31,613 nt of DNA from a virus, in IMG/VR virus record IMGVR_UViG_3300034101_002990, positions 1 to 31,613 of that record; one strand, given 5' to 3'. The notes below the pieces were generated by a model that was given only the letters and a program-made list of their open reading frames with translations, was not told the origin of the DNA and did no database searches. Positions within the stretch are counted from its first letter, which is position 1. Each line of letters begins with the position of its first letter. Below, piece after piece: positions 1-31,613 of the stretch. The translations under genes were made by a program, and so were the position numbers.

Positions 1-127
1 CAAATTGAAATTATTATTATTGACTAAAATCCTGACACTGCTTAGCGGTCTTGGCAGGGGTCCCAATACCCCTGCCATTTTTTTTTACATTGTATGAAAT
101 ATTTACACTTCATTATTTTTAAATAAA
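1..127. repeat. Terminal direct repeat, left copy (127 bp)
   Basis: Bases 1-127 are identical to 31487-31613. The repeat contains no gene but includes an AT-rich stretch and a strong terminator. An exact 127-base overlap of contig ends equals a common largest assembly k-mer, so it most likely marks a circular or circularly permuted genome closed by the assembler. A true short direct terminal repeat is the alternative. The unit length is 31,486 bp. Confidence 0.95.
53..86 (+). terminator. Rho-independent terminator
   Basis: The arms GGCAGGGGT (53-61) and ACCCCTGCC (68-76) form a perfect 9-bp GC-rich stem with loop CCCAAT, followed by A and nine T. It stops plus-strand transcription arriving from the 31-kb end of the circle and insulates the first gene unit. 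The same element is present at 31539-31572. Its loop sequence TCCCAAT recurs in the terminator at 1235-1270. Confidence 0.93.
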
Positions 128-212
128 TTAAAGACTTAAGCAAAAACACCAAAATACGTCTAAAAGTTTTACATCTTGAATGGCTTCTAATCAAACCTGG
201 TGATTTATAGCT

Positions 213-236
213 TTGCACGGACTTTGCACTGACTTA
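213..236 (+). promoter_or_regulatory. Tandem 11-bp motif, site 1
   Basis: Units GCACGGACTTT (215-225) and GCACTGACTTA (226-236) lie in direct tandem, each preceded by TT so that TTGCAC occurs twice 11 bp apart. The same motif in tandem stands just before the gene at 1296. Spacing of about one helical turn suggests two protein-binding sites on the same DNA face, or a phage-specific promoter or antitermination element. TTGCAC with TATGTT (235-240) 16 bp later resembles a weak -35/-10 pair, but its start would fall within the ribosome-binding site. The function is inferred. The rest of 87-252 is AT-rich with no supported gene. Confidence 0.5.
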
Positions 237-252
237 TGTTATCGGAGTTAAA

Positions 253-465
253 ATGAAAGTTACAAAACATAGAACAAAAAAAATAGTAGTCATTAAATGC
301 GAAAATGAATCTGAAAAAAGTGCATTATGCACATATCCAAAAAATATTGGGTTGCAAGCAACAAATGATTCATTAATTTTTTGGGCATCTTTATCACAAA
401 TCCCAGAAAGTGATTTTGAAATTATTAAAAATGAAATTTTAAGGGGTTATTATGAAAATGTTTAG
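253..465 (+). CDS. Small hypothetical protein, 70 aa
   Basis: This is the first gene of the left plus-strand unit, preceded by CGGAG (243-247) six bases before the ATG. The product is small, basic at the N terminus and has no membrane segment or motif that I recognise. A seven-codon reading frame (236-256) starting just after the tandem 11-bp motif ends across its start codon and could be a coupled leader. Its 3' end overlaps the next gene by 14 bases. The existence of the gene is well supported by context; its function is unknown. Confidence 0.7.
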   Translation: MKVTKHRTKKIVVIKCENESEKSALCTYPKNIGLQATNDSLIFWASLSQIPESDFEIIKNEILRGYYENV

Positions 466-595
466 ATGCAAATTAATTTACAAGGGCAGAGTACAAGAAT
501 CTTTTTTTCGAGAGGGCGACAGCGCAACTGAAGTACTTGCGGGTTTAAAACTTTTTCAATGGAAAAAAGGCTCGTGGGAAGTCGAGATGGTGTAA
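452..595 (+). CDS. Small hypothetical protein, 47 aa
   Basis: The gene starts ATG at 452 inside the end of the preceding gene, with AAGGGG (441-446) as ribosome-binding site. The product begins MKMFRCKLIYKGRVQ and ends QWKKGSWEVEMV. The last 35 bases of the gene (561-595) are the start of the 73-bp direct repeat, so its C-terminal tail KKGSWEVEMV is shared exactly with the zinc-ribbon protein ending at 954. I recognise it only as a small phage protein of unknown function. Confidence 0.65.
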   Translation: MKMFRCKLIYKGRVQESFFREGDSATEVLAGLKLFQWKKGSWEVEMV

Positions 596-633
596 TATGA
601 AAAAATTAGTATTAAGTATTTTGTTTTTTGCAG
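561..633. repeat. 73-bp direct repeat, copy A
   Basis: It is identical to 920-992 (offset 359 bp). It starts in the 3' end of one gene (coding KKGSWEVEMV), crosses the stop codon and runs into the first 12 codons of the next gene (coding MKKLVLSILFFA). The flanks differ on both sides. The two copies enclose 286 bp of unique sequence. Confidence 0.97.
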
Positions 634-779
634 ATGGCATTATATTTACGCATTTTCACGAGAGATCTCGATTCGCAAAAGCAGAATGGCAAGATTCAGT
701 CCGACTCTGGTACAACCGCTCATTTTCACGAAGAGAAATTTATCACAGCATTCAAATTATGTTAGATGAAAGAGTGTGA
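597..779 (+). CDS. Doubtful chimeric ORF with duplicated signal-peptide start, 60 aa
   Basis: The frame begins with the duplicated 5' end of the secreted-protein gene (12 residues, MKKLVLSILFFA) and then continues into unrelated sequence rich in Arg and aromatic residues. The Ala-X-Ala cleavage site of the intact copy is lost. It probably results from the repeat-mediated rearrangement rather than being a functional secreted protein. An alternative frame in the same interval (634-765) fits the next gene better, so at most one of the two is likely to matter. Confidence 0.3.
   Translation: MKKLVLSILFFADGIIFTHFHERSRFAKAEWQDSVRLWYNRSFSRREIYHSIQIMLDERV
634..765 (+). CDS. Possible small protein, 43 aa, in the unique segment between repeats
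   Basis: The ATG at 634 directly follows copy A of the 73-bp repeat, and the frame runs 43 codons (start MALYLRIFTRDLDS) to a TAG at 763-765. That stop abuts an in-frame ATG (766) of the following zinc-ribbon frame. The product is polar with no motif that I recognise. No Shine-Dalgarno site is visible; translation would depend on upstream reading from 597. It overlaps the chimeric frame 597-779, and the sequence alone does not decide between them. Confidence 0.35.
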   Translation: MALYLRIFTRDLDSQKQNGKIQSDSGTTAHFHEEKFITAFKLC

Positions 780-783
780 GAAT

Positions 784-954
784 ATGAATTATTACAAAAA
801 CAAATTCAGATGCATGAAGTGCCAAGTTGTTAAATCTAAATATGCTACAAGATGGCGAATTTATTTAAGAACAACAAGCGCAGTTTGTCCAACGTGTGCA
901 AAAACTTTACAGAAACCTAGGAAAAAAGGCTCGTGGGAAGTCGAGATGGTGTAA
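784..954 (+). CDS. Small zinc-ribbon-like protein, 56 aa
   Basis: The protein has two CxxC knuckles, C10-C13 (FRCMKC) and C36-C39 (VCPTC), separated by a basic segment, as expected of a small zinc ribbon that may bind nucleic acid or protein. Its last ten residues, KKGSWEVEMV, are identical to those of the gene at 452-595 because both lie in the 73-bp repeat. An in-frame ATG at 766, next to the stop of the 43-codon frame, would add six residues. I chose 784 because GTGAGAA precedes it. The biochemical role is not known. Confidence 0.6.
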   Translation: MNYYKNKFRCMKCQVVKSKYATRWRIYLRTTSAVCPTCAKTLQKPRKKGSWEVEMV

Positions 955-992
955 TATGAAAAAATTAGTATTAAGTATTTTGTTTTTTGCAG
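920..992. repeat. 73-bp direct repeat, copy B
   Basis: This is the second exact copy of 561-633. Here it joins the tail of the zinc-ribbon gene to the head of the secreted-protein gene. Collapsing the two copies would place the 47-aa gene directly before an intact secreted-protein gene. The 1-base stop-to-start gap stays the same, which suggests that the enclosed segment is the added part. Confidence 0.97.
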
Positions 993-1186
993 GTGTAGCT
1001 CAAGCAGACGTTTATGTCGATGGTTACTATAGAAGTAATGGTACTTATGTGCAGCCGCACTATCGTTCAAGCCCTAATTCAAGTGTGTATGATAACTACA
1101 GCACACAAGGAAATGTAAATCCTTACACCGGAGCTTATGGCACTAAGTCACCTAGCTATTACAACTATCACAATTATTCCAATTGA
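956..1186 (+). CDS. Small secreted Tyr/Asn/Gly-rich protein, 76 aa
   Basis: The N terminus is a Sec signal peptide: MKK, a hydrophobic core to about residue 14 and a cleavage site AQA before D18. The mature part of about 59 residues is rich in Tyr, Asn, Ser and Gly (VDGYYRSNGTYVQPHYRS). It matches a short exported protein type that I recall from many proteobacteria and some of their phages; its function there is unknown. I start at 956, not at the longer frame at 896, because the signal peptide begins here. The first 37 bases lie in copy B of the repeat. A strong terminator follows. Confidence 0.8.
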   Translation: MKKLVLSILFFAGVAQADVYVDGYYRSNGTYVQPHYRSSPNSSVYDNYSTQGNVNPYTGAYGTKSPSYYNYHNYSN

Positions 1187-1234
1187 TTATTTAGTAAAAT
1201 TTTCTTAATCTGGCTTTGCTGGATTCTCATATTA

Positions 1235-1270
1235 GGGGCATGCATCCCAATTGCATGCTCCTTTTTTTTT
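1235..1270 (+). terminator. Rho-independent terminator
   Basis: Arms GGGGCATGCA (1235-1244) and TGCATGCTCC (1252-1261) form a 10-bp stem with one G-T wobble. The loop is TCCCAAT and nine T follow (1262-1270). It closes the first plus-strand unit. The next gene begins only 26 bases later, so that gene needs either a promoter within 1271-1295 or readthrough. Confidence 0.93.
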
Positions 1271-1292
1271 GCACGGACTTTGCACGGACTTT
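1269..1292 (+). promoter_or_regulatory. Tandem 11-bp motif, site 2
   Basis: Two perfect copies of GCACGGACTTT (1271-1281 and 1282-1292) are wedged between the T-run of a terminator and the start codon at 1296. The same tandem stands upstream of the gene at 253. Being the only sequence between terminator and gene makes a regulatory role likely: operator, phage-specific promoter or antitermination site. No good sigma70 -10 box is present. Confidence 0.55.
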
Positions 1293-1295
1293 GAT

Positions 1296-1820
1296 ATGCA
1301 AGAAAAAGAAATCATAGAAATAGATCAAAAAGAAATCGAAGAAATAAACGACGAAACAACTTGGGAACGCAGGAAGTTCAATGAACTTTTGAATGATCCG
1401 AGTGAACAAAAAGAACCGCTTTCCCCAATAGAAAAGATCAATAAACGACATCGAGAATTAGAATTCGAAAAGAAGAAAAAAGAGCGCGATTTAGACATGC
1501 AATGGGTACGGTTGCAACTCTATCACTCGCAAGATATTCAGCGCGATGACCTTTCAGGTCATCGGATAAGTATTACAAAAACACCTGAATATTTTTCAAC
1601 AAACATTCACGAATTAAAAAAACAACTTCGTTACGTGACTGTGTGGCATAATTATCGAGTGCATATTTTTAAAGATGAAATCATGATTCGACTTGGCTCA
1701 ACTGTGCGCGGATATGAACATAATTATATTGACTACTTTGTTCTAATTAATAAAAATCCTGGCAAAACACCGAACAACTTACTTTTCAAAGCCGATTGGG
1801 GGCAATGGAATGAAATCTGA
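1296..1820 (+). CDS. Hypothetical early protein, 174 aa
   Basis: I start at ATG 1296 (MQEKEIIEIDQKEIEEIND); the longer frame from 1251 would read through the terminator. The first 75 residues are very rich in Glu, Lys and Asp and probably form a charged helix or coiled coil. The C-terminal 100 residues look globular, with many Tyr, His and Ile. It overlaps the start of the ERF recombinase gene by 11 bases, which suggests a partner role in recombination or replication, but no family is recognised. A 9-bp perfect hairpin lies inside it at 1544-1564. Confidence 0.75.
   Translation: MQEKEIIEIDQKEIEEINDETTWERRKFNELLNDPSEQKEPLSPIEKINKRHRELEFEKKKKERDLDMQWVRLQLYHSQDIQRDDLSGHRISITKTPEYFSTNIHELKKQLRYVTVWHNYRVHIFKDEIMIRLGSTVRGYEHNYIDYFVLINKNPGKTPNNLLFKADWGQWNEI
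1544..1564 (+). other. Intragenic perfect hairpin
   Basis: CGATGACCT (1544-1552) and AGGTCATCG (1556-1564) form a perfect 9-bp inverted repeat with a 3-base loop, inside the coding sequence at residues DDLSGHR. No T-run follows. It may be a protein-binding site or RNA element, or chance. Confidence 0.4.
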
Positions 1821-2448
1821 ATCAATTGGAAAACTCGCGCTTGCATTAAGTAAAGCACAAGCAAAAATTACCGGCGCATTAATGGATTCGTCTAATCCGT
1901 TTTTTAAATCAAAATATGCCGATCTAGCTAGCGTTATGGATGCCATAAGAATTCCATTCGCTGAAAATGAATTGGCAGTAACACAATTGATTGAAGAAAA
2001 AGAAGGTAAGCATTATTTAATCACTATGCTGATGCATTCAAGTGGTGAATATGTCACGTCAACTTATCCTCTAATAATTAAAGACCTAAACAACCCTCAG
2101 TCTATAGGCAGTGTTGTGACCTATGCGCGCAGATACAACTTAGCGGCGGTCTCTGGCGTTGCGCAAGTCGATGATGACGGTGAAGCAGCTAACAATCGCA
2201 TTCATGAACAAAAACAAATTAATAAGCCAGTAGAAAAAAAACCTTTACCAAATTATGCACCAACAAATCCTAATGTAATATCAATCGAAAAATTAAAAAC
2301 GTTAGGTGCTCTCATTGCAAAATCAAAACTAAGCAATGAAGAAGTGGCAAACATGATTAAACTTAGATTTAATAAAACCTCAAAAGACCTTTTACCTTCA
2401 GAATACGAAGAGGTATTGGCAACCGTTGAGGCTAGCATCGAAATTTAA
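1810..2448 (+). CDS. erf: ERF-family single-strand annealing recombinase, 212 aa
   Basis: This is a RecT/Redbeta-like annealing protein of the ERF superfamily (P22 Erf type), which anneals complementary single strands during phage recombination and genome circularisation. The N-terminal 130 residues carry the family pattern: NPFFKSKYADLASVMDAI at about 29-46 and SIGSVVTYARRYNLAAVSG at about 98-116, followed by an acidic DDDGE. The C-terminal 80 residues are a variable tail that may contact partner proteins. The length is typical. The VRR-NUC nuclease at 3500 is a plausible partner. A terminator follows at 2486. Confidence 0.92.
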   Translation: MKSESIGKLALALSKAQAKITGALMDSSNPFFKSKYADLASVMDAIRIPFAENELAVTQLIEEKEGKHYLITMLMHSSGEYVTSTYPLIIKDLNNPQSIGSVVTYARRYNLAAVSGVAQVDDDGEAANNRIHEQKQINKPVEKKPLPNYAPTNPNVISIEKLKTLGALIAKSKLSNEEVANMIKLRFNKTSKDLLPSEYEEVLATVEASIEI

Positions 2449-2485
2449 AAAAAGATAATGTAGTAGAAACCATTATCTAATTTGG

Positions 2486-2526
2486 CCCCTCTGGTTAGCT
2501 TCACTTTTCAGAGGGGTTTTTTATTA
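2486..2526 (+). terminator. Rho-independent terminator
   Basis: CCCCTCTG (2486-2493) and CAGAGGGG (2509-2516) form a perfect 8-bp stem with a 15-base loop, followed by TTTTTTATTATT. It sits between the recombinase gene and the next small-gene unit, and probably reduces rather than abolishes transcription of the downstream genes. Confidence 0.9.
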
Positions 2527-2541
2527 TTCCGGGGGGAAGTA

Positions 2542-2730
2542 ATGAAAGATCAAATCGAAAAAATTCAAAGAGACGTCCATTGCTTGAGTGCAGAACTAAC
2601 ATCACTAAATATCAAAAAAGAAACTAGACCCGACGCAATTCTAGAAACAAATATCCAAAAATTGAAAAATTTAATTAAAGCCAAAGAAAATTTAATTAAT
2701 ACTTTAATAATAGAATTTTCGGGGGATTGA
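2542..2730 (+). CDS. Small coiled-coil protein, 62 aa
   Basis: ATG 2542 is preceded by GGGGGGAAGTA, a strong ribosome-binding site just after the terminator; the longer frame from 2482 would run through the terminator stem. The product is helical and charged with heptad-like Leu/Ile spacing (start MKDQIEKIQRDVHCLSAEL), probably one coiled coil. Its TGA overlaps the next ATG (TGATG at 2728-2732), so the two are translationally coupled. The function is unknown. Confidence 0.75.
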   Translation: MKDQIEKIQRDVHCLSAELTSLNIKKETRPDAILETNIQKLKNLIKAKENLINTLIIEFSGD

Positions 2731-2918
2731 TGGACGATCAATATTTAAAAGAAATGTACAAGCTAAGGGACCAAATCTTTGAACTTTGGTTCGGTGAGGT
2801 AGACGATCAAAAACCTATGTTTGACGCTGGATTTGATGCAATGCTTGAGATTATCGAGCTTGAAATCGCTGAAGAGGAGCGCGCAGATATGAAAAAAGAA
2901 AAAGAGGAGCTTTTTTAG
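2730..2918 (+). CDS. Small acidic hypothetical protein, 62 aa
   Basis: It starts at ATG 2730 within TGATG, behind GGGGGA (2721-2726). The product is strongly acidic, with a Glu-rich C terminus (AEEERADMKKEKEELF) predicted helical. No motif is recognised. It is followed at once by the first of two helix-turn-helix genes and is probably co-transcribed with them. Confidence 0.7.
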   Translation: MDDQYLKEMYKLRDQIFELWFGEVDDQKPMFDAGFDAMLEIIELEIAEEERADMKKEKEELF

Positions 2919-2919
2919 T

Positions 2920-3168
2920 TTGATTTCTTCTTTTAATAATCCAGACTTAAGTCTCATGTATAAGTATCATTATATAAATGAAATCATAAAATACATGAAT
3001 AAGACCGGCGTAAATTACGCCGAGCTTGGGCGTAAGACTGGCCTAACTCGGTTCGCAATCTATAACATTGTGAGAAGAAAAAGCAAAAACCCCGGGAAAA
3101 ACATAACCGACAAGCTGGACAAGTTTTTTGATGAACTATATTCTACAGATCAAAATTTATATCAATAA
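2920..3168 (+). CDS. Helix-turn-helix (Cro/XRE-like) regulator, 82 aa
   Basis: Residues about 33-62 form a helix-turn-helix: NYAELGRKTGLTRFAIYNIV with the usual small residue and recognition helix, followed by a basic stretch (RRKSKNPGKN). The first ATG is at 2956 without a ribosome-binding site. TTG 2920 lies 10 bases after GAGGAG and is taken here, though the true start is uncertain. It probably controls early or late transcription. A second small HTH gene overlaps its 3' end, making a tandem pair. Confidence 0.7.
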   Translation: MISSFNNPDLSLMYKYHYINEIIKYMNKTGVNYAELGRKTGLTRFAIYNIVRRKSKNPGKNITDKLDKFFDELYSTDQNLYQ

Positions 3169-3301
3169 GAACGGCATTTCGCAGAGAGAGTTTGCACAAA
3201 GAGTCGGGCTTAACAAGCGTCGTGTTTGTGACTGGTTATTATTACGGAAAAAACCAAACGAGCAAGATCTTGAAAAACTAAGGATATTTTTTGAACCCTA
3301 A
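3131..3301 (+). CDS. Second small helix-turn-helix protein, 56 aa
   Basis: The frame starts at ATG 3131 and overlaps the previous HTH gene by 38 bases in another frame. The translation contains ISQREFAQRVGLNKRRVCDW, a clear helix-turn-helix (about residues 16-35), and ends with EQDLEKLRIFFEP. This resembles the end of the neighbour (KLDKFFDEL), so the two may be diverged paralogs. At 56 residues it is below common gene-calling cut-offs. No ribosome-binding site is visible, so translation is probably coupled to the upstream gene. Confidence 0.65.
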   Translation: MNYILQIKIYINKNGISQREFAQRVGLNKRRVCDWLLLRKKPNEQDLEKLRIFFEP

Positions 3302-3346
3302 GAAAATATAACCGAAGCTTTTATGCAGATATCCTGGGATTAAAAC

Positions 3347-3366
3347 AGGGACCCGTAAAGGTCCCT
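3347..3366 (+). other. Hairpin in leader of the small-peptide/nuclease genes
   Basis: AGGGACC (347-353 of this kilobase) and GGTCCCT form a perfect 7-bp stem with loop CGTAAA between the HTH gene and the 27-residue peptide gene. No T-run follows, so it is not a simple terminator; it could be a transcript-stabilising or regulatory hairpin. Confidence 0.5.
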
Positions 3367-3391
3367 TACATGAATGAGAAAAAGGAATAAC

Positions 3392-3475
3392 ATGGCTTCA
3401 AAGAGATTAGAAGATTGTGCAGTCTTAATTTCAATCATTATTGTGATTTACTTCATTCACCGCGTGACTATATAG
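3392..3475 (+). CDS. Small single-pass membrane peptide, 27 aa
   Basis: ATG 3392 follows AAAAAGGAATAAC, a good ribosome-binding site at ideal distance. The product is MASKRLEDC followed by an almost uninterrupted hydrophobic stretch (AVLISIIIVIYFI) and a short basic end HRVTI, so it is probably a one-helix inner-membrane peptide. It is too short for usual gene callers. Its stop codon is the first three bases of a perfect 14-bp palindrome. The role is unknown; a signalling, exclusion or lysis-accessory peptide is possible. Confidence 0.55.
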   Translation: MASKRLEDCAVLISIIIVIYFIHRVTI

Positions 3476-3486
3476 ACCTAGGTCTA
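3473..3486. promoter_or_regulatory. Perfect 14-bp palindrome, operator candidate
   Basis: TAGACCTAGGTCTA is a perfect palindrome without spacer, located 14 bases before the nuclease start codon. Such uninterrupted palindromes are typical of dimeric regulator sites. The HTH proteins encoded just upstream are natural candidates, but no link can be shown from sequence. Confidence 0.45.
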
Positions 3487-3499
3487 GCAATATCTAAAC

Positions 3500-3904
3500 A
3501 TGGCAACTTTAGAAAAAAACATAGAAAACAGCATTTTGAGATTTTTGAAACTGATTGGTGTCTATTGTTGGAAAAACCAGAGCACCGGGGTCTGGGATGC
3601 TAAAAAGCAAATCTTTAGAAAACCAAAAAACCCTCATCACATAAACGGCGTTTCTGACATTCTAGGCGTCATTAACGGACGCTTTATTGCGATTGAGGTT
3701 AAGTCCGAAAAGGGCACAATCTCACCTGAGCAGCGCGTTTTTATCACAAGAATAAACAATGAGGGCGGTGTCGCCTTTGTCGCTCGAAGCGTGGACCAAG
3801 TAGCGCGAGAACTTTACAAACATTTTCCAGAGCACACAATATTAAAAGAAATGATAAAACACGAATGGGGTAAACCCTCAGATATTGACAAATCTAAACA
3901 TTGA
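3500..3904 (+). CDS. VRR-NUC domain nuclease, 134 aa
   Basis: This is a PD-(D/E)XK nuclease of the VRR-NUC type, usually a stand-alone phage nuclease linked to branched-DNA or recombination intermediates. The signature is visible: GVSDILGV (D53), then FIAIEVKSEKG with E66 and K68, and the following SPEQRVFITRI with Q78. The length is typical of the single-domain form. Together with the ERF protein it would form a minimal recombination set. The start has no obvious ribosome-binding site, so translation may depend on the palindrome region or leader. Confidence 0.88.
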   Translation: MATLEKNIENSILRFLKLIGVYCWKNQSTGVWDAKKQIFRKPKNPHHINGVSDILGVINGRFIAIEVKSEKGTISPEQRVFITRINNEGGVAFVARSVDQVARELYKHFPEHTILKEMIKHEWGKPSDIDKSKH

Positions 3905-3931
3905 AAATATTACATACTAAAGGGGTATTTA

Positions 3932-4168
3932 ATGGAAACTCAAGTCACTGAAGTTACAAAGCTTAAAATCGCTCACGACCATTGCGTGGTTGCTCATCAA
4001 ATCATCACAACTCGCACTCAATTTTACACTGAAGAGTTTGAAGCTGTAAAAGGTTGCGCAGACTTTTTGCGTGAAATGGCAATGAAACTTAAAGGTCAAA
4101 TTGAAACTCTAGAACCAAAGGAAACAAATGAGCAAACTAAAGCTGGAGAGCAAACAGTCGTTAGCTAG
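3932..4168 (+). CDS. Small hypothetical protein, 78 aa
   Basis: ATG 3932 follows AAAGGGGTATTTA. The product is mostly helical by composition (ETQVTEVTKLKIAHDHCVV), with a Lys/Glu/Thr-rich C terminus. No domain is recognised. The next gene starts 41 bases before its end in another frame, an unusually long overlap for this genome. Confidence 0.7.
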   Translation: METQVTEVTKLKIAHDHCVVAHQIITTRTQFYTEEFEAVKGCADFLREMAMKLKGQIETLEPKETNEQTKAGEQTVVS

Positions 4169-4346
4169 TCCTGTTAAAGTCATGACTTTCTCTCGTGAAG
4201 AGGGATATTTTGTTTTTACTGAAATTGAAATAGACTCCGAAGTATTAGCAAAAAACGGCAAAGTCATTCACAAGTCTTTGCCTGATATTTTCGCAATATT
4301 TTCAGGTCAGGTGACAGCAAAAATCATGGACATATTCGGACTATGA
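4128..4346 (+). CDS. Small hypothetical protein, 72 aa
   Basis: ATG 4128 is preceded by AAAGGAAACA inside the previous gene. The product has alternating hydrophobic residues (VKVMTFSREEGYFVFTEIEI) suggesting a small beta-rich fold. It has no recognised family. Its stop overlaps the next start by four bases (ATGA), consistent with one operon leading to the terminase genes. Confidence 0.7.
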   Translation: MSKLKLESKQSLASPVKVMTFSREEGYFVFTEIEIDSEVLAKNGKVIHKSLPDIFAIFSGQVTAKIMDIFGL

Positions 4347-4603
4347 AAAAACTGATGTTAGATGCAGGCATGTATATTACTAGCCTGCATGTCCTTTTTT
4401 ATTATTGTCTAGTCGCCGGTTTTATCACAATGGACCCGTTTATTATTCTTATTGGATTTTTTACGGCATGTCTGATGGTTTACCGCGATGATATTTTAAA
4501 AGCTAAGAGTCAGCCAATTGATGAGTTGAAAGCTCAACTTGATGACTTACAAAGTGAAGTCAGCTCTTTGAAACTTCATGAAGGTATTAAGACACTCAAA
4601 TGA
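4343..4603 (+). CDS. Two-helix membrane protein with coiled-coil tail, 86 aa
   Basis: There are two hydrophobic segments, about residues 12-29 and 33-47, followed by a charged helical tail with heptad-like pattern (PIDELKAQLDDLQSEVSSL). This is a small inner-membrane protein with a cytoplasmic or periplasmic coiled coil. Its position before the terminase genes, away from the lysis cluster, argues against a classical holin but does not exclude it. A terminator-like hairpin is embedded in the first 18 codons (4362-4400). It overlaps the next gene by four bases. Confidence 0.72.
   Translation: MKKLMLDAGMYITSLHVLFYYCLVAGFITMDPFIILIGFFTACLMVYRDDILKAKSQPIDELKAQLDDLQSEVSSLKLHEGIKTLK
4362..4400 (+). 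terminator. Terminator-like hairpin inside a coding start
   Basis: ATGCAGGC (4362-4369) and GCCTGCAT (4383-4390) form a perfect 8-bp stem with a 13-base loop, followed after GTCC by six T. The structure lies within codons 7-19 of the membrane-protein gene. If active it would act as an attenuator that translating ribosomes can prevent from forming, linking translation to passage into the late genes. The 4-base gap before the T-run weakens it. Confidence 0.4.
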
Positions 4604-4866
4604 TTTTTTCAGTAAAGAAATTAAAAGATGACCTAGAATATTGGATTTTTATTGGCATTGGTAATGACCTTATTGAGTTGCGAGACCAAAGGCTAGAATA
4701 TGCCCCTTTGATTGACAAATGGGGTGAGCCTAAGAGTGTCCTAGTTGCGCTTAACCAAGAGTTGAAACTACCATGGTACAAGAGACCTACGTTCTGGCAT
4801 CTTATACGGTTAAACATAAAAAGAACTATAAACAAAGCTACATCATTTTTTGATTGGAAAAGATAA
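4600..4866 (+). CDS. Hypothetical protein, 88 aa
   Basis: The start overlaps the previous stop (ATGA). The product is basic and rich in Trp, Leu and Ile (LPWYKRPTFWHLIRLNIKRT) and may associate with membrane or nucleic acid, but no domain is recognised. It immediately precedes the small terminase candidate. Confidence 0.7.
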   Translation: MIFSVKKLKDDLEYWIFIGIGNDLIELRDQRLEYAPLIDKWGEPKSVLVALNQELKLPWYKRPTFWHLIRLNIKRTINKATSFFDWKR

Positions 4867-4871
4867 CACAC

Positions 4872-5153
4872 ATGGCTAAAGGAAAGAAAACGGGCGGCAT
4901 CCAAAAGGGCGGCTTTCACAAGAAAACCAAAGAGGCGCAAGCAATGCTTAGAGCAGAGTTTGACTCTCAAGATTTTCATGTACCCTTTGAGATTGTTCAA
5001 GCTTTTCGAGTCAATGACCTAGAGCGCGTGGACCGTTTGATGCGTTTACTAGAATATTTATTCCCAAAAATTCACGCTAAAATGACTATTGAGGGCGAGA
5101 CTGTATCAGAAGACTTAGGTTTAACCGTTAACTTGTCGCAAATTATTAAATAA
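4872..5153 (+). CDS. terS: Probable terminase small subunit, 93 aa
   Basis: The product begins MAKGKKTGGIQKGGFHKKTK, the Gly/Lys-rich opening common in small phage proteins encoded just before the large terminase. The rest is helical and ends in a short beta-like stretch. Its stop overlaps the large terminase start (TAATG at 5151-5155), so the two are coupled. I use ATG 4872; the longer frame begins with TTG inside the preceding gene. No clear helix-turn-helix can be pointed out, so the assignment rests on position and the N-terminal pattern. Confidence 0.65.
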   Translation: MAKGKKTGGIQKGGFHKKTKEAQAMLRAEFDSQDFHVPFEIVQAFRVNDLERVDRLMRLLEYLFPKIHAKMTIEGETVSEDLGLTVNLSQIIK

Positions 5154-6508
5154 TGACCAAAGTCGAAACTATTAAATTTCTTTTTGAAAGTCTTAAGCCA
5201 GTACAGAAAAAGATTTTTAATCAGTTTGTGAGCGGTGCAAAGCGGTCTAATGTTTTTCACTGCTCACGCCGGCTAGGTAAGACCCATTTACTTTGCATTA
5301 TTGCAATTTGCTTTGCTTTAAAAAAGAGTCACTCACAGATTCGTTACGCATCTGTTACGCAAAAGGCAGTGCGGAAAATGGTCCACCCGATTTTTAAACA
5401 GATATTTCAGCAAATGCCTAAAAAATATCGAGGCACTTGGAATGGACAAGAGGGTGCTTACATCTTTCAGAATGGCTCTTTCATTCATGTTCTGGGTGTT
5501 AATAATGGCCATGCTGACGATGCACGGGGTACGAGTACGGACCTTGCTCTAGTTGACGAGGCGGCGTTTGTTGATGACTTGGGTTATCTCGTGGACTCTG
5601 TATTGATGCCACAGCTTTTAACTGTGCCAGACTCTCGGTTAATCATGGCTTCAAGTAGTCCTTTAAGTCCTGCGCATGAGTTTTGTGAATATATCTCAAA
5701 GGCAAAAATTGAGGGCGCATATCATAGCTATACCATTCACGATGGCGGTTATCGGGATGAACTGATTGCAGAGTTTTGCAACGAAGCAGGCGGCGCAGAG
5801 GCGACAACTTGGCGGCGCGAATATTTGAATGAAATCGTTATTGACGAGGATTTTGCAATCATACCTGAGGCTGCTAACTTCAAGCCGGGCATTCAATACG
5901 ATGACAATCATAAATATTGGCAATCTTACGTTTCAATGGATATTGGAATACGAGACTTGACGGTCGTTCTTTTTGGTTACTATGACTTTAAACGCGCGAA
6001 GCTTTGCATTGAAAAAGAGGTTGTTATCAATGGACCTCAGATGACCACGCCGATATTAGCAAATCAGGTCAAAAAAGTAGAGGTTGAGATTTTCAAAGGT
6101 AAATCAGAGATTCATCGAGTAGCCGATAATAATAATTTATTGCTACTTCAAGACCTCGGTTACTTGCATGACTGTCATTTCTTAGCGACTTCTAAGGACT
6201 CACTTGAAGCCATGGTCAATGAAATGAGAATATGGTTTGCAAACAATCGGGTTGAAATCGCTGAAGAGTGCCATGTTTTATTGCAGTCTATTGCCTTTGG
6301 ATTTTGGAATGATAATCGCTCGGACTTCGGTCGCTCATCCCAATTAGGTCATTTCGATGCTATTGCAGCTCTCATGTATATGATTAGAAACATTGACGTG
6401 ACTACGAACCCTTTACCTAGAAAACTAGGATTTAACGAAGTCAGCGACGATGACGGCGAAAATATAAACTTTAATGAGCTTTCACAACTTATAAACTTAA
6501 GAGGTTAA
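5153..6508 (+). CDS. terL: Terminase large subunit, 451 aa
   Basis: This is the ATP-driven DNA-packaging motor and nuclease. The Walker A motif is SRRLGKTH (residues 38-45), Walker B is LALVDEAAF with D135/E136, and the coupling motif MASSSP lies near 165-170. The C-terminal RNase H-like nuclease has its first acidic residue in SMDIGIRD (D263) and a late one in HFDAIAAL (D402). The length is normal. It directly precedes the portal gene. Family membership is clear, but the sequence alone does not say whether packaging is headful or site-specific. Confidence 0.96.
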   Translation: MTKVETIKFLFESLKPVQKKIFNQFVSGAKRSNVFHCSRRLGKTHLLCIIAICFALKKSHSQIRYASVTQKAVRKMVHPIFKQIFQQMPKKYRGTWNGQEGAYIFQNGSFIHVLGVNNGHADDARGTSTDLALVDEAAFVDDLGYLVDSVLMPQLLTVPDSRLIMASSSPLSPAHEFCEYISKAKIEGAYHSYTIHDGGYRDELIAEFCNEAGGAEATTWRREYLNEIVIDEDFAIIPEAANFKPGIQYDDNHKYWQSYVSMDIGIRDLTVVLFGYYDFKRAKLCIEKEVVINGPQMTTPILANQVKKVEVEIFKGKSEIHRVADNNNLLLLQDLGYLHDCHFLATSKDSLEAMVNEMRIWFANNRVEIAEECHVLLQSIAFGFWNDNRSDFGRSSQLGHFDAIAALMYMIRNIDVTTNPLPRKLGFNEVSDDDGENINFNELSQLINLRG

Positions 6509-6510
6509 TC

Positions 6511-8490
6511 ATGGCAGATAATGTCGATAATATGATAGACGCATTGGACATGCAGACAAAATACTGGGCTGCTGATGAAACGGAAAAGATCGGTGATTTA
6601 GTCATAAAAAAATTCAAAGCTTGGCAATATTACTGCCGTGACACTGGTATCGTGAAAGAGCTTAGAAAATCCTACAAAGCTTTTTACGGTTCGACTGAAG
6701 TTAAAGATGCCGGTGAATCTTTAAGAGCAATTCACATCAATAACTATGCGTCTCTTATTCGTAACCTTCACGTTATGGTTACTTCGCAACGTCCGGCATG
6801 GCAACCTAGAGCAATTAACTCTGACTTAGAGTCTCAAGCTTCAGCAGACTTAGGAGCAGGTCTTCTTGACTACTACATGAGAGAAAAGCATCTAGAGTCT
6901 AAAATCAACAAAGCAACCGAGACTGCTCTAGTTTTGCGTGAAGGTTGGTTAACAGTAGATTGGGATGTAAATGCCGGAGAAATCATCAGAACTGATGAGG
7001 ATTTGAAAAACCCTATCTTTGAGGGTGATATTTCGGTGCAACCTTACTCAATGCTTGATGTCTGCCGTGACGTTTATAAAAGAAATCACACAAGTCATCA
7101 TTGGTACATTGTGCGAGAGTACAGAAATAAATATGACTTGGCTGAGACTTACCCAGATTTAGCAGAAAAGATTTTAAAACTAAGAGTAGATGAGCGACAA
7201 GAGGTTGAGTTTGAGCTTAACCCTTGGTTTATCAATCGCTCTGCTTACACCGCTTCAGACCTTGTACCTATTTATAAACTTTACCACGACAAAACTCCGT
7301 CAATGCCAAATGGTCGCCTAAGCATCGTAGCTGACAAAGACGTGATTTTGTTCGATGGTCCCCTCCCTTACAAGCGTCCTTATTTATTTAGAATAAGCAC
7401 AACTGAAGTCTTTGATATGCCTTTAGGTCATTCAAACATGTTCGACTTGTTAGCAATTCAAGATGCTCTAGACATGACAGTATCTGCGATTTTAACGAAT
7501 CAAGCAGCGAATGCGGTTCAAAACTTTCAGATGCCAAAAGGCTCAGGTTTAAAAGTTACAAATATAACCGATGGTCTGCGAGTGGTCGAGTTTGACCCTA
7601 AGCTCGGCCCTATCCAACCATTAAATCTATTGCAGACGGCTCCCGAAGTGTTTACCTTTGGAGACAAGCTCAATGATTGGATGCAGCTTTTAAGCAATGT
7701 CTCAAGCATATCACGCGGCGATGCGCCGGCTTCAATGTCGGGGACTGCAATGGCCCTATTGCAGCAGCAAAGCATTCAATTCAATTCGGGGCTTCAACTA
7801 GCACACACCCAATTGCTTGAAAATACCGGCACCGCAATCATTGAGCTACTTCAAGAATTTGCTGAAGAGCCGAGACTAGCAATCATCGCCGGCAAAACCA
7901 AGCAACCTTTAATGAAGTATTTTAGCGGTGCTGATTTAAAAGGCATTAACAGAGTTATTGTAGACACAGCAAACCCTTTGACTAAAACTTCAGCAGGTCG
8001 AGTTGAGATTGCAAACCAACTATTGCAAACTCCGGGAATGATTAAAACTCCTGAGCAATATTTGTCTGTGTTAACTACCGGGACTCTTGAACCTATTTAT
8101 GAACACGACCGCTCAAGACAATACCTAACACGCGCTGAAAATGAGGCGATGATGAACGGCGAAACGGTTGAGGCATTGTTAACCGATGACCACGCTATTC
8201 ATGCACTTGAGCATTCATGCGTGCTCAACTCTCTTCAGGCCAGAAAACGTCCTGAGATTGTTCAGACTGTGCTTACTCATATTCAACAACACATTGATCT
8301 AGCAAAACAAATGAGTCCTGAAATGGCAGCAATGCTTAAACAAACTAGCTTCGCACCGCCACCGGCACCACAAGGCGCAGGCGTTCAACCAGAAATGGTC
8401 AACGCTCAACCGCCACTAGAACAACAAGCAGCTCCCGGTCAAGTCAACTTGCCTAAACCTGCTCAGTCACCATTGCCACCAATAGGTTAA
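6511..8490 (+). CDS. Portal protein, 659 aa
   Basis: It forms the dodecameric ring at the packaging vertex. Evidence is its size, position between terminase and scaffold, and the pattern of podoviral portals. The N-terminal region is helical, with an Arg/Trp-rich segment near residue 95 (VTSQRPAWQPRAIN). The central region contains the DRS-type sequence LSNVSSISRGDAPASMSGTA around 400-419. The C terminus is Pro/Gln/Ala-rich and low in complexity. The ribosome-binding site AGAGGTTAATC precedes ATG 6511. It is probably related to P22-like or marine podovirus portals. Confidence 0.92.
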   Translation: MADNVDNMIDALDMQTKYWAADETEKIGDLVIKKFKAWQYYCRDTGIVKELRKSYKAFYGSTEVKDAGESLRAIHINNYASLIRNLHVMVTSQRPAWQPRAINSDLESQASADLGAGLLDYYMREKHLESKINKATETALVLREGWLTVDWDVNAGEIIRTDEDLKNPIFEGDISVQPYSMLDVCRDVYKRNHTSHHWYIVREYRNKYDLAETYPDLAEKILKLRVDERQEVEFELNPWFINRSAYTASDLVPIYKLYHDKTPSMPNGRLSIVADKDVILFDGPLPYKRPYLFRISTTEVFDMPLGHSNMFDLLAIQDALDMTVSAILTNQAANAVQNFQMPKGSGLKVTNITDGLRVVEFDPKLGPIQPLNLLQTAPEVFTFGDKLNDWMQLLSNVSSISRGDAPASMSGTAMALLQQQSIQFNSGLQLAHTQLLENTGTAIIELLQEFAEEPRLAIIAGKTKQPLMKYFSGADLKGINRVIVDTANPLTKTSAGRVEIANQLLQTPGMIKTPEQYLSVLTTGTLEPIYEHDRSRQYLTRAENEAMMNGETVEALLTDDHAIHALEHSCVLNSLQARKRPEIVQTVLTHIQQHIDLAKQMSPEMAAMLKQTSFAPPPAPQGAGVQPEMVNAQPPLEQQAAPGQVNLPKPAQSPLPPIG

Positions 8491-8506
8491 ACAAAGGAGT
8501 CCATGA

Positions 8507-9442
8507 ATGAGTACACATGAAGAAATCGCAGCAAGCGTGCCAGACTTTGCCCCCGAACATGAGGAGGGGGCAGAGGATAACGCACCCACGACAGAGGGCA
8601 ATCCTACCCCGGCAGAGGGTGATAACGCACCCAAGGAAAACGCTCAATCTATGTTGAAGAAATTCAAACTTAAGGTAGATGGCGAGGAGATAGAGGAGGA
8701 GTTTGACCTTTCTAATGAAGAGGCTCTGATTAAAGAGCTGCAACTTGCTAAAGCTGCAAAAAAAAGAATGGCTGAAGCTCAGGACGCAAAACGCAAAGCT
8801 TATGAGTTAATGCAATCTGTAGATCAAGACCCTTTAAATTTGTTGAAACGTCTAGGTCCTAAAGGTTACGAGTTAGCTGAGCAGATGCTTTTAGAGAAAA
8901 TGCAAAACGATATGCTAAGTCCTGAGGAAAAACAGTATCGTGAAATGCAGCGAAAACTAGAAGTTTATGAAAATCAAGAAAAGCTATTAAAAGAGCAGCA
9001 AGAAAAGCAGCAACTTGAAGCCATGGAAAAACAGCAAGCTGACCATTATCAAAAAGTCATCATTGATGCACTAGACGCTTCAGGTTTGCCAAAGACTGCG
9101 GAGTCTGCAAAACGTCTTGCTTTTTTACTTCATAAAAACTTGCAACTCGGTGTTGAACTAGACGCCGTTGATCTAGCGAAAGAAGTGAAAAACGAATTTC
9201 AATCGGGTATTGCTTCATTATTAAAGAATGCAACCCCTGAGCAATTAGTTGAGTTATTAGATAAAGAGGCAGTTAAGAAATTAAGAGCCTATGACACTAA
9301 TCAATTCAAAGCTCGGCAGAAATTTACAGGCACAAAGACAGCAGCCCAAGGTCATGCTTTACCGCCTCAAAGCAAAGGGCGCGGTTATCAGACTCTTGAA
9401 GAGTGGCAAGAAGAGCTAAACGAACGTCTAAGACGTAAATAA
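8507..9442 (+). CDS. Scaffolding protein, 311 aa
   Basis: The protein is acidic, with a disordered Glu/Pro/Asn-rich N terminus (about 1-50), a long charged coiled coil (about 80-190, with Gln/Lys/Glu runs) and a helical basic C terminus ending ERLRRK. This is the usual layout of scaffolds between portal and capsid genes, with a basic C terminus that docks on the coat protein. AAAGGAG (8493-8499) precedes ATG 8507. A second ATG at 8503 opens only a five-codon frame that overlaps the true start. Confidence 0.85.
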   Translation: MSTHEEIAASVPDFAPEHEEGAEDNAPTTEGNPTPAEGDNAPKENAQSMLKKFKLKVDGEEIEEEFDLSNEEALIKELQLAKAAKKRMAEAQDAKRKAYELMQSVDQDPLNLLKRLGPKGYELAEQMLLEKMQNDMLSPEEKQYREMQRKLEVYENQEKLLKEQQEKQQLEAMEKQQADHYQKVIIDALDASGLPKTAESAKRLAFLLHKNLQLGVELDAVDLAKEVKNEFQSGIASLLKNATPEQLVELLDKEAVKKLRAYDTNQFKARQKFTGTKTAAQGHALPPQSKGRGYQTLEEWQEELNERLRRK

Positions 9443-9446
9443 AATA

Positions 9447-9475
9447 TTGCTTTGCGCTAGAATATAAATCATAAT
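9447..9475 (+). promoter_or_regulatory. Candidate promoter before the capsid gene
   Basis: TTGCTT (9447-9452), a 17-base spacer and CATAAT (9470-9475, five of six to the consensus) lie in the 162-bp gap before the major capsid gene. A separate promoter here would fit the need for high capsid expression. The -35 match is weak. Confidence 0.35.
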
Positions 9476-9484
9476 TTTTCAGAC

Positions 9485-9515
9485 GAGTCTGCAATCAATA
9501 CCAGAGTGCAGACTC
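9485..9515 (+). other. Hairpin in the capsid gene leader
   Basis: GAGTCTGC (9485-9492) and GCAGACTC (9508-9515) form a perfect 8-bp stem with a 15-base loop. No T-run follows, so it is not a standard terminator. It may be a processing or mRNA-stability element at the 5' end of the capsid transcript. Confidence 0.55.
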
Positions 9516-9604
9516 AATCCTTTAGATTACTCACAACCAGAGTCATCACAAAATACGTTTACAATTTATTTTCATTTTTAATTTAATCTTAAAGGGGTTC
9601 AATA

Positions 9605-10882
9605 ATGGCATCTTACAATACAGTGTCTACACTAGACGGTTTGTTCAAAGTTATCTACGGAGAAGGTCCAGTTAAGGCAGTACCTGAAGTTGCAATTCTA
9701 CAAAAAGAAGTAAAATTCGAGAAATCTGCAAAAATCGGTAAGTCTTATAACTTTCCAGTTATCTTGTCTTCTGAAGCAGGGGTTACATACCTTGCAGCAG
9801 GCGCAGGCGTTCAAACTCTTAATGATGCTATCGCAGCACAATTGAAAGAGGCTTCAGTAGACGCAAACCAAATTATCATCCGCGGTCAAATGGATTATGA
9901 AGCAGCAGCTAAAGCAGTTACTTCAAAAGAATCTTTCAAATCAGCAACTGAGTTGTTGGTTATGAACCTTCAAGAAACTGGTTCACGCCGTCTTGAAATC
10001 GCAATGATCTACGGTCAATCTTCAACTGGTCTTGGAACTGCTGATAGTTCTGCAAACATTGGTGCAACTTCAACTGCTGTGACTATGCTTACAACTGGAT
10101 GGGCACCGGGCATCTGGGCTGGAGCTGAAAACGCAACTATCAATTTCTACAAAGTTTCTGACGATTCTTTGGTGTCTTCATCTACTGATGCAGTATTCAC
10201 TATTTCTGCTGTAGATTTCGACAACCGTAAATTGACTGTGACAGGGACTTCAACTGGTATTTCTGCACTTGATACTGCACTTGGCGCAGGCGATTGCTAC
10301 ATCCATTGGAAAGGTGCTAAATCTGCTGAAATGATTGGATTGCAAAAAATCGCAACTAACACCGGTTCACTTTTCGGTATCTCTGCAAGTTCTTACGCTT
10401 TGTGGTCTGGCTCTTCTTACTCGTTCTCAAGCGCAGCAGTAACAACTGCTAAAATCTTGAACATGGCTGGTAAAGCAGTGTCTAAAGGTGGCTTGATCGG
10501 TGAAGCAACTATCTTGATGTCACCTAAGACATTCATGAATTTGTCAGGCACTATGACTGATCTACGTCGCCAAATGGGTGGACAAAAAGAAGATACAGGT
10601 ATCGCAGGGTTTGAAACTATCACTTTGATGGGACCAAACGGAAAACTATACGTTGTACCACATCCAATGATTAAAGAAGGTGAGTGTATCCTAGCTCCTT
10701 TCAAACAGTTACGTCGTATCGGTACTCAAGAGTTTTCTTTCCAAACTCCAGGTCGTAAAGATGAACTTTTCCTACACCTCGATTCTAAAAATGCTTATGA
10801 ATTACGCCTATATACATCCCAAGCTATTGTTTGTTTAAAACCAGCGCAACTTGTTTACGGTTACGCAATCACTAACACATAG
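9605..10882 (+). CDS. Major capsid protein, 425 aa
   Basis: This is the coat protein, expected to adopt the HK97 fold. It follows the scaffold gene, has AAAGGGG before the ATG and a dedicated terminator behind, all usual for the most abundant virion protein. The N-terminal part resembles the N-arm and E-loop region (VKFEKSAKIGKSYNFPV near 36-52). An inserted beta-rich segment of about 110 residues lies at roughly 150-260, perhaps a surface domain. The C-terminal portion has the P-domain-like run MGPNGKLYVVPHPMI and PGRKDELFLHL. The codons look well chosen and regular. Confidence 0.93.
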   Translation: MASYNTVSTLDGLFKVIYGEGPVKAVPEVAILQKEVKFEKSAKIGKSYNFPVILSSEAGVTYLAAGAGVQTLNDAIAAQLKEASVDANQIIIRGQMDYEAAAKAVTSKESFKSATELLVMNLQETGSRRLEIAMIYGQSSTGLGTADSSANIGATSTAVTMLTTGWAPGIWAGAENATINFYKVSDDSLVSSSTDAVFTISAVDFDNRKLTVTGTSTGISALDTALGAGDCYIHWKGAKSAEMIGLQKIATNTGSLFGISASSYALWSGSSYSFSSAAVTTAKILNMAGKAVSKGGLIGEATILMSPKTFMNLSGTMTDLRRQMGGQKEDTGIAGFETITLMGPNGKLYVVPHPMIKEGECILAPFKQLRRIGTQEFSFQTPGRKDELFLHLDSKNAYELRLYTSQAIVCLKPAQLVYGYAITNT

Positions 10883-10902
10883 TTAGTAAATATCCTTCAT
10901 GA

Positions 10903-10936
10903 AGACCCCCTAGGACGCTGGGGGGTCTCTTTTCTT
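10903..10936 (+). terminator. Rho-independent terminator after the capsid gene
   Basis: AGACCCCC (10903-10910) and GGGGGTCT (10921-10928) form an 8-bp GC-rich stem with a 10-base loop, followed by CTTTTCTT. It would end or reduce transcription between the capsid and tail-fibre genes, giving excess capsid mRNA. Confidence 0.88.
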
Positions 10937-10967
10937 ACAATTAAATATTTTTTGACGGAGGGACCGC

Positions 10968-13900
10968 GTGTCTACCAATGTAGTATTCAATAATGTAACC
11001 TATTCAATACCAGCGGAGGGCGACAGCAATTGGGGGACTAACGTCTCTAATTATTTAATTGCTATCGCATCCGGTACTTTACAAAAATCAAGTGGGTCAT
11101 TCACTCTTCTTGCTGAACTAGATTTCGGCGCGACTTACGGACTTAAAACAGCTTATGTAAAATCAAGAGCAACTAACCCTGCCGGTTCTGGCATTTTCAG
11201 ACTTGGAAACACTCAAGCGGTAGCATGGAGAAATGCTGCAAATACTTCGGATTTATCTCTAGTTGTAGACTCTTCTGACAATCTTACTTTCGGTGGCACT
11301 AAAATCACAATCTCCGGTGCAATTGTAAATGCAGACGTTTCAGCCGGTGCAGCTATTGCATTGTCTAAACTTGCAGCCGTAACCGCTTCACGCGTTCTTG
11401 TTTCCGATGCTTCGGGTTTCGTATCAGCTTCAAGCGTGACAACAACAACACTAGGTTACTTAGACGCTACAAGCTCAATCCAAACACAACTCAACGGCAA
11501 AGAGCCGACTATCACAACTTTATCAATTGCAAAGGGTGGTACTAATTCAGGTACTTCTTTAAATAATAATCGAGTCATGCAATCAAGCTCAGGTGCCATC
11601 GTCGAAGCGGCGGCAATTACTGCAGCTAGAGTATTGATTTCAGATGCAAACGGCATCCCGACTCATTCAACTATTACAACAACAACTCTTTCATATTTAG
11701 ATGCTACTTCGAGCATTCAAACTCAATTGAATGCCAAAGAAGGCACAATTACTAATTTGCCGATAGCTCAAGGCGGTACTAATAGCACGACTGCTCTTAA
11801 CAATAACCGCATTATGCAATCAAGCGGCGGTGCAATTGTTGAGGCTTCAGCTATAACAGCGGCACGCGTTCTTATTTCAGACGCAAACGGCATCCCAACT
11901 CATTCAACTATTACTAGCACAACACTAGGTTACCTAGACGCTACTTCAAGCGTACAAACTCAGTTAAACGCTAAAGAGCCAACAATAAGCGCAGGCACTA
12001 CCGCGCAATACTGGCGTGGTGATAAATCTTGGCAAACTCTTGATAAGTCTGCTGTAGGTTTAAGCAATGTCGATAATACTTCAGACGCGACTAAAAACGC
12101 GGCGGCGGTACAGTTAACAAATAAAGATTATGAAGGCGGCACGGCTTCAAATACTTCACGTTTAACAGTGCCGAAAAACACAAAAACCAATCTTGATGCT
12201 TTAACTCGCAAAGAGGCAACTTTGGTTTACGGTTCTGACACTGATAAACTTTATGTCGATGATGGGACGACTTTAGTTGAGGTGGGTTCTGGTAGTGGTG
12301 GGTCGATTAACTTTATCACAAACGGCAATGGCTCCGCGGGGACTACTGGTTGGACTGAAGGTTCATATACAGCAGCGGCAAAACCTAGCGGCTCATTCAC
12401 TTCATCAAGTGGCTCCGGTAAGTTTGCAATAGGGTCAACAAGCACGACGCCTGTAGGACCGGGGACTAGCTCTTTAACTTTCACAAAATCAAGCGGTGCA
12501 AATTATCAAGGTAGAGCTATTGAATATTCATTCGCTCTAGGTCTTGGTTATCGTGCTAAAGTTTTACAAATTAATATTCAATATATTATCAATTCAGGTA
12601 CATTTGTTGGTGGTTATAATTCTACCAATTCATCGTTAATTTGGTATTGCGCTTTTTCAAATGATAATGGTTCAACTTATACAGTGTCAGAGCCATCCAC
12701 TTTTAAAATGTTCAGCAATAGCTCGACAATTAGTGCGGATTTTGCGGCTAATATTCAAACGCCATACGACGCCACAAACATGAAGCTCATTGCTTATGTT
12801 TCCGAAACTGCGACAACTGCATGGGAAGTCGAGGCGGTTGTTGGTGTGAGTCCCTCAGCTTATGTTTACGGAACGCCGATTACAGATTGGACAAGTTACA
12901 CTCCGACTTACACTGGACTTGGAACTGTAACTACAGGCAATGGGTGTTGGTGGAGGCGCGTAGGTTCTAACTTAGAGGCAAGAGGTGAGTTTGTTGTCGG
13001 AACAACTACGGCGACAGCTCTTTCAATTTCATTGCCGTCAGGATTAAGTATAAATTCGTCAGTAATTGGTACGTCAGTGAAAGCGAATTATGCAGGTGCA
13101 CTTTACAATCTTGGTTCAGGGACAGCCGCCAGCTCTTTCCCTACGACAGGACAAGGAAATTGGCCTATCTATACAGATACCTCAACGTCCTCAATTGTTG
13201 TATATACGGCGGTTGGAGTCACTAGCGGACAATTTGCTCCGGTTAATGGGAATAGTGCATTTAATACAGGATCCCGCGGAGTTTTTTCATTTTCTCTCCC
13301 TATTCTAGGCTGGTCTTCATGCGTTCAAATGAGCGATCAGACTACACAGCAAGTTGTGGATTTTGTTGGCTATGTAGCTTCAAATCAGGCTTTAACTACA
13401 AACGTCACTAATTTACCTTTAACAACTGTTAAAGATTCTACTGGATCATGGACTGGCACAACTTACGTTGTTCCTGTTGCTGGTGACTATGATATATCAA
13501 CAGCTTTACTTGCAGCATCTGGATCAGGGAATGTGCAAGTATGGCTAAATGCTGTTCAACAAAAACAAGTCCAATCAACTGTCACGACATCTTGGAATTC
13601 TGGTTCTACTAATATTCCAAATTTAAAAGCTGGTGATATCATATCATTTAGAGCTGACAACACTCTTACTATTTCAGGCACAACTTTGTCATCTGTAACA
13701 ATCAAACGTCTTTCAGGCCCCTCATCAATCGCAGCGACAGACACAGTGGCAGCGTTTTACTATGCAAGTGCTAACACAACTGGAACAAGTTCAGCTCCAT
13801 TTAATTTTGACACTAAAGTTTACGATTATACTGGTTCAACGGTTGTAGGTTCTGGCTGGAAATTTACGGCTCCTGTTGCTGGATTGTATTCTGTGATTCT

Positions 13901-14135
13901 TTACACAAACGGAACGGGATCGCCAGATTATTTAAGACTATATAAAAATGGATCTTTTTATATGGCTCTCGGATATGGACCAACCAATGCAATTTCAACC
14001 TTGTCTGGTGATATTAAATTAAATGCTGGTGATTACATTGATTTTAGAGCTGCAACTAGTTTGACAATAAGTGGTGGTTCACTTGCTGCTAACGTAACAA
14101 GTTGGTGTACTATTAAAAAGGTAGGGACATTCTAA
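10968..14135 (+). CDS. Tail fibre/receptor-binding protein with repeats and C1q-like domains, 1055 aa
   Basis: The gene starts at GTG 10968 behind GACGGAGGG. The N terminus (about 1-120) is the likely virion-anchoring part. Residues about 140-345 hold repeats of 79 residues: YLDATSS(I/V)QTQLN recurs at 164, 243 and 322 together with a GGTNS(G/T)T turn and NGIPTHSTIT. A phage-fibre motif YWRGDKSWQTLDKSAVGL follows near 348-365, then several beta-rich modules (445-785). The end has two related C1q/TNF-like jelly-roll domains, about 796-920 and 924-1055, with AGDYDI and AGDIISFRA or AGDYIDFRA. These probably bind the host surface. Its place between capsid and connector genes is unusual. Confidence 0.88.
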   Translation: MSTNVVFNNVTYSIPAEGDSNWGTNVSNYLIAIASGTLQKSSGSFTLLAELDFGATYGLKTAYVKSRATNPAGSGIFRLGNTQAVAWRNAANTSDLSLVVDSSDNLTFGGTKITISGAIVNADVSAGAAIALSKLAAVTASRVLVSDASGFVSASSVTTTTLGYLDATSSIQTQLNGKEPTITTLSIAKGGTNSGTSLNNNRVMQSSSGAIVEAAAITAARVLISDANGIPTHSTITTTTLSYLDATSSIQTQLNAKEGTITNLPIAQGGTNSTTALNNNRIMQSSGGAIVEASAITAARVLISDANGIPTHSTITSTTLGYLDATSSVQTQLNAKEPTISAGTTAQYWRGDKSWQTLDKSAVGLSNVDNTSDATKNAAAVQLTNKDYEGGTASNTSRLTVPKNTKTNLDALTRKEATLVYGSDTDKLYVDDGTTLVEVGSGSGGSINFITNGNGSAGTTGWTEGSYTAAAKPSGSFTSSSGSGKFAIGSTSTTPVGPGTSSLTFTKSSGANYQGRAIEYSFALGLGYRAKVLQINIQYIINSGTFVGGYNSTNSSLIWYCAFSNDNGSTYTVSEPSTFKMFSNSSTISADFAANIQTPYDATNMKLIAYVSETATTAWEVEAVVGVSPSAYVYGTPITDWTSYTPTYTGLGTVTTGNGCWWRRVGSNLEARGEFVVGTTTATALSISLPSGLSINSSVIGTSVKANYAGALYNLGSGTAASSFPTTGQGNWPIYTDTSTSSIVVYTAVGVTSGQFAPVNGNSAFNTGSRGVFSFSLPILGWSSCVQMSDQTTQQVVDFVGYVASNQALTTNVTNLPLTTVKDSTGSWTGTTYVVPVAGDYDISTALLAASGSGNVQVWLNAVQQKQVQSTVTTSWNSGSTNIPNLKAGDIISFRADNTLTISGTTLSSVTIKRLSGPSSIAATDTVAAFYYASANTTGTSSAPFNFDTKVYDYTGSTVVGSGWKFTAPVAGLYSVILYTNGTGSPDYLRLYKNGSFYMALGYGPTNAISTLSGDIKLNAGDYIDFRAATSLTISGGSLAANVTSWCTIKKVGTF

Positions 14136-14563
14136 TGTTTAAAATTAATATACACTCAAATGTTCATGGTTACATGTGGTTAGAAAAACAAACTCAAGCA
14201 GAAGTAGACGAATACCTCGCTTGGGCACAAGAATCAGCACACTGGGGGCGACCTCAATGGATTGAAGAAGTCCCAGAAAAAATTGAGCTTGAAATAGTAG
14301 ACGGCGTTCAAGTTCAAAAGACTACACCTGCATATCAAATTGTGCATCCTGCTGAATATGAAATCACAGTCGAGGACATGACTGCGCAAGTAGCTGCAGA
14401 ACAAGCACAGATTGATGCTGTAAAAGCAGCACAACAAAATGCAGCGATTCGCTTATTTTCATTCCCTCAGCAAGTAGATGCGTGCGGTGATTTAGATGCA
14501 TTGAAAAATGCGATTAAACAAATGGTCTCAGACATTGCAATTTTATTAACAAAGGAAAAGTAA
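14135..14563 (+). CDS. Possible tail-fibre partner or assembly protein, 142 aa
   Basis: The start overlaps the fibre stop (TAATG), so the two are translationally coupled. The N terminus has many Trp and acidic residues (EYLAWAQESAHWGRPQW), and the rest is an Ala/Gln-rich helix (about 90-110) and a helical end. Position directly behind a fibre suggests a chaperone or attachment role, as for many fibre-assembly proteins. I do not recognise a named family. Confidence 0.55.
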   Translation: MFKINIHSNVHGYMWLEKQTQAEVDEYLAWAQESAHWGRPQWIEEVPEKIELEIVDGVQVQKTTPAYQIVHPAEYEITVEDMTAQVAAEQAQIDAVKAAQQNAAIRLFSFPQQVDACGDLDALKNAIKQMVSDIAILLTKEK

Positions 14564-14564
14564 A

Positions 14565-14978
14565 ATGAATCAACTATTGATTTATCTACGTTTTGCACAA
14601 CTCTTCGGACACAACTGTCACAACTTTGTTGGGCAAAAAACATTTTTTCAAGACCATTCTTTTTTCGGTGATTTCTACGGAATGACTGAAGGGTTTTACG
14701 ATGGTGTGATTGAGCGCATGATTGGACTTGGTGAAGAGGTTGACCCGGTTCAAGTGCAAGTGATGGCTGCTCAATATCTTGCTCAAGCTAAATATTCTTT
14801 TAATGACAATGACACTTGCTTTAAAGGTTGCTTAGCAATCAGCAAAGAGCTTTGCGCAGAGATTGATAAACTTTGCCAACAAGGGCGTTATTCAGAAGGT
14901 ACTAAGCAACTATTGGGTGGCATGGCCGATCAATTAGAAGTGCAAATCTATAAAATCCAACAAAGATTGAAAGGGTAA
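14565..14978 (+). CDS. Dps/ferritin-like protein, 137 aa
   Basis: The sequence fits the Dps family of ferritin-like four-helix proteins, which oxidise and store iron and protect DNA. The ferroxidase set is in place: H19, H31, D46 and E50 reproduce the spacing of the Dps pattern (H-x11-H ... D-x3-E, as in H31, H43, D58, E62 of Listeria Dps), in FGHNCHNFVG, FQDHSFFGDFY and YDGVIER. D36 may replace the usual acidic residue one position earlier. It lies among virion genes, so it could be packaged, made late, or act as a helical scaffold. The catalytic role is inferred. Confidence 0.8.
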   Translation: MNQLLIYLRFAQLFGHNCHNFVGQKTFFQDHSFFGDFYGMTEGFYDGVIERMIGLGEEVDPVQVQVMAAQYLAQAKYSFNDNDTCFKGCLAISKELCAEIDKLCQQGRYSEGTKQLLGGMADQLEVQIYKIQQRLKG

Positions 14979-14981
14979 ACG

Positions 14982-15317
14982 ATGAAACCTATTAACTTAA
15001 ATACAGTCACCGGCACAATCACAAGTGCTACAACTTTGACTGCTGTAGATGTGAGCAAATCTAAAGGATACGGTATTTTGTTGAATCTTACAGTCGCAAA
15101 TCCGGGTGCTTTATCAGGCGCAAGTTACAAATTGCAATACTCACTTGATGGCACAACTTTCATCGACTCAGGTGTAACTAACAGCGTGACAGCTACTTCA
15201 AAATTCATTCATGAAAAAGTAGACCCAATGTTCAACTTTGTGCAAATCGTGTGGGCTATTTCTGCCGGTTCGATTGCGTATTCAATTCAGACTTTGATTA
15301 AAGAGGAGAATTATTAA
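14982..15317 (+). CDS. Small beta-rich virion protein, 111 aa
   Basis: It carries the motif YKLQYSLDGTTFIDSG and, near the end, AGSIAYSIQTL. The same two motifs, in the same order and spacing, occur in the 112-residue protein at 26344 (GSLDGSSWFSL and AGSAIFSIQ), so the two are probably distant paralogs. The fold is probably a small beta-sandwich used for capsid decoration or fibre-like attachment. It has no signal peptide. The next gene starts in its stop codon (TAATG). Confidence 0.65.
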   Translation: MKPINLNTVTGTITSATTLTAVDVSKSKGYGILLNLTVANPGALSGASYKLQYSLDGTTFIDSGVTNSVTATSKFIHEKVDPMFNFVQIVWAISAGSIAYSIQTLIKEENY

Positions 15318-15658
15318 TGGACCCAATGAAATTAAAAAGCAAAATTTTAGAAGACTTGATGGGTGCTCTTGATGAAGAGGACGGCAATAAGTTGATGAAA
15401 CTTAAAAAGCCAAGCATGGTAGCTGCTAAAGTTACTATTGCAAAACCTATGGACAAAGAAATGCCAATGGGTGAGGACATGCCGAAAATTCATGAGGACG
15501 ATAAAGAGCCTATGGCTGAAATGCCAGAAATGGAAAAAGGCGAATATGAAAATGAAGGTGAAGAGCCTCAAGGTATCATGGATTTATTAGAGGATATCTC
15601 AGAGCTTAAAGATTTGCCGCCTGAAATGAAAATGAAACTAATGAAATTTTTAAAATAA
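15317..15658 (+). CDS. Met/Lys/Glu-rich hypothetical protein, 113 aa
   Basis: GAGGAG precedes the ATG at 15317. The composition is extreme: many Met (MPMGEDMPKI, MAEMPEMEKG), Lys and Glu with Pro, likely disordered in the middle (45-95), with short amphipathic helices at both ends (LEDLMGALDEED; MKMKLMKFLK). It resembles small assembly or scaffold-like proteins encoded among structural genes. No family was recognised. Confidence 0.7.
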   Translation: MDPMKLKSKILEDLMGALDEEDGNKLMKLKKPSMVAAKVTIAKPMDKEMPMGEDMPKIHEDDKEPMAEMPEMEKGEYENEGEEPQGIMDLLEDISELKDLPPEMKMKLMKFLK

Positions 15659-15671
15659 AAAGGGGTAGGGG

Positions 15672-16544
15672 ATGAACACGAGCGAATTAATAAGCAATTT
15701 AAAAATCAAAGGGTCATTCCCTACAGCCAATGATCTCTTTAGTAACTCTGATTTCTTGGCTTTGTTTAATCATCAAATGAAAACTGAGATTATTCCGACC
15801 ATGCTTGCACTCTCAGAGGATTATTTTCTTTTAACTAAAAACTTCACTGTCACTCAAAATGCAAGCTACCGTCTACCGTCAAGAGCTATCGGCGCAAAGC
15901 TGCGTGATTTGCAAGTGCAAGACACCGGCGGCAATCTAATCCCACTAAAGAGATTATTTGAAGAGGACAGACCGGCAAATTTAACAGGTTATTATATTGT
16001 TAGAAACTCAGTTGAGTTAGCTAATCAATTTGTGAGCGGTACTCTGTTAATGAAATATTACGCTAGACCTAACAAGCTCGTAATGACTACAGCTTGTGGT
16101 CAGGTTGTATCAATTGATTCTGCAAATAATAATGTCGAGGTCAGTTCTGTACCGTCTACTTTCACAACCGGCGTTCTTTGTGATTTTGTGCAAAATAAAA
16201 ATCCTTATGACCTTTTAAGCTATGACAATGCAATTGTCGGAGTATCAGGCACTACTATCACAATGACTGAAATCCCCGACGGTTTAGAGATTGGTGATTG
16301 GTTGTGCTTAGCTGAAGAGGCACCCGTCGCAATGGTGCCTGAAGAGATGCACCCTGTCTTAGTACAATCTGCGCTAGTTGCGGCACTTTCATCTAAAAAA
16401 GACAAAGCAATGGATTTTGAAGCGAAGGTTTTAGAACGAGTGAAGCAAGACGCAATCAGAATGCTAGACCCTCGTGTAGAAAATGACTCAGTTTCTTTCC
16501 GCTCTGGCCGTCTGCTTAATTTCTTCTCAAACAGGTGGTATTAA
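15672..16544 (+). CDS. Head-to-tail connector/adaptor protein, 290 aa
   Basis: The N terminus is helical, the middle (about 110-210) is beta-rich, and the C terminus is a helix pair with EEMHPVLVQSALVAALSSKK, as in head-completion or tail-tubular A-type adaptors that sit below the portal. It lies directly before the nozzle-type protein, and its stop overlaps the next start (TAATG at 16542). Two short ribosome-site-like blocks (AGGGGTAGGGG) precede the ATG. The assignment rests on position and overall pattern. Confidence 0.72.
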   Translation: MNTSELISNLKIKGSFPTANDLFSNSDFLALFNHQMKTEIIPTMLALSEDYFLLTKNFTVTQNASYRLPSRAIGAKLRDLQVQDTGGNLIPLKRLFEEDRPANLTGYYIVRNSVELANQFVSGTLLMKYYARPNKLVMTTACGQVVSIDSANNNVEVSSVPSTFTTGVLCDFVQNKNPYDLLSYDNAIVGVSGTTITMTEIPDGLEIGDWLCLAEEAPVAMVPEEMHPVLVQSALVAALSSKKDKAMDFEAKVLERVKQDAIRMLDPRVENDSVSFRSGRLLNFFSNRWY

Positions 16545-19018
16545 TGTCTCAAAGTTTATTGCTTCAAATCAATGGACTAAACACCAACTCAAATCAATTG
16601 AGTAAAGTTGCTCCCGGTGCTTTGACCATTGCTAAAAATCTTGTGATTGATAAGGACGGCGTGGGAGAACCTCGCCGTGGCATGGACTATTATCCTAATT
16701 CACCAACCCCAGATACTATTAGGCACGACCGTTTATTTGAATTTCAAGGGCACTTAATTGCTCACAGAATCTCTGACAACACACTAGCGTATTATGACAG
16801 CGGTTGGACTCAGTACAACTCAGGCGCAACTTTCGCAAATCCTGATGATGACTATGCAAGAATGCGCTTTTTAAAGGCAGCTGGTAATTGCTACTTTACG
16901 ACTTCAGTAGGTGTCCGTGTGATTGATACATACAACGGCACTGTCTATGCGACTGGAATGCCTAAAGGTCTAGACGGTTCAGGTGCTACAACGGGCGCGA
17001 GTGGCTTCATGGCCAACAACACACAAGTTGCTTATCGTATTGTGTGGGGTTCTAAAGATGCCAATAATAATCTTTACCTAGGTGCACCTTCTCAACGTAT
17101 CATCGTGCCTAATACTTCAGGCGGTACTCGTGACGTTGCTTTAACTTTCACAATTCCAGCCGGCATCACAGTAAATGACTTTTTCCAAGTATATCGCTCG
17201 AAAGAATCAGCAAGCTCGACAGATGAGCCAAATGATGAGCTTCAGTTAGTCTATGAAGCAAATCCAAGTGCAGGACAAATTTCTGCGAAGTCTGTAACTT
17301 ACACAGATAGCACGCCTGTCTCATTGATGGGTGCTTTTCTTTACACTAACTCATCACAAGAGGGACCGGCTGAAACTAACGACGCTCCCCCGGTTGCAAC
17401 TGACCTTGCTTTTTTTAAGGGTTTTACTTTTTATTCAAACACTAGAACAACTCACAAGCTTTTCATTTCTTTGATTTCTGTGGGCGGTACAGGTCTAGTG
17501 AATGGTGACACAATCACAATTAACTCAATTGTATTCACTGGGCAATCTACTGAGAACACTGCAACTGCTCAGTTTAAAATCACAACTTCAGGCTCAGCAG
17601 CGCAAAATATTGCGGACACTGCTCAATCATTAGTCAAAGTGATTAATCAATATGCTGCCAATACATCCATTTATGCTTACTACATGAGCGGTTATGATGA
17701 GTTGCCGGGTCAAATCCTTTTAGAAAAGAGAACTATTGACCAAGTATCTTTCACCGTAACAACTTCAAAAGCAGCGGCATTTAATCTTGATGACGGCGTG
17801 AGCGACAATGAAGAGTACATTAACGGTTTGGCATGGTCGAAAGACAATCAAGCTGAGCATGTGCCTGCGTCTCACTTACAGAGAGTTGGTTCAAACAACT
17901 TTCCGATCAGACGCATTCTTGCACTCAGAGATTCATTGTTCATTTTAAAAGACGACGGAGTTTTCAGGGTAACAGGCGCAAGCGGCAACTGGACGATTGC
18001 ACCACTAGACACCTCAACAAAAATCATTGCTCCTGACTCTGCTATTGTTGTGAATAATCAAATCTATTGCTTGTCTGACCAAGGTATCGTTGCAATCTCT
18101 GACCTTGGTGTTGAAATCAAATCAATACCTATTGAGGACCAAATCAAAGAGCTAATCAGTATTGACTACGATAAACTTAAAACTTTGTCCTATGGTATTT
18201 CTTACGAGACAGATAGAAAATTTATCTTATTCACTATTGGTGCAGCTAGTGACACATATCCGACACAAGCCTTTGTGTTTAATACAATCACAAGCAAATG
18301 GACAACTTGGAATAAGGGTCTAGTCCATGGCTTTGTAAATCCTGATGATGACAAATTGTATTTTGCTCAAGGCGGTACTCATCACATATTCCAAGAGCGC
18401 AAGACTTTTACAGCTAATGATTTTTGTGATGAGAGTCTTTCGGGTTACAATATAGTTAGCTATTCAGACCTAGTTGTAGAGCTAGACTCTATTGATGATA
18501 TTGAGATTGGTGATGTGCTTTATGAGTCCGCTGCTAATTATTCAATCATCACTGAAATTGATGCAGTATTAAGCACTGTTACCGTTTCAAATCTAAAAAC
18601 TTGGACTGTCGGTGCAGTGACAATCATCAAAGCCATTGATTGCGAGCTTGAGTTTACAAATATCACTAATGACAATCCCGGGGTGATGAAAATTTATCAA
18701 GAGGTCGCTTGGTTATTCCGTGAAAAGAATTTCGCAACCGGTACAACTTCATTTTATACAGACTTAAGCGGCGGTTATGATGACACCACAATAACAGGCG
18801 ACTACGGCACAGGTTCATGGGGTGGTTTTCCTTGGGGTACTATCCCTTGGGGTGGCGTCTTAAGACCTAAGCCTATTCGAGTCTTTGTCATGCGTGAGAA
18901 ATCAAGAGGCTCATTATTGAGCGTGAGATTAAAAATCAAAAACGCATTCGCAGCTTGGGCTATGAACGGTTTGTCTGTGCAATTTGAATACGTCTCTGAA
19001 AGAATGACGAGGGAATAG
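16544..19018 (+). CDS. Tail nozzle/stabilisation protein (P22 gp10-like), 824 aa
   Basis: It starts at ATG 16544 in the TAATG overlap; an upstream GTG in the same frame is less likely. The N terminus has the pattern of podoviral nozzle or stabilisation proteins, in which the bound ring closes the tail: GLNTNSNQLSKVAPGALTIA followed by VGEPRRGM. The rest is beta-propeller-like with many Asp/Asn/Gly turns, and the C terminus ends SVQFEYVSERMTRE. A 30-residue Gly/Trp-rich patch (GSWGGFPWGTIPWGG) lies near 765-780. It would form the tail tip and hold DNA. Confidence 0.82.
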   Translation: MSQSLLLQINGLNTNSNQLSKVAPGALTIAKNLVIDKDGVGEPRRGMDYYPNSPTPDTIRHDRLFEFQGHLIAHRISDNTLAYYDSGWTQYNSGATFANPDDDYARMRFLKAAGNCYFTTSVGVRVIDTYNGTVYATGMPKGLDGSGATTGASGFMANNTQVAYRIVWGSKDANNNLYLGAPSQRIIVPNTSGGTRDVALTFTIPAGITVNDFFQVYRSKESASSTDEPNDELQLVYEANPSAGQISAKSVTYTDSTPVSLMGAFLYTNSSQEGPAETNDAPPVATDLAFFKGFTFYSNTRTTHKLFISLISVGGTGLVNGDTITINSIVFTGQSTENTATAQFKITTSGSAAQNIADTAQSLVKVINQYAANTSIYAYYMSGYDELPGQILLEKRTIDQVSFTVTTSKAAAFNLDDGVSDNEEYINGLAWSKDNQAEHVPASHLQRVGSNNFPIRRILALRDSLFILKDDGVFRVTGASGNWTIAPLDTSTKIIAPDSAIVVNNQIYCLSDQGIVAISDLGVEIKSIPIEDQIKELISIDYDKLKTLSYGISYETDRKFILFTIGAASDTYPTQAFVFNTITSKWTTWNKGLVHGFVNPDDDKLYFAQGGTHHIFQERKTFTANDFCDESLSGYNIVSYSDLVVELDSIDDIEIGDVLYESAANYSIITEIDAVLSTVTVSNLKTWTVGAVTIIKAIDCELEFTNITNDNPGVMKIYQEVAWLFREKNFATGTTSFYTDLSGGYDDTTITGDYGTGSWGGFPWGTIPWGGVLRPKPIRVFVMREKSRGSLLSVRLKIKNAFAAWAMNGLSVQFEYVSERMTRE

Positions 19019-19417
19019 ATGGCACAAATTAAACCACAGAAATTTATTGTTGAAGCATTTAAAGAGCAAGCAAGTTGGATAGGGTCTTTATTGACCCCCC
19101 TCAATCTTATGTTTAATGACTTGAGTCTTGCGTTTAACAATCAATTGACCGTTGCTGATAATCTTTATCAAGAGATTAAAGAAGTAAAATTTAAGAATGA
19201 AGCTAACAACTTTCCTCTTAGATTTAGAACAAAATTTAATGTTTACCCTAAAGGTATGATGTTAATTTATTCTTATAATAACACGCTATCAGCACCGGCG
19301 GCGTTAGTGCCTGCGATTGACTGGACCTTTACGAATAATGAAATTGTTATATCGAGTATTTCTGGCCTAACAGCCTCGCAAATATATACAATAAGACTGT
19401 TAGTCATTTACGGTTAG
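19019..19417 (+). CDS. Small phage structural protein, 132 aa
   Basis: This matches a small virion protein common in P22-like and aquatic podoviruses, encoded between the nozzle and ejection proteins. The N-terminal half is helical (IVEAFKEQASWIGSLLTPLN) and the C-terminal half is beta-rich, with a PKGMMLIYSYNN strand and IYTIRLLVIYG at the end. It is probably a tail component that meets the nozzle or fibre. It begins directly after the preceding stop (TAG ATG). Confidence 0.68.
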   Translation: MAQIKPQKFIVEAFKEQASWIGSLLTPLNLMFNDLSLAFNNQLTVADNLYQEIKEVKFKNEANNFPLRFRTKFNVYPKGMMLIYSYNNTLSAPAALVPAIDWTFTNNEIVISSISGLTASQIYTIRLLVIYG

Positions 19418-19426
19418 GGGATTAAA

Positions 19427-20923
19427 ATGCCTTTTAGATTAGACGATGAAAATCAAACAGCAGCCCAAGCAACCACGGCAGCCCCTAATATTTCTGGGGT
19501 AAGCACTGGGATAGAAATGAATGTCCCAAGTGGCAAGGGAAAAGCTGCACCTCAAAAATCCGGTCAGTTCCAAAACATTCAGCAATACTTGCAAGCTAAC
19601 CAACCACAAGCTCAGCAAATGGCCGGGAAAGTAGCTGGGCAGGTTGAGACTGCTGCGACTGAAGCACAAAAAGCAGGCGAACAACTAGCAACTGAAGCTC
19701 CTAAAGTGGGCGAGTACAAACCTGAAGAAATTTTAGGTCAAGTTACTCAAGGCACTGCTGCACCAACTGCCAAAGAGCAATATACTAAAGCACGTCAAAC
19801 GGGCGGTTATGAAGGTCCGCAAGATGTTACGGGTCTTGGCTCTTATGCTCAAGAACAACAAAAAGCCGCTAAAGCTCAAGAGGCTGTGCAAGGGGCACAA
19901 ACTGAGACCGGACAACGGGGACTTTTACAGCAAGCTTACGGACGTGCAGGGTATGGCGGCCAGTCTGGGCAGAATATTCTAGACCAAGCTTTATTTGCTC
20001 AATCACAAGCAGGGCGTGAAACAATCTCAGGTCTTGGGCAAAAATATGCAGGTTTAGCAGATGTTTTGAAAGGCTACGAAACACAAGCACAGCAAGGCGT
20101 GAAAATTGCTCAAGAGCAAGCTGCTAAAAATATTGCAGCATTTGCACCTGCTGAGACTGCTGCAAGAACTGGTATTTTATCACCGATTGAACAAAGAGCG
20201 GCTGAAGCTAACAAGCAAAATGAATACAAAACAGCGGCTGAAGATTTGCAAGATTTAACTTTAAGTCCTGAGACTATGGCAATGCTTGGTTTAACCGGTG
20301 GTCAAAGAGTCTATAACGCAAGTTTAGGTTCTTTTATTGCTGCACCGACAGCGCAAGCAACTGTGCAAAACATTGCGACAGAGCAAGAGAGACAAAAATA
20401 TAACGATCTTATGAATTTTATCGGTGGCAACGCTCAAGAATTAGCTCTTGGTCAACCAAGTTACAAACCGGTTGAGGTTAGACAGCAAGAACTTGCAAAT
20501 GAGTTAGCAGCAAGACAACAAGAGTTCCAAGGCTCAGAGGCTGGAATTAAAGACGTTCAAAATCAAACAAATCAAATCATTAGCCAAACTGGATACAGAC
20601 CTGAACAATATGGATTAAGTCCAGAGCTTTTAAATAACATGAACACTTATGAGGGATTGAAAAAGGCTTATGAAGCTGTACAAAATGAATTTTTAACAGG
20701 CACTAGTATTGCGGCTAACCAAGCAAAATGGGCGACAGCACACGGACAAAATCCTCTTGGTTTAAATGATTTTGAATTGAATCAAGTACGTTATAAATTG
20801 CAATGGATTCCAGCTATGGAACAAAAATTAGCTGAGTTACAAAATTTAGGGGCTGAAAATATCGTCAAATCACCCGAGACCCCTTCGGGAATTAGAATGA
20901 AAATTAAACCGGGAGGCGCATAA
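19427..20923 (+). CDS. Probable internal virion/ejection protein, 498 aa
   Basis: It is very rich in Gln, Ala, Glu and Gly, with an N-terminal disordered part, then GQFQNIQQYLQANQPQAQQM (about 45-65) and long helical segments. This composition and place, followed by three more Ala/Gln-rich proteins, is typical of podoviral proteins stored in the head and ejected with DNA. There is no signal peptide or enzymatic motif. The short hairpin CCCGA/TCGGG lies near its end. It may work as a helical channel or DNA-ejection component. Confidence 0.72.
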   Translation: MPFRLDDENQTAAQATTAAPNISGVSTGIEMNVPSGKGKAAPQKSGQFQNIQQYLQANQPQAQQMAGKVAGQVETAATEAQKAGEQLATEAPKVGEYKPEEILGQVTQGTAAPTAKEQYTKARQTGGYEGPQDVTGLGSYAQEQQKAAKAQEAVQGAQTETGQRGLLQQAYGRAGYGGQSGQNILDQALFAQSQAGRETISGLGQKYAGLADVLKGYETQAQQGVKIAQEQAAKNIAAFAPAETAARTGILSPIEQRAAEANKQNEYKTAAEDLQDLTLSPETMAMLGLTGGQRVYNASLGSFIAAPTAQATVQNIATEQERQKYNDLMNFIGGNAQELALGQPSYKPVEVRQQELANELAARQQEFQGSEAGIKDVQNQTNQIISQTGYRPEQYGLSPELLNNMNTYEGLKKAYEAVQNEFLTGTSIAANQAKWATAHGQNPLGLNDFELNQVRYKLQWIPAMEQKLAELQNLGAENIVKSPETPSGIRMKIKPGGA

Positions 20924-20924
20924 C

Positions 20925-21866
20925 ATGATACCTGCGATTATAGGGGCCGGGATTGGCCTCGCCACTTTAGTAAATCAACAAAATCAACAAAAAGCACAAA
21001 CTGAGGCGATGAATCGCGCTCAAGAAATTATTAATCAAGTGCCTTTGCCGGTGTTGAAAGAATACTATCCAGAACTTTATCAACAAGTGGTGACTTTAGT
21101 GCCCGAAGCGGAGCAAGCTGTCACCTTGGGTCAAACCTCAATGACTGGTGTCACTACAGACCCAGCGTTAAGACAAGCGCAAATGAATGCGCTGATGAAA
21201 CTTCAAGACGTCGGTGAAACTGGAATGAGTGCGACCGATCAAGCTCGACTTGCACAAATACAAACAGAGCAGCAAGCAGCATTGAGAGGTGAGCAAGGTG
21301 CTATACAGCAAAATCTTGCAACTCGTGGCATGGGTGGCGGCATGTCTGAAATGGTCGCAAAACAGATTGCAGCTCAAGGCGCAGCTAACCGCATGTCTCA
21401 ACAAGGTCTAGACGTTAAAGCGCAAGCAGAGCAAAGAGCCTTGCAAGCACTTATGCAGAGCGGACAATTGGGCGGTCAGATGCAACAACAAGAGTTTGGT
21501 CAGCAATCCCAAGTGGCAGCGGCTAAGGATGCAATTGCAAGATTTAACGCAGCAAACTTGCAACAAGTTGGCTCTTCTAATGTTCAAGCAAGAAATCTTG
21601 CTCAACAACAAAATGCGCAAATTGCTCAACAAATGGCTCAACAATCCGTAGCAGAGAAAAACAAAGCTCAGATGTACAACTTGGGACTAGCTCAGCAAAA
21701 TTATCAAAATCAATTAGCTAAAGCGACAGGACAATCTCAAGGTTTGCAAAACTTGGCTGGGCAAATGGGTGAACAGCAAGCGGCTCAAAATAAGCTTGTC
21801 GGTGGTCTTTTGCAAACAGGTGCTCAATATTATGCCGGAACAAATGCACCAACTAAAATTAAATAG
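20925..21866 (+). CDS. Probable internal virion/ejection protein, 313 aa
   Basis: The N-terminal 17 residues are hydrophobic and glycine-rich (MIPAIIGAGIGLATLV), which could insert into a membrane. The remaining 290 residues are Gln/Ala-rich helix. A Gly-rich hinge RGMGGGMSE (about 133-141) interrupts the helix. The layout of a short membrane-active start plus a long amphipathic helix suits an ejection protein that forms a trans-envelope conduit. Ribosome-binding site GGGAGG precedes the ATG. Confidence 0.72.
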   Translation: MIPAIIGAGIGLATLVNQQNQQKAQTEAMNRAQEIINQVPLPVLKEYYPELYQQVVTLVPEAEQAVTLGQTSMTGVTTDPALRQAQMNALMKLQDVGETGMSATDQARLAQIQTEQQAALRGEQGAIQQNLATRGMGGGMSEMVAKQIAAQGAANRMSQQGLDVKAQAEQRALQALMQSGQLGGQMQQQEFGQQSQVAAAKDAIARFNAANLQQVGSSNVQARNLAQQQNAQIAQQMAQQSVAEKNKAQMYNLGLAQQNYQNQLAKATGQSQGLQNLAGQMGEQQAAQNKLVGGLLQTGAQYYAGTNAPTKIK

Positions 21867-21878
21867 GAAATTATCTTT

Positions 21879-22817
21879 ATGGATGAACAACTGCAAAAAT
21901 ATCTACAAGAGAAATACGCAGAACAACTGGGCGGTTTAAATACCGCTCAAGCCTTTGCAAACCTAGGTGATGTGATCGGCGGTCAAAAAGTCGGCACAAC
22001 TTCACCGTTTTTTACAGAGCAAAGGAAACTAGCTGAAGAGCAAACACTTGGCGAGATTAATAAGCAACGTGATTTAGAAATGAAAAAAGCTCAGCTTGCT
22101 GAAACTTTGAACACTAAGTTAATGCAACTTCAACAACAAAAAGACCAAGCGGCAAGCAATAATGAATTTAGAAAATTGCAACTTGAACAAAATAAGCAAA
22201 TTGCAGAGGGCAATCAAGAATTGCGCAAAATGCAAATGGAAACTCAAGCTGCTGAACGTATAGCCAAAAAAGAAGAACTTTCAGGAGTACAAGCTAAACA
22301 GTTAGGTCTTGCTCAAGCTGGCCAAACTGCAGCCTCACAATATGAAGCAGCAATTAAAAAAGGCGCTAAGGAAACAGGATGGCAAGGTTATGACCCAACT
22401 TCTTATGGTGATTGGTTACAATCTCAGTCATGGACTCCCTCTTTTTTAAAATCAGCTTCAGCCAAAGAAGCGCAAGCCGCAAAAAGCGCGTGGGTTGAAA
22501 CTTACTTACGAGATGCTTCAGGGGCAGCAATTGCACCAAGTGAGCGCTTGGCTTATGCAAAAGATTATTTTGAAGAGCCGGGCGATAGTTCTCAGGTTGT
22601 TGTTAATAAAGCCGCTTTGAGAGAACAAAAAGAAAAAACTGCTTTGTTAGGTGCGGGTCCCGGTGCAAAGCGATTTGAAAAAGTCGAAACGCCTCAAGTG
22701 CCCTCATTAAGAAAAGCTGAGAAATCAGTTAGCAAAAAGATGTATAGCCCCTCTCAGAATAAAACTAAAGTGATTTACTCAGACGGTACTGAGGAGGTTT
22801 TAAGTGGGAAACAATAA
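21879..22817 (+). CDS. Probable internal virion protein with coiled coil, 312 aa
   Basis: The N-terminal 140 residues form a Lys/Glu/Gln-rich coiled coil, and a Trp/Tyr-containing helical region follows (GWQGYDPTSYGDWLQSQSW near 167-185). The C terminus is basic and Ser/Pro-rich with SDGTEEV near the stop. AGGAAATTATCTTT precedes ATG 21879. It overlaps the next gene by 14 bases. No enzymatic motif was found. It is the third member of the ejection block. Confidence 0.68.
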   Translation: MDEQLQKYLQEKYAEQLGGLNTAQAFANLGDVIGGQKVGTTSPFFTEQRKLAEEQTLGEINKQRDLEMKKAQLAETLNTKLMQLQQQKDQAASNNEFRKLQLEQNKQIAEGNQELRKMQMETQAAERIAKKEELSGVQAKQLGLAQAGQTAASQYEAAIKKGAKETGWQGYDPTSYGDWLQSQSWTPSFLKSASAKEAQAAKSAWVETYLRDASGAAIAPSERLAYAKDYFEEPGDSSQVVVNKAALREQKEKTALLGAGPGAKRFEKVETPQVPSLRKAEKSVSKKMYSPSQNKTKVIYSDGTEEVLSGKQ

Positions 22818-25041
22818 AAAAATTGATGATTGGCAAGAGGTCCCTGTAGATGACTGGCAAGAAGTGCCAGTCAAACAAGATGTGCCTTTTTATACTTTAA
22901 GACCTGAAATGCTAGGGGCTGGATTCTTGGCCGGCCTTGGTAAAATTGATGAATATACTGGCGCACCTATAAGAAAATTTGTAACAGAAACTACAACGGG
23001 ACAAAAATTAGAAAAAGCACCAACGGGAGCCGAGCAAGCTGCTATGATGGGGGCACCAACTGCAACTTATGGTGAAACATACGGCATTCCGAAAATGTTA
23101 GGGGGAGGTTTATCACCTGCTGATATTTACGGAGCTGGGCTTGAAATGGTGCAAGACCCTTTAATGCTTGGGACAGCAGCAGCTAAGGGTATCACTAAAG
23201 GAGCTGAATTATTTAAGGGATTAAAAGGTGCTGAGACGGCAGCCAAAGGCGCAGCCGAGGCCGAAGCATTGGCGAGTGCTAAAAGCTCAACAAAGGGCGC
23301 ACAAGAAGCTATTCAACAAGTAGACTTGCAAAACATCCTTAATCAAGAGGCAACTATTGGCGGTGGTGAGCAAGTTGTAAAAACTCAAGGTGAGTTGTTC
23401 AAAGTCAAAGCTCCGCAATCAATCAAAGAGATTGCTGAATGGAAAGCTCCGTCGGGCTTAGATGAAATGCAGCAACTTAAAAGAATGCGTGAAATTCAAA
23501 CAACTTTACCTGATTTGCAAGTTCCTCCAACTGAATTGCATTTCAAAATGTTTGAAGACCCCAAAGCAATGAAAAATTTGAAAGGTGATTTTGATAATTT
23601 AAGCAGCCCTCAAAAATCTCAACTTGCAAAATACAATATTGCAATGCTGAACGAATCGGCAAAGAAAACGGAAAACTTAATTAATGATATTGGCGGCGGT
23701 AATATTTTAAAACCAACTGACCAAGGTCATAAATTTATTGAAGACGCATTAACAAAATACAACACACACAAAACCGAAGCTGGGCCACTTTTTGAAAAAA
23801 TGCAAAAATCAAAACCGCTGACACCGGAGGATGTTGATTTTTTAAAAGGTGCAGTCATTAACAACACAAAGGCCGCTCCATTATTAGATGTTGATGAGGC
23901 CGGCGCGATGATTTTAAAACCTAATAATACAAAAACAGGTTTAAGTGATTCGGAATACAATGCTATCAAAAGAGTGTTTGATGATTTGAATGGCAAAATT
24001 AGTTTTACCGATATTAAAAGACAGCGCGATTATTTACGCAAGATGATTGACCCGGCTAATCCCGGAGCTACTGAAGAACTCGGAAAAGTTCGCACATTGA
24101 TGCTTGATCAACTTGAAGAAATGGCTGCAAAAAAAGTTCCTGAAATGCGTGAAACTTTTAGGGCTTATGCACAAAATGAGCAAGCAATTGATAACATTGA
24201 AAAGATGATTGGTGGTAAACTAGAGTCATTAAATAAAATCTACTCAGCTAATCCTGAGGGAGTAGTTAAAAAAGTCCTAGCTAATCCAAACAATCAACAA
24301 ATTGTATCAGAATATTTAGGGCCTCAGGCATATAATGAAATTTTGGCGAGCTACTTACAACAAGGATACAAAAAGTCATTTGATGAAGTGAGAGGTTTCA
24401 AACCGCACGACATGCGTAGATTTATTGCACAAAATGAAAATCTTTTAGGTCGCAGCTTATCGCCTGAACAAATCGAACGCATGAAAGCTCTTGCCGATCA
24501 TGGATATTTAGCGCGCAGGTTTTTGGATGAAGTTAATCCTTCGGGCACAGTTGACGCTTTTATGAAAGCAATTGAACCGGGCACCTTTACTCAAGAAGTG
24601 ATTCAAAAAGGTCCAGTATCAGCTTTGAAGCAAACTGCTTTGAGCAAAGTATTAACCGGTCAAAAACAAAAACAATCTCTTCAGACATTGAATGAAGTTT
24701 TAGCCGGTGCAGGTGCAAAGGCTGAAGCTGAGGCAGCAGCACAAGCACAAAGAGCAGCTTTATATGAAAGTCTAAAGGCAAAATTGCCAAGTCAAGAGGC
24801 AGCAGGTGCAGCAGCAGGGACAGGTGCAGTTTTACGAATGCAACCTAAGAAAAAAGAAGAGAAACCAAAAACTAGACCCGATCAATCTAGCATCATGGAA
24901 AAGACAACTGGCACCCCTTATGAGCGTTTATTAAGAACCGCTCTTGAGCAAGGTGGCGAGCAATCTTTTAGTGCTGCAAATTATGTTTTAATGAATAGAG
25001 ACGAAAATTATCGCAAGCTTATAAATCAAGAAGAGGTTTAA
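22804..25041 (+). CDS. Large internal virion protein with DWQEVPV repeat start, 745 aa
   Basis: It uses GTG 22804, six bases after a consensus AGGAGG in the previous gene. The start carries a direct peptide repeat DDWQEVPV-DDWQEVPV (about residues 8-23), an unusual N-terminal tag that may serve as a sorting or binding signal. Next come Gly/Ala/Met-rich stretches (about 40-130), then a long helical body. The C terminus (TPYERLLRTALEQGG and SAANYVLMNRDENYR) resembles a conserved end seen in podoviral internal proteins. It is the largest ejection protein. No lysozyme or transglycosylase motif was visible. Confidence 0.72.
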   Translation: MGNNKKIDDWQEVPVDDWQEVPVKQDVPFYTLRPEMLGAGFLAGLGKIDEYTGAPIRKFVTETTTGQKLEKAPTGAEQAAMMGAPTATYGETYGIPKMLGGGLSPADIYGAGLEMVQDPLMLGTAAAKGITKGAELFKGLKGAETAAKGAAEAEALASAKSSTKGAQEAIQQVDLQNILNQEATIGGGEQVVKTQGELFKVKAPQSIKEIAEWKAPSGLDEMQQLKRMREIQTTLPDLQVPPTELHFKMFEDPKAMKNLKGDFDNLSSPQKSQLAKYNIAMLNESAKKTENLINDIGGGNILKPTDQGHKFIEDALTKYNTHKTEAGPLFEKMQKSKPLTPEDVDFLKGAVINNTKAAPLLDVDEAGAMILKPNNTKTGLSDSEYNAIKRVFDDLNGKISFTDIKRQRDYLRKMIDPANPGATEELGKVRTLMLDQLEEMAAKKVPEMRETFRAYAQNEQAIDNIEKMIGGKLESLNKIYSANPEGVVKKVLANPNNQQIVSEYLGPQAYNEILASYLQQGYKKSFDEVRGFKPHDMRRFIAQNENLLGRSLSPEQIERMKALADHGYLARRFLDEVNPSGTVDAFMKAIEPGTFTQEVIQKGPVSALKQTALSKVLTGQKQKQSLQTLNEVLAGAGAKAEAEAAAQAQRAALYESLKAKLPSQEAAGAAAGTGAVLRMQPKKKEEKPKTRPDQSSIMEKTTGTPYERLLRTALEQGGEQSFSAANYVLMNRDENYRKLINQEEV

Positions 25042-25042
25042 G

Positions 25043-26344
25043 ATGCAGCATTTTGTATTCCCGGCGCAAGTGGTGCCTGTTAATGCGGCTACTGAGACAA
25101 CCCTGACAGAAATACTGTCAGGGGAGCAAGACCTTAACTCTAAATTAAACTTTGACGCTTTTTCTAAACTAAGAGTCTCACAATCTTATGGTTTGCTAGA
25201 GTCTAAATTTTTATTCGGCAAACAACCGACCGTGTGGGAAGATATTACAGACACAAGCGGCGTCTCTACTTATTTGTCTGATGAGTCCGCGGTTCATATC
25301 CAAGTTGGCAGTGGAGCAAATGATTATTGCTTACGACAAACCTACATGTACTTTCCTTATATCGCAGGCAACGGTCAGCGCATCTTACTCACTGGTAACT
25401 TTGAGAGCAAAGAAACTGGACGAGTAAAGCGCATTGGTTACTTTGATAACTACAATGGTGTTTTTTTTGAGTTAGCTTCAGATGACCTTTATGTAGTTGT
25501 TAGATCAAACACGTCCGGCAGCCCAGTAGATACAAGAGTCAAGAGAACTGACTTCAATATTGATAAACTAGATGGCACTGGACCTAGTGGCATCACTATT
25601 GACTTCTCGATGCGGCAAATCTTTTTGATTCAATTTCAGTGGTTGGGTGTCGGCACTGTGTCTTATGGATTTAGTTTCAATGGAAAAATTTATTTATGTC
25701 ACCAAATACACCACGCAAACACTGGTACAACAACTTACATGGCAAACCCTAATTTGCCTGTGAGATATGAAATAAGAAATACAGGCACACCAACGGGCAC
25801 CGGCAGCATGAAGCAAATCTGTACTTCAGTAGCAAGTGACGGCGGTTATCAGATACCCGGCTATGAGTTTGCAGCGGGCAACGGAGCGACTGGCAAGTCA
25901 GTGTCAACAACTAGGACCATGGTCTTAGCAATTCGATTAAAAACGTCATTCAACGGAAAGCCTAACCGTCGCCTCGTTCGTTTGAAGCAAATGGACGCAC
26001 TAGCAATTTCAGGTAATGCCTATCTTGAAATTATTAAAGTGTCGGGTGTTACTGCAACCACGGGCACATGGTCAGACGTAGAAAATGATTCTTGCATAGA
26101 AATATCGACAAACATTAGTGCCTATACTGCGACAGATGAACATAAGCTAGATGCTGTCTATATCGCTTCAGGAAATGGAGGCACAGGCGGCGGTATTGCA
26201 AGTGAGTTTACCACGCTCGGTCATAACAGCGTGATTTCTCAAAACTATGCTTGCACTCAATCAAGTATGTTTGTTGTTTATGCAACGGCGACGAGTGGAA
26301 CGCTAACAACTTACAACTCTCTAAGTTGGACGGAGTTTGAATAA
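25043..26344 (+). CDS. Phage virion structural protein, 433 aa
   Basis: It resembles a widely distributed structural protein of aquatic phages, with the patterns FDAFSKLRVS (about 39-48), QTYMYFPYIAGNGQRILLTG and LDGTGPSGITIDFS followed by WLGVGTVSYGFSFNG. It is beta-rich throughout, without signal or transmembrane segment. A 9-bp hairpin (25101-25123) lies in its first 27 codons. It is encoded between the ejection and lysis genes and has a small beta-rich protein overlapped at its stop. It is probably a tail-tip or head-surface component. Confidence 0.8.
   Translation: MQHFVFPAQVVPVNAATETTLTEILSGEQDLNSKLNFDAFSKLRVSQSYGLLESKFLFGKQPTVWEDITDTSGVSTYLSDESAVHIQVGSGANDYCLRQTYMYFPYIAGNGQRILLTGNFESKETGRVKRIGYFDNYNGVFFELASDDLYVVVRSNTSGSPVDTRVKRTDFNIDKLDGTGPSGITIDFSMRQIFLIQFQWLGVGTVSYGFSFNGKIYLCHQIHHANTGTTTYMANPNLPVRYEIRNTGTPTGTGSMKQICTSVASDGGYQIPGYEFAAGNGATGKSVSTTRTMVLAIRLKTSFNGKPNRRLVRLKQMDALAISGNAYLEIIKVSGVTATTGTWSDVENDSCIEISTNISAYTATDEHKLDAVYIASGNGGTGGGIASEFTTLGHNSVISQNYACTQSSMFVVYATATSGTLTTYNSLSWTEFE
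25101..25123 (+). other. Perfect 9-bp hairpin near start of a late gene
   Basis: CCCTGACAG (25101-25109) and CTGTCAGGG (25115-25123) form a perfect 9-bp inverted repeat with loop AAATA, 58 bases into the coding sequence. No T-run follows. It may influence mRNA processing or expression, or serve as a binding site. It is striking because long GC-rich arms are rare in this AT-rich genome. Confidence 0.5.
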
Positions 26345-26682
26345 TGAAAGACGCAGTAGCATTTATCAATCCCGTAACGCTTTACCCTTTAACGTCTAAA
26401 AATGCGTCTTTTAGCACTGACAAATGGGCAATCAATAACAATACCTCAGTTGCGATTGAGTTGCACACAATATCAGCGTCTAGTCTAGCCGCTACGGCCA
26501 CAGTTCAAGGCTCATTAGACGGGTCTAGTTGGTTTTCTCTGAAAGACATGCAGGCCAGTATTGCAGGTGACGACGACATTTTCTGGACTTTAAGTCAGCT
26601 TGACTCTTTAATTTACTTACGAGTCTCTGTTAATATAACCGCAGGCTCAGCAATCTTTTCAATTCAGGCGAGGGCGGTTTAA
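26344..26682 (+). CDS. Small beta-rich virion protein, 112 aa
   Basis: The start overlaps the preceding stop (TAATG). The pattern QGSLDGSSWFSL and AGSAIFSIQ matches the 111-residue protein at 14982, suggesting a paralog. It lacks a signal peptide and membrane segment. Its pairing with the structural protein before it suggests that the two assemble together, for example as base and decoration of a fibre or capsid spike. Confidence 0.65.
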   Translation: MKDAVAFINPVTLYPLTSKNASFSTDKWAINNNTSVAIELHTISASSLAATATVQGSLDGSSWFSLKDMQASIAGDDDIFWTLSQLDSLIYLRVSVNITAGSAIFSIQARAV

Positions 26683-26900
26683 TGGATATTTTCAACTTGC
26701 TAATAGAGGCTAAAAGAATTGGTCTTGATGTCACGCAGTTAGTTCAATTTATTATCCTGTACTATCTCTTAAAAAAAGATTTAACAAAAATTATCGACTT
26801 TCAGTTTAGTAAATTAATTGATGCAATTAAGTCGCTCGAAAAAGCACACAATGATAGACTTTCAAAAATAGAGGTCCATGTAGGACTTAAGAAAGAGTAA
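26682..26900 (+). CDS. Small membrane protein, holin candidate, 72 aa
   Basis: It starts in TAATG behind GGCGAGGGCGG. A hydrophobic helix lies at about residues 16-32 (VTQLVQFIILYYLLKK), followed by a charged, coiled-coil-like C terminus (KSLEKAHNDRLSKIEVHV). Position at the head of the lysis cluster, single membrane helix and short length fit a class III-like holin or an antiholin, but no family signature is visible. Confidence 0.5.
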   Translation: MDIFNLLIEAKRIGLDVTQLVQFIILYYLLKKDLTKIIDFQFSKLIDAIKSLEKAHNDRLSKIEVHVGLKKE

Positions 26901-26901
26901 A

Positions 26902-27129
26902 ATGGAAAAACCATATGATATAAAAGATCTTGCGAATAAAATGATGGCAAAGGGAATGCCCGAAGTTGAGGATATGGCTCAAATTGCTTACACTTGTTTA
27001 AAAGACTGGGCTATTGAATCGGCTACTATGTCAGAAAACAAAGTAGATGACATTATTATGCCTGCTCTTAATTTTTTAGACGGCATTATCTTACCTCACA
27101 TTGATAAAATTGACGGCAAAGAGGGATAA
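26902..27129 (+). CDS. Small conserved phage protein, 75 aa
   Basis: It is acidic and helical, ending LPHIDKIDGKEG. I recall small phage proteins near lysis genes that end in a similar IDKIDG sequence, but their role is unknown. It has no membrane segment. It abuts the holin candidate and the next gene starts one base after its stop. Confidence 0.65.
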   Translation: MEKPYDIKDLANKMMAKGMPEVEDMAQIAYTCLKDWAIESATMSENKVDDIIMPALNFLDGIILPHIDKIDGKEG

Positions 27130-27130
27130 C

Positions 27131-27334
27131 ATGCTTGAATCATTTCTAGTTGCTTTGTCCGTTTCTATTTTAAAATACTACGCTGGTTTAGCGCAAAAAA
27201 ATATTTTGGAATATTTAGAAGACAAAAAGCAATTAGAAGAGATTGAAAAGAAAGCTGAAAAGTATCAAAAAACAATTGATGCAGGTGTCAGTCGTGAAGA
27301 GCGCAGAAAGGCTGAAGATGAAGCATTATCTTAA
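27131..27334 (+). CDS. Membrane-anchored coiled-coil protein, inner-spanin candidate, 67 aa
   Basis: I start at ATG 27131 behind GAGGGATAAC. Residues 1-21 are hydrophobic (LESFLVALSVSILKYYAGLA) and the rest is a charged coiled coil (EDKKQLEEIEKKAEKYQKT). A single N-terminal membrane helix plus a coiled coil is the layout of inner-membrane spanins, although 67 residues is short. The following lipoprotein gene overlaps it by 17 bases, as is often found for spanin pairs. Confidence 0.5.
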   Translation: MLESFLVALSVSILKYYAGLAQKNILEYLEDKKQLEEIEKKAEKYQKTIDAGVSREERRKAEDEALS

Positions 27335-27572
27335 ACTCTTAATCTTTGGAACTGCTTTTTTGTCGGGTTGTAAAAATCTTAATAACGCACCTATCACGCA
27401 TCTTTATGTTGTAGATGTTCAGCACAATATTTGCGGCATTCGAGTCATTACAGACAAAGACACTCTTTCTAGTAGACTTTTGGAAGAGGTTCCTTTGTAT
27501 AGATGCGACGGCGTGGTTGGTTTAAATATGCAAGAATTTTTAAAACTCAGAAAATATTTAAAGGATAAATAA
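27318..27572 (+). CDS. Small lipoprotein, outer-spanin-like candidate, 84 aa
   Basis: A lipoprotein signal peptide is clear: MKHYLKLLIFGTAFLSGCKN with lipobox LSGC and lipidated C18. The mature part has two further cysteines (about 39 and 63) and ends in a helix EFLKLRKYLKDK. It overlaps the membrane coiled-coil gene and precedes the endolysin, so it may be the outer-membrane partner in envelope disruption. The longer frame from 27243 lacks a signal peptide. It could instead be a lipoprotein changing host entry. Confidence 0.6.
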   Translation: MKHYLKLLIFGTAFLSGCKNLNNAPITHLYVVDVQHNICGIRVITDKDTLSSRLLEEVPLYRCDGVVGLNMQEFLKLRKYLKDK

Positions 27573-28180
27573 TGATTTTTGTTGATTGGATTCAAGCAAT
27601 CTTTAGAAAACCGACCTATGATCATGATGAAGTTAATATCATTGGAACGACAAAAAACCCCGACTGGAATGCACTTTGGACAACTTGCATTGTCGATAAA
27701 GACAGAACCGTAGAAATTGGTTTGATTTGCAAAAAGATTTTAGACAATAAACTAAAGTACGAAGCCGTAGAAATGAAGACAGGCGTTCCTTGGTATTTAA
27801 TAGCAGCATTACATTACCGCGAAGCTTCTTTAAATTTTAAAACCTGCTTGCATAATGGCGACCCGTTACCTGGACCCACTAAGCACGTTCCAAAAGGTCG
27901 AGGGCCTTTTAAAACTTGGGAGGAGGCAGCGATTGATGCGATTAAATACGATGGCCTAGACCATTTAAAATTTAAAACAACAACAAGTTGTCTTGTAATG
28001 TCCGAAAAGTACAACGGTCTAGGAATGCGCAATAAAGGCTTATACACCCCTTATGTGTGGGCAGGTACAAACCATAGTCCTGAGGTTGGTAAATACACCG
28101 CAGATGGCATCTACAATCCTTTGGCTAGGGAAAAACAACTGGGAGTAGCTGCAATCTTTAAGGGCTTGGGAATTTCTTAG
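27572..28180 (+). CDS. Endolysin/peptidoglycan hydrolase, 202 aa
   Basis: The core sequence TGVPWYLIAALHYREASLNF (about 70-89) holds a Glu (E84) in a lysozyme-like setting, followed by CLHNGDPL, TWEEAAIDAI and NGLGMRNKGLYTPYVWAGTN, a pattern I know from phage lysozyme-like endolysins. It starts in TAATG behind AAAGGATAAA and has no signal peptide, so it depends on a holin-like partner. Its 3' end overlaps the convergent minus-strand operon by 23 bases. Catalytic identity is inferred from similarity. Confidence 0.85.
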   Translation: MIFVDWIQAIFRKPTYDHDEVNIIGTTKNPDWNALWTTCIVDKDRTVEIGLICKKILDNKLKYEAVEMKTGVPWYLIAALHYREASLNFKTCLHNGDPLPGPTKHVPKGRGPFKTWEEAAIDAIKYDGLDHLKFKTTTSCLVMSEKYNGLGMRNKGLYTPYVWAGTNHSPEVGKYTADGIYNPLAREKQLGVAAIFKGLGIS

Positions 28181-28355
28181 AAACGGAAAGTAAACCCATA
28201 CGGCGATAATTTGATAATTCCTGGGTGGTAAATTTATTACGTTTACCACCTCTAAATTCAATACATCTTTTTGTGCAAAAAACTTGTTTGCTAGTCGCAA
28301 GTACCCTGTAAGATTTATGACAAGAAGGGCAAACCCTCGTTTGCAATTCAAGCAT
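28158..28355 (-). CDS. Small zinc-ribbon/zinc-finger protein, 65 aa
   Basis: This is the last gene of the minus-strand operon. Two cysteine pairs, VCPSC (C9, C12) and FCTKRC (C27, C31), would bind one zinc, and a basic linker (RGGKRNKF) follows. The start overlaps the SAM-decarboxylase-like stop by eight bases, so the two are coupled. It may bind DNA, RNA or protein; the partner is unknown. Its end overlaps the endolysin gene tail-to-tail, with a strong hairpin inside. Confidence 0.7.
   Translation of the reverse strand: MLELQTRVCPSCHKSYRVLATSKQVFCTKRCIEFRGGKRNKFTTQELSNYRRMGLLSVSKKFPSP
28224..28250. other. Symmetrical hairpin between convergent operons
   Basis: GGTGGTAAA (28224-28232) and TTTACCACC (28242-28250) form a perfect 9-bp stem with a 9-base loop, at the point where the late plus-strand and early minus-strand units converge. 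It has no T-run on either strand but could halt or protect both transcripts. It lies inside the zinc-ribbon gene. Confidence 0.5.
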
Positions 28356-28740
28356 GATTTAACTTTCTAACTTCAGTCACTACAAAGTTATCATTTCTAT
28401 CAATAACCATGGATTCATAATTAATTAAATCCCATTCTTTCAGCTTCATAATGACTGTATCTGCATCAAACTCTTTGCATGAGTAGACGTCCATTTGCAC
28501 GATGTTCGGCTTTACATCGGACCAAATATGAACAGAGCAATGACTCGTTTCAAGCCCACATTGCCCTGTCAAACCTTCATTGCCGGGAGTAGTAACATAA
28601 AAAGAACGGGGTTCTATGACTAATTTCATTCTAATATCTGCCACAAGTTCTCTGAGCCATTCATTTAACTCGTACTCAGTTGTAGGGGCCTCGTTAACAT
28701 TAGCTTTAATCAATAAATGTTGGTGAAATAATTTTTGCAT
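28348..28740 (-). CDS. speD: S-adenosylmethionine decarboxylase-like protein, 130 aa
   Basis: This protein resembles class 1 bacterial SpeD/SpeH proenzymes, which cleave themselves to create a pyruvoyl group and decarboxylate SAM for spermidine synthesis. The core matches: TSHCSVHIW (residues 65-73) aligns with the ESH.TIHTW signature, giving pyruvoyl serine S66, H71 (five on) and C88 in MDVYSCKEFD (22 on; usual spacing 20). The residue before S66 is Thr where Glu is usual. The length is normal for the small form. Phages of other hosts carry speD as an auxiliary gene. Activity and natural substrate are not shown. Confidence 0.78.
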   Translation of the reverse strand: MQKLFHQHLLIKANVNEAPTTEYELNEWLRELVADIRMKLVIEPRSFYVTTPGNEGLTGQCGLETSHCSVHIWSDVKPNIVQMDVYSCKEFDADTVIMKLKEWDLINYESMVIDRNDNFVVTEVRKLNHA

Positions 28741-28770
28741 AAATAAAGCTTAATAACTTTTATTTAAGAA

Positions 28771-29139
28771 TCAATCTTTCATTTCTAAAATTTTTCTAGC
28801 TTCTTGCTTAATACTTTCAATAATCAAAGTTTTTGGCTCATCTAATTCTAAAATTTCTTGCAATAAATTTATCGCAGCTTCAGCCTTTGTTTTCTTTTTG
28901 ATGGGTTGAATACAAACAACACGGGCTTCAAGAACATCACGAACGTCTAAAGTTAACGGTTCAATAGTAGAGTTATTTTTTAATGCAATCCATGATTCAG
29001 AAGCATTTCCGCTATAAATTACAGGCGTACCTTGCAATGCTTGTTCAAGATCTTCTGCATGAACAACATACATATCATCTGAATTATAATCATAATGTAC
29101 GTTTATTCCCATTGCCTCGATCAAAGGATATTTAGTCAT
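28771..29139 (-). CDS. Hypothetical protein, 122 aa
   Basis: It starts at ATG 29139 in the junction cassette (GGGGGAGTGATG). The N-terminal half is mixed alpha/beta (YPLIEAMGINVHYDYNSDD, then HAEDLEQALQGTPV), and the C-terminal third is a Lys/Glu-rich helix (about 80-122). No known domain is seen. It sits between the Gly-rich gene and the SAM-decarboxylase-like gene. Confidence 0.7.
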   Translation of the reverse strand: MTKYPLIEAMGINVHYDYNSDDMYVVHAEDLEQALQGTPVIYSGNASESWIALKNNSTIEPLTLDVRDVLEARVVCIQPIKKKTKAEAAINLLQEILELDEPKTLIIESIKQEARKILEMKD

Positions 29140-29150
29140 CACTCCCCCGT
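29137..29150 (-). promoter_or_regulatory. Gene-junction cassette, copy 1 (RBS + TGATG)
   Basis: This is the minus-strand ACGGGGGAGTGATG core, shared with three upstream junctions. Here only the core is kept. The preceding gene ends 16 bases earlier at TAA instead of reading into the TGA of the cassette. Confidence 0.75.
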
Positions 29151-29154
29151 TGAT

Positions 29155-29448
29155 TTACCAGCCATTACCATTGCCATAGCCATTGCCATCGCCATATCCA
29201 TAGCCATATCCATAGCCATATCCATTGCCAAAGCCATAGCCATTGCCAAAGCCATCGCCATTGCCGCCATTGCCATTGCCGCCATCGCCATAGCCATCGC
29301 CATTGCCATCGCCATCGCCATTGCCATAGCCATCGCCAAAGCCATAGCCATTGCCATCGCCATCGCCATCGCCATAGCCATAGTCATAGCCATAGCTATA
29401 ACCAATTATTGATTGTTGGTTTTCAAAATTTATAGTTTGTTTTGCCAT
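29155..29448 (-). CDS. Gly-(Tyr/Asp/Asn/Phe) repeat protein, 97 aa
   Basis: After MAKQTINFENQQSIIG, the rest is Gly at every second position, alternating with Tyr, Asp, Asn or Phe (GYGDGNGYG), ending NGNGW. It is coded by a near-perfect GGC-NAT hexanucleotide array. I prefer this frame because it has an ATG with a non-repetitive start, keeps aromatic residues where TTT replaces TAT, and never shows the CAT (His) codon. Alternating Gly with acidic and aromatic residues suggests a disordered, condensate-prone, adhesive or calcium-binding chain. No family is known. The start lies inside the upstream gene, which it overlaps by 19 bases. Confidence 0.6.
   Translation of the reverse strand: MAKQTINFENQQSIIGYSYGYDYGYGDGDGDGNGYGFGDGYGNGDGDGNGDGYGDGGNGNGGNGDGFGNGYGFGNGYGYGYGYGYGDGNGYGNGNGW
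29158..29399. repeat. Hexanucleotide repeat array (GGCNAT on the minus strand)
   Basis: About 240 bp consist almost only of tandem ATGGCN / CCATNG-type units in which one position varies among A, G and T but not C on the minus strand. A few 3-base interruptions (NGGNG) keep every frame open. All three minus frames and one plus frame are free of stops here, which produces several false reading frames. Confidence 0.95.
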
Positions 29449-29744
29449 TTTTTTTGATCTGCAGAAATTGATAAAACAATTGTCAATTCATTAAATTCAA
29501 CAAGACCGTAGCATTTATCTAATATTGTTTTATCCGTTGGTCCTTCATTTGCTAATTCGCCTAAACCATTTGTTGTTCCCCAAACGCGAACTACACTCGC
29601 ATTGTGTAATTTGCATTTATCGCTTTCTTGTTCAAAAGTGCCAATCAAAACCCAACCTCTTTGCAGTACAACGATTTTCAAATTACCTTTGATATCTGGT
29701 TGTTCAGAATAATATACTTTTCCGTTAACTGTAATTGTTTCCAT
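29430..29744 (-). CDS. Conserved phage hypothetical protein, 104 aa
   Basis: It contains GNLKIVVLQRGWVLIGTFEQ followed by VVRVWGTTNGLGELANEGPT (about 54-73), a pattern found in many phages as a small protein of unknown function. The C terminus is beta-rich. ATG 29744 overlaps the preceding TGA (TGATG). No enzymatic residues can be named. In related phages such proteins are early-region, non-structural products. Confidence 0.75.
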   Translation of the reverse strand: METITVNGKVYYSEQPDIKGNLKIVVLQRGWVLIGTFEQESDKCKLHNASVVRVWGTTNGLGELANEGPTDKTILDKCYGLVEFNELTIVLSISADQKKWQNKL

Positions 29745-29765
29745 CACTCCCCCGTAGTTTCTAAT
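29742..29765 (-). promoter_or_regulatory. Gene-junction cassette, copy 2
   Basis: Read on the minus strand: ATTAGAAACTACGGGGGAG then TGATG. It encodes the C-terminal LETTGE of the upstream gene, then supplies the ribosome-binding site GGGGGAG and the TGATG stop-start overlap. It is nearly identical to the copies at 30008 and 30475. Confidence 0.85.
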
Positions 29766-30010
29766 TCATAAGTCAGTTCAAAAATGTCAGGTTTACAGGG
29801 ATAGAATTCGCCTTTGATGCCTTTGATTATCCAGTCGCCCATATTAGCAATATGATTTCCTTCAAGCGTATAGATAACCAAATGAGAATCAGCTTCTTGC
29901 TCAATTACACACCGGCCAAATGAAGAACCCCAAGCATTTAACATCGGTGAAATATCATTGCTATTAAATTGTATTGCTTCAATAATAACAGGCTTTTTTC
30001 TATATTTCAT
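29744..30010 (-). CDS. Conserved phage hypothetical protein, 88 aa
   Basis: It carries KPVIIEAIQFNSNDI near the start and GDWIIKGIKGEFYPCKPDIFE (split over residues 58-78), a widespread small phage protein pattern of unknown function. It ends LETTGE, the tail common to junction cassettes. Both ends overlap neighbours by one base through TGATG. It is probably an early protein. Confidence 0.82.
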   Translation of the reverse strand: MKYRKKPVIIEAIQFNSNDISPMLNAWGSSFGRCVIEQEADSHLVIYTLEGNHIANMGDWIIKGIKGEFYPCKPDIFELTYELETTGE

Positions 30011-30031
30011 CACTCCCCCGTAGTTTCTAAT
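30008..30031 (-). promoter_or_regulatory. Gene-junction cassette, copy 3
   Basis: It is the same sequence as 29742-29765 on the minus strand (ATTAGAAACTACGGGGGAG then TGATG), giving the upstream protein its LETTGE end and the downstream gene its ribosome-binding site and start. Confidence 0.85.
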
Positions 30032-30477
30032 TTAACTTCATTTAATAAAAGCTTAACAGTATTCTCATAGGCTTTTGTTAATAATTCAGGACTAATGTGT
30101 TCTTGTCTATATTGTCCGCTGCGAGCTATGCCAGCCATCACGCCATCAATGATTTGATCAATTATATCAATTAGGTTTACATCATCTTGAATAAATTTTG
30201 AATTGTTAAAATGATGTCGTTCTTTTTCTTGATGTAGTTCCCACCAATCAACCTCTTTCCATCCTGATTTAAAATTACGGTAAAAGTCATCAATATGACT
30301 TAATTTTGTTAAATCGTGATTTGCTGACTGTTTCAACATTAGTAAAATAAAAAAATCAAAACCTTTTTTAATATCTGATAAATGTAAATTAGTGCTTTCA
30401 AGCAATTGTTCTTTTGTTACTTTTGAAAAATCACAAGTCCTAGAATCTGCCGTTGTGCTTTTTTTAATATAAATCAT
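30010..30477 (-). CDS. Conserved phage hypothetical protein with HD-like motifs, 155 aa
   Basis: The helical protein has NHDLTKLSHIDDFY (about 53-66), EKERHHFN (about 85-92) and DDVNLIDIIDQIIDGVMAG (about 98-116). The repeated HD/HH and Asp residues could bind a metal, as in HD-like folds, and similar phage proteins of unknown function are known to me. It ends LETTGE. I use ATG 30477 in TGATG; GTG 30480 is a three-base alternative. Metal binding is inference. Confidence 0.72.
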   Translation of the reverse strand: MIYIKKSTTADSRTCDFSKVTKEQLLESTNLHLSDIKKGFDFFILLMLKQSANHDLTKLSHIDDFYRNFKSGWKEVDWWELHQEKERHHFNNSKFIQDDVNLIDIIDQIIDGVMAGIARSGQYRQEHISPELLTKAYENTVKLLLNEVKLETTGE

Positions 30478-30498
30478 CACTCCCCCGTAATTTCTAAT
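30475..30498 (-). promoter_or_regulatory. Gene-junction cassette, copy 4
   Basis: On the minus strand it reads ATTAGAAATTACGGGGGAG then TGATG, differing from the other long copies by one base. It codes LEITGE at the end of the 25-residue peptide and starts the next gene. Confidence 0.82.
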
Positions 30499-30554
30499 TT
30501 ATTTAAAATTTGATTAGCATATTCAGCACTATCGCAAGTTGGGTATCTATACAT
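30477..30554 (-). CDS. Very small peptide, 25 aa
   Basis: ATG 30554 lies in the last codons of the regulator gene (overlap of eight bases) and runs 25 codons, MYRYPTCDSAEYANQ to LEITGE, ending in the junction cassette. The coupling on both sides and the shared C-terminal tail argue that it is translated. It may be a leader, a remnant of a longer gene swapped out at the cassette, or a real peptide. Confidence 0.5.
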   Translation of the reverse strand: MYRYPTCDSAEYANQILNKLEITGE

Positions 30555-30792
30555 TTTCAATTATTGATCGAGTTAAAGCATTCACTTTGGTGCTTATCAG
30601 CATATTTACAGTATATTCAAAGTCTACTTTATACATTCGACACAATGTCTTTAAATCTTTCACAGGTGGGGTGCTAATACCACGCTCCCAGTTACTAACA
30701 AACTGAGCAGTAGTGTAACCTAGTTTGTTCGCTACATCCCTTTGAGATAACTTCGCTCTAATACGCGCACTTTTTAAAAAATCTTTCATCAT
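30547..30792 (-). CDS. Cro/XRE-family transcriptional regulator, 81 aa
   Basis: Residues about 10-62 form a Cro/C1-type helix-turn-helix: LSQRDVANKLGYTTAQFVSN, then WERGISTPP, typical of XRE repressors. There is no C-terminal cleavage domain, so it is a Cro-like or antitoxin-like regulator rather than a LexA-like repressor. AGAGG is 2 bases before ATG 30792 and 5 before ATG 30789, so the second may be used. As the first regulator of the minus operon, with AT-rich inverted repeats upstream, it may control its own promoter. Confidence 0.88.
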   Translation of the reverse strand: MMKDFLKSARIRAKLSQRDVANKLGYTTAQFVSNWERGISTPPVKDLKTLCRMYKVDFEYTVNMLISTKVNALTRSIIENV

Positions 30793-30960
30793 AACCTCTA
30801 AACACTCTTATATTATTATTATATAAACAGCAAATAATTATTAGTGAAAATATTATTTAGTACAATTTTTGTATTTGTATTTAAAAAATCATACAACCCG
30901 ACCCCCAATAACTTAGGCTCGATGACTGTACTCAGTCATGAGCAAGCAAGCGTGAGCGCG
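30793..30960 (-). promoter_or_regulatory. AT-rich promoter/operator region of the minus operon
   Basis: The 168-bp gap has no plausible gene. On the minus strand it holds TATAAT within a TTATAT...ATATAA inverted repeat (about 30809-30827), and TTGTAC with AATAAT 17 bases later, so at least one promoter for the regulator is likely. A long hairpin, GCTC-G-ATGACTG / CAGTCAT-GAGC (30917-30943, 11 bp with one bulged G), lies inside a larger pairing ACCCC (30901-30905) with GGGGT (30964-30968). This could end or protect the transcript of the 53-residue gene upstream. Confidence 0.5.
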
Positions 30961-31122
30961 CTAGGGGTTTGCAATATTCTTTTTTCTTACAATAGTTTTC
31001 GGAGGTTGTTTCATTCTTTCTTCTTTTTGTTTATTAAATTTTTCATACATCTTTTTAATTTTATTTTGTTTTCTAGTAATGGTGCCTGCATTTAACATTT
31101 CTGACTTTTTTAACATCCTCAT
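30961..31122 (-). CDS. Small basic protein, 53 aa
   Basis: ATG 31122 follows GAAGGATAACTT, a clear ribosome-binding site. The product begins MRMLKKSEMLNAGTITRKQN and is very Lys/Arg-rich with a helical middle (KKMYEKFNKQKEERMK) and ends VRKKNIANP, likely a nucleic-acid-binding or ribosome-associated peptide. It is too short for common gene callers. On the plus strand the same stretch gives a poor Phe-rich frame. It is the first gene of the minus-strand arm. Confidence 0.6.
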   Translation of the reverse strand: MRMLKKSEMLNAGTITRKQNKIKKMYEKFNKQKEERMKQPPKTIVRKKNIANP

Positions 31123-31181
31123 AAGTTATCCTTCATTTAATCAAGACGTACTTCGCCCATTACGGCTGTGTGATTTTGCAT

Positions 31182-31292
31182 AAAAAACAATCAAATACTT
31201 AGGCTTAGTCTTGCGACCAGTTAGAATTAACTCGCTGTCTCTCGGTCGTTACTCCGAGGCTTTGGCTATCCCTTGCGGTAAATCCTAAGTAT
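31182..31292 (-). ncRNA. Candidate structured RNA
   Basis: On the minus strand a 9-bp stem ATACTTAGG (31292-31284) / CCTAAGTAT (31203-31195) closes a multibranch loop. It encloses CUCGG/CCGAG (31241-31258), AGUUA-AUUC-UAACU (31219-31232), GGUC-GCAA-GACU (31207-31218), and a shorter helix with a second GCAA loop (31267-31280). Two GNRA-type loops occur only on the minus strand. TTGATTGTTTTTT follows the closing stem, like a terminator. It matches no tRNA, tmRNA, RNase P or intron core that I can name. The strand and function are inferred. Confidence 0.45.
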
Positions 31293-31417
31293 CCTGTGGC
31301 CGCCTTGATTTCGAGACTATTACGGGCACAGTTTATAAATTGCTTAATATGGAAAAAAAGAGTTGTCTGAGCCTATGACATGGCTTAAGAATGAGTTGTC
31401 ACATTCTTTCTTAAGTT

Positions 31418-31452
31418 ACCCGTCTGGATTATCTTGACGGGTTTCTTTTTTT
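31418..31452 (+). terminator. Rho-independent terminator near circle junction
   Basis: ACCCGTC (31418-31424) and GACGGGT (31436-31442) form a perfect 7-bp stem with an 11-base loop, followed by TTCTTTTTTT. It acts on the plus strand and stands about 87 bp before the next plus-strand terminator (31539-31572). An 8-bp repeat CTTAAGAA/TTCTTAAG (31384-31414) lies just upstream. The transcript that it ends is not identified, as no plus-strand gene is supported in 28181-31417. Confidence 0.88.
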
Positions 31453-31460
31453 CAAAAACG

Positions 31461-31478
31461 AGTGTTAATAATCACACT
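31461..31478. promoter_or_regulatory. Inverted repeat, operator candidate
   Basis: AGTGT (31461-31465) and ACACT (31474-31478) flank an AT-rich 8-base spacer. A second inverted pair, AGTCAA (31484-31489) and TTGACT (31506-31511, also 20-25), follows at the circle junction. TTGACT is a good -35 box on both strands, but neither has a convincing -10 at the right distance. The remaining sequence in 31123-31486 holds no supported gene. Confidence 0.35.
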
Positions 31479-31486
31479 AGTAAAGT

Positions 31487-31613
31487 CAAATTGAAATTAT
31501 TATTATTGACTAAAATCCTGACACTGCTTAGCGGTCTTGGCAGGGGTCCCAATACCCCTGCCATTTTTTTTTACATTGTATGAAATATTTACACTTCATT
31601 ATTTTTAAATAAA
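31487..31613. repeat. Terminal direct repeat, right copy (127 bp)
   Basis: This is an exact second copy of bases 1-127, including the second copy of the terminator (31539-31572). For annotation it should be counted only once. Genes near the two ends are neighbours on the circle: the 53-residue minus-strand gene and the structured RNA candidate lie upstream of base 1. Confidence 0.95.
31539..31572 (+). terminator. Rho-independent terminator, second copy
   Basis: This is the same 9-bp GC-rich stem and T-run as 53-86, present again because the contig end overlaps its beginning. It should be counted once in the circular genome. Confidence 0.93.

Follow-up and report, generated by a model that had tools for sequence, protein, structure and literature searches.

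A large phage branch of SpeD-derived pyruvoyl decarboxylases is already known, and the protein described here is most likely a new, divergent member of the arginine type. The pelagiphage HTVC201P protein annotated as an S-adenosylmethionine decarboxylase (AdoMetDC; AXH71538) was reported by Li et al. in 2023 to be a pyruvoyl-dependent arginine decarboxylase; the purified enzyme has a kcat/Km of 290 M-1 s-1, does not decarboxylate ornithine or lysine, and does not restore spermidine in an E. coli delta-speD strain (PMC9992855). The same paper describes BAR31446, a marine phage protein close to the HTVC201P enzyme that increased agmatine in E. coli, five homologues from freshwater phages that are ornithine decarboxylases (ODCs), one of them also with clear arginine decarboxylase (ADC) activity, and the SpeD of Sinorhizobium phage phiN3, which complementation showed to be a true AdoMetDC (PMC9992855).

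The ODC group, referred to as SpeDC, occurs in phages, bacteria and archaea, and PMC10407285 gives it four diagnostic residues, Gln, Thr, Phe and Tyr; in the same paper, a Pro is described as completely conserved in true AdoMetDCs. Microcystis phage MaAM05 (MW495066.1; L009, 986-3333) has a cluster that is annotated with two SpeD-like genes plus speE and speB, and one of the two SpeD copies has the HTWPE motif, while the other is without the proline (HSFID). If the HSFID copy is an arginine decarboxylase, this phage could encode arginine-to-spermidine synthesis.

The gene, its family and the predicted fold

The stretch of DNA analyzed here, a 31,613-base IMG/VR virus record (the window), has an intact reading frame with an ATG start at positions 28,348-28,740 on the minus strand that encodes a 130-aa protein. 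A preliminary description, made from the sequence alone, had called this product AdoMetDC-like, and membership in the class 1b fold family is borne out. The protein scores 36 bits (E 9e-9) against Pfam AdoMet_dc (PF02675), above the curated cut-off of 25, and it matches PHROG 3125 'S-adenosylmethionine decarboxylase' with an E of 1e-10; these two matches take the identification of the gene beyond chance. The closest proteins among annotated phages are pelagiphage 'S-adenosylmethionine decarboxylases' (33-37% identity). Single-sequence patterns found no close relatives of the window protein in IMG/VR; with the family alignment as the query, at least 547 IMG/VR stretches encode relatives, and the best 80 were retained.

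The catalytic trio that had been proposed, S66, H71 and C88, aligns with the pyruvoyl Ser, processing His and catalytic Cys of class 1b AdoMetDC (S63, H68 and C83 in Thermotoga maritima) and is without variation across 15 aligned homologues and likewise across 40. As had also been noticed, T65 is present where bacterial AdoMetDCs carry Glu, i.e., AESH becomes ETSH. The codons of this processing motif, E64-T65-S66-H67, are at 28,540-28,551 (minus strand), and cleavage is predicted between T65 and S66, which would make S66 the pyruvoyl serine. In a 40-sequence alignment of the phage clade, T65, S66, H67, H71, W73, Q82, D84, Y86 and C88 are unvarying. Given this invariance, a Thr ahead of the serine is characteristic of the clade and not a defect. 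As for the suggestion that the Thr might alter self-processing, this residue is invariant in both the phage clade and the SpeDC clade, and the tested members of the SpeDC clade are active pyruvoyl enzymes, which makes it compatible with cleavage. Judging from these residues, self-processing before S66 is likely.

An AlphaFold2 model, built from the window protein aligned with 39 relatives, has a pLDDT of 93.5 and a pTM of 0.87, and it contains the AdoMetDC alpha/beta sandwich. Among solved structures, it best matches two class 1b AdoMetDCs, those from T. maritima and Aquifex aeolicus; T. maritima 1tlu has Foldseek TM scores of 0.75/0.82 and a VIA Z of 14.3 with 2.0 A over 110 residues. Thus, the predicted structure confirms the class 1b AdoMetDC fold, but a fold in common with AdoMetDC does not settle the substrate. 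The protein could also be a decaying, inactive copy, since it is a divergent single copy that is missing from kin phages (see below). However, the frame is intact, all of the invariant catalytic residues are retained and the fold is predicted with confidence, and we consider decay to be highly improbable.

The phage SAM lyase 6zm9 is weakly similar to the model (TM 0.38 by Foldseek, Z 7.0 by VIA), and a reading of the protein as a SAM lyase was rejected on this weakness. A wider alternative is that the protein uses some other substrate, or that it is regulatory or binds SAM, for instance as a SAM-lyase-like counter-defense protein. The similarity to 6zm9 would fit such a role, as would the departures of the window protein from the 40-sequence alignment at near-invariant positions (G43 to E, I63 to L and E75 to D). 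However, the 6zm9 match is far weaker than those to the AdoMetDCs (TM 0.38 versus 0.75-0.82; Z 7.0 versus 14.3) and, with S66, H71 and C88 all intact, a pyruvoyl enzyme is to be expected, so this alternative seems very unlikely.

Motifs and phylogenetic placement

In genomes sampled from two groups, the motif of the AdoMetDC-like proteins, AESHISIHTWPE, is cleanly distinct from that of the SpeDC-like proteins, QLIETS...HF...YLDVFSC. The window motif, TGQCGLETSHCSVHIWSD...VQMDVYSC, is without the diagnostic Gln, Phe and Tyr and without the Pro. We assigned the Gln, Phe, Tyr and Pro columns ourselves from the sequences compared here, with the SpeDC columns taken from 32 QTFY-type rows. By these columns, the window has C61, T65, I72 and Q82 at the Gln, Thr, Phe and Tyr positions, so that the Thr alone is present, and it reads HIWSD instead of HTWPE.

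A genuine AdoMetDC that raises spermidine or lowers SAM would share the fold and the catalytic trio with the window protein, as do the class 1b enzymes (SpeD/SpeH) of T. maritima (TM0655; 1tlu, 1vr7) and A. aeolicus (2iii). However, these enzymes are only 14-19% identical to the window protein, which has Thr in place of Glu, lacks the HTWPE proline and scores 24.4 bits against the TIGR03330 AdoMetDC equivalog, 51 bits short of the cut-off of 75.65. True phage AdoMetDCs do exist, and phiN3 SpeD is a reminder that residue signatures are fallible: it complements a speD mutant and yet, like the window protein, it is a phage class 1b homologue without the HTWPE proline, and it is near the ODC/QTFY clade. 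The phiN3 protein differs from the window protein in having Asp before the Ser and, as in the QTFY group, Gln, Phe and Tyr, and it belongs to a separate clade. Since the window protein groups instead with phage arginine decarboxylases that fail speD complementation, a genuine AdoMetDC is in our view improbable.

The first tree had 100 rows, and in it the window protein is within a 50-row phage clade that includes the pelagiphages (support 100/99). For the second tree, the long-branch rows were dropped and 25 QTFY-type IMG/VR phage proteins were added, out of a phage group with at least 571 matches in IMG/VR. Here too, the ETSH phage proteins and the window protein grouped together (99/99), and a separate clade was formed by the QTFY rows (97/92). 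In both trees, HTVC201P (row pel_L006) is with the window protein in a clade that leaves out SpeDC and AdoMetDC (100/99 and 99/99), and the window protein is apart from the AESH..HTWPE AdoMetDC-like proteins.

These trees also bear on the possibility that the gene encodes a pyruvoyl-dependent L-ornithine decarboxylase like SpeDC, which would make putrescine directly. The window protein and the SpeDC enzymes share the AdoMetDC fold, the Thr before the pyruvoyl Ser and, by prediction, pyruvoyl chemistry, the QTFY clade is nearest to the phage clade in the first tree (99/92), and the five freshwater homologues mentioned above are ODCs, including the one with ADC activity. However, the window has just one of the four diagnostic residues given in PMC10407285, Thr65, with Cys61, Ile72 and Gln82 at the Gln, Phe and Tyr positions. 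The second tree places the window protein outside the SpeDC clade and in another one (99/99), a result in which QTFY-type sequences from IMG/VR and genomes stand in for the tested phage ODCs (LBP, UCP01-04). Therefore, we regard an ornithine decarboxylase as unlikely.

Several other sequences display patterns of their own. A bacterial contig (L139, from genome G420, which is of the same class as Rhodospirillales bin G011) encodes a protein that falls near the phage clade (E 1.7e-30), perhaps from a prophage gene. Six loci in small genomes of the G010 phylum (L119, L120, L122, L125, L128 and L138) encode a very divergent SpeD-like group with the motif PGWSFIQPITTSHISGHYF, which forms a long branch adjoining phiN3 SpeD in the tree. 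Finally, frames of 457 and 477 aa (L144 in genome G468 and L145 in G343) hold a QTFY-type SpeD domain, with a second SpeD-type match 1.3-2.6 kb away, and may be relatives of the paired and fused SpeD-SpeDC proteins that PMC10407285 describes.

The substrate and a proposed role

On balance, and by a modest margin over even chances, we believe that the product of 28,348-28,740 is a self-cleaving proenzyme of the AdoMetDC fold that decarboxylates a basic amino acid, the likeliest reaction being L-arginine to agmatine (SpeDA-like), and that SAM is not its substrate. The fold family, the conserved processing and catalytic residues and the placement in the clade of a proven arginine decarboxylase support this assignment, and the arginine-type reading follows from the tested members of the same phage branch, which decarboxylate arginine instead of SAM. 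The HTVC201P enzyme is of similar size (122 versus 130 aa) and shares with the window protein the ETSH motif, W73, Q82, D84, Y86, C88 and R115. The two proteins are 32% identical and differ at S-5, which is Gln in the tested enzyme and Cys61 in the window, and in having WDE versus WSD.

Two tested members of the clade are known, HTVC201P directly and BAR31446 indirectly, and both are of the pelagiphage type; in the second tree, the window protein is outside a 28-row group that contains the pelagiphages (89/85). It is conceivable, but improbable, that the window protein and its nearest phage relatives (L017, L018 and L022-L024), which are placed outside the pelagiphage sub-clade, have a substrate other than arginine. 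If so, these lineages would represent another substrate switch within the SpeD fold.

For an arginine decarboxylase, the following steps can be proposed. Self-cleavage of the proenzyme just ahead of S66 would produce a C-terminal chain that begins with a pyruvoyl group; this group would bind arginine as a Schiff base, and loss of CO2 would then yield agmatine. Schiff base formation and CO2 loss are the established chemistry of pyruvoyl decarboxylases. Host enzymes would then convert the agmatine to putrescine and on to longer polyamines during infection, and the usual suggestion for such genes is that polyamines support phage translation or DNA packing. Among 48 viral records that carry the clade gene, neither a spermidine synthase nor a member of the agmatinase/arginase family was found; many of these records are fragments, and so the absence of partner genes is weak negative evidence. 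The missing spermidine synthase speaks weakly for the arginine reading, and the missing agmatinase family speaks against it.

The preliminary description had taken SAM as the substrate, and this part of it is not supported: the clade-mate HTVC201P decarboxylates arginine and fails in speD complementation, and the TIGR03330 score is low. With SAM unsupported, the two roles that had been proposed, AdoMetDC-dependent spermidine synthesis and a SAM drain against host defenses, are unsupported as well, and the window gene offers no support for a new anti-defense mechanism. Most likely it is an auxiliary metabolic gene that feeds polyamine synthesis and not a SAM-consuming or anti-defense enzyme. 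The arginine-type phage clade now reaches an unrelated small phage. Hundreds of phage genes annotated as AdoMetDC/SpeD, in two groups (at least 547 and at least 571), are probably misannotated, as the motifs of both groups indicate arginine or ornithine and not SAM. The change of Glu to Thr before the cleavage serine would be a quick sequence flag for both of these non-SAM groups.

The genomic setting

The decarboxylase gene and its small minus-strand neighbors form a row under an HTH regulator, whereas the HTVC201P gene is just ahead of ribonucleotide reductase genes. The regulator (30,547-30,792, minus strand) is of the Cro/C1 type, heads the row and matches Pfam HTH_3 (44.7 bits) and the PHROG transcriptional regulators. 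Downstream of the decarboxylase, at 28,158-28,355 (minus strand), is a gene for a 65-aa zinc-ribbon-like protein with two Cys pairs (CPSC...FCTKRC) and weak matches to YacG (E 0.02) and an HNH PHROG (E 0.004); its first 8 nt overlap the end of the decarboxylase gene, and so the two genes are probably co-translated. The upstream neighbor, 30 nt away at 28,771-29,142 (minus strand), encodes a 123-aa product with no family match in Pfam or PHROG searches. Hence, of the 'early minus operon' beside a zinc-ribbon gene that had been described, the small minus-strand genes, the regulator and the adjoining two-Cys-pair gene are present, while 'early' is inferred from position. A promoter scan of the window gave a site count not above that in shuffled sequence.

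The terminase, portal and capsid proteins are 60-79% identical to those in two kin records (G005 and G006). No AdoMet_dc gene was found in the phages whose terminase, portal, capsid and tail genes are related to those of the window, which makes the decarboxylase an accessory gene, and none of the minus-strand genes of the window was matched in these phages. As for host clues, no tRNA or Rfam element was found in the window, and the closest annotated relative for portal, terminase and capsid, a phage from Silvanigrella aquatica, is too distant (22-27% identity) for naming a host.

The window has some additional features. An AGCCAT-like hexanucleotide is repeated about 42 times at 29,160-29,404, and a minus-strand ORF over this repeat (29,155-29,448) encodes a low-complexity protein rich in Gly, Asp, Asn and Tyr. 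A 41-nt repeat is present at successive gene junctions (29,728-29,768, 29,994-30,034 and 30,461-30,501), with a shorter trace near 29,139; the copies share a C-terminal ...ETTGE/EITGE, followed by a ribosome-binding stretch (GGGGGAG) and a start that overlaps, and they resemble a cassette boundary that has been reused along the row of minus-strand genes. Finally, the 433-aa product of 25,043-26,344 and the corresponding G006 protein share 91% identity, compared with about 40-62% for the neighbors in that record, and this difference suggests a recent exchange of a putative tail or receptor-binding gene.
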